Shown: piece after piece, positions 1-56,811 of the stretch
Layout of the letters: each line of letters starts with the position of its first letter
Numbering within the stretch: the stretch's first letter is position 1
Source of the DNA: Actinomycetota bacterium
GTDB lineage: Bacteria; Actinomycetota; Acidimicrobiia; Spongiisociales; UBA11373
DNA length: 56,811 nt
NCBI GenBank assembly: GCA_020444505.1
Contig: JAHLKU010000014.1
Coordinates: 1-56,811 of the forward strand
Direction: 5' to 3'
Made by a program: the position numbers and the translations under genes
The notes under the pieces: generated by a model
The model's database searches: none
Seen by the model: only the letters and a program-made list of their open reading frames with translations
What the model was told of the DNA's origin: nothing

Positions 1-527
1 GGCATGGCCCGGAAGAAGGCGCCCGGTGCCGTCCCGCCCAGCAGGTCGCTGTCGGGTGCGGTGGCGTCGATGCCGAGGTAGTCGGTGTCGTGGTCGTGGT
101 CGGCGTCGGCGTAGGTGGTGGAGTCCCGTCCGTCGAGGAGGTCGCTGTCGGCTGCGGTGGCGTCGATGCCGAGGTAGTCGGTGTCGTGGTCGTGGTCGGC
201 GTCGGCAAAGGCCGTGGCGTCCTCGCCGTCGAGGAGGTCGGCGTTGAGGCCGGAGACCAGGGCCGAGGAGTTCACCGCCAGCGGGGGTTGGCCGTCGGGG
301 GCTTCGATGGTGAGGGGGATGCCCCTGGTGGATTTCACCAGGAACCCGTTCTTGGCGACCAGTTTGGTGAGGTGCAGGGCCACGTTCTTGCGGCCCAGCA
401 GGAACGTGTCGCCGTCGCCGGCGCGTGCGATCGGTGGGGCGATGACGGCTGCGGCGACCAGGGCCCCTACGACGGCCCCTGCGATGCCGATGACGGCGGC
501 GTCCCTGCGGGTTGCGAATCCTCTCAC
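1..527 (-). CDS. Secreted/anchored surface protein with Asp/His-rich 32-aa repeats (3' end missing)
   Basis: Partial gene running off the left edge; 175 codons are visible. The GTG start is placed by an excellent ribosome site, GAGGAAGGA, 7 nt upstream. The N-terminus has positive residues and then a hydrophobic stretch (about residues 9-32), read as a signal peptide or anchor. Around residues 87-110 the pattern VNSSA..SGLNADLLDG..A.AF matches a motif I recognise from actinobacterial surface and tail-like proteins (NADxLDGxD). It is followed by two nearly identical 32-residue units containing DADHDHDTDYLGIDATA, and a diverging third. The Asp/His-rich units might bind divalent metal (inference). 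Function is unknown; an extracellular structural or adhesive role is the likeliest reading. Confidence 0.75.
   Translation of the reverse strand, partial: MRGFATRRDAAVIGIAGAVVGALVAAAVIAPPIARAGDGDTFLLGRKNVALHLTKLVAKNGFLVKSTRGIPLTIEAPDGQPPLAVNSSALVSGLNADLLDGEDATAFADADHDHDTDYLGIDATAADSDLLDGRDSTTYADADHDHDTDYLGIDATAPDSDLLGGTAPGAFFRAM
43..240 (-). repeat. 96-bp in-frame tandem repeat (32 aa), two full copies
   Basis: Two near-identical 96-bp units occupy about 43-138 and 139-234, and a third begins to match at 235. The period is exactly 32 codons, so copy number can change without a frameshift. The units encode LLDG.D.T..ADADHDHDT and then DYLGIDATA.DSD. Near identity at DNA level, including silent positions, points to recent duplication. 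Confidence 0.85.
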
Positions 528-561
528 GGCGGCGTCCTTCCTCGAAGCGGCTGCCACCTTG

Positions 562-567
562 ACCCTA
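562..567 (-). promoter_or_regulatory. Putative -10 box for the surface protein
   Basis: The minus strand reads TAGGGT about 35 nt before the GTG start, fitting the TANNNT pattern of actinobacterial -10 boxes. It leaves room for a short leader carrying the strong GAGGAAGGA site. No convincing -35 is visible. Confidence 0.35.
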
Positions 568-658
568 TCGCGGGGAATCGACGGCCCGTCGCCACCCGGT
601 CCCGGGAACACGGCGGCACCGCCGGGGGTTGGTGTCCCCGACGCGAGCGAGGGAAACC

Positions 659-1684
659 ATGGAGCGATTCGAACTGGGCATCACGTCGTTCGCCGACGTG
701 GACCCCGACGGCGACGCCGCCGCCCGCCACGGCGAGCGGCTGCGGCAGGTGGTGGCGGAGGCCGAACTCGCCGACCGGGTGGGGCTCGACGTGTACGGCC
801 TCGGCGAGCACCACCGGGTGGACATGGCGGCCTCGGCGCCGGCGGTCACGCTGGCGGCGGCCGCGGCGCGCACGGAGCGCATCCGCCTGTCGTCGGCGGT
901 GGTGGTGCTTTCGTCGGCCGACCCGGTGCGCACCTACCAGGACTTCGCCACTCTCGACCTGTTGTCCCGCGGCCGCGCTGAACTGCTGGTCGGGCGGGGC
1001 TCGTTCATCGAGTCGTTCCCGCTGTTCGGGTACTCCCTGGACGACTACCACGACCTGTTCGTCGAGAAGCTCGGCCTGCTGCTCGAGATCCGCGACCACG
1101 AGCGCGTGACATGGAGCGGCCGCTTCCGGGCGCCGCTCGACGGCGCCGCGGTGTACCCCCGCGCCCAGCAGGACCCGCTGCCGGTGTGGGTGGGGGTGGG
1201 CGCCAGCCCCGACTCGATGATCCGCGCCGGGCGCCTCGGGCTGCCGGTGGCGCTGGCCATCATCGGGGGCGATCCGTCCCGGTTCCGGGTGCTGGCCGAC
1301 CTGTACCGTGGTTCGTTGGAGGAGGCCGGCCACGACCCGGCCGGCTTCCCGCTCGCGGTGCATGCCCACGGGTTCGTGGCCGCCACCGACGACGAGGCCG
1401 CCGAAGCGGTGTACCCCACGTACGCCGATCTGATGACCCGGCTCGGGCGGGAGCGGGGGTGGCCGCCGATGACCCGCATGCAGTTCGACGCCATGCGCAG
1501 CCCGGCCGGGTCGCTGGTGGTGGGGTCGCCGGCCACCGTCGCCGACAAGATCGAGCGGTGGCGCGAGATCCTCGGCATCGGTCGGTTCATGCTCCACAAC
1601 GCCGGCCGGCCGACGCACGACGAGTGGATGCGGTCGATCGAACTGCTCGGCACCGGCGTGTCCCCCCTGGTGCGCCAGGCCTAG
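659..1684 (+). CDS. LLM-class flavin-dependent oxidoreductase (luciferase-like)
   Basis: 341 aa, the usual length for bacterial luciferase-like (LLM) TIM-barrel monooxygenases. The family pattern is clear: an N-terminal strand FELGITSFADVD, GEHHR at 49-52, then TERIRLSSAVVVLSSADPVR and the LLSRGRAELLVGRGS region. Near the end, VGSPATVADKIERWREILGIGRF is the typical final part of the barrel. The cofactor (FMN or F420) and substrate cannot be told from sequence. ATG 659 is chosen over an in-frame start 30 nt upstream because GAGGGA lies just before it and the family begins here. It stands alone, and its TAG stop overlaps the TAG stop of the convergent gene. Confidence 0.85.
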   Translation: MERFELGITSFADVDPDGDAAARHGERLRQVVAEAELADRVGLDVYGLGEHHRVDMAASAPAVTLAAAAARTERIRLSSAVVVLSSADPVRTYQDFATLDLLSRGRAELLVGRGSFIESFPLFGYSLDDYHDLFVEKLGLLLEIRDHERVTWSGRFRAPLDGAAVYPRAQQDPLPVWVGVGASPDSMIRAGRLGLPVALAIIGGDPSRFRVLADLYRGSLEEAGHDPAGFPLAVHAHGFVAATDDEAAEAVYPTYADLMTRLGRERGWPPMTRMQFDAMRSPAGSLVVGSPATVADKIERWREILGIGRFMLHNAGRPTHDEWMRSIELLGTGVSPLVRQA

Positions 1685-1947
1685 CGCCCACCCCTGCGGA
1701 GGTGGCGGATCCGCTCTTCGTAGGCCGACCGCGCCCGCTGCGGGGAGGCGTGCCGCCACGTGGTGTGCACCGCCCACGCCGCCGCCGCCCACCCGACGGC
1801 CAGCACCAGCGTCGGCAGCCAGTCACGGTAGGCCCCGCAGTCGGCGGCGCACGGCCCTGCGGCGCGGTCGAGCACCCACTCGACGCCGGCGCTCAGCAGC
1901 AGGCCGCCGACGACGAACCCCACCAGCAGCGACACCAGCACCCTCAT
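1681..1947 (-). CDS. Small membrane protein (88 aa), unknown
   Basis: An 88-aa protein with two hydrophobic stretches (about 2-20 and 41-58) and a basic tail ending RHLRRGGR. Three cysteines or cysteine-adjacent residues (AGPCAADCGAYRDW) sit between the two segments, probably in an extracytoplasmic loop. The ATG overlaps the stop of the transporter upstream (ATGA), so it is very likely translated in the same operon. I recognise no family. Its stop codon shares the CTAG tetranucleotide at 1681-1684 with the opposing oxidoreductase gene. Confidence 0.6.
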   Translation of the reverse strand: MRVLVSLLVGFVVGGLLLSAGVEWVLDRAAGPCAADCGAYRDWLPTLVLAVGWAAAAWAVHTTWRHASPQRARSAYEERIRHLRRGGR

Positions 1948-2864
1948 GGGGCCTCCGGGGCCGGCCGGCGCCGCACCGCCCTGGTGGCGATCCACGCGCC
2001 GGCGAGGACCACGCCCACCCCGGCGACGGCCAGGGGATGGATGGTCTCGTCCCGGAACAGGACCCCCAGGGCCATGGCGACCACCGGGATCAGGTAGGAC
2101 GTGGTGGACATGCGGGGCGCGCCGGCACGGCCGGCGAGCGTGGCCGCCAGCGAGCGGGCGATGCCGGTGCCGACCACGCCGAGGAAGGCCACCGCCGCCA
2201 GCGACGGCCATGCCCACTCCGAACCGGCGGCCCCCGCCGCCCCGAGCGGTGCCAGCGCCACGCTCGCCACGATCAGGGCCCACATCAGCAGCGCCGGGCC
2301 CCCGTACCGCTGCTGCAGCGGCACGATCAGGTTCCCGTTGACGGCGTAGCACAGCACCGCCGCCAGGACGAGGGCCACGCCCAGCGGGGCCGCCTCGGCG
2401 CCGCGCAGCGACGGCAGCGCCATCAGCATCACGCCGCCGAACCCCAGCGTGATGCCGACCGCCTGGGCCCGGCCGGGCAGCGTCCGCAGCAGCAGGCTGG
2501 CGATCAGCAGGCTGAACAGCGGCACCGCGCTGGTGAGCATGCCGGCGACCGCCGAGTCCAACTCGGTCTCCGCCCACGCGAACAGCAGCGCCGGGGCGGC
2601 GTTGCCGACCACGCCGACGGCCGCCACCCGGGCCCAATCGGCCCGATCGATGGCCCGGCGGGCCCGGGGGAAGGCGGCGAGCGCGGCCGCCCCGAGCAGC
2701 ACCCGCCCGAAGGCGACCACCCCCGGGGCGAGGTGGTCGACGGCGATCGCGATCCACAGGTACGCCGACCCCCAGATGAGGCCGATCGTCACGGTGAGGC
2801 CCCACTCCACCGGCCCGTAGGCGTCGGTGTGCGACCCGACGTTGGTGAGGGGCCTCCGGGTCAC
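1944..2864 (-). CDS. EamA/DMT-superfamily transporter
   Basis: 306 aa with about ten hydrophobic segments arranged as two EamA repeats, the standard size and layout of drug/metabolite transporters of the RhaT/YdcZ type. Family-like segments include TIGLIWGSAYLWIAIAVD near the N-terminus and GVMLMALPSLRG after the first repeat; the second repeat ends GVVLAGAWIATRAV. The substrate is not predictable. The GTG start has GAGGCGGAG before it and lies 8 nt after the stop of the zinc-ribbon gene. The small membrane ORF follows with a 4-bp overlap, making a three-gene minus-strand operon. Confidence 0.85.
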   Translation of the reverse strand: MTRRPLTNVGSHTDAYGPVEWGLTVTIGLIWGSAYLWIAIAVDHLAPGVVAFGRVLLGAAALAAFPRARRAIDRADWARVAAVGVVGNAAPALLFAWAETELDSAVAGMLTSAVPLFSLLIASLLLRTLPGRAQAVGITLGFGGVMLMALPSLRGAEAAPLGVALVLAAVLCYAVNGNLIVPLQQRYGGPALLMWALIVASVALAPLGAAGAAGSEWAWPSLAAVAFLGVVGTGIARSLAATLAGRAGAPRMSTTSYLIPVVAMALGVLFRDETIHPLAVAGVGVVLAGAWIATRAVRRRPAPEAP

Positions 2865-2872
2865 GCTCCGCC

Positions 2873-3925
2873 TCACTCGGTGGCGAAGAAGCCGGACCCG
2901 GTGATCTCCTCGACGATGAAGCCGCCGAACTCGGTCTCGTACGTCAGCGCCCCCGCCCGGTTGGCCACCAGGGCGTTGAGGTCGTCGAACGAGCAACCCA
3001 GTTCGACGGCGCGCACGATCAGCAACGACTCGCTCTTCATCACCGGCAGCATGTCGGCGGGGATGTCGGCCCCGATGGCGTTCAGCTCGGCTTCGGAGAG
3101 GCTGTCGAAGTAGTCGATGAAGCCCTGGGCCACGCCGATGGTGGCGTCGGCGAGCGCGGGGCAGCCGCCGACCCCCGAGACGTCGATCGCCGGGGCGACC
3201 ATCCGCAGCGACGAGCCGCGCTGCGACCCCGTCATCGTGGAGGTGTCCAGCATGAACAGCGAGCAGATCACCTCGCGGTCGCCGTCCAGCCACGACGTGG
3301 TGGTGGGGAACAGCGGGTAGATGTCGAGGGGGGACTCCCGGTACGGGACGCCGACGTAGCCCTCGAAGTCACCGAGGCACCTGGTCACCGAGGCGGACTG
3401 CAGGGCGAAGGTGCCGGGGTAGACGCCGTCGATGCCCAACGTGACGACGGAGAACACCTCGTTGTCGTGGGGTTCGCTGCAGGGGACCTCAGGGATCGAC
3501 ACGACCTCGGACCCGGCCAGCGACTCGTCGGTGTCGTTCCAGCAGTCGCCGACCGCAGCGCTGTTGACGGACAGGTCGCCGGTGTCGTCGTCGCCCATGA
3601 AGAAGAACCACGCCACGGCGCCCCCGACCAGCAGCAGCACCGCGAGGCCGAGGGCCAGGAACTTGGCGGGCGCACCGGGCGTGCCGCCGGCTGCGGCCGC
3701 TGCGGCGGCGTCGTCGGCGGGGCGGGGCACCGGGGTGGAGGCGGCGAACGGGTCGGCCTCGGTCGAAGCCAACCCGGCATCGCCGTCGTCCATCGCGGCG
3801 GACACGGCGGCGGACGGCGACTCGCCGGTGTCGCCGGGCCGCAGTTCGGCGCCGCAGAACGGGCACCAGGTGAGCGAGTCGTCGACGTCCCGCTCGCACT
3901 GGGGGCAGGGGATGGTTCCGTCCAT
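2873..3925 (-). CDS. Zinc-ribbon, single-pass membrane protein with septum-formation-like domain
   Basis: 350 aa. Residues 7-24 form a zinc ribbon (C7xxC10 and C21xxC24). An Ala/Pro/Asp-rich linker leads to one membrane span (about 88-110), placing the ribbon in the cytoplasm and the rest outside. The outer part begins VGDCWND (about 125) and contains VPCSEPHDNEVFSVV, the signature of the Septum_form family of actinobacteria. That family is named from Streptomyces/Mycobacterium context, and its biochemical role is not established. The C-terminal 120 residues (CPALADATIGVAQGFIDYF onward) look like a separate helical domain. RBS GGAGGG; a TAGGCT -10 lies at 3951-3956. Confidence 0.75.
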   Translation of the reverse strand: MDGTIPCPQCERDVDDSLTWCPFCGAELRPGDTGESPSAAVSAAMDDGDAGLASTEADPFAASTPVPRPADDAAAAAAAGGTPGAPAKFLALGLAVLLLVGGAVAWFFFMGDDDTGDLSVNSAAVGDCWNDTDESLAGSEVVSIPEVPCSEPHDNEVFSVVTLGIDGVYPGTFALQSASVTRCLGDFEGYVGVPYRESPLDIYPLFPTTTSWLDGDREVICSLFMLDTSTMTGSQRGSSLRMVAPAIDVSGVGGCPALADATIGVAQGFIDYFDSLSEAELNAIGADIPADMLPVMKSESLLIVRAVELGCSFDDLNALVANRAGALTYETEFGGFIVEEITGSGFFATE

Positions 3926-3950
3926 GGATGTCCCTCCGGAGGCTCCGGGC

Positions 3951-3956
3951 AGCCTA
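3951..3956 (-). promoter_or_regulatory. Putative -10 (TAGGCT) for the zinc-ribbon/EamA operon
   Basis: The minus strand reads TAGGCT about 26 nt before the start codon of the zinc-ribbon protein, in the 54-nt gap after the GNAT gene. It fits TANNNT and the other -10 boxes of this window. Confidence 0.4.
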
Positions 3957-3979
3957 CCCCCGGGGCGCCGAGGCGCGGG

Positions 3980-4663
3980 TCAGGCGCCGTCCGGCCCGCG
4001 ATGGCGGTTCGAGGGGTGCGCCGCACGGTCGGCGACCCTGACCAACTCTGTGCAGGCGGCGTCGCCCAAGTTGCACAGCCCCTGGCCGCCGAGCACCGCG
4101 TCGGCGCGCACCAGGCCGGCGCCGGAGCTGCGCGTGGTCCCGCCCAGCTTCTCGAAGATTCTGATCATCGCCCGGTTCTCGGCGAGCACGACGCCGGTGA
4201 GGCGGGTGATGCCGTGCGTCTGCGCCACCACCGCCAGCGCCCGCACCAGCAGGCTGCCCAGCCCACGGCCCTGGTGCTCGTCGGTGATCGCCACGGCGAT
4301 CTCCGCCGCCTCGGCATCTGCGGACTCCCGCACGTAGCGGGCGACCCCGATGCCGCGCAGCCCGCCGCCGGGGTCGCGGAGCCCGATGCCCCAGGCGAAG
4401 TGGTTGATCTGGTCGATCTCGGTCAGGTAGCGGGCCTGGGCGTCGGTGAGCCGGGGCAACGGCGTCAGGAACCGGTGGTAGCGGGAGTCGTCCGACAGTG
4501 CGCGGAACCCCTCGCTGAGCGCCTCACGGTCCTCGGGATGGATGGGGCGCAGCCCCACCTCGAGCCCGTCGGGCATCTGGAACCAGACGACCGGCTCCTC
4601 TCCGGGGCCCGGCGGGGGGCGCAGGTCGAGGGGCGGGATGAACCGCGGCCGCCCGGCGCTCAT
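3980..4663 (-). CDS. GNAT-family N-acetyltransferase
   Basis: 227 aa. A GNAT fold follows a proline-rich N-terminal extension of about 35 residues. GLEVGLRPIHPEDREAL is the first strand and helix, EIAVAITDEHQGRGLGSLLV is motif A with the acetyl-CoA pyrophosphate loop QGRGLG, and VLAENRAMIRIFEKLGG is motif B. The arrangement resembles the GNAT domain fused to protein acetyltransferases such as Pat, but here it is alone. The C-terminus holds a tail (about 180-227) with three cysteines. It lies 21 nt downstream of the acyl-CoA ligase and is probably cotranscribed. The substrate is unknown. Confidence 0.8.
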   Translation of the reverse strand: MSAGRPRFIPPLDLRPPPGPGEEPVVWFQMPDGLEVGLRPIHPEDREALSEGFRALSDDSRYHRFLTPLPRLTDAQARYLTEIDQINHFAWGIGLRDPGGGLRGIGVARYVRESADAEAAEIAVAITDEHQGRGLGSLLVRALAVVAQTHGITRLTGVVLAENRAMIRIFEKLGGTTRSSGAGLVRADAVLGGQGLCNLGDAACTELVRVADRAAHPSNRHRGPDGA

Positions 4664-4684
4664 GCGCGCCCCCGTCCCGCCCGC

Positions 4685-6391
4685 TCAGCCACCCTGTTCG
4701 TGGCGCCGCTCCTCCTCGGCCAGTTCCCGGCGGAGGATCTTGCCCACGAACGTCTTGGGCAGCTCGTCCCGGAACTCCACCATGCGGGGCACCTTGAAGC
4801 GGGCCAGCCGCTCACCGCAGAAGGCGATCAGCTCCTCGGCGGTCACCGGATGGTCGGGGTCCACGACCACGAACGCCTTGGCCCGCTGGTCGGTGCCCCC
4901 CACCGGCACGCCGATGACCCCCGCCTCGCGGACCGAGGGGTGCTCGTACAACACGTCCTCCACCTCGCGGGGGTACACGTTGAGGCCTCCGGCCGCCAGG
5001 ATCATGTCCTTCTTGCGGTCCACGATGCGGAAGAACCCGTCCTCCTCCATCACGGCGATGTCGCCGGTGTGCAGCCAGGTCTTCCCGTCGGCGTGCACCC
5101 GCAGCGTCTCGGCGGTCTCTTCCGGCTGGTTCCAGTAGCCCGACATCACCTGCGGCCCGGAGACGCACAGCACGCCGCGCTCGCCGGGCGGCATGGTCTC
5201 GGTCTCGGTGTCCTCGTCCACCACCTTGGCATCGGTGTCGGGCATGGGCACCCCGATGGTGCCGTTGCGGCCCCCGTGGAGAGGGTTGACGTGGGTGACC
5301 GGGGACGCCTCGCTGAGGCCGTAGCCCTCCACGACCTTGCCGCCGGTCAGTTCCTCGAAGCGCCGCTGCACCTCGGGGGGCAGACCGGCCGCTCCCGACA
5401 CGCACTGCGCGACGGAGGTGAGGTCGTACTTGCCGCCGGTGACGCCGGGATGGGCGGAGAGCGCGCTGTACAGGGCGGGGACACCGGGCAGCAGCGTGGC
5501 CCGCTCCTTGTCGATGGTGCCGAGCAGGCCCTTGATGTCACGGGCGTCGGGCACGATCACCTGCAGGTAGCCGCGGTCGATGGAGTGGTTCATGCAGACG
5601 CTCATCGCATAGGAGTGCGTCAACGGGAGGGCCGTCACCATGATCTCCTCGCCCTCGCGCAGGCCGGGGGAGACCGCCTGCAACTGGCGGGAGTTGGCGA
5701 TCAGGTTCCGGTGCGACAGCATGACGCCCTTGGGGACGCCGGTGGTGCCGCCGGTGTACATCAGCACCGCGAGGTCGTCGGGGGACGATTCCACCGGCTG
5801 CGGCGAGGCCGGCGCCGCAGCCATCAGATCCTTCATCCACACCGCCCGGGGCTCACCGGACAGGTCGGCGCGGTGCCCGCCCGACTTCTCCTTGAACAGG
5901 GTGAAGAGCACCTTCAGGGCCGGCGGGAAGTACTCCTTGATGTTGGTGACCACCACGTGCTCCAGCGAGGTGTCGGGGAGGGCCCGGGTCACCCGGTCCC
6001 ACATCATCGACATGCACACGGCCACCTTGGAGCCTGCGTCCCTGGCCTGGTGGCCGAACTCGGCCCCGGTGTACAGCGGGTTGCTGGGCACGGCCACGCC
6101 GCCGATGCGCCAGATCGCCTCGTAGGCGATGACGATCTGCGGGCAATTGGCCATGAACACCGACACCCGGTCGCCCTTGCCCACGCCGAGGCCCTGGAGG
6201 GCGGCGGCGAAGCGGCCCACCGCCTCGTCGAGGTCTCTGTAGGTGAGGGCGGTCCCCATGAAGTGGATGGCCGGCCGGTCCGGGTAGTCCGCTACCGCCT
6301 TGACCAGCAGAGCACTGAGGGTGAGATCGGGATACTCCAGGCTCGTCGGCACTCCCTGGTCGTAGTGCTGATGCCAGATGCGGTCGTCCAT
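4685..6391 (-). CDS. Long-chain fatty-acid--CoA ligase (AMP-forming)
   Basis: 568 aa, the usual length of FadD-type ligases, which adenylate a carboxylic acid and transfer it to CoA. The P-loop YTGGTTGVPKG is at about 212-222. GYGLSEASPVTH is the A5 adenine-binding motif, WLHTGDIAVMEEDGFF the A7 motif, and DRKKDMILAAGGLNVYPREVE the A8 hinge. GKILRREL near the end carries the catalytic A10 lysine. All core motifs are intact. The ATG at 6391 is preferred over upstream in-frame codons because GGGAGGA lies just before it and MDDRIWHQHYDQGVP is a typical N-terminus. The acyl chain preference cannot be read. Confidence 0.92.
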   Translation of the reverse strand: MDDRIWHQHYDQGVPTSLEYPDLTLSALLVKAVADYPDRPAIHFMGTALTYRDLDEAVGRFAAALQGLGVGKGDRVSVFMANCPQIVIAYEAIWRIGGVAVPSNPLYTGAEFGHQARDAGSKVAVCMSMMWDRVTRALPDTSLEHVVVTNIKEYFPPALKVLFTLFKEKSGGHRADLSGEPRAVWMKDLMAAAPASPQPVESSPDDLAVLMYTGGTTGVPKGVMLSHRNLIANSRQLQAVSPGLREGEEIMVTALPLTHSYAMSVCMNHSIDRGYLQVIVPDARDIKGLLGTIDKERATLLPGVPALYSALSAHPGVTGGKYDLTSVAQCVSGAAGLPPEVQRRFEELTGGKVVEGYGLSEASPVTHVNPLHGGRNGTIGVPMPDTDAKVVDEDTETETMPPGERGVLCVSGPQVMSGYWNQPEETAETLRVHADGKTWLHTGDIAVMEEDGFFRIVDRKKDMILAAGGLNVYPREVEDVLYEHPSVREAGVIGVPVGGTDQRAKAFVVVDPDHPVTAEELIAFCGERLARFKVPRMVEFRDELPKTFVGKILRRELAEEERRHEQGG

Positions 6392-6509
6392 GCCAGTCCT
6401 CCCGGGGGGCGCGTCTGATCGGCGAACAGTCCTCCTCCATCCTCGCACGCCGGGGCGCGCGCTGGGCGGGCAGGGGAACTCGCGGCGGCGGCGATGCGTT
6501 GGGAGGCGC

Positions 6510-8036
6510 ATGGAGTGGACACGCCGGCGGTTCGCCGGACTCGCAGGAATCGTCGCCGCGGGCCTCGCGCTCGGCGTGGGCGAGCTGGCCGCGGGCATCT
6601 TCGACCAGGTGCCGTCGCCGCTGGCCGCCATCGGCGGCATCGTGGTGGAGAACACGCCTCCCGCCGTGGAGCGCTGGGCGATCTCGCTGTTCGGCACCGC
6701 AGACAAAGCGGTCCTCGCCGTCGGCATCGCCGTCGTCGCCCTCGTGATCGGCTGGTTCACCGGCAAGGCCGCCCTGCGGCGCTTCTGGGTGGCCGCCGTG
6801 GTGATCGGCGGGTTCGGCGCTGCGGGCTTCGCCGCCTCGCTGAGCGAACCGCACGCCGTGGCGGCCGCGGTGGCCGCCGCGTCGCTGATCTCGGTGGCGG
6901 CCGGGCTCGGCCTGCTCTGGGCGCTGCTCCGCTCGCTCGCCCCCGACGCGTCGGCCGATCCGGGCGCCGAGACGATCCCCTCCGATCCCGAGCGCCGGCG
7001 CTTCCTGGCCCTCGCCGGCATCGGCGGCGCCGCCGCCGTCGGCGCGGGGGCGGTGGGCAGGGTGCTGGTGGCCGCGGTGCCGCCGCCGCCGGCCGTGGAG
7101 TTGAGCGCTGCGGAAGCGATCCCGGTCGGTCCCGAGCACGACTTCCTGGTGGACGGCCTGTCGCCGATCGTGGTCCCCGCCGACGAGTTCTACCGCATCG
7201 ACACCGCCCTGGCGATCCCCCGCATCGAACCGGAGGACTGGTCGCTGCGGATCCACGGCATGGTCGATCGGGAGCTCACCCTCACCTACGACGACCTCAC
7301 GTCGGCCGACCTGGTGGAGCGCTACGTGACGCTGCAGTGCGTCTCCAACCAGGTGGGCGGGAGCCTGGTCGGCAACGCGCTGTGGAGCGGGCTGCCGCTG
7401 CAGGGCCTGCTGGAGGAGGCGGGCGTGGCCCGCACCGGCACGCAGGTGGTGGGCCGCTCCATCGACGACTGGACCGCCGGCTTCCCGATCGAGGCGGTGT
7501 TCGACGGGCGCGAACCCATCCTGGCCGTCGGCATGAACGGTGACGTGCTGCCCCGGCGCCACGGATTCCCCGCCCGCCTCGTCGTGCCCGGCCTGTACGG
7601 GTACGTCTCGGCGACCAAGTGGATCACCGAGATCGAGATCACCGGCTGGGACGATTTCGACGGCTACTGGGTGCCGCGCGGCTGGGCCAAGGAAGGCCCC
7701 ATCAAGACGCAGTCCCGCATCGACCTGCCCCGCCGCAACGCCACCGTTGACGGGCCCGACGTGCTGGTGGCCGGTGTGGCGTGGGCCCCCACCCGGGGCA
7801 TCGAGGCGGTCGAGGTGCGCTTCGACGGCGGCCCGTGGCAGCAGGCAGAGGTCTCGGTGCCGCTGTCCGACCAGGCATGGGTGCAGTGGAGGGCCACCGC
7901 CGCCCTGGAGCCGGGCGGGCACCGGGTGGAGGTGCGGGCCACCGACGGCGACGGCGGCGTCCAGACCGACGTCGTGCGGCCCCCGGCCCCCGACGGGGCC
8001 ACCGGGCACCACATGGTGTCGTTCACCGTGGCCTGA
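6510..8036 (+). CDS. Membrane-anchored molybdopterin-dependent oxidoreductase (sulfite-oxidase superfamily)
   Basis: 508 aa. The first ~150 residues carry about four hydrophobic segments; then ERRRFLALAGIGG (about 158-170) looks like a twin-arginine/anchor start for the catalytic part outside the membrane. The catalytic half has the sulfite-oxidase Moco fold: TLQCVSNQVGGSLVGNALW.G, with C277 the expected molybdenum ligand, then RLVVPGLYGYVSATKW. A C-terminal Ig-like dimerisation domain (AWAPTRGIEAVEVRFDGG) follows. This layout is known in actinobacteria; the physiological substrate is not. The ATG is preceded by GGGAGGC. The gene diverges from the acyl-CoA ligase and stands alone. Confidence 0.85.
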   Translation: MEWTRRRFAGLAGIVAAGLALGVGELAAGIFDQVPSPLAAIGGIVVENTPPAVERWAISLFGTADKAVLAVGIAVVALVIGWFTGKAALRRFWVAAVVIGGFGAAGFAASLSEPHAVAAAVAAASLISVAAGLGLLWALLRSLAPDASADPGAETIPSDPERRRFLALAGIGGAAAVGAGAVGRVLVAAVPPPPAVELSAAEAIPVGPEHDFLVDGLSPIVVPADEFYRIDTALAIPRIEPEDWSLRIHGMVDRELTLTYDDLTSADLVERYVTLQCVSNQVGGSLVGNALWSGLPLQGLLEEAGVARTGTQVVGRSIDDWTAGFPIEAVFDGREPILAVGMNGDVLPRRHGFPARLVVPGLYGYVSATKWITEIEITGWDDFDGYWVPRGWAKEGPIKTQSRIDLPRRNATVDGPDVLVAGVAWAPTRGIEAVEVRFDGGPWQQAEVSVPLSDQAWVQWRATAALEPGGHRVEVRATDGDGGVQTDVVRPPAPDGATGHHMVSFTVA

Positions 8037-8061
8037 GCGGCGCCTGCGGCGCGCCCGGCGG

Positions 8062-8067
8062 TACGCT
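8062..8067 (+). promoter_or_regulatory. Putative -10 (TACGCT) upstream of the mshD leader ORF
   Basis: GGTACGCT matches the -10-like box found before several other genes here (14122, 26119, 9346). The expected transcript start lies about 20 nt before the leader ORF. Confidence 0.45.
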
Positions 8068-8095
8068 CCGCCACCACCGACCCGGGAGGGGACCC

Positions 8096-8170
8096 ATGCC
8101 CACGTCCGCCGGAGCCGGCGCAGCGGCGTCGCACCGGCCGCCTGCGCCCCCGTGGATGCCGGTTCCCTGA
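8096..8170 (+). CDS. Leader-peptide-like upstream ORF (24 aa) before mshD
   Basis: ATG 8096 has the best ribosome site in this interval (GGGAGGGGA, 3 nt spacing). Its frame closes with TGA at 8168-8170, two bases before the mshD ATG (TGACCATG). The 24-residue product is Ala/Pro-rich and ends PPAPPWMPVP. It has no homologue I know. The tight spacing suggests translational coupling, and the prolines near the stop could slow ribosomes. Whether the peptide itself matters is unknown. Confidence 0.45.
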   Translation: MPTSAGAGAAASHRPPAPPWMPVP

Positions 8171-8172
8171 CC

Positions 8173-9030
8173 ATGGTGGAGACCCGTCCCGCGCTGCTGC
8201 CGGACGACCGCGACGCGATCGACGCGCTGGTGGCCGCGGCTGCAGCGCGCGACGGCTTCCCCGCGCTCAGCGAGGAGGCGTCCGTCGCCCTGGAGCGGGT
8301 GGAGGGCGGCTGCGGGTGGCTGGCGCTCGACGGCGGGCGGCCGGCGGCGTTCGCCCACCGGCGGGGCCATCGCGGCGTCACCGTGGTCGAGGTGGCCTCG
8401 GCGGGGGAGCGGCGCGCCGCCGCCGTGGCCGCGCTCGTCGATGCGGTGCGGGACGAGGCCGGGGGCCCGGTGCGGCTGTGGTCGGCCGACCCGGTGACGA
8501 CCCGGGCGATCCTCGGGGCCGGCGCGGCGCCGGGGCGCCGCCTGGTGCGGCTGCAGCGCTCCCTGGAGGGGCTCGACCCGCCCGAGGCGCCGCCGGGCAT
8601 CCGCGTGGCCCGATTCCGGCGCGGGGTGGACGAGGGCGCCTACCTCGTCGTCGCCAACGACGCCTTCCGCGGCCATCCCGAGTCGGGCGCCTGGACGCGC
8701 GAGACCTTCGAGGAGCGCGCGGCCCGGGACTGGTTCGATCCCGACGGCCTCCTGCTGGCGTGGGAACGGGGCCGTCCGGTGGGGGCGTGCTGGACCAAGG
8801 TGCACCCGGTCGGCATCGGTGAGATCTACTCGATCGCGGTCCGCCCCGCTGCGGCAGGGCGCGGCCTGGGCACGGCACTGGTCGTGGCCGGGTTCGCATC
8901 CCTCGCCGGCCGGGGGATCGAGGTGGGGATGCTCTGGGCGGACCGGGCGAACGAGGCCGCGGTGCGCCTGTACACGGCGCTCGGCATGGAGACGGTCAGG
9001 GAGCGGTGCGAGGCGCTGCTGCCGGGGTGA
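8173..9030 (+). CDS. mshD: Mycothiol synthase-like tandem GNAT acetyltransferase
   Basis: 285 aa made of two GNAT halves. The C-terminal half is close to MshD: WFDPDGLLLAWERG, WTKVHPVGIGEIYSIAVRP, AGRGLGTALVVAGFASLAGRG (acetyl-CoA loop near residue 229) and MLWADRANEAAVRLYTALGM. MshD acetylates the cysteinyl amine of Cys-GlcN-Ins, the last step of mycothiol synthesis. The N-terminal half is degenerate, as in known MshD. No other msh gene is in the window, so a related GNAT role is possible. ATG 8173 directly follows the leader ORF and has no ribosome site of its own; GTG 8152 is an in-frame alternative inside the leader ORF. Confidence 0.75.
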   Translation: MVETRPALLPDDRDAIDALVAAAAARDGFPALSEEASVALERVEGGCGWLALDGGRPAAFAHRRGHRGVTVVEVASAGERRAAAVAALVDAVRDEAGGPVRLWSADPVTTRAILGAGAAPGRRLVRLQRSLEGLDPPEAPPGIRVARFRRGVDEGAYLVVANDAFRGHPESGAWTRETFEERAARDWFDPDGLLLAWERGRPVGACWTKVHPVGIGEIYSIAVRPAAAGRGLGTALVVAGFASLAGRGIEVGMLWADRANEAAVRLYTALGMETVRERCEALLPG

Positions 9031-9033
9031 GGG

Positions 9034-9237
9034 TCAGGCCCCGAACCGGCGCCCGCACGAAGGGCACGCCGCGTCGATCTCGGCGGTGGGCCCGTGGCAC
9101 CACGGGCAGGGGAGGTCCAGCTCGACGTCGCCGTCGATCGCGGCCAGCTTGGACAGCGGCACGGAGATCCCGGAGGGGTAGCGACGCCGCCAGGCGAACG
9201 CGGGCAGCGCCGCGGCGGCCATCAGGATCGAGAGCAC
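9034..9237 (-). CDS. Small protein with hydrophobic N-terminus and C-terminal zinc ribbon
   Basis: 67 aa. The N-terminal 15 residues (VLSILMAAAALPAFAW) are hydrophobic and followed by RRR. The C-terminus carries CPWC and CPSC pairs 15 residues apart, a probable zinc ribbon like that at the start of the protein at 2873-3925. The GTG start is chosen for the GAGGAG site 6 nt upstream; an internal ATG at 9221 is possible. It converges on mshD with a 3-nt gap and diverges from thrS. Function unknown. Confidence 0.55.
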   Translation of the reverse strand: MLSILMAAAALPAFAWRRRYPSGISVPLSKLAAIDGDVELDLPCPWCHGPTAEIDAACPSCGRRFGA

Positions 9238-9268
9238 CTTCCACTCCTCGGTCGAGTTCCGGCGGCCA

Positions 9269-9274
9269 AGGCTA
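9269..9274 (-). promoter_or_regulatory. Putative -10 (TAGCCT) for the 67-aa zinc-ribbon gene
   Basis: The minus strand reads CTAGCCTTGG about 32 nt before the GTG start. It is back to back with the thrS promoter in the 123-nt divergent gap. Confidence 0.35.
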
Positions 9275-9345
9275 GAACGGGACGCCGCCCGTACCGGGTA
9301 TTTATCCACAGGCCGGCTGCGATTCGGCGTCCGGGGCGAGAGGGG

Positions 9346-9351
9346 TACCCT
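9346..9351 (+). promoter_or_regulatory. -10 box (TACCCT) giving a leaderless thrS transcript
   Basis: GGTACCCT ends 9 nt before the thrS ATG, so transcription should start within about 3 nt of the start codon. There is no ribosome site and no room for a T-box leader. Confidence 0.5.
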
Positions 9352-9360
9352 GGGCGCCTC

Positions 9361-11289
9361 ATGTCGATCGAACTCACCCTCCCCGACGGTTCCCCGCTCG
9401 TCCTCGACGACGGCGCGACCGGCTACGACGCGGCGGCCGCCATCGGCCCCCGCCTCGCCGACGCTGCGATCGCCGTCAAGGTGGACGGCGCCGCCCGCGA
9501 CCTGCACGCCGCCCTGCCGGCCACCGGCACGTTCGAGGTGATCACCGCCGACGGGGAGGAGGGACGCCACATCCTGCGCCACTCGGCGGCGCACGTGCTG
9601 GCCCAGGCGGTGCTGGGGCTGTTCGACGGCGCCACCTTCGCCATCGGCCCGCCCATCGAGGACGGCTTCTACTACGACTTCGACATCGGCCGGCCGTTCA
9701 CCCCCGAAGACCTGGAGGCGATCGAGGCCCGCATGGCAGAGATCGTCGCCGCCGACCAGCCGTTCGAGCGCGAGGAGTTCCCCAAGGAACGGGCGCTGGA
9801 GGTGTTCGCAGACCATCCCTTCAAGGTGGAGATCATCCAGTCGGTGGACGAGGGCGAGGGCGCCGCCGGCGATGCCGTCTCGGCGTACCGCAACGAGCAG
9901 TTCATCGACCTGTGCCGTGGCCCCCACGTGCCCAGCACCGGCCGCCTGAGGGCGTTCAAGCTGCTGCGGACCGCCGGCGCCTACTGGCGCGGCGACGACA
10001 AGCGCCCGCAGTTGCAGCGGATCTACGGCACCGCCTGGGAGACCCCGAAGGCGCTCGCCGACTACCTCGACCGCCTCGAGGAGGCCCGCAAGCGCGACCA
10101 CCGCAAGCTGGGCGTCGAGCTGGACCTGTTCTCGTTCCCCCAGGAGCTGGGGAGCGGGCTGGCGGTGTGGCACCCCAAGGGGGCCATCACCCGCATGATC
10201 ATGGAGGACTACAGCACCCGCACCCACCTGGCACACGGGTACGACCTGGTGTCGTCGCCGCACATCGCCAGGTCGCACCTGTGGCAGACCTCCGGCCACC
10301 TCGACTTCTACGCCGAGGGCATGTACCCGGCCATGGAACTGGACGGCGGCGACGAGTACCTGCTCAAGCCGATGAACTGCCCGTTCCACATCCTGATCTT
10401 CCGCTCACGGGCCCGGTCGTACCGGGAGCTGCCGATGCGGATGTTCGAACTGGGCACGGTGTACCGCTACGAGCGGTCCGGGGTGGTCCACGGCCTGATG
10501 CGGGCCAGGGGCTTCACCCAGGACGACAGCCACATGTTCGTGACCGAGGAGCAACTGGCCGGAGAACTGCAGAGCCTGCTCGATTTCACGCTGATGGTGC
10601 TGCGGGACTTCGGCTTCGAGGACTTCGAGGCCGACCTGTCCACCATCCCCGAGAAGTACGTGGGCGACCCGGTGTTGTGGGAGCGGGCCACCGCCTACCT
10701 GGCCGACGCCCTCGACAACGCCGGCATCGAGTACGCCGTGGCCGAGGGCGAAGGTGCCTTCTACGGCCCCAAGATCGACGTCCACATCCGCGATGCCATC
10801 GGGCGCCGCTGGCAGATCTCCACGCTGCAGGTGGACTTCGGCCAGCCGGAGAACTTCGGCCTGGAGTACGCCACCGCCCAGAACACCCGGGAGCGCCCGG
10901 TGATGATCCACCGCGCGCTGTTCGGGTCGGTGGAGCGGTTCTTCGGCGTGCTGCTGGAGCACTACGCCGGGGCGCTGCCCGGCTGGCTCGCCCCGGTGCA
11001 GGCCACCGTCGTCCCCGTGGCCGACCGGCACCTCGACTACGCCCGGGAGGTGGCCGCCGGCCTGGCCAACCGCGGGCTGCGGGTGGAGGTGGACGACGCC
11101 GACGAGACGGTGGGGGAGAAGATCCGCAGGGCGCTGCTGGCCAAGCACCCGGCCGTGCTGGTGGTGGGCGACACCGACGTGGACGAGGACACGGTCGGCC
11201 TCCGGCTGCGCGGGGAGGACGAGGAGCGGGGCGTCCCGCTGGGCGAGGCGGCGGAGCGGATCGCCGATCTGTGCGCCGCGCCGCGCTGA
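9361..11289 (+). CDS. thrS: Threonine--tRNA ligase
   Basis: 642 aa, full length. The order is TGS domain (1-60), editing domain with HILRHSAAH and GFYYDFDI, class II catalytic core, and anticodon-binding domain (from VQATVVPVADRHLDYA). The zinc/active-site segment LKPMNCPFHI, the motif-2 region RYERSGVVHGLMRARGFTQDD and motif 3 (RALFGSVERFFGVLLEH) are all intact. It charges tRNA-Thr with threonine in the cytoplasm. ATG 9361 is the natural N-terminus of the TGS domain; no ribosome site precedes it, and the promoter abuts it. In mycobacteria thrS directly heads the HIT-pgsA-patA-pimA run; here 7.9 kb of other genes intervene. Confidence 0.97.
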   Translation: MSIELTLPDGSPLVLDDGATGYDAAAAIGPRLADAAIAVKVDGAARDLHAALPATGTFEVITADGEEGRHILRHSAAHVLAQAVLGLFDGATFAIGPPIEDGFYYDFDIGRPFTPEDLEAIEARMAEIVAADQPFEREEFPKERALEVFADHPFKVEIIQSVDEGEGAAGDAVSAYRNEQFIDLCRGPHVPSTGRLRAFKLLRTAGAYWRGDDKRPQLQRIYGTAWETPKALADYLDRLEEARKRDHRKLGVELDLFSFPQELGSGLAVWHPKGAITRMIMEDYSTRTHLAHGYDLVSSPHIARSHLWQTSGHLDFYAEGMYPAMELDGGDEYLLKPMNCPFHILIFRSRARSYRELPMRMFELGTVYRYERSGVVHGLMRARGFTQDDSHMFVTEEQLAGELQSLLDFTLMVLRDFGFEDFEADLSTIPEKYVGDPVLWERATAYLADALDNAGIEYAVAEGEGAFYGPKIDVHIRDAIGRRWQISTLQVDFGQPENFGLEYATAQNTRERPVMIHRALFGSVERFFGVLLEHYAGALPGWLAPVQATVVPVADRHLDYAREVAAGLANRGLRVEVDDADETVGEKIRRALLAKHPAVLVVGDTDVDEDTVGLRLRGEDEERGVPLGEAAERIADLCAAPR

Positions 11290-11332
11290 GCGGCGGCCCT
11301 TCGAGCGGTGCGAGGCGCCGCTGCGAAGAGAC

Positions 11333-11360
11333 TTGAGCAACCCCGGGGGACTTGTAGGCT
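11333..11360 (+). promoter_or_regulatory. Sigma-70-like promoter for the MMPL transporter
   Basis: TTGAGC (11333-11338) and TAGGCT (11355-11360) are 16 nt apart, the best -35/-10 pair I see in the window. The start codon at 11406 follows after a leader of about 40 nt. Confidence 0.6.
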
Positions 11361-11405
11361 GGCCGCCGTCGACGACGTCATCACTTCCCCACCAAGGATC
11401 CTCCC

Positions 11406-14111
11406 GTGAAGCGTTTCATCCACCTGCTGTCCTCGCTCGTGCGCGGCTACCCCTGGGCGGTCCTCGCCGGTGCCGTCGCCCTCACCATGGTCTTCGGGTA
11501 CTTCACCCAGTTCCAGGAGACCGCCTCGGGCAACGAGGGGTTCGCCCCCGACTCCAAGGAGTTCCTCGCCGCCCAGACCATCGAGGAGCAGTTCCAGGAG
11601 AACTCGACGACGTTCGTGCAGGTGGTGGTGTCGTCCGAGGCGGGCGACGTCCTCACCGGCGAGGGCGTGCGGGTGTACGTGGATGCGATCGACGCGGTGT
11701 GGGCGAGCCGCGCCGCAGAGGTGCTGGCCGCGCCGTCAGACGTCGGGGGCTTCCTCGACCCGGTCGTGGACCAGTTGGAGGCATCCGGGATCGACCCCCG
11801 CGACGCCACCGACGAGCAGGTGAAGCAGGCCTACCGGGACGCCGACCCCGACGCCCTCGCCGACTTCGACGCCCTCTATTCCAACCGGGCCGACCTGACG
11901 GTGCCGTCGTCGCCCACCGGGCTGATGCTGGTGAACATGCAGTACCCCGAGGACGACCCCGACCTCACCGAGTTGCAGGCCATCCAGGTGGACATGGCCG
12001 AGAAGGTGCGGGCGGTGGCGGGCGAGGACGTGTCGGCCGACCCGTTCGCCTTCGCGCTGCTGTTCGAGGACGAGGAGTCCTTCACCCAGGAGATCGGCCG
12101 CCTGTTCGCCGCCGCCGGCTTCATCATCCTCATCATCCTGGCCTCGGTGTTCCTGCTGGTGCCGGACCGGCGCCGCTCGGTCCCGGTGATCGCGGCCGGG
12201 TTCGCCGTCATGGCGATCACGACGGCGCTCATGGTGTTCGAGGTGGTGCCGATCCCGGCGCCTCTGGTGGCGATCGCCGGGGTGTTCACCGTCTGGTCGT
12301 TCTTCCACCGCAAGCTGCGGCGCGCCGTGGCCGACACGATGATCACGATCGTGGTGATCTTCATGTCGATCGCCTGGATGAACGGCATCGGCGTGCTGTT
12401 CGGCCCCGGGTACCTGGGCATCATCGGGCCGTTCAACGAGATCCTGCAGATCATCCCGATCCTGCTGATCGGCCTCGGTGTGGACTACTCGATCCACCTC
12501 ACCTCCCGCTACCGCGAGGAGATGGCGGCCGGGCGCGACGTCGCCGATGCCGCCGTCACCGCCAGCCGCACCGTGGGCGTGGCCCTGGTGCTGGCCACGG
12601 TCACCACGGCGGTGGGCTTCCTCACCAACCTGTTCAGCCCGGTGACCGCCATCGCCGACTTCGGCGTGGTGGCCACCGTCGGCATCGGCGCCGCGTTCGT
12701 GCTGATGCTGACGTTCGTGCCTGCGCTCCGGATCATCCTCGACCGCCGTGCCGAGGCGCGGGGGGAGCACCCCATCGAGGACGATCACCGTCCCGAGGCG
12801 CGCCTCCTGCCCAAGCTGATGGGCGGGCTCTCGGTGCTGGCCCAGCGGTTCGCGGTGGGCACGCTGGCGCTGGCGCTGGTGCTCGGCGGGCTGGGCGTGT
12901 GGGGCCTCACCCGCCTCGACACCACGTTCTCGTTCACCGACTTCGTCCCGCAGGACGCGCCGCTGCTCGACACGTTCGAATTGCTGGTGGATGACTTCGG
13001 CGGCGGGTTCGAGGGCACCGACGTGCTCGTCGAGGGCGACGTCGCCACGCCGGAGGCGCACAACGCGTTGGTGCTGGCCTACGGGGCCATGCAGGACACC
13101 CCCGACGTCCGTGACCGCGGCGGCCGCCCGTTCGCCGACTCGACGATCACCGTCCTCTACGCACTCGCGGCCCCGCCGGAGGTGGGCGGCAACCCGTTCA
13201 CCTACTCGGCAGACTTCGCCGCCGAGGCGGCGGACCTGGGATGGGCGCCGGACTTCTCCGACCCGGCACAGCCCGACCTGTTCGCGCCGCCGGACCTCGA
13301 TGTCGCCGCGCTCTACGACCTGGCAGGCGAGTACGCCCCGGCGCTGATGTCGTCGGTGGTGGCCAAGGACGGCACCGGCGCCTACCGGTGGATCGACGTG
13401 TCGATCGCCACCCAGGCCGGTGAGGCCCGCGCCGCCGAGTTGAAGGACAACCTCACCGAGGACTTCGCCGTGGTGAACGCCGTGGACGGCGTCACCGCGG
13501 TGCCGACCAACGAGAACATCATCTCCAACGGCGTGGTGAAGGCGCTGCAGTCCTCACAGGCGTCGTCGCTGGGGCTCACCCTGGTGGCGGCGATGGCGCT
13601 GCTGGTGGCCAACTTCCTGATCACCGCCCGGCGGCCGTTCCTCGGCGTGATCACGATCGTGCCCGTGGTGCTGGTGGTGTTCTGGGTGTTCGGGGCGATG
13701 GCCGTCACCGGCATCTCCTTCAACCCGGTGACGGCGATGATCGCCGCCGTCGCCATCGGCATCGGCGTGCCGTACACCATCCACATCACCCACCGCTATC
13801 AGGAGGATCGGGTCCGCACCGACAGCCCCGAGGAGGCGATCGAGCACACGCTCACGCACACCGGCGGGGCGCTGGCCGGCTCCGCGCTCACCACGGTCGC
13901 CGGCTTCGGCATCCTGGTGACGTCCACGCTCAAGCCGTTCCAGCAGTTCGGCCTCGTGGTCGGGTACGCCATCGGGTTCGCCCTGGCGGCGGCGGTGCTG
14001 GTGCTGCCGAGCATGCTGGTGCTGTGGGACCGCTGGCACCGGCGGCGCGGCGACGCCGTCATGGGCGGCCGGGACCTCGGGGAGGCGTTCGCCGCCCCCG
14101 ATGGCGCCTGA
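11406..14111 (+). CDS. MMPL/RND-family membrane transporter
   Basis: 901 aa with the twelve-segment RND layout: one N-terminal span (about 16-36), a large outer domain, five clustered spans, then the same again. The repeated sequences GVDYSIHLTSRYREE and GIGVPYTIHITHRYQED mark the equivalent helices of each half, where MMPL proteins carry proton-relay residues. Such proteins export lipids, hopanoids or small molecules using the proton gradient. It lacks the cytoplasmic C-terminal extension of mycobacterial MmpL3 and is closer in layout to the hydrophobe/amphiphile exporters. GTG start with AAGGA upstream. It is monocistronic with its own promoter; the substrate is unknown. Confidence 0.88.
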   Translation: MKRFIHLLSSLVRGYPWAVLAGAVALTMVFGYFTQFQETASGNEGFAPDSKEFLAAQTIEEQFQENSTTFVQVVVSSEAGDVLTGEGVRVYVDAIDAVWASRAAEVLAAPSDVGGFLDPVVDQLEASGIDPRDATDEQVKQAYRDADPDALADFDALYSNRADLTVPSSPTGLMLVNMQYPEDDPDLTELQAIQVDMAEKVRAVAGEDVSADPFAFALLFEDEESFTQEIGRLFAAAGFIILIILASVFLLVPDRRRSVPVIAAGFAVMAITTALMVFEVVPIPAPLVAIAGVFTVWSFFHRKLRRAVADTMITIVVIFMSIAWMNGIGVLFGPGYLGIIGPFNEILQIIPILLIGLGVDYSIHLTSRYREEMAAGRDVADAAVTASRTVGVALVLATVTTAVGFLTNLFSPVTAIADFGVVATVGIGAAFVLMLTFVPALRIILDRRAEARGEHPIEDDHRPEARLLPKLMGGLSVLAQRFAVGTLALALVLGGLGVWGLTRLDTTFSFTDFVPQDAPLLDTFELLVDDFGGGFEGTDVLVEGDVATPEAHNALVLAYGAMQDTPDVRDRGGRPFADSTITVLYALAAPPEVGGNPFTYSADFAAEAADLGWAPDFSDPAQPDLFAPPDLDVAALYDLAGEYAPALMSSVVAKDGTGAYRWIDVSIATQAGEARAAELKDNLTEDFAVVNAVDGVTAVPTNENIISNGVVKALQSSQASSLGLTLVAAMALLVANFLITARRPFLGVITIVPVVLVVFWVFGAMAVTGISFNPVTAMIAAVAIGIGVPYTIHITHRYQEDRVRTDSPEEAIEHTLTHTGGALAGSALTTVAGFGILVTSTLKPFQQFGLVVGYAIGFALAAAVLVLPSMLVLWDRWHRRRGDAVMGGRDLGEAFAAPDGA

Positions 14112-14121
14112 GCCCCGGCGG

Positions 14122-14127
14122 TACGCT
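14122..14127 (+). promoter_or_regulatory. -10 box (TACGCT) giving a leaderless transcript
   Basis: GGTACGCT ends 6 nt before the ATG at 14134, so transcription is expected to start at or next to the start codon. It lies in the 22-nt gap after the MMPL gene. Confidence 0.5.
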
Positions 14128-14133
14128 GCCGGT

Positions 14134-14628
14134 ATGGACCGCAAGGGCATCGAGATCGGCGAGGAGGTCGCCCGGGAGGCCGGGGTCCCCGACGACCTGG
14201 ACGCCAACGCAGCCCCGCCCTACACGGTGCCGTCCACCCGGCGCCGCCGTGCCGTCGCGCTGGCGCTCGGCGTCGGCGCTGCGTCGGTGGGGGCCGGGGT
14301 GCTCCTCGGCCTGCCCCCGTCGATGCTGGTGATGGCGGGAGCGATGGCGCTGGGGGCCGTGTGGGCGTGGTCGGCGGCATGGCCGATCGAGGTATCCGTG
14401 GAGGAGGCCCTTGCGGCCGCCAACCGCGAGGCGGCGTTCCCCGTGGGCCACGCCAGCGCCGCCGTCGGCTTCGACGGGTGGCGGGCCCGCCCGGTGTGGA
14501 ACGTGCTGGTCTTCTCCGCCGACGACCCGCCCTCGCAGCGGGGCCTGGTGCGTGTGGACGCCGCGACCGGCGCGGTGATCGGCTCCTACGTGGAGGGCAA
14601 TCCCGAGGTCGTTGCCGGCGAGGGCTAG
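14134..14628 (+). CDS. Two-span membrane protein with PepSY-like tail, unknown
   Basis: 164 aa. A charged N-terminal ~40 residues (MDRKGIEIGEEVAREAGVP) precede two hydrophobic segments (about 42-62 and 65-85). The C-terminal ~75 residues end GLVRVDAATGAVIGSYVEG, which resembles the strand-turn-strand of PepSY domains. I do not recognise a family, and the PepSY likeness is weak. No ribosome site precedes the ATG; the -10 box at 14122-14127 implies a leaderless mRNA. A strong hairpin lies at its stop codon. Confidence 0.6.
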   Translation: MDRKGIEIGEEVAREAGVPDDLDANAAPPYTVPSTRRRRAVALALGVGAASVGAGVLLGLPPSMLVMAGAMALGAVWAWSAAWPIEVSVEEALAAANREAAFPVGHASAAVGFDGWRARPVWNVLVFSADDPPSQRGLVRVDAATGAVIGSYVEGNPEVVAGEG

Positions 14629-14653
14629 CGCCGCCGCCCGTCAGCGGCGGCGC
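14628..14653. terminator. Perfect 10-bp hairpin between two convergent stop codons
   Basis: GCGCCGCCGC, a 6-nt loop, and GCGGCGGCGC form a perfect inverted repeat. The plus-strand TAG stop enters its left arm and the minus-strand TGA stop is in the loop. There is no T-tract, so it would be a bidirectional actinobacterial-style hairpin terminator or transcript-end barrier. Confidence 0.5.
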
Positions 14654-15132
14654 CGGCCGGCGAGACGCCGCAGCATCCGCACCCACCACGACCACCGGGC
14701 GGGGGAGGCCACCTCCCCGCAGGTCTCCCGTTCGGCGCGGTCGAGGGCGTCCTCGACGAGCGCGTCGTGGAGTGGCCGGTACACCAGGAGCCAGGGGAGC
14801 GCGAACCGCGCCGAGGCACGGCCGTCGATGGTGTGGGTGAGCGCCGTCGCGTCGCCGTCGGTGGCGACCTCGAAGGCGTGGGTGCCGGCCAGGCCCGGCG
14901 GCCCGGTGAAACGGAACGTGACCGACCGCCCCGGCTCCACCGACTCCACCACGTAGCGGATCGGGCCGTGGCCACCGTCTGCCCCCGGGCCGAGCGGGCG
15001 GTCGAACCGCATCGGAGGCCAGGTGCGGTGCGGCCAGAGGCGATCGTCGTCGGAGGCGAGCGTGGAGAGCAGCGCGGCGACGTCCCCCGCCGGCGCGTCG
15101 AGGCGGCGGCGGTGCACGTTGGCGATCCTCAC
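14641..15132 (-). CDS. SRPBCC/polyketide-cyclase-like protein
   Basis: 163 aa. VRIANVHRRRLDAPAGDVAALL is a typical first strand and helix of the START/SRPBCC fold, followed by alternating strands (GPIRYVVESVEPGRSVTFRFTGPPGLAGTHAFEV) and a long C-terminal helix (YRPLHDALVEDALDRAER). These proteins form a hydrophobic pocket; ligand and role are unknown. The GTG start overlaps the stop of the preceding gene (GTGA), tying it to the citrate-synthase operon. Confidence 0.7.
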   Translation of the reverse strand: MRIANVHRRRLDAPAGDVAALLSTLASDDDRLWPHRTWPPMRFDRPLGPGADGGHGPIRYVVESVEPGRSVTFRFTGPPGLAGTHAFEVATDGDATALTHTIDGRASARFALPWLLVYRPLHDALVEDALDRAERETCGEVASPARWSWWVRMLRRLAGRRRR

Positions 15133-15737
15133 AGGACGAACCGCTCCCCGGTCGCGTCCTGGACCTCGAGGGCGACGGCGAACCCCGGCTCGCGCGGCCA
15201 CCGCTCCAGGAGGGCGGCCGCCTGCGTGTTGCACTCCGCCTGGAAGAGGGCGAACGGGGAGCCCTCGTTGGTCTCGCCGAGGTCGGCCTTGTGGCCGGGG
15301 ACCGGATCGATGCCGTCCCGGTGGATCGTCACGCCCTCCACGTAGACCAGGGCGAGGCCCAGGTCGGCGCAGCGGGCGAGGATCGCCGCCGCCACCTGCA
15401 GCGGGTAGAAGCCCTCGTCCTCCTCTCCCCGCTTGGCGGCGAGGTGGTCGAACTGCATGGCGAGGGCGTCCACCGGGTGCTGCCCCTCTTCGCCGGCGGG
15501 AGCCGCCTGCGGCGACGGCTCCTCGGCGCCCAGCATGGCCCGCACCGTGTCGAGGACGCGCTGGAGGTCTGCGGCATCGAACACCCAGGCGTTGCCGTCC
15601 TCGTCGGGGTAGAACTCGACGAACAGGCCGTCGTCGTCCTCGTAGGCGAGGCCGACGACGCGGTCCTCCTCGAGCAGGTCCACCACGGTCCCGCCCCACT
15701 CGGGGTCGTGCCGGTCGCGGGCGCGGAGGTCGGACAC
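15129..15737 (-). CDS. Conserved-looking acidic protein, unknown (202 aa)
   Basis: A soluble, very acidic protein. The N-terminal half (DDGLFVEFYPDEDGNAWVFDAADLQRVLDTV) looks like an alpha/beta domain; a Gln/Pro/Ala-rich linker leads to a second half containing FYPLQVAAAILARCADLGLALVYVEGVTIHRDG. I recognise no family. Its GTG start directly follows the citrate synthase TAG (TAGGTG), and its stop overlaps the SRPBCC gene, so it is the middle gene of a coupled trio. Confidence 0.65.
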   Translation of the reverse strand: MSDLRARDRHDPEWGGTVVDLLEEDRVVGLAYEDDDGLFVEFYPDEDGNAWVFDAADLQRVLDTVRAMLGAEEPSPQAAPAGEEGQHPVDALAMQFDHLAAKRGEEDEGFYPLQVAAAILARCADLGLALVYVEGVTIHRDGIDPVPGHKADLGETNEGSPFALFQAECNTQAAALLERWPREPGFAVALEVQDATGERFVL

Positions 15738-17027
<1,290 letters not shown>

Positions 17028-17058
17028 GCGTCCTCCCTCGAGGTGATGTTCGTCTGGG

Positions 17059-19098
17059 TCAGTCGTCTTCCTTGGAGGCCTCGATCACCCGCTGCACCTC
17101 CTGCGGCGGCGCCTCCTCGTAGTGGTCGAACTCCATCTCGAAGGACCCCCGCCCGCTCGTGATCGAGCGGAGATCGATGGAGTAGCGCTGCATCTCGGCG
17201 AGGGGCACCTCTGCGGTGACCACCCGCATCGAGCCCTCGGCCTCCATGCCGAGCACGCGCCCGCGCTTGGCGTTGAGGTCGCCGATCACATCGCCCATCA
17301 GGTGCTCGGGCACTCGCACCCGCACCTTCCAGATGGGCTCGAGCAGCGTGGGGCTGAGGCCGGCGGTCGCGGCCTTGACGGCCTGGATGCCGGCCATCCG
17401 GAACGACATCTCGTCGGAGTCCACCGAGTGGTACTTCCCGTCGTACACGGTCGCCTGCACGCCCACCACCGGGTACCCGGCGATCAGCCCGCGGTTCAGG
17501 GCCTCCTGGATGCCCTTGTCCACGGCCGGCAGGTACTGGCGGGGGATCGACCCGCCCTTGACCTCGTCCACGAACTCGTACCCTTCGGGAGAGCCGAGGG
17601 GGGCGAACTTCACGAAGGCCACGCCGAACTGGCCGCGGCCGCCGCTCTGCTTCTTGTGCTTCCCCTCGACGTCGGCCCGGCCCCGGATGGTCTCCCGGTA
17701 GGGGATCTTGGGGACCTCGGTGTCCACCTCGACGCCGAACCGGCGGGCGAGGCGGGCGATGGTCACCTCGAGGTGGGCGTCGCCGAGCCCGGCGAGCACC
17801 GTCTGGTTGGTGTCGGCGCGGCGCTCCACCGTCAGGGTGGGGTCGTCCTCGGCGGCCCGCTGCAGCGCGGTGGAGAGCTTCTCCTCGTCCTGGGCGCTGC
17901 GCGGGAACACGGCCAGGGACATCACCGGCGAGGGGATGGCCACCGGCTCGATGGCGATGCCGGAGCCCGGGTCGCGCAGCGTGGAGCCGGCGACCAGCGA
18001 CTCCAGCTTGGCGACGGCGGCGATGTCGCCGGCGATCACCTTGTCCATCTCCTCGTGCTCCTTGCCGCGCATGAGGAACACGTTGTGCATCCGGCCCCGG
18101 TTGCCGGCCGGAGTGACCTCCAGCTCGGCGTCGTGGGCGATCGCCCCCCGGAACACCCGGAACAGGCTGATGCGGCCCACGTAGGGGTCGGACATCGTCT
18201 TGAAGACGTAGGCGACGGTGCCGTCGTCGGGGAGGGCGTCGCCGGCGGCCAGCGGGGGAGCGGGCCGCTCGGAGGGGCGGGGCCCGTACTCGACCAGGAA
18301 CTGCGCCAGGCGGTCGATGCCGATCATGTGCGTGGCGGACCCGCACAGGACGGGGAAGGCGGTGCCCTCGACCATGCCCCTGTGCATGCCGGCGATCAGC
18401 TGGTCGCCGGAGGGCTCCTCGCCTTCGAAGTACTTCTCGAGCAGTTCGTCGTCGGTCTCGACGACGGCTTCGACGAGGGCGGTGTGCAGCTCGTCCACGA
18501 GCGCCTGGGTCGCCTCGGGCACGTCGGTCTTGGTGGCGGTGGGGGCGCCGTCGTAGACGTAGGCCTCGCCGCCCACCAGGTTGGCGACGCCCTTCAGCTC
18601 CTGCTCGGCGCCGATCGGCACCTGGATGGGGGCGATCCCCGTCCCGAAGACCTCCTTGAGCTGGGCCAGCGTGCGGCTGTGGCTGGACCGTTCCCGGTCG
18701 AGCTTGTTGACGAACACCGCCCTGGCGATGCCCTCCTGCTCGGCGAGGCGCCAGATGGCCTCGGTCTGCACCTCGACGCCGTCCACGGCCGAGACCACGA
18801 AGAGGGCGAGGTCGGCGGCCCGGAGGGCGGCCAGGACCTCTCCGAGGAAGTCGGCGTAGCCGGGGGTGTCGATGATGTTGATCTTGAGCCCCGCCCACTC
18901 GAAGGGGAGGAGGCCGAGCGCCACCGAGCTCTGCCGGTCGATCTCCTCCGGCTCGAAGTCGGTGATGGTGTTGCCGTCCTCCACCTTGCCCATGCGGGTG
19001 GTGAGCCCGGCGAGATGCGCCAGGGCCTCGGCGAGGGCCGTCTTGCCGCTCCCACCGTGGCCCACGAGCACAACGTTGCGGATCTGATCAGGGCCCAA
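17059..19098 (-). CDS. EF-G2-like translational GTPase
   Basis: 679 aa with all EF-G domains. The P-loop GHGGSGKTAL is near residue 14, DTPGYADF is G3 and NKLDRE is G4. The switch-I region reads DRQSSVALGL instead of the canonical RGITI, which marks the actinobacterial EF-G-like (FusA2) group rather than true EF-G. Domain IV has GRGQFGVAFVKF-type sequence, and the C-terminus includes SITSGRGSFEMEFDHYEEAP. FusA2 proteins have no settled role in elongation. The start is TTG (19096-19098) with GGGAGGA upstream. The rpsL/rpsG context of genuine fusA is absent. Confidence 0.88.
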   Translation of the reverse strand: MGPDQIRNVVLVGHGGSGKTALAEALAHLAGLTTRMGKVEDGNTITDFEPEEIDRQSSVALGLLPFEWAGLKINIIDTPGYADFLGEVLAALRAADLALFVVSAVDGVEVQTEAIWRLAEQEGIARAVFVNKLDRERSSHSRTLAQLKEVFGTGIAPIQVPIGAEQELKGVANLVGGEAYVYDGAPTATKTDVPEATQALVDELHTALVEAVVETDDELLEKYFEGEEPSGDQLIAGMHRGMVEGTAFPVLCGSATHMIGIDRLAQFLVEYGPRPSERPAPPLAAGDALPDDGTVAYVFKTMSDPYVGRISLFRVFRGAIAHDAELEVTPAGNRGRMHNVFLMRGKEHEEMDKVIAGDIAAVAKLESLVAGSTLRDPGSGIAIEPVAIPSPVMSLAVFPRSAQDEEKLSTALQRAAEDDPTLTVERRADTNQTVLAGLGDAHLEVTIARLARRFGVEVDTEVPKIPYRETIRGRADVEGKHKKQSGGRGQFGVAFVKFAPLGSPEGYEFVDEVKGGSIPRQYLPAVDKGIQEALNRGLIAGYPVVGVQATVYDGKYHSVDSDEMSFRMAGIQAVKAATAGLSPTLLEPIWKVRVRVPEHLMGDVIGDLNAKRGRVLGMEAEGSMRVVTAEVPLAEMQRYSIDLRSITSGRGSFEMEFDHYEEAPPQEVQRVIEASKEDD

Positions 19099-19131
19099 CG
19101 GGGGTCCTCCCTGTGGTAGCGAGTAGCCACG

Positions 19132-19137
19132 ACTCTA
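19132..19137 (-). promoter_or_regulatory. Putative -10 (TAGAGT) for the EF-G2/gltA operon
   Basis: The minus strand reads CTAGAGT about 34 nt before the TTG start in the divergent gap with pgsA. Confidence 0.3.
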
Positions 19138-19167
19138 GTGAGCGGGAGGGGGTCCCACTCCGTGTGC

Positions 19168-19173
19168 TACCTT
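19168..19173 (+). promoter_or_regulatory. Putative -10 (TACCTT) for the pgsA-patA-pimA operon
   Basis: GCTACCTT ends 18 nt before the GTG start of pgsA, leaving a very short leader that just holds the GAGGAGG ribosome site (19181-19187). Confidence 0.4.
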
Positions 19174-19191
19174 GCCCTCCGAGGAGGCACC

Positions 19192-19785
19192 GTGCTCGAC
19201 GTCCGTGCTCGCAAGAACGTGTCTCGAGCGGTCGACCCGATCGCCCGAGTCGTCGCCCGGCTGGGACTGAGCCCCACCGCCATCACCCTGATCGGCGCCA
19301 CGTTCGCCATCACCGGGGCCGCCCTCATCTCCCTCGGGTACCTGGCCATCGGGTGCGGCGTCATGGGGTTCGGGGCGCTGCTGGACATCCTCGACGGCGT
19401 GCTGGCCCGCCTCACCGGCACCGAGACCATCCGCGGCGCGTTGCTCGACTCGTTCACCGACCGCGTCGGTGAGATCGCGGTGTGGTCCGGGCTGGCGTAC
19501 TACCTGGGCAAGCAGGGCGAGGCGACCCTGGTGATGCTGACCATCCTGGGCATCTGCGGCTCGCTGGTGATCCCCTACGTGCGGGCCAAGGCAGAGGCGT
19601 TCGGCGTCGAGGGCAAGGGCGGCTGGATGGGACGGGCCGAGCGGCTCCTCGTGTTCGGATTCGGCGTCGGCCTCTCGGAGTTCTGGCCGAGCGTGCTCGA
19701 GTACGTGCTGTGGGGGCTGGGCGCGCTCATCTGGCTGACGGTCATCCAGCGCTTTGCCCGCACGTGGAAGCAACTCGAGGCGTGA
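19192..19785 (+). CDS. pgsA: CDP-alcohol phosphatidyltransferase, likely phosphatidylinositol-phosphate synthase
   Basis: 197 aa with about six membrane spans. It carries the complete CDP-alcohol phosphotransferase motif DG(2)AR(8)G(3)D(3)D at D68, G69, A72, R73, G82, D86 and D90. In actinobacteria the enzyme at this locus joins CDP-diacylglycerol to inositol-phosphate to make phosphatidylinositol-phosphate; that assignment rests on the following patA and pimA genes. GTG 19192 is chosen because GAGGAGG lies 4-5 nt upstream; a longer reading frame reaches 19138 but lacks a ribosome site. It overlaps patA by GTGA. Confidence 0.88.
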   Translation: MLDVRARKNVSRAVDPIARVVARLGLSPTAITLIGATFAITGAALISLGYLAIGCGVMGFGALLDILDGVLARLTGTETIRGALLDSFTDRVGEIAVWSGLAYYLGKQGEATLVMLTILGICGSLVIPYVRAKAEAFGVEGKGGWMGRAERLLVFGFGVGLSEFWPSVLEYVLWGLGALIWLTVIQRFARTWKQLEA

Positions 19786-20672
19786 AGGCCGCCGCCGGGT
19801 ACTACACCTACCGGCTGCTCTCGGGCCTCTTCGGCCTGCTTCCCGAGCCCGTCATGCGCCGCCTCGGCTACGGACTGGGCTGGGCCGCCTCGTTCGTCGC
19901 ACGTGGCCGCTTCGCCATGGCCGTGCGCCACCAGGCCCGCATCTCGGGCGACGGCGGCCGCGCCAGGAGGGCGGCCCGCAGGGTGTTCGCCCTCTACGGC
20001 CGCTACTGGGCTGAGGTGTTCTGGCTGCACCCGCGCCGCAGGGCGAAGATCCTCGCCCAGTCCACGATCGAGGGGGTCGAGCACCTCCATGCCGGGGCGC
20101 GGTCGGGTGAGGGGATGATCCTGGCGCTGCCCCACATGGGGAACTGGGAATCGGCGGGGCTGCGGGCCGCCGCCGAGGGCGCCCGGGTGCTGGCGGTGGC
20201 CGAGGCGCTGCCCAACGAGCGGATCGTCGACTGGTTCACCCGCATGCGGTTCATGATGGACATCGACATCGTCATCGCCCGCAAGGGCGCCCGGGTCACC
20301 CGCGACCTCATCGCCCGGCTGCAGGACGGGGGGACGGTGGCGCTGCTCTGCGACCGGGACCTCAAGGGCAACGGAGTCGGGGTCACCCTGTTCGGCGAGG
20401 AGACCACCATGCCGGCGGGGCCGGCCGCGCTCGCCGAGCGCACCGGCGCCCACCTGGTCCCGGTGGGGTGCTACTTCGAGCCGGGCGCCGGCAACCGGTT
20501 CATCGTGCATCCCCGCATCCCGGTGCCCGACCTCCCCACCAAGGAGGAGCGGGTCGAAGCGCTGACGGCCACGCTCGCCGGGGTCATCGAGGGCATCGTC
20601 CGCCGGGCCCCCGAACAGTGGCACCTCATCGTCCCCAACTGGCCGAGCGACCGGGAGGAGGCCGGGGCGTGA
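19782..20672 (+). CDS. patA: Phosphatidylinositol-mannoside acyltransferase-like (LpxL/HtrB family)
   Basis: 296 aa, the family's usual length. The H(x4)E acyltransferase motif is HMGNWE (H118, E123), and the later segment GGTVALLCDRDLKGNGVGVTLFGE is typical of the lipid A/PIM acyltransferases. PatA transfers an acyl chain to a mannose of PIM at the inner face of the membrane. The gene starts with GTG overlapping pgsA and ends overlapping pimA, matching the mycobacterial pgsA1-patA-pimA order. Name and substrate are from this context and not proven by sequence. Confidence 0.85.
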   Translation: MKAAAGYYTYRLLSGLFGLLPEPVMRRLGYGLGWAASFVARGRFAMAVRHQARISGDGGRARRAARRVFALYGRYWAEVFWLHPRRRAKILAQSTIEGVEHLHAGARSGEGMILALPHMGNWESAGLRAAAEGARVLAVAEALPNERIVDWFTRMRFMMDIDIVIARKGARVTRDLIARLQDGGTVALLCDRDLKGNGVGVTLFGEETTMPAGPAALAERTGAHLVPVGCYFEPGAGNRFIVHPRIPVPDLPTKEERVEALTATLAGVIEGIVRRAPEQWHLIVPNWPSDREEAGA

Positions 20673-21715
20673 GGGTGGCGGTCGTCTGCCCCTACGACCT
20701 CGCGGCTCCCGGCGGCGTCCAGGACCAGGTGGCCGGCCTCGTGGAGCGCCTGCGAGCGGCCGGGCACGAGGCATGGGCCGTCGCGCCCGGGGAGGGCGGT
20801 CCGGAGGGCACCCGTCACGTGGGACGCACCCTGGCGGTGCCGGCCAACCGCTCCCGAGCGCCGATCTCGCTGAGCCCACGGACCCCGGCCCGGGTCCGCG
20901 CCGCGGTGGACGATGCCGACGTCGTCCACGTCCACGAACCGTTGATGCCGGCCGTGTCGCTGGGTGTCCTCCGCTCCGGCGGCCCGCCGCTGGTGGGCAC
21001 GTTCCACGCCGACCCCGGCGCCGTGGTGCGCGGCGTGTACCGGGGGGCGGCGCCGGTGCTGCGCCGTCTGGCCTCCCGGCTGGCGGTGGTCACCGCCGTC
21101 AGCGAGACCGCCCGGAGGGCCGTGGCCCGATTCGCCCCGGCCCGGATCGTGCCGAACGCCGTCGATGTCGCCGCCTTCGGGTCCACGGGTGCCTCCCGGG
21201 TGCCCGGCAGGGTGGCGTTCGTGGGCAGGGACGAGCCCCGCAAGGGCCTCGACGTGCTGCTGGCAGCCTGGCCGGCGGTGCGGGCCGCCCACCCCGGGGC
21301 CGAACTGCACGTCGTGGGCGCCGCCCGCTCCGCGGCCCCCGACGGCGTCGTGCTGCTGGGCAGGGTCCCGGAGGCCGACAAGCGGCGCGAACTGGCGGAG
21401 GCGTCGGTGTTCGCCGCCCCCAACCTGGGAGGCGAGTCGTTCGGGATCGTGCTGATCGAGGCGATGGCCGCCGGGGCGGCGGTGGTGGCCAGCGACCTGG
21501 ACGCGTTCCGGGCGGTGGCCGGGGGCGCGGCGTCGCTGGTGGCGCCCGGCGACGCCGGGGCGCTGGGAGAGGCCATCGCAGCGCTGCTGGCCGACGGCGA
21601 CCGTGCCGCTGCCGCCTCGTCGGCCGGTTCGGCCCTGGTCGCGCAGTACGACTGGGACCGGGTCGCCGCCGCCTACCTGGCCGCCTACCGGGACGCCGTG
21701 GCGGCCGCGTCCTAG
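20669..21715 (+). CDS. pimA: GT4 glycosyltransferase, likely phosphatidylinositol mannosyltransferase
   Basis: 348 aa, GT-B fold. The N-terminal domain has [14 protein letters not shown] (GGVQ at 15-18, the glycine loop), [13 protein letters not shown] and VGTFHADP. The C-terminal domain has [15 protein letters not shown] and the nucleotide-sugar signature [16 protein letters not shown]. PimA transfers mannose from GDP-mannose to phosphatidylinositol, the first step of PIM synthesis; these motifs and the operon fit. It overlaps patA by GTGA and ends about 50 nt before pdxS, which has its own promoter. Confidence 0.87.
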
Positions 21716-21730
21716 GGGTGCGGGGCGACG

Positions 21731-21736
21731 TACAAT
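21731..21736 (+). promoter_or_regulatory. Putative -10 (TACAAT) for pdxST-yebC
   Basis: CGTACAAT lies 28 nt before the pdxS GTG; AAGGAGAG follows as ribosome site. No clear -35. Confidence 0.5.
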
Positions 21737-21764
21737 CGCGCACGGAACGTCAAGGAGAGTGACC

Positions 21765-22646
21765 GTGGACAAGGGCACCGATCTGGTCAAGCGCGGCCTG
21801 GCAGAGATGCTCAAGGGCGGCGTCATCATGGATGTCATCGACGCCGAGCAGGCCAAGGTCGCCGAGGACGCCGGCGCCGTCGCCGTCATGGCGCTCGAAC
21901 GCGTGCCCGCCGACATCCGCGCCCACGGCGGCGTGGCCCGCATGGCCGACCCCCGGAAGGTGGAGGAGATCGTCGCCACCGTGTCGATCCCGGTGATGGC
22001 GAAGGCCCGGATCGGCCACTTCGTGGAGGCGCAGATCCTGGAGTCGCTGGGGGTGGACTACATCGACGAGAGTGAGGTGCTCACCCCCGCCGACGAGGAG
22101 CACCACATCGACAAGTGGGCGTTCACCACGCCCTTCGTGTGCGGCGCCCGCGACCTGGGCGAGGCGCTCCGCCGCATCGGCGAGGGCGCGGCCATGATCC
22201 GCACCAAGGGCGAGGCGGGCACCGGCAACGTGGTGGAGGCGGTCCGCCACATGCGCAGGATCACCGGCGAGATCGCCCGCCTGCACGGGCTGGGCAGCGA
22301 GCAGTTGATGTCGGCTGCCAGGGACCTGGGCGCCCCGTACTCCCTGGTGCGCGAGGTGGCCGAGACCGGGACCCTGCCGGTGGTCAACTTCGCCGCCGGG
22401 GGCATCGCCACACCCGCCGACGCCGCGTTGATGATGCAGTTGGGCTGCGACGGCGTGTTCGTCGGCTCCGGCATCTTCAAGAGCGAGGACCCCGCACCGC
22501 GGGCCAAGGCGATCGTCGAGGCGGTCACCTACTTCGAGGACCCGGCGATGCTGGCCAAGGTGTCGCGCGGCCTGGGCGAGGCCATGCCCAGCGTGGAGAT
22601 CGACACCCTGGCCCCCGAGGAGCGCCTGGCGCGACGCGGCTGGTGA
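21765..22646 (+). CDS. pdxS: Pyridoxal 5'-phosphate synthase, synthase subunit
   Basis: 293 aa, highly conserved TIM-barrel subunit that makes PLP from ribose 5-phosphate, glyceraldehyde 3-phosphate and ammonia delivered by PdxT. D23 and K80 ([10 protein letters not shown]) match the catalytic residues. [13 protein letters not shown] and the C-terminal [26 protein letters not shown] are family signatures. GTG 21765 has AAGGAGAG upstream and is the conserved N-terminus. It overlaps pdxT (GTGA). Confidence 0.97.
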
Positions 22647-23218
22647 CCGTGCGGGCAGGCGTCCTCGCCCTCCAGGGCGACTTCCGTGAGCACGCCGCCG
22701 CCCTGGAGCGGGCCGGCGCCGAGGCCGTCCTGGTGCGCACGCCCGGGGGGCTCGAAGGGCTCGACGCCCTGGTCCTGCCCGGCGGGGAGTCCACCACCAT
22801 CGGCAAGCTGGCCGACCGGTTCGGCCTGGTGGGGCCGCTCCGGGACGCCATCGCCGGCGGGCTGCCCACGCTGGGCACCTGCGCCGGCATGATCTTCCTG
22901 GCCAGGGCCACGACCGGCCCGCCGCAAGTGCAGCTGGGGGTGCTCGATGTGGTGGTGGAACGCAACGCTTTCGGCCGCCAGGTGGACTCGTTCGAGACCG
23001 ATGTGGTGATGGAGGGCTTCGACGACCCGGTGCACGCCGTGTTCATCCGGGCGCCGTGGATCGCCGAGATCGGTCCCGACGTCGAGGTCCTCGCCGAGGT
23101 GGACGGGCACCCGGTGGCGGTGCGACAGGGGCGCATCCTGGCCACGTCGTTCCATCCCGAGCTCACCGGCGACGGCCGCATCCCTACACTGCTGCTCGCC
23201 ATGGCCGTGGAGGGTTGA
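22643..23218 (+). CDS. pdxT: Pyridoxal 5'-phosphate synthase, glutaminase subunit
   Basis: 191 aa class I glutamine amidotransferase that supplies ammonia to Pdx[13 protein letters not shown] and the nucleophile segment [10 protein letters not shown] (C80) are present, and [11 protein letters not shown] carries the catalytic His and Glu/Asp partner. GTG 22643 overlaps the pdxS stop; GTG 22649 is a possible alternative. The stop overlaps the yebC ATG (TGATG). In mycobacteria tesB2 separates pdxS and pdxT; here they are adjacent. Confidence 0.96.
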
Positions 23219-23958
23219 TGTCCGGTCATTCCAAGTGGTCCACCATCAAGCACAAGAAGGGCGCCAAGGACGTCCAGCGGGGCAAGCTGTTCGCCAAGCT
23301 GGCACGCGCCATCGAGGTCGCCGCCCGGGAGGGCGGGGGAGACCCCGTGGCCAACGCCACGCTCTCCCAGGCGATCGACAAGGCGAAGGCCGCCTCGATG
23401 CCCCACGACAACATCGACCGCGCCGTCAAGCGGGGGACCGGCGAGGTCGAGGGCGCCGTCTACGAGGAGTTCTGGTACGAGGGGTACGGCCCCGGCGGCG
23501 TGGCGCTGTACGTGCAGATCCTCACCGACAACCGCAACCGGGCCGCCTCCGACGTCCGTTCCACCTTCAGCCGCAACGAGGGCAATCTCGGTGAGCCTGG
23601 CTCGGTCGGCTACCTGTTCACACAGAAGGCCTACGTGCTGGCGTCGGGCGACGAGGACGACGTGATGCTGGCGGCCCTCGAGGCCGGTGCCGAGGACGTG
23701 CAGCCCTCCGGCGACCAGTGGGAGATCACCGGTGCCCCCGGCGACCTGGGGGCCATCAAGGCGGCCCTCGAGGACGCAGGCATCGAGGTGGAGACCGCCG
23801 AGGTCACCCAGATCCCGGCGACCACCGTCCCGGTCGCCGAGGCGCAGGCCCGCCAGGTGCTCCGCCTGGTGGACGCGCTCGAGGACCTCGACGACGTGCA
23901 GGCGGTGTTCGCCAACTTCGACATCTCCGACGAGGTGCTGGCCACCCTCGCGGGCTGA
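23218..23958 (+). CDS. YebC/PmpR-family protein
   Basis: 246 aa, full length. It begins with the hallmark [18 protein letters not shown] and has the FWYEGYGPGGVALYVQILTDNRNR core of the three-domain YebC fold. Members have been called DNA-binding regulators (YebC/PmpR), and more recent work links some to relief of ribosome stalling on proline-rich sequence; sequence alone does not decide. It overlaps pdxT and precedes ruvC, the usual neighbourhood of yebC. Confidence 0.93.
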   Translation: MSGHSKWSTIKHKKGAKDVQRGKLFAKLARAIEVAAREGGGDPVANATLSQAIDKAKAASMPHDNIDRAVKRGTGEVEGAVYEEFWYEGYGPGGVALYVQILTDNRNRAASDVRSTFSRNEGNLGEPGSVGYLFTQKAYVLASGDEDDVMLAALEAGAEDVQPSGDQWEITGAPGDLGAIKAALEDAGIEVETAEVTQIPATTVPVAEAQARQVLRLVDALEDLDDVQAVFANFDISDEVLATLAG

Positions 23959-23966
23959 GCCGGGCC

Positions 23967-23983
23967 GGCGGGGGTGCACCGCC
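23967..23983. terminator. Weak hairpin after yebC
   Basis: GGCGG, a 7-nt loop and CCGCC lie in the 70-nt gap between yebC and the ruvC promoter. The stem is short and there is no T-tract, so this is only a candidate. Confidence 0.25.
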
Positions 23984-24013
23984 ACGTTCCTCGCGCCCCG
24001 CACCCGCACCGCC

Positions 24014-24019
24014 TAACCT
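24014..24019 (+). promoter_or_regulatory. -10 box (TAACCT) giving a leaderless ruvCAB transcript
   Basis: CCTAACCT ends 9 nt before the ruvC ATG with no ribosome site between. The same CCTAACCT octamer precedes the MBL gene at 42240. Confidence 0.5.
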
Positions 24020-24028
24020 GTCGAACAC

Positions 24029-24529
24029 ATGTTTGTCCTCGGCATCGACCCCGGCTTGTCGGTCACCGGGTACGCCCTCGTCGCCGCAGAGGGCGCCGGG
24101 TGGCGCGCCGCGGCCGCCGGCGTCATCCGCACCGACCCCGACGGCCCCATGAGCGAGCGCCTCGCCGAACTCCACGCCGACCTGGAAGCGCTGATCGCCG
24201 AGCACCGCCCCGACACGGTGGCGATGGAGCGGGTGTTCGTGAACCGCAACCTGCAGACCGCCGAGGGGGTCGGTCGGGCGTCCGGCGTGATCCTGCTGGC
24301 GGCGGCGCAGGCGGGGCTCGCGGTCACCGAGTACACCCCGTCGGCCGTGAAGAAGGCCATCGTCGGGGTGGGCACCGCCCCCAAAGCGCAGGTGCAGGCC
24401 ATCGTGGCCCGCCGCCTCGGGCTGCAGGCGGCGCCGTCGCCCGCCGACGCGGCCGACGCGCTGGCGGTGGCCATGTGCCACCTGCAGTCGGCCCCGCTGC
24501 AGCGCGCCATCCGGGAGGCGGGGACGTGA
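24029..24529 (+). CDS. ruvC: Crossover junction endodeoxyribonuclease
   Basis: 166 aa. The RNase H-like nuclease begins [15 protein letters not shown] with catalytic D7; later acidic residues lie in [15 protein letters not shown] and the C-terminal [14 protein letters not shown]. It resolves Holliday junctions together with RuvAB. The start is ATG with a promoter -10 just upstream and no ribosome site (leaderless). The stop overlaps the ruvA GTG. Confidence 0.96.
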
Positions 24530-25092
24530 TCGACCGGCTGCGCGGCACCCTGGCCCTCAAGGATGGCGACGGCGTCGTGGTGGACGTCGGCGGCGTCGGC
24601 TACAGGGTGGCCATGACCGCCCGCGGCATCGCCGAGCTGCCGGGCGTGGGCCGGGAGATCGTGGTGCACACCCACTTGCACGTCCGCGAGGACCAGATGG
24701 CGCTGTTCGGGTTCGACACCGCCGACGAGCGCGACCTGTTCGGCACGCTGCTCGGCGCCAGCGGCGTCGGGCCCCGCCTGGCCCTGTCGATCCTGGCCAC
24801 CCTGGCGCCAGCCGCGTTGCAGCACGCCGTCCTGGCCGAGGACGCCGCAGCGCTGACGGCGGTGCCCGGCATCGGCAAGAAGACGGCCCAGAAGCTCATC
24901 CTGGACCTGCGCTCGCGGCTCGACCTCCCCGACGCCACGCTCGACCCCTCCACTCCGGCCGCCGAGGTGCGCGAGGCGCTCGAGGGCCTCGGCTACCAGT
25001 CCGCCGAGGTGCGGGAGGCCGTCGCCGGCCTGGACGAGGGCTCGGTGGAGGAGATGCTCAAGGCGGCCCTGCAGCGGCTGGGTGGCGCATGA
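24526..25092 (+). CDS. ruvA: Holliday junction branch-migration protein RuvA
   Basis: 188 aa. The N-terminal OB fold ([27 protein letters not shown]) is followed by helix-hairpin-helix segments [14 protein letters not shown] and [20 protein letters not shown], then a C-terminal domain that contacts RuvB. RuvA tetramers hold the four-way junction. The GTG start overlaps ruvC and the stop overlaps ruvB, the standard ruvCAB operon. Confidence 0.96.
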
Positions 25093-26114
25093 GGGAGGAC
25101 GGGCTGCTGTCGGGCCGGGTGGACGCCGAAGAGGAGGCGTTCGAGGCGGGGCTCCGCCCCAGGCGGATGGGCGAGTTCGTCGGTCAGGCCGACCTCAAGG
25201 AGCGCCTGTCGATCCTGGTGGAGGCGGCCCGGGGCCGCGGCGAGCCGCTCGATCACGTGCTCTTCAGCGGCCCGCCGGGGCTGGGAAAGACGACGCTGGC
25301 CGGCATCCTCACCAACGAGATGGGAGCCCAGTTCCGGGCGACCTCGGGCCCGGCGCTGGAGCGGGCGGGCGACCTGGCGGCCATCCTCTCCAACCTCGAC
25401 GCCGGCGACGTGCTGTTCATCGACGAGATCCACCGGCTCCCGCGAGTGGTCGAAGAGGTGCTCTACACCGCGATGGAGGACTTCCAGCTCGACATCGTGG
25501 TCGGCAAGGGCCCCGCCGCCCGTTCGATCCGGCTGGAGCTGCCGCCGTTCGCCCTCATGGGGGCGACGACCCGGGTGGGGCGGGTGACCCCGCCGCTGCG
25601 GGACCGGTTCGGCTACGTGGCGAGGATCGACTACTACCCGCCGGACGACCTGGAGCTGATCGTGCGCCGGTCGGCCGGGATCATGGACGTCTCCATCGAC
25701 GCCGACGGCTCCCGGCTGATCGCGGGGCGCGCCCGGGGAACCCCCCGCATCGCCAACCGGCTGCTGCGGCGGGTGCGCGACTACGCCGCGGTGCGCGCCG
25801 ACGGGGAGGTCACCGGCCCCATCGCCGACGCCGCCCTCGCCGTGTTCGAGGTGGACGAGCGCGGCCTCGACGCCGTCGACCGCGCCATCCTCGACGCGGT
25901 GGTGAACAAGTTCGGCGGCGGCCCCGTGGGGCTGTCCACGCTGGCGATCGCCGTGTCCGAGGAACCGGAGACCGTGGAGGACGCCTACGAGCCGTACCTG
26001 CTGCAGCAGGGGCTGCTGCAGCGGACCCCGCGGGGCCGCGTCGCCACCTCGCTGGCGTACCGGCACCTGGGGGTGGCCGAACCGGGCGGCGACGGGCAGC
26101 AGACCCTCGTCTGA
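25089..26114 (+). CDS. ruvB: Holliday junction branch-migration helicase RuvB
   Basis: 341 aa AAA+ motor. The Walker [10 protein letters not shown] is at 61-69 and Walker B is LFIDEIHRL. Sensor regions [18 protein letters not shown] and the arginine-finger neighbourhood are present, as is the winged-helix C-terminus ([14 protein letters not shown]). It pumps DNA through the RuvA-bound junction. ATG overlaps ruvA (ATGA). Confidence 0.97.
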
Positions 26115-26118
26115 GCGG

Positions 26119-26124
26119 TACCCT
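26119..26124 (+). promoter_or_regulatory. -10 box (TACCCT) giving a leaderless transcript
   Basis: GGTACCCT begins just after the ruvB stop and ends 6 nt before the ATG at 26131; no ribosome site can fit. Confidence 0.5.
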
Positions 26125-26130
26125 GCCGGG

Positions 26131-27054
26131 ATGCGACGCATCGCAGCCCTCTCACTCGTGCTCGCCCTCATGGCCGCCGCCTGCTCGGGCGACGACACCG
26201 GCGGCTCGTCCACGACCGCGGCGACCGCCACCGACGCCGGTCTCGAACTGGCCCCCGGGACCGTCACCGCCGGGGCGATCCAGGTGGGGGACACCACCCG
26301 CATCTACCTGGTGGCCGTGCCGCCCGGCTACGACCCCGCGGTCCCGGCCCCGCTGCTGTTCGACCTCCACGGGCGGGGAGGGACGGCTCCGGGTCAGGCC
26401 GTCGTCAGCGGCATCACCGCCCTCGCATGGACCTACGGCTACGTGGTGGTGCACCCCCAGGCGGCCGGCGACATCCCGACGTGGGCCGTGTGGCCGGTGC
26501 TGCCCGAGGCCGCCGGAGAGATCGACTTCTTCGAGATGGTGCTCGACTCGATCGAGTCCGAGCTGAACATCGACCCCGACCGGGTGTTCGTCATGGGGTA
26601 CTCCAACGGGGGCGGCATGGCCGCCCGGCTCGCCTGCGACCTCGCAGACCGGATCACGGCGGTGGGCGTGTTCGGGGGCTCCCACGAGGGGTGGCAGGCG
26701 TGCGGTCCCGTCGAGCCGGTGCCGATCCTGGCGATCCACGGGTTGGCCGACACCGTGGTGCCCTTCGAGGGCGGCGGCGGGGGCACCTACCCGGCCATCG
26801 ACGAGTGGGCGGCGTGGTGGGCCGACGCCGACGGGTGCACCGACGAGGCGGAGCCGCTGCCGCTGCCCACCGGCACGTTCTGGCGGTGGGACTCGTGCGC
26901 CGGCGGCGCGACCGTCACGCTCATCGGCCTCGCCGACTGGGGCCACGAGTGGCCCTCCGAGGTGCATCAGGTGTCCACCGACACCGGCATGGTGTGGCAG
27001 GGAGCCTCCGAGGTGTTCCTCTCCTTCTTCAACACCTTCGCCGGCCGGCAGTGA
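26131..27054 (+). CDS. Secreted lipoprotein, PHB-depolymerase/feruloyl-esterase-like alpha/beta hydrolase
   Basis: 307 aa. A lipoprotein signal ends LMAAAC with C18 as the lipid anchor, followed by a Ser/Thr-rich spacer. The hydrolase has DLHGRGG (oxyanion side), the nucleophile elbow GYSNGG (S158), an acid-loop region HGLADTVVPFEG and a late histidine in DWGHEWP. This is the LpqC/polyhydroxybutyrate-depolymerase-like esterase pattern. It probably acts on an ester outside the membrane; the substrate is unknown. The start is leaderless, and the stop overlaps queA by GTGA, an odd pairing of a secreted esterase with a tRNA-modification gene. Confidence 0.85.
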   Translation: MRRIAALSLVLALMAAACSGDDTGGSSTTAATATDAGLELAPGTVTAGAIQVGDTTRIYLVAVPPGYDPAVPAPLLFDLHGRGGTAPGQAVVSGITALAWTYGYVVVHPQAAGDIPTWAVWPVLPEAAGEIDFFEMVLDSIESELNIDPDRVFVMGYSNGGGMAARLACDLADRITAVGVFGGSHEGWQACGPVEPVPILAIHGLADTVVPFEGGGGGTYPAIDEWAAWWADADGCTDEAEPLPLPTGTFWRWDSCAGGATVTLIGLADWGHEWPSEVHQVSTDTGMVWQGASEVFLSFFNTFAGRQ

Positions 27055-28069
27055 GCCGCCGGACCGAGGAGTTCGCCTACGACCTGCCGGAGGAGGCGAT
27101 CGCCCAGGCGGCGGTGGAGCCGCGCGACGCCGCCCGGTTGCTGGACGCCGACGGCCTCTCCGACCACACCTTCGCCGATCTGCCCTCGCTCCTCGAGCCG
27201 GGCGACCTGGTGGTGGTGAACCGCACCCGGGTGCGGCGCGCCCGCCTGACCGGCCGCAAGGCCACCGGGGGGAGGGTGGAGGCGCTGCTGCTGGCCCCGC
27301 TGGGGGACGGGCGGTGGGAGGCCCTGGTGCGGCCGGCCCGCCGCATCCGCCCCGGGACCGTCCTCGAGTTCGGCGCGGCCACTGCAGAGGTGCTGGAGGG
27401 GCCCGATGCCGGCGAGGTGGTGCTCCGGCTGGACGCGGCGGACGACGAGGCGCTCATCGCCGCCGAGGGGTCCGTGCCGCTCCCGCCCTACTTCCACGGC
27501 GCCCTCGACGACGACGAGCGGTACCAGACCGTGTTCGCCGACCGGCTCGGCTCGGCGGCGGCCCCCACCGCCGGATTGCACTTCACCCGGCGGGTCCTCG
27601 ACGGTCTGGCCGGCCGCGGGGTCGAGGTGGCCCGGGTGGACCTCGAGATCGGCCTCGACACGTTCCGCCCCATCGCCGGGGACACCCTGGACGGGCACCG
27701 CATGCACACCGAGCGTTACCGGGTGCCGCAGGAGACCGCCGCCGCCGTCGCTGCCGCGCGCAACCGCGGGGGCGAGGTGGTGGCGATCGGCACCACCGTG
27801 GTGCGGGCGCTGGAGAGCGCGGCGGCCTCCGGGAGGGTGGAGGAGAAGGAGGGGGCCACCGACCTCTTCATCACCCCCGGCTACGAGTTCCGGGCCGTCG
27901 ATCGGCTGGTCACCAACTTCCACGTCCCCGGTTCCACCCTGGTCGTGCTGGTGGCGGCGTTCATGGGGGAGCGGTGGCGCGAGGCGTATGCAGCCGCCCT
28001 GGAGCGGGGATACCGGTTCCTCTCCTTCGGGGATGCGATGGTGGTGCGCCGGGGCGAAGGGAGGCCGGC

Positions 28070-28073
<4 letters not shown>
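27051..28073 (+). CDS. queA: S-adenosylmethionine:tRNA ribosyltransferase-isomerase
   Basis: 340 aa, standard length. It adds the ribosyl part of SAM to preQ1 in tRNA on the way to queuosine. The signatures RTEEFAYDLPEEAIAQ, AAPTAGLHFT and VDLEIGLDTFRP are conserved, as is the C-terminal LVTNFHVPGSTLVVLVAAFMG. The GTG start overlaps the lipoprotein gene and the stop overlaps tgt, forming a queA-tgt pair. No preQ1 riboswitch is seen, nor room for one. Confidence 0.95.
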
Positions 28074-29176
<1,103 letters not shown>

Positions 29177-29206
29177 CCGCGCCGCTGCAACCAGCCGCGC
29201 CGCCGC

Positions 29207-29212
29207 TACGAT
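29207..29212 (+). promoter_or_regulatory. Putative -10 (TACGAT) for yajC-secDF
   Basis: GCTACGAT lies 73 nt before the yajC ATG, giving a leader of about 67 nt that is rich in CCGG blocks able to pair; GGAGG precedes the start. Confidence 0.4.
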
Positions 29213-29285
29213 GTGCCGGTCCCGGCGCAGGCCGGGCTCTACCAAGAACCCCTTCCGGGCCGGACGACGGCCCCCCGGAGGACCC

Positions 29286-29621
29286 ATGCTGACCATCCTT
29301 GCCCTGCTTCAGGAAGGCGAGGGCGCCACCGAGACCGCGTCGAGCGCGTCGAGTCTCATCACCACGCTGCTGATGTTCGCCGTCATCGGCGGCCTCTTCT
29401 GGTTCCTGCTGATCCGCCCCCAGCGCACCAGGGCCAAGCGCCAGACCGAGCTGATCTCCTCGCTCGAGGTGGGCGACGAGGTGCACACCATCGGCGGCAT
29501 CATCGGCACGATCGAGTTCATGGACGACGAATCGGCGGTCCTGCAATTGGAGGGCGGCGGCCGCATGCGCGTGGTGCGCCGGGCGATCGCCGACAAGTAC
29601 CAGCCTCCCGCGGCCGGCTGA
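29286..29621 (+). CDS. yajC: Preprotein translocase subunit YajC
   Basis: 111 aa. One membrane span (about 23-43, ending FWFLLIRPQR) is followed by a small cytoplasmic domain with LEVGDEVHTIGGIIGTIEFMDDESAVLQ, the YajC signature. It accompanies SecDF at the Sec channel. ATG 29286 with GGAGGACCC upstream; an ATG at 29211 in the same frame lies inside the -10 box and is rejected. secD follows after 2 nt. Confidence 0.94.
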   Translation: MLTILALLQEGEGATETASSASSLITTLLMFAVIGGLFWFLLIRPQRTRAKRQTELISSLEVGDEVHTIGGIIGTIEFMDDESAVLQLEGGGRMRVVRRAIADKYQPPAAG

Positions 29622-29623
29622 GC

Positions 29624-31390
29624 ATGGGCAGGCGCGCCGCACTCATCACCCTGCTGGTGACCCTCGCCTTCGCGTGGGGCTCACTGGCCCTCGTGCTGGC
29701 CACCGGCACCACCCCCAAGCTCGGCCTCGACCTGCAGGGCGGGTTCTCCGTCGTGCTGGAGGCGCCGGAGGGGACCGACTCCGGCGTGCTCGAGAAGGCC
29801 GTCGAGATCATGACCCGCCGCATCGAGGCGCTCGGCGGCGTCCAGGAGCCCGTGCTGAAGATCGTCGACGACCGCAACATCCAGGTGGAGCTTCCGGGCG
29901 TCACCGACCGCGACCGCGCCCGCGCCGCCGTCGGCACCACCGGCCAGCTGGAGTTCAGACCCGTCATCACCTACAGCTCGGTCGGCGTGAGCCCGCTGGT
30001 GCTCGAGGCCCAGCAGCAGCGCCTCACCGCCCAGCAGCTCGAGGACACGCTCACCGGCGAGACGACCACCACGACCGCCGCAGGCGGGGACACGACCACC
30101 ACCTCGAGCTCCACCACGACCACCGTCCCCGAGGAGCCGCTCGACCTCGCCACGGTGCTCCCCGACGGGGCCGTGCTCTGCACCCTGGACGCCGCCGGCG
30201 AGGTGGCCGCCGGCAGCGAGATCGGGTGCGTCCACCCCGTGACCGGCCTGTCGGTCGGCGACGACCCGCTGCAGGAGGCGTGGCTGGTGCAGCCCACCTC
30301 GGGCTACGTGTACCACGTCGCGCCGGCGTGCTCCCGGGCCGACTGGCTGGCCGACACCTGCACCGACCACCGGATCGACCCCGACGCCCCCGAGGGCGTC
30401 GAGAAGGCGCTGCTCGGCGCCGACCTCACCGACAGCCAGAAGCTGTACCGCAGCTCGGGCGGCGGCACCGGCCCGCTCGGCGTGTCGGGCGGCGGCACCG
30501 GGGAGTGGGTGGTGCAACTGGAGTTCTCGTCGGCCGGCGCCGACAAGTTCGAGACCGTCACCTCCGAGCTCACCCAGTTCGCCTACGGGGACCCGCAGCG
30601 GCAGTTCGCCATCGTGCTGGACGGCGAGGTGATCTCCGCTCCGTCGATGAGCCAGGAGTTCGCCGCCGGCGAGGGCATCTCCGGCGGCAGCGCCATCATC
30701 ACGCTCGGCGCCTCCACCGACCCGGAGCAGGAGGCCGACGACCTCGCGGTCGTGCTGCGCTACGGCGCCCTGCCGGTGTCGTTCGTCGAGAGCACCAGCC
30801 AGGAGGTGTCGGCCACGCTCGGGTCCGACTCGCTGTCCGCCGGCCTGGTGGCCGGCATCGGGGGCCTCGCCCTCGTCGCCCTGGCGATGATCCTGTACTA
30901 CCGGTTCCTCGGGTTCGTGAACGTCATCGGGCTCACCGTGTTCGGTTCGCTCGTCTACGTGGCCTTCGGCGTGCTGGGCGCCACCAGCGGCGTGACCCTG
31001 ACGCTGGCCGGTGTCGCCGGCGTGATCGTGTCGGTGGGCATCACCTCGGACTCCTACATCGTCTACTTCGAGCGCATCAAGGAGGAGGTCCACAAGGGCC
31101 GGTCGCTGAAGTCGGCGATCGATCACGCCTTCTCGCGCGCCTTCCGCACCATCCTGACCGCCGACACGGTGTCGTTCTTCGCCGCCGGCCTGCTCTACTT
31201 CCTGGCGATCGGGTCGGTGAAGGGCTTCGCCCTCGCGCTCGGCATCGCCACCGTCACCGACGTCGCCGTGGCGTACTTCTTCACGCGGCCTGCGGTGTCG
31301 CTGGTGGCCAGGACCCGCTTCGGTGAGGGCGGCCGGTTCAGTATCCGGGGCGCCACGGGAGCGGCCACGGCCAAGGAGGTGGCGCAGTGA
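29624..31390 (+). CDS. secD: Protein translocase subunit SecD with Thr-rich insertion
   Basis: 588 aa. SecD uses the proton gradient to help pull proteins through SecYEG. It shows an N-terminal span, LGLDLQGGFSVVLEAP, the paired P1-domain strands (VEIMTRRIEALGG, IQVELPGVTDRDRA), and the C-terminal six-span RND core with YYRFLGFVNVIGL and SVGITSDSYIVYFERIKEE. Between the P1 halves a low-complexity run (about residues 146-170) is almost all Thr and Ser, like the linker of the adhesin pilin at 38263. The segment after it, with three or more cysteines (CTLDAAG, CVHPV, CSRADW, CTDHR), also belongs to an enlarged outer domain. secF overlaps by GTGA. Confidence 0.95.
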   Translation: MGRRAALITLLVTLAFAWGSLALVLATGTTPKLGLDLQGGFSVVLEAPEGTDSGVLEKAVEIMTRRIEALGGVQEPVLKIVDDRNIQVELPGVTDRDRARAAVGTTGQLEFRPVITYSSVGVSPLVLEAQQQRLTAQQLEDTLTGETTTTTAAGGDTTTTSSSTTTTVPEEPLDLATVLPDGAVLCTLDAAGEVAAGSEIGCVHPVTGLSVGDDPLQEAWLVQPTSGYVYHVAPACSRADWLADTCTDHRIDPDAPEGVEKALLGADLTDSQKLYRSSGGGTGPLGVSGGGTGEWVVQLEFSSAGADKFETVTSELTQFAYGDPQRQFAIVLDGEVISAPSMSQEFAAGEGISGGSAIITLGASTDPEQEADDLAVVLRYGALPVSFVESTSQEVSATLGSDSLSAGLVAGIGGLALVALAMILYYRFLGFVNVIGLTVFGSLVYVAFGVLGATSGVTLTLAGVAGVIVSVGITSDSYIVYFERIKEEVHKGRSLKSAIDHAFSRAFRTILTADTVSFFAAGLLYFLAIGSVKGFALALGIATVTDVAVAYFFTRPAVSLVARTRFGEGGRFSIRGATGAATAKEVAQ

Positions 31391-32454
31391 GGACGCTGGC
31401 ACGCATCTACCGCGGCGAGCTCCACATCGACTTCGTCGGCAACCGGCGCCGCTGGTTCACCTTCTCGGCCGTCATCGTCACGATCTCGATCCTGGCGCTG
31501 CTGGTGCGCGGCCTCAACCTGGGCCTGGAGTTCAAGGGCGGGGTGAGCCTGGAGGTCGAGAACGTCAACGCCGTCACGGTCGGCGAGGTGCGCACCGCGC
31601 TGGAGTCGGCGGGGTTCCCCGACGCCAAGGTGCAGATCGTCACGGATCTCAGCGGGCGCGAGGACGTCCGGGTGGAGACGCAGGAGCTCGTCACCGACGA
31701 CCAGACCCGCCTCAAGGACGTGGTCGGAGGGATCACCGGCGGTGAGGTGGGCGAGTTCGATGCGGTCAGCGCGACGTTCGGTTCGCGTGTGATCAGCATC
31801 GCGATCCGCGCCCTGATCATCTTCCTGATCGCCGTGACCATCTACATCTCGTTCCGGCTGGAATGGAAGATGGCGCTGGCCGCGCTCGCCGCGCTGTTCC
31901 ACGACGTCATCTTCACCAGCGGCATCTACGCGCTGATCGGCTTCGAAGTCACGCCCGAGACGATCATCGCCGTCCTCACCATCCTGGGGTACTCGCTGTA
32001 CGACACCGTGGTGGTGTTCGACAAGGTGCTCGAGAACGTCAGCGAACGCGGCGAACGCCACACCTACGTGGCGCTGGTGAACATGTCCATGAACCAGGTG
32101 CTGATGCGTTCCATCAACACCTCGCTCACCAGCCTCCTGCCGGTGGGCAGCCTGCTGTTCGTCGGGTCGTTCCTGCTGGGCGCCACCACGCTGCGGGAGT
32201 TCGCCCTGGCGCTCTTCATCGGCATCGCGGTCGGCACCTACTCGTCGATCTTCCTGGCCGCCCCGCTGCTGGCGGTGTGGAAGGAGCGCGAGGACCACTG
32301 GCAGAAGATGCGCCGCCGCATCGCTCGCAAGGGCGGGGACGGCGAGTACGCCGCCAGGGGCGTGGTCGACGCCGACGAGGACCCCGCGGAGGTGGCCGCC
32401 GCCGAGGCGGCGGCCGTCGCGAGGGCGCCCCGCAAGCGACGGCGGAGGCGCTGA
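31387..32454 (+). CDS. secF: Protein translocase subunit SecF
   Basis: 355 aa. Six spans with the periplasmic domain after the first; signatures are LNLGLEFKGGVSLEV near the N-terminus and VLTILGYSLYDTVVVFDKVLEN in span 4. It partners SecD. The C-terminal tail is highly charged (DADEDPAEVAAAEAAAVA and then KRRRRR), a cytoplasmic extension common in actinobacteria. GTG start overlaps secD. Transcription of rel restarts just after its stop. Confidence 0.95.
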   Translation: MRTLARIYRGELHIDFVGNRRRWFTFSAVIVTISILALLVRGLNLGLEFKGGVSLEVENVNAVTVGEVRTALESAGFPDAKVQIVTDLSGREDVRVETQELVTDDQTRLKDVVGGITGGEVGEFDAVSATFGSRVISIAIRALIIFLIAVTIYISFRLEWKMALAALAALFHDVIFTSGIYALIGFEVTPETIIAVLTILGYSLYDTVVVFDKVLENVSERGERHTYVALVNMSMNQVLMRSINTSLTSLLPVGSLLFVGSFLLGATTLREFALALFIGIAVGTYSSIFLAAPLLAVWKEREDHWQKMRRRIARKGGDGEYAARGVVDADEDPAEVAAAEAAAVARAPRKRRRRR

Positions 32455-32463
32455 ACGGCGTCG

Positions 32464-32469
32464 TACAAT
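32464..32469 (+). promoter_or_regulatory. -10 box (TACAAT) for rel, leaderless on an upstream ORF
   Basis: CGTACAAT ends 6 nt before an ATG at 32476 and 62 nt before the rel start. Transcription should begin at or next to that ATG. Confidence 0.55.
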
Positions 32470-32475
32470 CCACGG

Positions 32476-32535
32476 ATGGACGCGGAAGTACGGCGCGCCC
32501 GGACCCCGTCCGGGCGCCGGGAGGAGGGCCGGTGA
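32476..32535 (+). CDS. Leaderless upstream ORF (19 aa) coupled to rel
   Basis: ATG 32476 lies where the TACAAT box predicts the transcript start. The ORF encodes MDAEVRRARTPSGRREEGR (six Arg in 19) and stops with TGA at 32533-32535, overlapping the rel GTG (GTGA). This is the same architecture as the ORF before alaS (47273-47329). Its product has no known homologue. It could be a leader peptide coupling rel translation to its own, or simply a spurious short frame. Confidence 0.45.
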   Translation: MDAEVRRARTPSGRREEGR

Positions 32536-34739
32536 CGGCCCCCGGGCGCATCGAGGAGCCCGGCCACGCGGCGACGGATGTCGCCCCGGTGGTCGAGGCC
32601 TTCCGCCGCCATCACCCCACCGTGCCGGTGGACATCATCGAACGCGCCCATGCGACCGCGGCGCGCCTCCACGAGGGGCAGATGCGCAAGAGCGGCGACC
32701 CCTACATCAGCCACCCGGTCGAGGTGGCCCGGATCCTCGCCGAGTACGGCCTCGACGCAGAGACGATCGCCGCCGCCCTGCTGCACGACACCGTCGAGGA
32801 CACCGAGATCGGCCTGGACGAGATCCGCGCCGAGTTCGGCGAGACCACGGCGACGCTCATCGACGGCGTCACCAAACTGGACCGGGTCCGCTTCTCCAAC
32901 CGTGAGCAGGCGCAGGCGGCGACGATCCGCAAGATGGTGGTGGCCATGGCCCGCGACGTGCGGGTGCTGCTGATCAAACTGGTGGACCGCCTCCACAACA
33001 TCCGCACCATCAGCCCGCTGCGTCCCGAGAAGCAGGAGCGGATCGCCCGGGAGACCATCGAGGTGTACGCCCCGCTGGCGCACCGCCTCGGCGTGCAGGA
33101 GATCAAGCACGAGATGGAGGACCGATGCTTCGAGATCCTCCATCCGCTGCGCTACGCCGAGATCGAGACCCTGCTCAGCCAGCGGGCGCCGCAGCGCAAC
33201 GCCTACCTGCAGGGCATCATCGCCGAGATCGAGGAGATGCTCGCTTCCCAGGGCGTCGAGGCGGAGGTGACCGGCCGGCCGAAACACATCTACTCCATCT
33301 ACCGCAAGATGGTGGAGGGGGGCCGCTCCTTCGAGGAGATCCACGACCTCATCGGCATCAGGATCGTCACCCACGAGGTGGCCGACTGCTACGCCGCCCT
33401 CGGCATGGTCCACACGCAGTGGCCGCCGGTCCACGGCCGGTTCAAGGACTACATCGCGATGCCCAAGTTCAACCTCTACCAGAGCCTCCACACCACGGTG
33501 GTGGGCCGCGACGGCAAGCCGCTCGAGGTGCAGATCCGCACCCTCGAGATGCACGAACGGGCCGAGCGCGGCATCGCCGCCCACTGGCGGTACAAGGAGG
33601 GGGCGGGCCCCGAGGTGGAGGCGCTGCGGGCCATCACCTTCCTCGCCGAGGAGTACGACACGCCCGAGGAGTTCCTGGCCGGGCTGAAGATCGATCTCTA
33701 CCAGGACGAGGTGTTCGTGCTGACGCCGGCCGGCGATGTCAAGGCGCTGCCGCGCGGCGCCACCGCGGTGGACTTCGCCTACTCGGTGCACACCGAGGTC
33801 GGCCACCGCTGCACCGGGGCCAAGGTCAACGGGCGCCTGGTGCCGCTGGACCGGCCGCTCGAGTCGGGCGACATCGTGGAGATCATGACCTCGAAGTCGG
33901 AGACGGAGGGCCCCAGCCGGGACTGGCTGGCATTCGTGCGGACGTCACGAGCGCACGCCAAGATCCGCCAGTGGTTCACCAGGGAGCGACGGGAGGCCGC
34001 CGAGTCCGACGGCCGCGAGCAGGTGCTCAAACTGCTGCGCCGCGAGGGGCTGGGGCTGACGGCAGCGACCCGCGACCAGCACCTGATGACCGTGGCCGGG
34101 GATCTCGGCTATCGCGACCTCGAATCGCTGCACGCCGCGGTGGGGTCGGGCAACGTCCAGGCGCCGACGGTGGTCGGGCGGCTGGTGCGGCTGGTGCGGC
34201 CCGACCAGGACGAGGACGACGACGACGACCTCGCCCCGGCCCGGACGCTGCGGCCGGGCGCGGCGATGCCGCCTCCCACCGGCGCCATCATCGTGGAGGG
34301 CCTCGACGACATGTGGACCCGGGTGGCCCGCTGCTGCTCGCCGGTGCCGGGGGACCCGATCGTCGGGTTCGTGACGGTGGGCCGGGGAGTGTCGGTGCAT
34401 CGAGCCGACTGCACCAACATCGGGGCGCTCGGCGACCGGCCGGAGCGCATGGTGGAGGTGCAGTGGGGGAGCGACCGGGACACGGCGTTCCGCTCCCGTC
34501 TGCAGATCGAGGCGCTCGACCGCCATGGGCTGCTGCGGGACGTGACCAACGAGCTCGCCGACCTCGGCATCGACATCGTCGCCTCGTCGTCGCTGCGAGG
34601 ACGCGACCGGGTCGCGGTGCTGCAGTTCGAGGTCGAGCTCTCCGACCGCGATCAGCTGGAGGTGGCGCTCGCCGCCCTCCGGTCGATCGACGGCGTCTAC
34701 ACCGCCTACCGGCTGGTGCCCGGCGGCGGGCCCGGCTGA
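32532..34739 (+). CDS. rel: Bifunctional (p)ppGpp synthetase/hydrolase (RelA/SpoT family)
   Basis: 735 aa, full long-RSH layout. HD hydrolase domain with HDTVEDT (H85, D86, E89, D90); synthetase domain with RPKHIYSIYRKM, EIHDLIGIRIV and RFKDYIAMPKFNLYQSLHTTV; then TGS (VFVLTPAGDVKALPRGATAVDFAYSVH), a cysteine-containing region (RVARCCSPVPGDPIVGFVTVGRGVSVHRADC) and a C-terminal ACT domain (from LQIEALDRHGLLRDVTNELADLGI). Both catalytic sites look intact. GTG 32532 is chosen for the GGGAGGAGGG site. An acidic patch DQDEDDDDDD-like run near residue 560 is unusual. In mycobacteria the next genes are ppi and MBL-hisS; here six pilin genes intervene. Confidence 0.96.
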   Translation: MTAPGRIEEPGHAATDVAPVVEAFRRHHPTVPVDIIERAHATAARLHEGQMRKSGDPYISHPVEVARILAEYGLDAETIAAALLHDTVEDTEIGLDEIRAEFGETTATLIDGVTKLDRVRFSNREQAQAATIRKMVVAMARDVRVLLIKLVDRLHNIRTISPLRPEKQERIARETIEVYAPLAHRLGVQEIKHEMEDRCFEILHPLRYAEIETLLSQRAPQRNAYLQGIIAEIEEMLASQGVEAEVTGRPKHIYSIYRKMVEGGRSFEEIHDLIGIRIVTHEVADCYAALGMVHTQWPPVHGRFKDYIAMPKFNLYQSLHTTVVGRDGKPLEVQIRTLEMHERAERGIAAHWRYKEGAGPEVEALRAITFLAEEYDTPEEFLAGLKIDLYQDEVFVLTPAGDVKALPRGATAVDFAYSVHTEVGHRCTGAKVNGRLVPLDRPLESGDIVEIMTSKSETEGPSRDWLAFVRTSRAHAKIRQWFTRERREAAESDGREQVLKLLRREGLGLTAATRDQHLMTVAGDLGYRDLESLHAAVGSGNVQAPTVVGRLVRLVRPDQDEDDDDDLAPARTLRPGAAMPPPTGAIIVEGLDDMWTRVARCCSPVPGDPIVGFVTVGRGVSVHRADCTNIGALGDRPERMVEVQWGSDRDTAFRSRLQIEALDRHGLLRDVTNELADLGIDIVASSSLRGRDRVAVLQFEVELSDRDQLEVALAALRSIDGVYTAYRLVPGGGPG

Positions 34740-34751
34740 GCGCCGGGGCGG

Positions 34752-34778
34752 TCAAGCGGCGTCGGCCTCCTGTCGATA
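34752..34778 (+). promoter_or_regulatory. Sigma-28-like promoter A, before the first prepilin
   Basis: TCAAG (34752-34756), 15 nt, then GTCGATA (34772-34778). The pattern resembles FliA/SigD/WhiG promoters (TMAAG-N15-GCCGATAA). It recurs before three other pilus units (36143, 38195, 52238). It lies 31 nt before the ATG at 34809. Confidence 0.55.
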
Positions 34779-34808
34779 CCAGCATGGTCGTCGACGACGG
34801 GCAGGATC

Positions 34809-36140
34809 ATGATCGGGCGCGTGAGCGCCGTGCGCCGTGAGGACGGCTTCACGCTGGTGGAGCTGATCGTCTCGCTGGTGATCGCCGTGATCCTGATGGT
34901 CGCGGTCACCGGCACCGTGCGCGGCGCATTGGCGAACTCGCGGGCCAACCGCTTCCGGCAGGAGGCGACCTCCGTCGCGATGGAGGCGTTCGAGTACAGC
35001 CGGAGGCTGGCGTGGGACAACCTCGCCATGGCGTCCATCGACCCGCAGGCGCCGCTGATCGACCCCGACGCAGGGGTCCTGCTCTCGTCCGAGACCGGCC
35101 TGCCCTCCAACGAGCCGCTCCTCCAGTGCCCCACCGGGGCGGTGCCGGCCAAGACCGTCTTCACGTCCGAGGACGTCACCTACACCGTGTGGCTCTACGT
35201 GACACAGGTGAACGCCTCGCTGCGCCGGGTGTACGCCCTCGTCGGGTGGGAGATGGAGGGGACGTCCTTCACGCACCGGTCGGAGAGCATCGTGTCGATC
35301 GTCTCCGCCGGCGGCATCACGGCCGGGGACCAACCGGTGTTCCCGGACGCCGCCATCGTGGCGACCGGCAACGTCTCGTTGGCGCCGGGCACCACGCAGA
35401 GCAGCCCGCCGACGGCGCACAGCGCCTCCATCTGGCTGAACCAGAGCTTCGCCAACCTGGACGCGGTGGTGGACGGCGACATCGTCGCCGGGGGTGTGGT
35501 CAACGCCACCCCGGCCAACGTGTACGGCACCATCGAGCAGAACGCGGGCACCCCCGTGAACGTGCCGACCGTGCCCGAGATCGAGGCGTGGCGGAGCGCC
35601 ATGCGTGCGGAGGCGGTCGCCGGCGGCGCCACCGGCGGCAACCTGGTGGTGTCGGGCGGCACGCTCACCGCCCCGATGTACGTGGACGGCACGCTGGAGT
35701 TGCAGGGGACGGTGCACATCGCCGGCAGCGGCCCCGTGTACGCCTCGGGACTGCTGCGGCTGCAGGCCGGCGCGGTCGTGACCGCCGACGGCGCCCACCT
35801 CGTGTCCGACGCCACGATCGTCTTCGAGACCGGAGCCGAGTACCGGGTGGCGGAGCCGACCGCGGGGGGCGTGGTGGCGTTCGCCGCGAGCACGCAGGCG
35901 CTCCTGCTCCGCGGCGGCGACGACGGCACCGTCCAGGGCCTGGCGTACGCCCCGTACGGGGGGATCCTGCTGACCGGCGCCGAATCGTGGCACGGGACGC
36001 TGGTCGCACACGGGTCGGCCGGGCTGGGCGAGGTGGCGATGTCCGGCGGCATCGGGGTGGTCTACCCCGCCAATCTGCTCCCGACCTCTGCGATCGTGAA
36101 CCCCCTGCGGCCCCCGCCGCCGGCGAGCGTGTGCGGCTGA
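34809..36140 (+). CDS. Prepilin-like protein with large beta-solenoid-like C-terminus (T4P minor pilin)
   Basis: 443 aa. A type III prepilin signal, REDG|FTLVELIVSL, has cleavage after G13, the +5 glutamate E18, and a hydrophobic helix to about residue 36. After a globular part (to about 175), residues ~180-443 are rich in short strands with regularly placed Gly (DGDIVAGGVV, VSGGTLTAPMYVDG, TLELQGTVHIAGSG) and include VQGLAYAPYGGILLTGA. That resembles the solenoid region of PilX-type proteins carrying GxxYAP motifs. It is far larger than a structural pilin, so a minor or tip subunit is likely. The ribosome site is weak. It is preceded by promoter A and is monocistronic. Confidence 0.8.
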   Translation: MIGRVSAVRREDGFTLVELIVSLVIAVILMVAVTGTVRGALANSRANRFRQEATSVAMEAFEYSRRLAWDNLAMASIDPQAPLIDPDAGVLLSSETGLPSNEPLLQCPTGAVPAKTVFTSEDVTYTVWLYVTQVNASLRRVYALVGWEMEGTSFTHRSESIVSIVSAGGITAGDQPVFPDAAIVATGNVSLAPGTTQSSPPTAHSASIWLNQSFANLDAVVDGDIVAGGVVNATPANVYGTIEQNAGTPVNVPTVPEIEAWRSAMRAEAVAGGATGGNLVVSGGTLTAPMYVDGTLELQGTVHIAGSGPVYASGLLRLQAGAVVTADGAHLVSDATIVFETGAEYRVAEPTAGGVVAFAASTQALLLRGGDDGTVQGLAYAPYGGILLTGAESWHGTLVAHGSAGLGEVAMSGGIGVVYPANLLPTSAIVNPLRPPPPASVCG

Positions 36141-36142
36141 GG

Positions 36143-36170
36143 TCAAGAACGCGGCACCCGCGGGCCGATA
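36143..36170 (+). promoter_or_regulatory. Sigma-28-like promoter B, before the second pilin unit
   Basis: TCAAG (36143-36147), 16 nt, then GCCGATA (36164-36170), the closest match to the sigma-28 -10 element in this set. It lies 37 nt before the ATG at 36207, immediately after the previous stop codon. Confidence 0.6.
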
Positions 36171-36206
36171 GGGAACCTCAGGCCGATCGAGAGCGCTGGA
36201 GGTCGC

Positions 36207-36749
36207 ATGGTGCGGGGCAAGCTGCGGCGGGACGTCGTCGACACCGATGGGGGATTCACCCTCGTCGAGGTGTCGATCGCGCTCACCGGGCTGCTCCTCA
36301 TCTCCTCGGTGATGATGTCGTTCTTCGTCGGTGCGACGCGGGTGGACGCCACCCACACCGCCGACGACGCGGCGCTGGAGCAACTGCGCGACGCCCGTCA
36401 GCGCATGAGCCGCGACGTGCGGGAGGCACGCCGTTTCACGGCGGCCGGGCCGCACGGGTTCACCGTGTGGGTGGACGACGGCTGGGACGAGGTCGTCGGC
36501 ACCGACGAGCTGATCACCTGGAGCATCGACGTGGCCGGCAACCTGCGACGCGCGGTCGGCGAGTCGTCGCGGGTCGAGGCTCGCGGACTGTCGGTGGAGC
36601 GGTCCTACTTCGCGTTCGACGCCGCCAACCCGTCGAGCATCTCCTCGATGCGAATGCATCTGGAGGCCGAGGTGGAAGGCCCCGGCGGGGGCCCACCGAC
36701 CGGCACACGGTCGCTCGACACCGAGATCACCTTGAGGAACGTCCCGTGA
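36207..36749 (+). CDS. Prepilin-like protein (PilW/GspJ-type minor pilin)
   Basis: 180 aa. Prepilin signal DTDGG|FTLVEVSIAL with cleavage after G16 and E21 at +5. The post-helix segment LEQLRDARQRMSRDVREARRF (about 53-73) is the long amphipathic helix typical of PilW/GspJ proteins, followed by strands. ATG with GGAGG 3-4 nt upstream. It overlaps the next gene by GTGA, so the pair is made together, as in GspJ-GspK tip pairs. Confidence 0.82.
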   Translation: MVRGKLRRDVVDTDGGFTLVEVSIALTGLLLISSVMMSFFVGATRVDATHTADDAALEQLRDARQRMSRDVREARRFTAAGPHGFTVWVDDGWDEVVGTDELITWSIDVAGNLRRAVGESSRVEARGLSVERSYFAFDAANPSSISSMRMHLEAEVEGPGGGPPTGTRSLDTEITLRNVP

Positions 36750-38140
36750 CCCGCACCCGCGCCCCCCGACCCCGGGACCTCCGCCGCGACGAGCGGGGGA
36801 TGGCCGTCGCCGCCGTCATGTTCCTGGGCCTGGCGGTGATGATGCTGACGTCGGTGATCGCGGTGCGGGCGTTCCGCCAGAGCGGCAGCACCGCGGCGGA
36901 CGCCGAGTGGGAGACCACCCTGCACGTGGCCGAGTCTGGCCTCGACGACGGCCTGGTCCGCATGTACGACCAGCCCGGGTACACCACCGGGGAGGTGATG
37001 CCGAGCGGCTTCGACAGCCCGGAGGACGCCCGGGCCTGGGTGCTCGCCGCCGCCGACGCCCGTCCCGGCGGCGACCTGCGTGCTACTTCCGGTGGCGAGT
37101 ACGTCGTGGTGCGGCCGGCCAACACTGCGGCGATCTTCTCCATCGGGTACGTGCCGTCTCGCGACGCCGCCGACCGCCGCGTCCGCATCGTCCACGCCAT
37201 GATCGACGACGCCGTGGTGAGCGGAGGCTGGTACGCGCGCTACGCCGTGCTCGCCGGCGGTGAGCTCCTGCTGAACGGGAACCCGACCATCATCAGCGGC
37301 GCCACCGTCGGCGTGCACACCAACGACTACCTCGACATCCGGGGCAGCGTGTTCGTGGACGGCTGCCTGTCGGCGTCGGGCAGCAGCCGGGTGGTCGGCT
37401 CGATGAGCCAGGACCCCGGCTGCGGCACGCCCGGCGTGCAGGCCCCGGTGGAGATCCCGGCGATCGACGTCCGGTCGTTCTGGGAGTTCAGCATGTACGA
37501 CCTGTGCCCCAGCGGCGTGGTGAAGGCCGGCCCCGCCCATCCCACGCAGGGCAACACGATCGGCTCGGCTCCGTGCACCGGGGCGACCCTGACGTCGCAC
37601 GCCGACGCGGTGCCCTTCATGGGGTGGCGGTACAACGGCTGGACCGACACCCTCGCCCACCGGTGGCGCCACGAGAGCACCGGGCTGTACGACGGTGTGT
37701 TCTACGTGTACCGGGGCTCCGCCGACATGGCGGCCAGCCCGGGCTCGATCGCAGATCCCTGGCAGGTGACCCTGCTCGTGGAGGGGATCGGCTCGTGCCC
37801 CGGCATCACGGGCGGCGACATCGACGTCTCCGGCAGCCCGGTCATGGAGCCCTACCCCGAGACCCGCAACCTGCTGCTGGGTGCGGGGAGGGACATCGAC
37901 CTCTCCGGGAGCCCGACCGTGGTGGGGTTGATCGCCGCCCACGAGCAGATCGACAACTCGGGCGGGGCACAGGGGAGCGAGGCCGCCCTGCTGTCCGAAC
38001 TCGCCTGCGACTCGGTGGACGACACCATCGACGTGACCGAGATCTCCGGGAACCTGACGATCACCAACACCGGCCCCATCTCGACACCGTTCCCCGGATC
38101 GGAGACCATCCCGGTGGTCGCCGGGTGGGGCGAGCTGTGA
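36746..38140 (+). CDS. PilX/GspK-like pilus protein lacking the +5 glutamate
   Basis: 464 aa. RDERG|MAVAAVMFLGLAVMML resembles a prepilin start with cleavage after G18, but the +5 position is A23, not Glu. Absence of E5 is characteristic of GspK/PilX-type subunits that cap the pilus. The helix continues into ETTLHVAESGLDDGL, the PilX N-terminal signature. The body has Gly-rich strand repeats (GELLLNGNPTIISGATVG, DIDLSGSPTVVGLIAAHEQID), a solenoid-like feature shared with the genes at 34809 and 40600. Several paired cysteines may form disulfides. GTG start overlaps the PilW-like gene. Confidence 0.78.
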   Translation: MTRTRAPRPRDLRRDERGMAVAAVMFLGLAVMMLTSVIAVRAFRQSGSTAADAEWETTLHVAESGLDDGLVRMYDQPGYTTGEVMPSGFDSPEDARAWVLAAADARPGGDLRATSGGEYVVVRPANTAAIFSIGYVPSRDAADRRVRIVHAMIDDAVVSGGWYARYAVLAGGELLLNGNPTIISGATVGVHTNDYLDIRGSVFVDGCLSASGSSRVVGSMSQDPGCGTPGVQAPVEIPAIDVRSFWEFSMYDLCPSGVVKAGPAHPTQGNTIGSAPCTGATLTSHADAVPFMGWRYNGWTDTLAHRWRHESTGLYDGVFYVYRGSADMAASPGSIADPWQVTLLVEGIGSCPGITGGDIDVSGSPVMEPYPETRNLLLGAGRDIDLSGSPTVVGLIAAHEQIDNSGGAQGSEAALLSELACDSVDDTIDVTEISGNLTITNTGPISTPFPGSETIPVVAGWGEL

Positions 38141-38142
38141 CC

Positions 38143-38170
38143 GCGCCGCTTCTGACTAGTCACACGGCGC
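38143..38170. other. Nested palindrome between two pilin units
   Basis: GCGCCG (38143-38148) and CGGCGC (38165-38170) enclose the perfect 10-bp palindrome TGACTAGTCA (38153-38162). It lies just after the stop of the PilX-like gene and 25 nt before promoter C. It could be a transcription stop for unit 2 or an operator for unit 3. Confidence 0.4.
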
Positions 38171-38194
38171 CCGGCGAATAGCACCGCGAACCGG

Positions 38195-38221
38195 TCAAGG
38201 TGCGCGGGCGGCGGGTCGATT
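38195..38221 (+). promoter_or_regulatory. Sigma-28-like promoter C, before the adhesin-pilin unit
   Basis: TCAAG (38195-38199), 15 nt, then GTCGATT (38215-38221). It lies 42 nt before the ATG at 38263 in a 122-nt intergenic gap. Confidence 0.5.
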
Positions 38222-38262
38222 CAATCCCAGAGCGCGGTGCAGCGACGCCGCCGGAGGGCCCT

Positions 38263-39960
38263 ATGGTGCGCGCCAATCGAGTTCATCGCCTCCTGGGCCG
38301 GATTCGTTCCGGCGAGGGCGGCTTCTCCATGGTCGAGGCGATGGTGGCCGTCACCATCCTGATGATCGCGATCATGATGAGCATGCAGCCGCTGATGGCT
38401 GCGATGATCCAGATCACCGACGCCCGCACCCTCACCGTGTCGGAGAACCTGGCCCAAGCCGAGATCGAGGCGATCCGCGCCCTGGACTACGGCGACGTGG
38501 GCAGCCCCGGGTACTCCCCCGACGGCGTGCTGCCCCGCACGCGCACCGAGACCGTCGAGGAGCGCGACTACCAGGTCGACATCGTGGTCACCTACGAGGG
38601 CTCGATCACCGGGTTGTCGATCATCGAGCAGGGCGGGGACGGCGTCCAGGGGTCGTTCGACCCCGGCGTGGACTACAAGTTCGTGCAGGTGACGGTGACA
38701 CCGGCCGACTCGTCGTCGCCGCCGGTGGTGATGGAGACCCTGGTCGCCCCCGGCAACATCGGCGCCCACGAGGGGATCGCCAGCATCCGGGTGACGCTGG
38801 CCCGCTACGAGCCGTTCGAGCCGAGCACGGTGCCGTTCCCGTCGCTGACGATCACTTCCTCGCCGTCGCTGCCGATCCACTCCGGGGCGCACACCGAGCA
38901 GCAGGTGTTCGCCGACGTGCCCGAGGGCGACTACGTGGTGTCGCTCGACGTCGCCAACGGCTGGGTGATCCATCCCGACGACACGGCCGCAGGCCAGCAG
39001 AACGTCACCGCGACCCCCGGCCTGCTCACCGAGACGAACCTGCGCGTCTACCGCCCCGCGACGCTGGTAGCCACCATCCTCGATGCCGAGTCGGGCGAGG
39101 CGGTCCCCAACGCCCGGATCCGCCTCGTCCACAACCCGAGCGGCGTGCAGACCGACTACGCCCCCGGGGAGTACGCCATCACCGGGCTGATGCCGGACGC
39201 CTACGACATCTCGGTGTCCGCCGGCAGCTACTACGGCTGGTCGGCGACCTCCGTGAACATCCCCGCCGGCTACCCGAATCTGATCCACGAGCTGGTGGTC
39301 GAACTGGACCCGATCCCGCCCACGACCACCACCACGAGCACCACGACCACCACCACGACCACCACGACGGTCCCGACGAGCTCGACGACGACCACCGTCC
39401 CGACGAGCTCGACGACGACCACGTCCACGACCACCACGACCACGACGACGCTGCCCCCGGCGAACACGGTGACCATCAAGTTCGTGGTGAAGGACAACAC
39501 CGGGCGGCGGGTGCACGGCGCCACGGTGGAGGTGCCCCATCCGACCCGGGGCACGCTGACCGCCGTCACCGACGACCGGGGCGAGGCATACCTCGACCTC
39601 GACGAGGACGACCGGTTCACCGCCACGGCCTCGACCGAGTGGGGCCACGGCCCCGACAGCGACGACTTCCGGGCCCGGAGCGGCACCACGGTGGACCTCA
39701 AGCTGGGCCGTCCCCGCAGCTACGGCACCTATGTGATGAGGAACGGCGACCGGGCGCAGTTCCTGGTCTCGGAGACCGGGAACAACTGGACGATCATCCC
39801 GCCCAACTACCAGGGCGAGGCGTCGTTCGTCGAGCGCAGCGGGTGGTTCCTGGTGGCCAAGCAGTGCGACGCCAACGGGTCGATCGAAGGCGCCACCTGG
39901 GTGTACGTCCGCAACAACAAGAACCTGTCGGTGTGGATCGGCGGGTGGTGCCCGTGGTGA
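38263..39960 (+). CDS. Modular minor pilin with Thr-rich stalk and two Ig-like domains (putative pilus-tip adhesin)
   Basis: 565 aa. Prepilin signal GEGG|FSMVEAMVAVTI with cleavage after G20 and E25 at +5, followed by a PilV-like pilin part (to about 190). A carboxypeptidase-regulatory/Ig-like domain spans about 266-352 (ATLVATILDAESGEAVPNARI to the PNLIHELVVEL strand). Residues ~353-399 are a nearly pure Thr/Ser/Pro linker. A second Ig-like domain follows (about 401-483, VKDNTGRRVHGATVEVPHP) and then a C-terminal ~80-residue module with two cysteines ending GGWCPW. A pilin carrying surface domains on a Thr stalk suggests a tip adhesin (inference). ATG 38263 is chosen for CCGGAGGG upstream. 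Confidence 0.82.
   Translation: MVRANRVHRLLGRIRSGEGGFSMVEAMVAVTILMIAIMMSMQPLMAAMIQITDARTLTVSENLAQAEIEAIRALDYGDVGSPGYSPDGVLPRTRTETVEERDYQVDIVVTYEGSITGLSIIEQGGDGVQGSFDPGVDYKFVQVTVTPADSSSPPVVMETLVAPGNIGAHEGIASIRVTLARYEPFEPSTVPFPSLTITSSPSLPIHSGAHTEQQVFADVPEGDYVVSLDVANGWVIHPDDTAAGQQNVTATPGLLTETNLRVYRPATLVATILDAESGEAVPNARIRLVHNPSGVQTDYAPGEYAITGLMPDAYDISVSAGSYYGWSATSVNIPAGYPNLIHELVVELDPIPPTTTTTSTTTTTTTTTTVPTSSTTTTVPTSSTTTTSTTTTTTTTLPPANTVTIKFVVKDNTGRRVHGATVEVPHPTRGTLTAVTDDRGEAYLDLDEDDRFTATASTEWGHGPDSDDFRARSGTTVDLKLGRPRSYGTYVMRNGDRAQFLVSETGNNWTIIPPNYQGEASFVERSGWFLVAKQCDANGSIEGATWVYVRNNKNLSVWIGGWCPW
39319..39459 (+). repeat. Low-complexity Thr/Ser-coding tract (ACG/ACC repeats)
   Basis: About 140 bp of ACC/ACG/AGC codons with two internal copies of a unit coding VPTSSTTTT. 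It encodes the stalk of the adhesin-like pilin. Such tracts change length easily by slippage in steps of 3. Confidence 0.85.
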
Positions 39961-40607
39961 GGTGGCTGCGCCGCGCCCTCGCCGGCGAAGGGGGATACAC
40001 CATCGTCGAACTGTCGATGTCGATGATCCTGTCGTCACTGATCTTCGCCTCGGTGGTCACGGTGATCTACTCGTTCAGCCAGCAGGCCGGCGACACCACC
40101 CGGAGCGCCAACCTGCAGGGGACGGCGCGCGAACTGGTCGCCGACATGGTGGTGGAGTTGCGTCAGGCCGAGCGGGTGTCGCCGAACGGGCACCCGATCG
40201 AGTCGCTGACGCCGGGCTCCCTGGTGTTCTACTCCGATCGGCTGGAGACCGAGGGCCCGGAGCGCATCGTGTACGAGCGGCGCGACTGCGCCGACGGCAT
40301 CTGCGAGCTGTGGGTGTCGCGCTACCCGGCGGTGGCCGGGACCGGCCCGTGGTGGGACTTCTCCGACGTCCCGGTGCAGACGGGCCTGGTCCTGCATCGG
40401 CTGCCCGACGACGAACCGCTGTTCCAGGGGGCCGACTGGGTCGGCGAGCCGGCGGCCAAGGAGTTCATCAACTACTGCGGCCCGAGCGGGCCGGTGTGCG
40501 ACTTCCCGCTCGTGGACATCACCTTCCGCACCCGGCCGGTCGGCACCAGCGAGGGCGGTGACTTCATCCTGGAGGTGCAGGAGGAGGTGAGGCTGCGCAA
40601 TGAGTGA
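39957..40607 (+). CDS. Prepilin-like protein (PilW/GspJ-type minor pilin)
   Basis: 216 aa. Prepilin signal GEGG|YTIVELSMSMIL with cleavage after G13 and E18 at +5; helix to about residue 36 and then LQGTARELVADMVVELRQAERV, the amphipathic segment of PilW-type pilins. Two cysteine pairs (DCADGIC, NYCGPSGPVC) are likely disulfides. GTG start overlaps the adhesin-pilin stop, and its end overlaps the next ATG by 8 bp. It parallels the gene at 36207. Confidence 0.82.
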   Translation: MRWLRRALAGEGGYTIVELSMSMILSSLIFASVVTVIYSFSQQAGDTTRSANLQGTARELVADMVVELRQAERVSPNGHPIESLTPGSLVFYSDRLETEGPERIVYERRDCADGICELWVSRYPAVAGTGPWWDFSDVPVQTGLVLHRLPDDEPLFQGADWVGEPAAKEFINYCGPSGPVCDFPLVDITFRTRPVGTSEGGDFILEVQEEVRLRNE

Positions 40608-42204
40608 GCACGCGCCGCTCGACCGCCGCGAGGGCGGGTTCGCCCTGGTGGCGGTGATCCTGGGGATCGGGGCGATGGTGTTCATCGTGGCGATGCTCTT
40701 CCAGCAGGCGTCCTCGGAGTACCGCAGCGCCCAGTACCAGCGGCGCGAGGACACGCTCGTCGCCGGTGCCGAGGCGATGCTGGAGCGCTACGCCGCCAAG
40801 CTGACGATCGACCCCGTGTACTACGAGCAGTGGGTGGACGAGGCCGAATTGCCCCGCCGCTGCGTCACGGCCGGCTCCCTCCACTACTACAGCGTGGTGC
40901 AGCCCGGCAACGAGTGGTTCGACGACTGCGGGGAGTGGGAGTACGAAGACCCCGGCGACTACTTCGCCCACCCCAAACTCGACGGCAAGGACGACAACGT
41001 GAGCGACGACATCGTCGCGCTCCTCACCGTCGAGCCCCCGACGGCGTCGAGCGACCTCCGGGTGACGGTGGTGGCCCGCAACACCGAGTTCGAGCACACC
41101 AGGGCGATCTCCGCCGACATCCGTCCCGAGTCGATCTCGGAGTTCGCCTTCATGACCCTCGAGGACCAGAACTTCGGTGCCGGCGCGCACACCTACGGCA
41201 AGGTCTACAGCGGCGACGACATCAACTACGCAAGCGGCGGCTACGCCCACCGTGACATCTACGCCGAGGACGGCATCGGCGTGGACTCCGGCTACGGGCC
41301 GCCGACGCTGGTGGACGGGGCGCGCGCCTTCGACGGGCGGCCGGGGGGCTACCCCGACATCCGGACGGTGTTCCCCGAGCCCATCGACTTCGAGGACTTC
41401 TGGGACGACCTCTCGCTGATCCAGTCGGTGGCCTGCAACTCGGGCGGGCTGTGCCTGAGCCGGTCCGAGAACCCCTCCCTGGGGCTGTCGTCCACGCCGA
41501 CGGCGTGGCTCATCGAGCCGCAGGTGGCGGGCTCCTCCACCAACCTGCGGGTGTCGGTGGCGTACACGAACAACTCGACCTCGTGCCTCACCTCCGAGGA
41601 GTGGTGGTGGCTCAACTCCGGCAACGCGTCGTGGAACTACCTCGGCACCTTCCCGGCGCCCGGCAACGGGGTGGTGTGGGTGGACGGCCACACGGTGATC
41701 GGCATGCCGGGACAGACGTCCACGATCAGCGGCGCCCTGACCATCTACGCCGGCCGCAACGGTTCGGCGAAGAACATCGTCATCGCCTCCGACATCGCCT
41801 ACCGCTCCGGCAGCACCGGCACCGACGTCCTCGGCCTCATCTCCAGCGACTGGGTGATCATCAACCCGTACGCCATCGGCTCCGACCGGGAGATGAACAT
41901 CTCCGCCGCGATGCTCGAGCAGGGCGGCACCATGTGGGTGGCGCGCACCTGCGGCTACGACGGCTACGACGTGGTCGGCCAGGGCTCGTCGTACCCGACG
42001 CTCAACACCTTCGGGAGCCAGGCCCGGCGCCAGACCGGCAACATGTCGGCCCAGTTCGCCATCCGCAACTACGAGTTCGACGCCCGGCTGGAGCGCCTCC
42101 GGCCCCCGCTGTACCCGCTGCTCGGCGACAGCTGGACGTACGGCAACTGGGTGGAGATCCAGCCGCCGTGCTGGGCGCGGCCCGGCTCCGCGAACTGCCC
42201 GTAG
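40600..42204 (+). CDS. PilX/GspK-like pilus protein lacking the +5 glutamate
   Basis: 534 aa. RREGG|FALVAVILGIGAMVF is prepilin-like with cleavage after G13 but A18 at +5, as in GspK/PilX subunits. The segment YRSAQYQRREDTLVAGAEAMLERY continues the helix. The large C-terminal part has solenoid-like strands (TISGALTIYAGRNGSAKNIVIASDI, TDVLGLISSDWVIINPYAIG, MLEQGGTMWVA), the counterpart of the GxxYAP region in the other two large proteins. It probably completes the tip complex with the two genes before it. Last gene of the cassette. Confidence 0.78.
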   Translation: MSEHAPLDRREGGFALVAVILGIGAMVFIVAMLFQQASSEYRSAQYQRREDTLVAGAEAMLERYAAKLTIDPVYYEQWVDEAELPRRCVTAGSLHYYSVVQPGNEWFDDCGEWEYEDPGDYFAHPKLDGKDDNVSDDIVALLTVEPPTASSDLRVTVVARNTEFEHTRAISADIRPESISEFAFMTLEDQNFGAGAHTYGKVYSGDDINYASGGYAHRDIYAEDGIGVDSGYGPPTLVDGARAFDGRPGGYPDIRTVFPEPIDFEDFWDDLSLIQSVACNSGGLCLSRSENPSLGLSSTPTAWLIEPQVAGSSTNLRVSVAYTNNSTSCLTSEEWWWLNSGNASWNYLGTFPAPGNGVVWVDGHTVIGMPGQTSTISGALTIYAGRNGSAKNIVIASDIAYRSGSTGTDVLGLISSDWVIINPYAIGSDREMNISAAMLEQGGTMWVARTCGYDGYDVVGQGSSYPTLNTFGSQARRQTGNMSAQFAIRNYEFDARLERLRPPLYPLLGDSWTYGNWVEIQPPCWARPGSANCP

Positions 42205-42239
42205 CGGGACGCTGCGGCGGGCCGGGGGCGGCGGCGACC

Positions 42240-42245
42240 TAACCT
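42240..42245 (+). promoter_or_regulatory. -10 box (TAACCT) giving a leaderless MBL-hisS-aspS-rarA transcript
   Basis: CCTAACCT ends 6 nt before the MBL ATG, with no ribosome site. The octamer is identical to the ruvC promoter box at 24012-24019. Confidence 0.5.
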
Positions 42246-42251
42246 GGCCCG

Positions 42252-42899
42252 ATGCAGATCCACGGGGCCCCGCTGTGGCTGGCCGCCACCAACTGCTACG
42301 TCGTGTCGGGCGACGGCGAGACCGGCGTCATCGTCGACGCCCCGCCCGGCCTGGCCGAGATCTCCCAGATCGTCGAGCGCGCCGGCATCGTGCCGGTGGC
42401 CCTGCTGGCCACCCACGGCCACATCGACCACATCGGGGCCGCAGGGCAGGTGACCCGCCGCTACGCCATGGTGGGCTACCTGCACCCCGACGACGATTGG
42501 CTCGCCTCCGACCCCGCCGCGCAGCTGCGGATGATGTTCGGGATGCAGCCCGACGGCGACTACGCCCCTCCGGAGCGGTACGAGGCGCTCGCCGACGGGA
42601 TGGTGCTCGATCTGGCCGGGCTGTCGCTGGAGGTGCTGCACACGCCGGGGCACACCCCCGGCCACGTCTGCTTCCGGGTGGCCGACGAGGCGGTGCTGTT
42701 CTCCGGAGACCACCTCTTTGCCGGGTCGATCGGCCGCACCGACCTGCCGGGAGGCGACTACGACGCCCTGATGGCGTCGATGGAGTCGAAGATCGCCCCC
42801 CTGCCCCCCGAGACCGACGTGCTGCCCGGCCACGGGCCCGCCACTACCATCGCCCGCGAACTGGCAGCCAACCCCTTCCTGACTCCCTTCCGATCGTGA
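42252..42899 (+). CDS. MBL-fold metallo-hydrolase (glyoxalase II-like)
   Basis: 215 aa. The metal site THGHIDHIGA gives HxHxDH, followed by HTPGHTPGHVCF, SGDHLFAGSIGRTDLPGGD (bridging Asp) and the final LPGHGPATT histidine. This is the short glyoxalase II-like form found next to hisS across actinobacteria. The natural substrate is uncertain. ATG 42252 sits 6 nt after a -10 box, implying a leaderless mRNA; the stop overlaps hisS (GTGA). Confidence 0.9.
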   Translation: MQIHGAPLWLAATNCYVVSGDGETGVIVDAPPGLAEISQIVERAGIVPVALLATHGHIDHIGAAGQVTRRYAMVGYLHPDDDWLASDPAAQLRMMFGMQPDGDYAPPERYEALADGMVLDLAGLSLEVLHTPGHTPGHVCFRVADEAVLFSGDHLFAGSIGRTDLPGGDYDALMASMESKIAPLPPETDVLPGHGPATTIARELAANPFLTPFRS

Positions 42900-44119
42900 T
42901 TCCCCAAGCGCCCAAGGGCACCGACGACATCCTCCCTCCCGCTTCGGAGAAGTGGCGGACGCTGCTGCGCGGCTTCGAGGACCTGGCCCGCCGCTACGGG
43001 TACGCCCTGACCATGACGCCGCTGTTCGAGGCCACCGAGTTGTTCTCCCGCGGGGTGGGGGAGGAGACCGAGGTCGTCGAGAAGCAGATGTACACGTTCG
43101 CCGACAAGAGCGACCGATCGCTGACCCTGCGGCCGGAGGCGACGGCCTCGGTGGTGCGGGCCTACCTGGGGGCGGGGCTCCAGGGAGTCTTCAAGGGGTA
43201 CTACGCCGGCCCCATGTTCCGCTACGAGCAGCCCCAGTCGGGGCGCCGGCGCCAGTTCTTCCAGGTGGGGGTGGAGTACCTGGCCGAGCCGTCGCCCGAC
43301 GCCGACGTCGAGGTGATCGAGGTGGGCTACCGCCTGCTCGCCGACGCGGGGGTCACCGGCGTGGGCGTGCGCCTGAACACGCTGGGCGACCCGGCCGATC
43401 GGGCGGCCTACCGCGACGAACTGCGGTCGTTCCTGCGCGGGCGCGCCGGCGACCTGTCACCCGACGCCCGCCGCCGCCTGGAAGGGAACCCGCTGCGGGT
43501 GCTCGACAGCAAGGCCGACGCGGAGGTGGTGGCCGACGCCCCGGCCCCGATCGACTCGATCGGTGGTGAGGCCGCCGCCCACTTCAGCGGCGTGCGCGCA
43601 GGCCTCGACCGGGCCGGGATCCCCTACGAGATCGCCCCGCGGCTGGTGCGGGGCCTCGACTACTACAACCGCACGGTGTTCGAGTACGTGTCGGCGGACT
43701 ACACGGCCGCCCAGGACGCGTTGGGCGGCGGAGGCCGCTACGACCCCCTCGCCGAGATGCTGGGCGGCCCCCCGGTGGCCGCCGTGGGCCTGGCGATGGG
43801 GGTGGACCGCATCGTGCTGGCGATGCCGGACCCCGAGCCGGCGGGGCCGGACGTGTTCGTGGTGCTGGCCGACCCGCAGCGGCGAGCCGAGGCGCTCGGC
43901 ATGGTGGGCCGGCTGCGCGAGGCCGGCCTGTGGGCCGAGATGGACCTCGGGGAGCGCTCCCTGAAGGCGCAGTTCAAGGTGGCCGGCCGCCGGTCCGCCC
44001 GCCTGGTGGCGGTGGTCGGGGACGAATGGGACGAGGGGGAGGTCACCGTCCGTCGCATGGCCGACGGTGAGGAGTCGAGGGTGGCGATCGAGGAGGTGCC
44101 CGCATGGGCGAGCCGGTGA
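42896..44119 (+). CDS. hisS: Histidine--tRNA ligase
   Basis: 407 aa class II synthetase. APKGTDDILPP at the N-terminus, motif 1 region TPLFEATELFSRGVGEETEVVEKQMYTF, motif 2 FRYEQPQSGRRRQFFQVGVE, the histidine-specific LVRGLDYYNRTVFEY and motif 3 AVGLAMGVDRIVLAM are all present. The C-terminal anticodon-binding domain is complete. GTG start overlaps the MBL gene; the 3' end overlaps aspS by 16 bp. Confidence 0.96.
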   Translation: MIPQAPKGTDDILPPASEKWRTLLRGFEDLARRYGYALTMTPLFEATELFSRGVGEETEVVEKQMYTFADKSDRSLTLRPEATASVVRAYLGAGLQGVFKGYYAGPMFRYEQPQSGRRRQFFQVGVEYLAEPSPDADVEVIEVGYRLLADAGVTGVGVRLNTLGDPADRAAYRDELRSFLRGRAGDLSPDARRRLEGNPLRVLDSKADAEVVADAPAPIDSIGGEAAAHFSGVRAGLDRAGIPYEIAPRLVRGLDYYNRTVFEYVSADYTAAQDALGGGGRYDPLAEMLGGPPVAAVGLAMGVDRIVLAMPDPEPAGPDVFVVLADPQRRAEALGMVGRLREAGLWAEMDLGERSLKAQFKVAGRRSARLVAVVGDEWDEGEVTVRRMADGEESRVAIEEVPAWASR

Positions 44120-45918
44120 GGAGCGACCGGGCGGGAGAGCTGCGCGCCTCCGATGCGGGCCGGGAGGTGCGCCTGGCCGGGTGGGTCGCCTCGCGGCGAG
44201 ACCTGGGCGGGGTGGTGTTCCTGGTGCTGCGCGACGCCTCGGGCGAGGCGCAGGTGGTGGTCGACCCGCAGGCCGTCCCGGCGGCCGGCGAGGTGGCCAA
44301 GGACCTGCGGGACGAGTACTGCATCACCGTGTCCGGCACGGTGCGGCCCCGCCCCGACGGCACCGTCAACCCCGGCATGGCGACCGGCGAGATCGAGGTG
44401 GCCGCCGCCGACGTGCGGGTGTTGAGCCCCTCCGACCCCTTGCCGTTCCAGATCGACGACCGCGCCGACGTGGACGAGGTGCGGCGCCTGCAGTGGCGGT
44501 ACCTGGACCTGCGCCGCCCCCGCATGAAGGCCAACCTCATCGCCCGCTCCCGTGCCGTCTCCGCGATGCGGCGCTCGATGGAGGGCCAGGGGTTCCTCGA
44601 GGTCGAGACGCCGACGCTGATCCGTTCCACCCCCGAGGGGGCGCGGGACATGCTGGTGCCGAGCCGCCTGCGGGCCGGGTCGTTCTACGCCCTGCCGCAG
44701 TCGCCCCAGCTGTTCAAACAGTTGCTGATGATCGGCGGCGTCGAGCGGTACTACCAGATCGCCCGCTGCTACCGCGACGAGGACTTCCGCAGCGACCGGC
44801 AGCTGGAGTTCGCCCAGCTCGACCTGGAGGGCGCCTTCTGGGGCCGGGACGACGTGCTCGCCACGCTCGAATCGGTGATGGTGGAGGTGGCCCGCGAGCT
44901 GCGGGGCGTGGAGCTGTCCACGCCGTTCCCGCGGCTCACCTACCGGGAGGCGATGGCCCGCTACGGCACCGACAAGCCCGACGTCCGCCTGGGCATGGAG
45001 ATCTGCGACCTGGGCGGGGCGTTCGCCGGCACCGGGTTCAAGGCGTTCGCCGGCGTGCTCGACGCCGGCGGGGTGGTCCGGGGCATCAACGCCGGCCCGC
45101 TGGGCATGGGGCGCTCGGGGCTCGACGCCCTCGGCGACCTGGCGAAGGGCGCCGGGGCCAAGGGCCTGGCCTGGCTGGTGGTGGAGGACGACGGCTCGCT
45201 CCGCTCGCCGATCGCCAAGTTCCTCGGCGACGACGAGGCGGCCGCCGTCAAGGAGGCGATGGGCGCCGGGCCCGGCGACACGCTGCTGCTGGTGGCCGAC
45301 ACCCCCGAGATCGCCGCACCGGCGCTCGACCGGGTGCGCCGCCACCTGGGGGAGCCCGACGACCCCGACGAGCTGGCCTTCCTGTGGGTGATCGACTTCC
45401 CGGTGTTCGAGAAGGCCCCCGACGGTTCCCTGGCGCCGGCGCACCACCCCTTCACCTCGCCGCACGACGTGGACGAGATGGGCTCCGACCCCGAGCACGC
45501 CCTGTCGCACGCCTACGACCTGGTGCTCAACGGCAGCGAGCTGGGGTCGGGCAGCGTGCGGATCCACGACCCCGAGGTGCAGCGGCGCGTGTTCGAGATC
45601 CTGGGGATCTCCGACGAGGAGGCGGAGAGCCGCTTCGGGTGGTTCCTGGAGGCGCTCCGCTACGGGACGCCGCCGCACGCCGGTTTCGCGGTGGGCATCG
45701 ACCGCCTGGTCTCGATCCTGCAGGGTGAGCCCAACATCCGCGAGGTCATCCCGTTCCCCAAGACGCAGACCGGCGCCGACCCGCTGACGAAGGCCCCGAC
45801 GCCGGTGGCGGCCGACCAGCTGGCCGAGCTGGGCCTGGAGGCGGCCGGGGAGGACGCCGACGGCGTCGCGGGGGGCGACGGCGCCGCCGGGGAGGGCGGC
45901 GGCGCATCGGCGGGATGA
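44104..45918 (+). CDS. aspS: Aspartate--tRNA ligase
   Basis: 604 aa bacterial-type AspRS: N-terminal OB fold (EVRLAGWVASRRDLGGVVFLVLRD), catalytic core with FLEVETPTLIRSTPEGARDM, motif 2 RCYRDEDFRSDRQLEFAQLD, the bacterial GAD insertion, and motif 3 (GIDRLVSILQGEPNIREVIPFPKTQTGADPL). The C-terminal ~25 residues are a Gly/Ala/Asp-rich disordered tail. Whether it also charges tRNA-Asn, as many actinobacterial AspRS do, cannot be judged here. ATG 44104 with GAGGAGG upstream starts inside the end of hisS; the stop overlaps rarA. Confidence 0.96.
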   Translation: MGEPVRSDRAGELRASDAGREVRLAGWVASRRDLGGVVFLVLRDASGEAQVVVDPQAVPAAGEVAKDLRDEYCITVSGTVRPRPDGTVNPGMATGEIEVAAADVRVLSPSDPLPFQIDDRADVDEVRRLQWRYLDLRRPRMKANLIARSRAVSAMRRSMEGQGFLEVETPTLIRSTPEGARDMLVPSRLRAGSFYALPQSPQLFKQLLMIGGVERYYQIARCYRDEDFRSDRQLEFAQLDLEGAFWGRDDVLATLESVMVEVARELRGVELSTPFPRLTYREAMARYGTDKPDVRLGMEICDLGGAFAGTGFKAFAGVLDAGGVVRGINAGPLGMGRSGLDALGDLAKGAGAKGLAWLVVEDDGSLRSPIAKFLGDDEAAAVKEAMGAGPGDTLLLVADTPEIAAPALDRVRRHLGEPDDPDELAFLWVIDFPVFEKAPDGSLAPAHHPFTSPHDVDEMGSDPEHALSHAYDLVLNGSELGSGSVRIHDPEVQRRVFEILGISDEEAESRFGWFLEALRYGTPPHAGFAVGIDRLVSILQGEPNIREVIPFPKTQTGADPLTKAPTPVAADQLAELGLEAAGEDADGVAGGDGAAGEGGGASAG

Positions 45919-47258
45919 TGGACGACCTGTTCGCCGAGGAGCGGGCGGCACGGCGTCGAGAGGCGGAGCCCCTGGCGGCCCGGATGCGCCCCCGCAGCCT
46001 CGACGAGGTGGTCGGCCAGCCCCACCTGCTCGACGAGGGGGCGGCCTTCGGCGCCATGGTGCGTGCCGGGCGCCCGGTGTCGATGATCCTGTGGGGCCCG
46101 CCCGGCACCGGCAAGACGACGCTCGCCCACCTGGTCGCCGAGGAGACGGATGCCGCCTTCGCCGTGCTCTCCGCCACCTCGGCGGGCGTCAAGGACGTGC
46201 GGGAGGTGCTCGCCGCCGCCACCCGGAGGCTGGAGGAGTCGGGTCGGCGCACGGTGCTGTTCCTGGACGAGATCCATCGCTTCAACAAGGCCCAGCAGGA
46301 CGCGCTCCTGCCGGGGGTGGAGGCCGGGGTCGTGATCCTGGTCGGCGCCACCACCGAGAACCCCTTCTTCGAGGTGAACTCGCCGCTCATCAGCCGCGCC
46401 AGCCTGTTCCGGCTGGAGCCGCTCGGCACGGGATCGATCGAGGCACTGCTGGTCCGAGCCATGGACGATGCCGAACGCGGCCTCGGAGGGAGGGGGCTGT
46501 CCCTGGACGTCGAGGCCGCAGCCGCCCTCGCCGAGCGCAGCGGCGGCGACGCCCGCCTCGCCTACAACGCCCTGGAGCTGGCGGCGGTGATCGTCGAGGG
46601 GAGGGGCGGCGACCGCATCGACACCGACACGGTCGAGGAGGCGTTGCAGCGGCGCATCGTCCGCTACGACAAGAAGGGCGACCAGCACTACGACGTGATC
46701 TCGGCGTTCATCAAGAGCATCCGCGGATCCGACCCCGATGCCGCTGCCTACTGGCTCGCCACCATGCTGGAGGCCGGCGAGGACCCCGAGTTCATCGCCC
46801 GTCGCATGATCGTCCTCGCCTCGGAGGACGTCGGCCTCGCCCACCCCGGGGCGCTCGGCGTGGCGGTGGACGCCGCCAGGGCACTCGCCTACGTGGGCCT
46901 CCCCGAGGCCGCCTACGCCCTGCATCACGCCGCGCTGTACCTGGCGGCGGCCCCCAAGTCGGACTCGGTGAAGCGGGCGATGGGCGAGGCGCGGCGTGCC
47001 GTGGAGGAGACCCCGGCGGCCACGGTCCCGCCCCACCTGCGCTCCACCGGGTACCGCGGCGCGGAGGCGCTCGGGCACGGCTCCGGCTACCGCTACCCCC
47101 ACGACCACCCCGATTCGCTGGTCGCACAGCAGTACCTCCCCGACGAGGCCGAGGGCCGCGTGATCTACCGGCCGGGCCGGACCGGGGCCGAGGCGCGCCT
47201 CGCCGAGCACCTCGCCGAAGTGGACCGGCGGATGGGCAGGCCTCCCCGCGGGGAGTGA
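45915..47258 (+). CDS. rarA: Replication-associated recombination protein A (AAA+ ATPase)
   Basis: 447 aa. RarA/MgsA/WRNIP1 family, acting at stalled replication forks. Walker A is GPPGTGKTTL, Walker B FLDEIHRFNKAQQDALLP and sensor 1 GATTENPFFEVNSPLISRA. The C-terminal tetramerisation part has YDVISAFIKSIRGSDPDAAAYWLA and ends YRYPHDHP..., all family hallmarks. ATG overlaps aspS (ATGA). Confidence 0.94.
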   Translation: MMDDLFAEERAARRREAEPLAARMRPRSLDEVVGQPHLLDEGAAFGAMVRAGRPVSMILWGPPGTGKTTLAHLVAEETDAAFAVLSATSAGVKDVREVLAAATRRLEESGRRTVLFLDEIHRFNKAQQDALLPGVEAGVVILVGATTENPFFEVNSPLISRASLFRLEPLGTGSIEALLVRAMDDAERGLGGRGLSLDVEAAAALAERSGGDARLAYNALELAAVIVEGRGGDRIDTDTVEEALQRRIVRYDKKGDQHYDVISAFIKSIRGSDPDAAAYWLATMLEAGEDPEFIARRMIVLASEDVGLAHPGALGVAVDAARALAYVGLPEAAYALHHAALYLAAAPKSDSVKRAMGEARRAVEETPAATVPPHLRSTGYRGAEALGHGSGYRYPHDHPDSLVAQQYLPDEAEGRVIYRPGRTGAEARLAEHLAEVDRRMGRPPRGE

Positions 47259-47259
47259 G

Positions 47260-47265
47260 TACCCT
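47260..47265 (+). promoter_or_regulatory. -10 box (TACCCT) for alaS, leaderless on an upstream ORF
   Basis: AGTACCCT starts 2 nt after the rarA stop and ends 7 nt before an ATG at 47273; the alaS ATG lies 60 nt downstream of the box. Confidence 0.5.
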
Positions 47266-47272
47266 GGCGCCC

Positions 47273-47325
47273 ATGCCCGGGCACCTTCCGCAGGCCGATG
47301 GTCGACGCGCGGGCGGGGTGAGGCG

Positions 47326-47329
<4 letters not shown>
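47273..47329 (+). CDS. Leaderless upstream ORF (18 aa) coupled to alaS
   Basis: ATG 47273 lies at the transcript start predicted by the TACCCT box. It encodes MPGHLPQADGRRAGGVRR and stops at TGA 47327-47329, overlapping the alaS ATG (ATGA). The layout repeats that at rel (32476-32535): leaderless, 18-19 codons, Arg-rich end, stop/start overlap. It may couple alaS translation to the leader; the peptide has no recognised homologue. Confidence 0.45.
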
Positions 47330-49970
<2,641 letters not shown>

Positions 49971-49974
<4 letters not shown>

Positions 49975-50381
49975 GCCGCATCGTCGGCCTCGACCCGGGT
50001 GCGGTCCGGATCGGGGTGGCGGTCAGCGACGCGCTGCACGTCACCGCCCAGCCGCACGGCAACCTGCCCGCCGACGCCGGAGACCTCGACGATCGGCTGC
50101 GGCGTCTCGCCGCCGACACCGAAGCAGAGCGGTTCGTCGTCGGCCTGCCGGTGAGCCTGGACGGCACCGAAGGCCCGGCCGCAGTGCTTGCCAGGGACCT
50201 GGCCACGCGGGTGGAGGCGGCGACCGGCCTCCCGGTGGACCTGTACGACGAGAGGTTCAGTACCGTCACCGCAGAGCGGCTGCTGGTGTCTGCCGGCGTC
50301 CGCCGCCGGCGCCGCAAGGATGCCCGCGACCGGGTGGCGGCCGCGGTCTTCCTGCAGGCATACCTGGATGGGAGGCGATGA
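49971..50381 (+). CDS. ruvX: RuvX/YqgF-family RNase H-like nuclease
   Basis: 136 aa. The RNase H fold starts IVGLDPGAVRIGVAVSD with the first catalytic Asp; FVVGLPVSLDG and LYDERFSTVTAERLL follow, and RKDARDRVAAAVFLQAYLD holds the last acidic residue. The family acts in 16S rRNA 5'-end processing in E. coli, with a recombination role proposed elsewhere. GTG start overlaps alaS; the stop overlaps mltG. Confidence 0.93.
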
Positions 50382-51478
50382 GCTACTACGACGAGTACCC
50401 GGAGCCGGAGCCCCGCCGCCGCTGGGTCCCCGTGGTCAAGTGGACCGCGGTGGCCGCCCTCCTCGTGGGGTCGCTGGTCCTGGGCGTGGCGGGGATGAAG
50501 GTGCTGGCCGGCTACGTCGGCGACCTGATCGGCACCGACCAGACCACCGTGGTCGCCGGGGAGCCGGTGCAGGTGGAGGTCCTCCCCGGCTCGAGCGCAC
50601 GGCAGATCGGCGACTTGCTGGTGGAGGCGGGCGTGGTCTCGTCGGCCGGCGAGTTCGACCGCTACGTGCGCGACACCGGGGTGAGCAACCGTCTGCAGGC
50701 GGGCCTCTACGAGCTGACGACGGGGATGGAGGTGGCCGACGTGGTGGCCGTCCTCACCGAGGGGCCCGACACCGGCGACGTCTACCGGCTCACCGTCATC
50801 GAGGGCCTGACCGCGGTGCAGACGCTGCAGTCCATCGCCCGCCAGACCGACTTCACGGTGCTGGAACTGGAGCAGACCCTGCTGGGCGGTGACGTCACCA
50901 CGGCCCTGTTGCCGCCCGGCGTGCCCGGCCTGACCGCGTGGGAGGGCCTGCTCTTCCCGGACACGTACGAGTTCGCGGACGACGCCACGGCCGACGAGGT
51001 GCTCCAGGTGCTCGCCGACACCGCAGAGCAGCGGGTCGCGTCGATCGACTGGTCCATGCTCGAGGCGCGGGGCCTCACGCCCTACGAGGGGATGGTCATC
51101 GCCTCGATGATCGAACGGGAGGCGCTCCTCGACGAGGAGCGTCCGTTGATCTCCAGCGTCGTGTTCAACCGCCTCGACGAGGGGATGCTGCTGCAGATCG
51201 ACGCCACGGTCGTGTACGCCGTCGGCGGCACGACGGCGCTGACGTTCGAGGACCTGGAGGTGGACAGCCCGTACAACACCTACCGGTACCCGGGGCTGCC
51301 GCCGACCCCGATCGCCGGGGTGCGGCTCGCCTCGCTGGCGGCCGCCGCCGCGCCCGCCGACACCGACTACCTCTACTACGTGCTGACCGGCGAGGACGGC
51401 TCCCACAGCTTCACCGACGACTTCGACGAGTTCCTCCGGCTGCAGGAGCAGGCGCGCATCGACGGCGTGATCCCGTGA
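50378..51478 (+). CDS. mltG: Endolytic murein transglycosylase (YceG/MltG)
   Basis: 366 aa. A short cytoplasmic N-terminus (MSYYDEYPEPEPRRR) leads to one span (about 20-42), then a LysM-like/first YceG region and the catalytic domain. LLFPDTYEF, MVIASMIEREALLDEERPLISSVVFNRL (catalytic E246) and the late SPYNTYRYPGLPPTPI and HSFTDDFDEF are conserved. It cleaves nascent glycan strands to end elongation. ATG overlaps ruvX, and the stop overlaps aroE. Confidence 0.94.
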   Translation: MSYYDEYPEPEPRRRWVPVVKWTAVAALLVGSLVLGVAGMKVLAGYVGDLIGTDQTTVVAGEPVQVEVLPGSSARQIGDLLVEAGVVSSAGEFDRYVRDTGVSNRLQAGLYELTTGMEVADVVAVLTEGPDTGDVYRLTVIEGLTAVQTLQSIARQTDFTVLELEQTLLGGDVTTALLPPGVPGLTAWEGLLFPDTYEFADDATADEVLQVLADTAEQRVASIDWSMLEARGLTPYEGMVIASMIEREALLDEERPLISSVVFNRLDEGMLLQIDATVVYAVGGTTALTFEDLEVDSPYNTYRYPGLPPTPIAGVRLASLAAAAAPADTDYLYYVLTGEDGSHSFTDDFDEFLRLQEQARIDGVIP

Positions 51479-52233
51479 GGCTCGCCGTCCTCGGCGACCC
51501 GGTGGCGCACTCCCGCTCCCCGGCCATCCACACCGCGGCCCTCGCCGCTGCCGGCATCGAGGGCTCCTACACGGCGAGGCGCGTGGATGCGGCCGGCCTG
51601 GCGGAGGCCCTGGACGAGATCCGTGCCGGGACGCTCGACGGCGCCAACGTCACCATGCCCCACAAGGCGGCCGCGGCCCGACTCGCCGATGCGGCAGACG
51701 ACGCGGTGCGCGCCACCGGGGCGGCCAACACCCTGCGGCGGCGCCCGGGTGCCCCGGGCGAGGTGGAGTCCGCCAACACCGACGTCGGCGGCATCGCCGC
51801 CGCGGCGCGCAAGGCCGGGATCCCCTCCGGGGGGCCGGTGCTGGTGCTGGGGGCCGGGGGGTCGGCGCGCGCCGCGATCGCGGCCTTCGCCGGCCGGGCC
51901 GTGCAGTGTTCGGTCCGGCGCGACGGCACTGTGCCCGGGGTGCCTGCCGTCCCCTGGGGCGTGCCGGTCGACGGTGCGGTGGTGGTGAACGCCACCCCGC
52001 TCGGGATGGAGGGCGAGCCCCTGCCGGACGGCCTGCTGGCCGCGGCATCCGGCCTCGTCGACCTCCCCTACGGCGCACGACGGACGCCGGCGGTAGCGGC
52101 GGCGCTGGCCGCAGGGATCCCGGTCGCCGACGGCCTCGCCGTGCTCGTGGCACAGGCGGCGCTGTCGTTCACCTGGTGGACCGGCGTGGAGGCCCCGATG
52201 GCCGTCATGGAGGCCGCAGCCCGGGCCCGCTGA
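51475..52233 (+). CDS. aroE: Shikimate dehydrogenase-like protein
   Basis: 252 aa, slightly short. The shikimate-binding SRSP (13-16) and NVTMPHK with catalytic K64 are present, as are NTDVGG and the dinucleotide loop LGAGGSARAA. The second half has VVNATPLGM and a late LVAQAALSF.WWTG. It reduces 3-dehydroshikimate to shikimate, probably with NADPH. GTG overlaps mltG. Position just before pil genes matches the mycobacterial order, where I recall a prepilin-peptidase-like gene following aroE. Confidence 0.92.
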   Translation: MRLAVLGDPVAHSRSPAIHTAALAAAGIEGSYTARRVDAAGLAEALDEIRAGTLDGANVTMPHKAAAARLADAADDAVRATGAANTLRRRPGAPGEVESANTDVGGIAAAARKAGIPSGGPVLVLGAGGSARAAIAAFAGRAVQCSVRRDGTVPGVPAVPWGVPVDGAVVVNATPLGMEGEPLPDGLLAAASGLVDLPYGARRTPAVAAALAAGIPVADGLAVLVAQAALSFTWWTGVEAPMAVMEAAARAR

Positions 52234-52237
52234 CCGC

Positions 52238-52264
52238 TCAAGCAGGCCCCCGGGGGTGCCGAAG
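52238..52264 (+). promoter_or_regulatory. Sigma-28-like promoter D, before pilB
   Basis: TCAAG (52238-52242), 15 nt, then GCCGAAG (52258-52264). The -10 half is one base off at the T of GCCGAT but spacing and -35 match the three pilin promoters. It lies between the aroE stop and the pilB TTG start. Confidence 0.45.
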
Positions 52265-52294
52265 CAGCACCTTGAGTCCCGACAAGGAGCCGGA

Positions 52295-53965
52295 TTGCCC
52301 CCACGCGGCGATCACTTCGGATTGATGCTCCTCGAGGAGGGCCTGGTGACGCAGGCCGACCTCGAGCGGGCCAAGAGCCTCCAGATGGAGACGGGGGAGA
52401 CCCTGTCGCGCGTCCTGGTGGACGAGGACATGGTGCCCGAGACCGACCTGGTCCGGGTGCTCGCCCGCCACGTCGGCGCCGAATTCGTGAACCTGGCCGA
52501 GACGACGATCGATCCCGCCGCCGCCGCCCTCGTCCCCGAGGCGATCGCCAGGCGCCACGGCGTCATCCCCATCGCGTTCGAGGGCGAGCGCCTCGTGCTG
52601 GCGATGGCCGACCCGGGCAACGTCCTGGTCATCGACGACATCCGCGCCATCACCGGCCGTCCGGTGACGGTGCGGGTCGCCACCCGGTCCGACATCGAGG
52701 ACGCCATCCGGCGGGTGAACCGCCTCGACGACTCGGTGGCCGATTTCACCGACCTCATCGCCGACGACGAGGTCGACGAGGACCTCTCCAAGCTCGAGGC
52801 GGCCGTCGAGGAGGCGCCGATCGTCAAACTGGTCAACACCCTGGTCAGCAGGGCGGTGACCGAGCGCGCCTCCGACATCCACATCGAGCCGGCCGAGCGC
52901 GACCTGCGGGTGCGGTTCCGCATCGACGGCGTGCTCCACGAGATCATGACGACTCCGAAGTCGGTGGCCGGCGCGGTCGTGTCCCGCCTCAAGATCATGG
53001 CCGACCTCGACATCGCCGAGCGCAGGGTGCCCCAGGACGGCCGCGTCAGCCTGAAGGTGGCGGGCCGCCAGATCGACCTGCGGGTGGCGACGCTGCCGAC
53101 CATCTACGGCGAGAAGGTGGTCATCCGGATCCTCGACAAGGACGACGCCATCCTGGCGCTCGAGGACCTCGGCTTCCTGCCGCGTTCGCTCGACCGCTTC
53201 CGGGACTCCTACTCCAAGCCGTACGGGGCGATCCTGGTGACCGGCCCGACCGGGTCCGGCAAGACCACGACGCTGTACAGCACGCTGAACATCGTCAACC
53301 AGCCCGACCGGCACATCATCACCGTCGAGGACCCGGTGGAGTACCGGCTCCCCGGCGTGATCCAGGTGCAGGTGAACCGCAAGGCCGGGCTGCTCTTCGC
53401 CACGGCGCTCAAGTCGATCCTGCGGTCCGACCCCGACGTGGTGCTCATCGGTGAGGTGCGCGACACCGAGACGGCCAAGATCGCCGTCGAGGCCGCCCTC
53501 ACCGGCCACCTGGTGCTCACCACCCTCCACACCAACGACGCCTCGTCCTCGATCGGGCGGCTCGTCGACATGGGCGTGGAGCCGTACCTGGTGTCGTCGG
53601 CGCTGGACTCGATCGTCGCCCAGCGGCTCGCCCGCCGGGTGTGCGAGCGCTGCCGGCAGCCGCGCGAGGCCACCCGGGAGATGATGGCGGAGATGGGGCA
53701 CGGGCCCGACGAGCCCCCGATCACGGTGTACGACGCCGTCGGGTGCAAGGCGTGCTCGGACACCGGCTACCGGGGCCGGGTGAGCGTCAACGAGGTGCTC
53801 CTCGTCAGCGAGGAGATCCAGCGGATGGCGGTGGAGCGCCGACCCTCCGACGAGATCAGGGCCATCGCCGTGGAACAGGGGATGCTGACCCTGCGCGAGG
53901 ACGGCATGGAGAAGGTCCGGCTCGGCATGACCACGCTGGAAGAGATCCTGAGGGTGGTGGTGTAG
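52295..53965 (+). CDS. pilB: Type IV pilus assembly ATPase (extension motor)
   Basis: 556 aa. The N-terminal MshEN/GspE-N domain (GDHFGLMLLEEGLVTQADLERA, 1 to about 70, then to ~135) is followed by the GspE/PilB motor. Motifs: Walker A GPTGSGKTTT (317 onward), Asp box ITVEDPVEYRLPG, Walker B LRSDPDVVLIGEVRDTETA, His box TGHLVLTTLHTND, and a tetracysteine zinc site (CERC...CKAC, about 450-490) typical of PilB. TTG 52295 is chosen because AAGGAG lies 5 nt upstream; ATG 52325 would cut the MshEN domain, and GTG 52256 would overlap the promoter. pilT follows without gap. Confidence 0.93.
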   Translation: MPPRGDHFGLMLLEEGLVTQADLERAKSLQMETGETLSRVLVDEDMVPETDLVRVLARHVGAEFVNLAETTIDPAAAALVPEAIARRHGVIPIAFEGERLVLAMADPGNVLVIDDIRAITGRPVTVRVATRSDIEDAIRRVNRLDDSVADFTDLIADDEVDEDLSKLEAAVEEAPIVKLVNTLVSRAVTERASDIHIEPAERDLRVRFRIDGVLHEIMTTPKSVAGAVVSRLKIMADLDIAERRVPQDGRVSLKVAGRQIDLRVATLPTIYGEKVVIRILDKDDAILALEDLGFLPRSLDRFRDSYSKPYGAILVTGPTGSGKTTTLYSTLNIVNQPDRHIITVEDPVEYRLPGVIQVQVNRKAGLLFATALKSILRSDPDVVLIGEVRDTETAKIAVEAALTGHLVLTTLHTNDASSSIGRLVDMGVEPYLVSSALDSIVAQRLARRVCERCRQPREATREMMAEMGHGPDEPPITVYDAVGCKACSDTGYRGRVSVNEVLLVSEEIQRMAVERRPSDEIRAIAVEQGMLTLREDGMEKVRLGMTTLEEILRVVV

Positions 53966-55528
53966 ATGACCCAGGCCGCAGAGCAGTTGGGGAAGATCCT
54001 CGTAGAGCGCAACGTGCTCTCGGCGGACGATCTCGCCCGGCACGCCGCCGCCGCCGCCGAGACCGGGGCGCCGCTGGCGCAGGTGCTGGCCGAGCGCCTG
54101 CCGGCAGGGCGGGAGACCGTCCTGCGGGTGGCCGCCGAGCGCCTCGGCATGGGCTTCTACCGGCCCGGCACCGACCCCGAGCCGTCGCTCGACGCGTTGC
54201 GGGTGATGGAGCGGTCGATGGCCGACGAGCACGTCGCCCTGCCGGTGGCGGTGTCGGCCACCGAGGTCCACCTGGCGATGGCCGATCCCTTCGACCGGAG
54301 GGCGCTGGCGGCCATCCACAAGATCACCGGGTTCCGCGTGGTGCCGCTCCTGGCGGCCGGAGACGCCCTTCCCGAGGCGATCTCCGCCGCCTACGCCCGT
54401 CTCGAGCAACAGCCGGCGGCCCGCCCCGCCCCCGGCGGCGGGCGCATCGGCGTCGCCGAGGCCGACATGCACGTCAACGACCTGCTGCTGCGCCTCGTGG
54501 AGATGGGAGGCTCCGACCTGCACCTGACCGCCGGCACGGTGCCGCAGGTGCGCGTCGACGGCCGCATGATCCCCCTCGACGACGCGCCCCGGCTGACGCC
54601 CCAGATGCTGCAGATGCTCGTGTACTCGATGCTCACCGGCGACCAGCGCGAGAAGTTCGAGGACGACCTCGAGCTCGACTTCTCCCACCCCATCGCCGGC
54701 ACCGGCCGCTTCCGGGTGAACGCCTTCTTCCAGCGCGGCTCGGTCGGCGCGGTGATGCGGGCCATCCCCGACGAGGTGCCGAGCCTGGAGGACCTCAACA
54801 TGCCGGCGGCGGTCCGCCAGTTCGCAGGACTGCCGCGCGGGCTGGTGCTGGTGACCGGCGCCACCGGGTCCGGCAAGTCCACCACGCTCGCCTCGCTGGT
54901 GGACCTCATCAACGAGACCAGGGCCGTCCACATCATGACCGTGGAGGACCCGATCGAGTTCCTGCACCGCCACAAGCGGGCCATCGTCAACCAGCGCGAG
55001 GTCGGCCAGGACACCACGTCGTTCTCGCTGGCGCTGCGCCAGGCGCTGCGCCAGGACCCCGACGTGATCCTGGTCGGCGAGTTGCGCGACCTGGAGACGA
55101 TGTCGACCGCCCTGACCGCAGCGGAGACCGGGCACCTGGTGTTCGCCACGCTGCACACCCAGTCGGCGGCGCTGTCGGTGGAGCGGATGATCGACGTGTT
55201 CCCCTCGCACCAGCAGCAGCAGGTGCGGGTGCAGTTGGCCGGGTCGCTGCAGGGGATCGTCACGCAGCAACTGCTGCCCACCATCGAGGGCACCGGCCGG
55301 ATCGCCGCCGTCGAGGTGCTGGTGGCCACGGCCGCGATGCGGAACCTGATCCGGGAGGGCAAGCAGCACCAGATCACCTCGCTGATGCAGTCGGGCGGCA
55401 AGCACGGCATGCAGACCATGGACCAGGCCCTCGCCATGCTCGTCCGCTCCGGCCGGGTGGCCATGAAGGACGCCGAAGAGCAGGCCCTGGACGTCGCCGA
55501 GTTGCGGAACCTCACCGGGAGGGCGTGA
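53966..55528 (+). CDS. pilT: Type IV pilus retraction-type ATPase with N-terminal MshEN-like domain
   Basis: 520 aa, about 150-170 longer than ordinary PilT. The extra N-terminus (QLGKILVERNVLSADDLARH to about residue 150) resembles the MshEN/GspE-N domain of PilB. The rest is PilT: MHVNDLLLRLVEMGGSDLHLTAGTVPQVRVDG, Walker A GATGSGKSTT (near 297), VEDPIEFLH, Walker B DPDVILVGELRDLETM, FATLHTQSA, and the arm SHQQQQVRVQLAGSLQGIV. No tetracysteine is seen, which fits PilT over PilB. The ATG abuts the pilB stop (TAGATG). Confidence 0.9.
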   Translation: MTQAAEQLGKILVERNVLSADDLARHAAAAAETGAPLAQVLAERLPAGRETVLRVAAERLGMGFYRPGTDPEPSLDALRVMERSMADEHVALPVAVSATEVHLAMADPFDRRALAAIHKITGFRVVPLLAAGDALPEAISAAYARLEQQPAARPAPGGGRIGVAEADMHVNDLLLRLVEMGGSDLHLTAGTVPQVRVDGRMIPLDDAPRLTPQMLQMLVYSMLTGDQREKFEDDLELDFSHPIAGTGRFRVNAFFQRGSVGAVMRAIPDEVPSLEDLNMPAAVRQFAGLPRGLVLVTGATGSGKSTTLASLVDLINETRAVHIMTVEDPIEFLHRHKRAIVNQREVGQDTTSFSLALRQALRQDPDVILVGELRDLETMSTALTAAETGHLVFATLHTQSAALSVERMIDVFPSHQQQQVRVQLAGSLQGIVTQQLLPTIEGTGRIAAVEVLVATAAMRNLIREGKQHQITSLMQSGGKHGMQTMDQALAMLVRSGRVAMKDAEEQALDVAELRNLTGRA

Positions 55529-55530
55529 GC

Positions 55531-56763
55531 ATGACCACCAGCATGATGTTCGAGTTCAAGGCCAGGGACCGCACCGGCAAGGTCCACGAGGGCCAGCTGG
55601 AGGCGTCGTCGAACGGCGCGGTGGTGCGCACCCTCAAGGACCGCGGCCTCATGCCGTTGTCGGTGACCGAGAAGAAGGCGTCGGCGCTGCAGAAGGAGAT
55701 CCGGATCCCCGGGTTCGGCGGCAAGGTGAAGCAGAAGGAGATGGCCATCTTCAGCCGCCAGCTGGCGACCATGGTCAACTCCGGCCTCACCCTGATCCGG
55801 TCGCTGAGCATCCTGGAGGACCAGAGCGAGAACCCGGTCCTGAAGCAGATCGTGTCCGAGGTGCGGTCCAAGGTGGAGCAGGGCGTCAGCCTGTCGGTGG
55901 CCCTCGAGGACCACCCCAAGGCGTTCAGCACCCTGTACGTGTCGATGGTGCGGGCCGGCGAGGTCGGCGGCGCGCTCGACGAGACGCTCATCCGCCTCGC
56001 CGACACCCTGGAGTCCCAGGCCCGGCTCCGCAGCCAGATCAAGTCGGCGATGGCCTACCCGGTCGTCGTCCTGAACCTGATCGTGTTCATCGTCCTGGCG
56101 ATGCTCGTCTTCGTGGTGCCGATCTTCGAGAAGATGTACGCCGACCTGGGCGGGACGCTGCCGTTCCCCACGCAGATCCTGATCAACATCTCCCGCTTCA
56201 TCACCGGCAAGTGGTGGCTGATCGCCGGCGTGGTCGGCGGCTTCGTGTACGCGTTCCGCTCCTGGAAGCGTTCTGAGCAGGGCCACCGCCAGTGGGATGC
56301 CATGAAGCTGCGCTTCCCGGTCTTCGGGAAGCTGACCCAGAAGGTGTCGATCAGCCGGTTCGCCCGGACGCTGTCGGTGTTGAGCCGGACCGGCGTGCCG
56401 GTGCTGCAGGCCCTCGACATCGTGGCCCAGACCGCAGGCAACACGGTGGTGTCCGATGCGGTGCTCGACGTGCAGGCGAGCGTGAAGCGAGGCGAGTCGC
56501 TGGCCGCCCCGCTGGAGCGGCACGAGGTGTTCCCGCCGATGGTCACCCAGATGATGGCGGTCGGCGAGGAGACCGGCGCCCTCGACGCCATGTTGTCCAA
56601 GGTGTCGGACTTCTACGACCGCGAGGTGGACGACACGGTCTCTGCCCTCACCAGCCTCATCGAGCCGATGCTCATCGTGGTGATGGGCGTCGTGGTGGGC
56701 GGCATCCTGATCAGCCTCTACCTGCCGATGTTCAACGTGGCGTCCCTCATCCAGGGGGGTTGA
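55531..56763 (+). CDS. pilC: Type IV pilus inner-membrane platform protein
   Basis: 410 aa GspF/PilC protein with two GspF repeats. FEFKARDRTGKVHEGQLEA is the usual N-terminus. FSRQLATMVNSGLTLIRSLSIL starts repeat 1, ending AMAYPVVVLNLIVFIVLAMLVFVVPIFEKMY (first span). Repeat 2 is ISRFARTLSVLSRTGVPVLQALDI with terminal spans SLIEPMLIVVMGVVVGGILISLYLPMF. ATG 55531 is preferred over GTG 55525 because GGAGGG lies 7 nt upstream of it. Its TGA overlaps the start of the 19-bp tandem repeat. Confidence 0.95.
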   Translation: MTTSMMFEFKARDRTGKVHEGQLEASSNGAVVRTLKDRGLMPLSVTEKKASALQKEIRIPGFGGKVKQKEMAIFSRQLATMVNSGLTLIRSLSILEDQSENPVLKQIVSEVRSKVEQGVSLSVALEDHPKAFSTLYVSMVRAGEVGGALDETLIRLADTLESQARLRSQIKSAMAYPVVVLNLIVFIVLAMLVFVVPIFEKMYADLGGTLPFPTQILINISRFITGKWWLIAGVVGGFVYAFRSWKRSEQGHRQWDAMKLRFPVFGKLTQKVSISRFARTLSVLSRTGVPVLQALDIVAQTAGNTVVSDAVLDVQASVKRGESLAAPLERHEVFPPMVTQMMAVGEETGALDAMLSKVSDFYDREVDDTVSALTSLIEPMLIVVMGVVVGGILISLYLPMFNVASLIQGG

Positions 56764-56811
56764 GCCCGAAGGTCCGGGTTGAGCCCGAAGGTCCGGGTTG
56801 AGCCCGAAGGT
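56758..56811. repeat. 19-bp tandem repeat at the window's right edge
   Basis: The unit GAGCCCGAAGGTCCGGGTT occurs twice in full (56762-56780, 56781-56799) plus 12 bases of a third copy at the edge. A GGGT remnant precedes it. It includes the pilC stop codon. Each unit has CCCG...CGGG arms able to pair. The array may continue beyond the window. Confidence 0.85.

Follow-up and report, generated by a model that had tools for sequence, protein, structure and literature searches.

A leaderless 19-codon ORF in the place of apt as a likely entry cistron for rel in an order of Acidimicrobiia

Leaderless genes preceded by a TANNNT box are common in Actinobacteria (PMC3160421). In mycobacteria, Shell et al. 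(2015) described coupled leaderless small ORFs that are joined to the next gene by an RTGA junction, are over-represented, and keep this linkage without keeping the peptide (PMC4633059). Leaderless polycysteine ORFs that respond to cysteine are attributed to Canestrari et al. (2020) in two papers citing that work (PMC9031893, PMC9094748), and reporter assays have put termination-reinitiation at ATGA overlaps to the test (PMC6728339). Here we describe a mini-ORF ahead of the stringent-response gene rel in a window of 56,811 nucleotides, the whole of the analysed stretch of contig JAHLKU010000014.1, from an actinomycetotal genome of the class Acidimicrobiia. Judged by its sequence, the mini-ORF is of the coupled leaderless kind known from mycobacteria: the promoter box is placed for a start at an RTG codon, 19 codons are followed by a GTGA junction, and among relatives the linkage is conserved while the peptide is not. 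No report of leaderless coupling upstream of rel was found in the open-access literature. We consider it likely that the ORF serves rel as a leaderless entry cistron and took the place of apt, the gene for adenine phosphoribosyltransferase.

The features of the site are collected in Table 1. The original prediction had placed a TACAAT box six nucleotides before an ATG that opens a 19-codon ORF with six arginine codons and a TGA overlapping the GTG of rel, and both the box and the ORF were found exactly as proposed. The stretch of box, spacer and start reads TACAATCCACGGATGGAC in the window genome, and the ORF would encode the peptide MDAEVRRARTPSGRREEGR, every arginine codon of which is CGG or CGC. 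Two features had gone unmentioned, namely the Shine-Dalgarno-like GGAGGAGGG before rel and the position of the ORF at the place that apt occupies in relatives. The predicted duplex of the former with the anti-Shine-Dalgarno sequence (-11.9 kcal/mol) is stronger than that of 99% of shuffles, and the element is not conserved in the relative G001. The GTG at 32532 is the sole in-frame start of rel within about 230 nt upstream. By the domains given in Table 1, rel encodes a true long Rel of the bifunctional type, and secF adjoins upstream. The source genome is 2.54 Mb in size and 97.6% complete; at G000:C67:2374-2748 (-) it holds a further match to the HD portion of Rel, a weak one with 32% identity. 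The gene after rel (34809-36140, + strand) has an N-terminal methylation motif of pilin-like type and a weak DUF7305 match, and reads as a surface or pilus-type protein.

Table 1. Features of the secF-rel junction, in window coordinates
Feature	Coordinates	Strand	Remarks
secF, upstream gene	31387..32454	+	Pfam SecD_SecF_C, Sec_GG; stop TGA 32452-32454
-10 promoter box TACAAT	32464..32469	+	6 nt before ATG 32476; same position in 117/122 informative rel loci of the order
Leaderless mini-ORF, 19 codons + TGA	32476..32535	+	Occupies the place of apt; TGA 32533-32535; no apt match over the TIGR01090 cut-off in the genome
Shine-Dalgarno-like GGAGGAGGG within the mini-ORF, ahead of the rel GTG	32520..32528	+	Predicted anti-Shine-Dalgarno duplex
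GTGA, overlap of rel start codon and mini-ORF stop	32532..32535	+	RTGA in 6/7 mini-ORF genomes
rel, (p)ppGpp synthetase/hydrolase	32532..34739	+	GTG from 32532; Pfam HD_4, RelA_SpoT, TGS, RelA_AH_RIS, ACT_4

We compared the region upstream of rel in 127 genomes of the window's order, most of them draft assemblies. Five loci (G027, G105, G116, G121 and G127) are cut by a contig end, leaving 122 that are informative; for apt-bearing genomes, the in-frame start closest to the apt stop was taken as the start of rel. A TANNNT box lies 5 to 8 nt (exactly 6 in 90 loci) before the first start codon after secF in 117 of the 122, and that codon is RTG apart from a single TTG. G026 and G048 carry the box at 9 nt. 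The exceptions are three genomes of the genus g31 (G053, G084 and G118), where apt is missing beside rel and rel is off the leaderless site, with a longer leader and an AAGGGAG-type Shine-Dalgarno sequence. In shuffled sequence a TANNNT box falls 5 to 8 nt before a given start in 1.7% of cases. This figure holds for a single start; several in-frame starts were scanned for apt, for which the true chance is a few times higher. In about 50 of the 117 genomes the box, as TA[AG]NNT, starts at the codon that ends the upstream secF frame, and promoter and stop share bases.

Across both strands of the window just five TANNNT-N6/7-RTG sites occur, that of the mini-ORF included. Since such sites are this scarce, and since box and start are conserved throughout the order, transcription from the TACAAT box is likely. 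The other four sites, at 14122, 26119, 42240 and 47260 (all + strand), open ORFs of 164, 307, 215 and 18 codons; at least the three longer ORFs look like leaderless genes, and the 18-codon ORF at 47260 may be another leaderless mini-ORF. Outside the order, a scan of named genomes covered 62 apt-bearing loci and found the box before apt in only 11, of which two or three belong to the same class; in Streptomyces there are typically hundreds of nucleotides from the apt stop to the conserved part of rel. The arrangement is thus not general beyond the order.

The first gene after the box takes three forms. It is apt in 83 loci, with a stop that usually overlaps rel (as in ATGACTGA or ATGGCTGA) and otherwise lies near the rel start; it is rel itself, in frame, in 31; and in seven it is a mini-ORF of 9 to 22 codons whose stop falls on the rel start. 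Five of the mini-ORFs belong to the window's family (19 codons in both G000, the window genome, and G001, 21 in G002, 22 in G010 and 9 in G007), and two belong to another family (20 codons in G014 and 19 in G059). Within the window's family apt starts at TACAAT-N6-ATG, as the mini-ORF does (for example TACAATCCCTGGATGGAC in G004). All eight genomes of the family with apt at this place have an apt match over the TIGR01090 cut-off, and none was found over that cut-off in the genomes G000, G001, G002, G007 and G010; apt is likewise absent from G006, whose rel is fragmentary. Relocation of apt to another part of the window genome was considered and rejected, as no match in that genome exceeded the cut-off. 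Because the mini-ORF genomes lack apt while their sisters carry it at the exact spot, behind the same promoter and start, the mini-ORF of this family is most likely a derivative of apt, the 5' remainder left after loss of the gene. The clearest case is G007, in which the mini-ORF ends with an 8-nt ATGGCTGA overlap identical to the apt/rel overlap of G004. In G000 only the start (ATGGAC) resembles apt. Elsewhere in the order, G078, G086, G064 and G101 have no apt beside rel and have one over the family cut-off at another place in the genome; there the gene would therefore have been moved or regained, not lost.

In a tree of Rel proteins G007 falls within an apt-bearing clade, apart from the pairs G000/G001 and G002/G010. 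A single origin of the five mini-ORFs was rejected when they were constrained to one clade (AU test, p = 1.3e-10), and apt was therefore lost at least twice in the window's family. A tree of the other family nests G014 and G059 in a clade in which rel is leaderless in every other genome, one of these being their sister. Here the start of a leaderless rel probably became detached as a mini-ORF of its own, and the same anatomy would have been reached by a second route.

What persists through these changes is the start and the junction. All seven mini-ORFs stop on the rel start, six through RTGA and the seventh (G007) through the 8-nt overlap, and within genera their lengths differ by whole codons (21 against 22, and 20 against 19), which keeps the frame. 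Between G000 and G001, which represent two species of the window's genus, the block from -25 to +9 around the ATG is identical at 30 of 34 positions, as against 29 of 47 in the rest of the ORF, where the differences fall on first, second and third codon positions alike (7, 7 and 6). The pooled mini-ORFs have GC contents of 0.80, 0.70 and 0.72 at the three positions; the corresponding values for rel are 0.73, 0.44 and 0.95. As change is spread evenly over the codon positions and GC3 is not skewed, the peptide appears to be under no visible selection. The idea of the original prediction that a leaderless ORF is coupled to rel in translation is thus supported, since the promoter/start block and the stop/start overlap both persist in relatives, conservation being the test that the prediction itself had proposed.

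The strongest rival is that the 5' AUG and the short ORF simply survive from apt, that it makes no difference whether they are translated, and that rel is initiated from its own Shine-Dalgarno sequence GGAGGAGGG. Such a sequence is indeed strong in G000 and G010, the peptide is unconstrained, and an open frame of 19 codons is expected by chance at 81% GC (P = 0.91; P = 0.6-1.0 for open short frames). Against a passive remnant of this kind stand the retention of box, spacing and 5' RTG, the survival of the frame through insertions and deletions, and the position of all seven stops on the rel start; moreover, no Shine-Dalgarno sequence above shuffles was found in G001, G014 and G059, and rel there therefore probably relies on coupling. 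We regard this rival as unlikely, though it is the one that keeps the most weight. The stops on the rel start and the whole-codon changes fit selection for coupling, an argument of limited strength because an open frame is likely at such GC, because only about four independent lineages are involved, and because in the ancestral apt/rel junction both of the other frames often contain a TGA. The overlap of mini-ORF and rel may even have been inherited rather than selected, since apt/rel junctions such as ATGACTGA hold TGA in both frames other than that of rel, so that a coupled ORF would be the outcome of most deletions.

The probable role as an entry cistron can be set out as follows. A promoter at the 3' end of secF would give an mRNA that opens, with its first base or bases, at the start codon of the gene that follows. 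In most genomes of the order this gene is apt, with a stop that overlaps rel or lies directly against it. In the window's lineage, deletion of the apt body would have joined the apt promoter and 5'-terminal AUG to the start of rel, leaving a short ORF that ends in a TGA with bases in common with the rel start codon. No Shine-Dalgarno sequence would be needed for ribosomes to enter at the 5' AUG, and after translating the 19 codons they would terminate at GUGA. Re-initiation on rel would follow, aided in G000 by the embedded GGAGGAGGG and in G010 also by a Shine-Dalgarno sequence; in G001, G014 and G059 coupling would bear more of rel initiation. The anatomy of the site, the conservation of box and start, the replacement of apt and the absence of any sign of selection on the peptide can be read from the compared genomes; from these we infer the transcription start, the translation of the ORF and the re-initiation on rel. 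With the good Shine-Dalgarno sequence of G000, rel could be initiated directly there, and readthrough from secDF may be an additional supply of rel mRNA.

A broader reading, which we offer tentatively and with some doubt, is that the whole order is under selection for leaderless entry into rel. A 5'-terminal start would then be kept and coupled to rel whichever gene the interval from secF to rel loses or gains, and the alarmone enzyme would owe its synthesis to leaderless initiation, a mode that could carry on in starvation when Shine-Dalgarno initiation declines. A rival reading, in which the mini-ORF as a leaderless entry tunes rel to the state of initiation by keeping or raising its translation when canonical initiation falls, is improbable. 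It is favoured by the retention of the leaderless start in front of apt, mini-ORF and rel alike, and by the rise of leaderless mRNAs in starved Mycobacterium tuberculosis (PMC3898074); against it, leaderless starts occur widely in Actinobacteria (PMC3160421) and do not by themselves imply regulation, and the genus g31 has lost the leaderless start. For the sensing of initiation-factor or ribosome state, which the original prediction had offered beside arginine, the comparison gave neither support nor contrary evidence.

The original prediction also suggested that the ORF senses arginine supply, with ribosomes stalled on the six arginine codons controlling rel. In its favour are the six arginines among 19 codons in the window genome; this part of the proposal nevertheless failed in the comparison. 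While the stop/start overlap was kept in relatives, peptide sequence, length (9-22 codons) and arginine content were not, the seven mini-ORFs having 6, 4, 3, 2, 1, 6 and 5 arginines. The count in the window is within composition (shuffle mean 3.8, P(>=6) = 0.16), all its arginine codons are common ones, and nonsynonymous change is unrestrained. The seven share no conserved run of codons for one amino acid, and no terminator-like site or hairpin was found downstream; an attenuator was accordingly rejected for want of a terminator. The leader RNA folds no better than its shuffles (z = -0.64). A conserved RNA structure was rejected as well: a 10-bp inverted repeat and a hairpin with GUGA in its loop can be drawn in G000, with a fold not beyond shuffles and a sequence that G001 does not share. 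Arginine sensing and attenuation are argued against by an arginine count that is both unconserved and within composition, by the missing terminator and by the unexceptional fold, and we hold an arginine-responsive leader peptide to be very improbable. Least credible of all is an unused box, with rel expressed only by secDF readthrough or from another promoter: the genes are tightly packed, and yet box and spacing recur in 117 of 122 loci, where chance would give 1.7%, even as the gene behind them varies.

Leaderless apt, mini-ORF and leaderless rel form a natural series in which the leaderless start outlives the gene it served. The series suggests one simple way in which the numerous coupled leaderless small ORFs of Actinobacteria that lack conservation may come about, each being what is left of a first cistron after its deletion. 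A further indication is that leaderless initiation may feed rel in the whole order, a testable proposition that bears on how the stringent-response enzyme is synthesized under stress.

The locus resembles several known systems in part. As in the leaderless genes of Actinobacteria, a TANNNT box lies about 12 nt before the start codon; there it usually opens a full-length gene and here a mini-ORF (PMC3160421). Stop and start share bases as in termination-reinitiation at ATGA, for which the upstream gene is normally a full gene rather than a 19-codon ORF (PMC6728339). The polycysteine attenuator ORFs, as presented in the papers that cite them, are likewise short leaderless ORFs ahead of an operon; they have conserved runs of cysteine codons and sense that amino acid, whereas no residue is conserved in the rel mini-ORF. 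The closest likeness is to the coupled small ORFs of mycobacteria (PMC4633059), with which it shares a 5'-terminal RTG, a length within 5-50 codons, the RTGA junction and a linkage conserved without the peptide. It differs from them in lying upstream of rel, in belonging to Acidimicrobiia, in an origin traced to the loss of apt, and in a translation that is here predicted from sequence. What is new is the locus itself, the order-wide persistence of a leaderless start ahead of rel, and the evidence for an origin by loss of the first gene.
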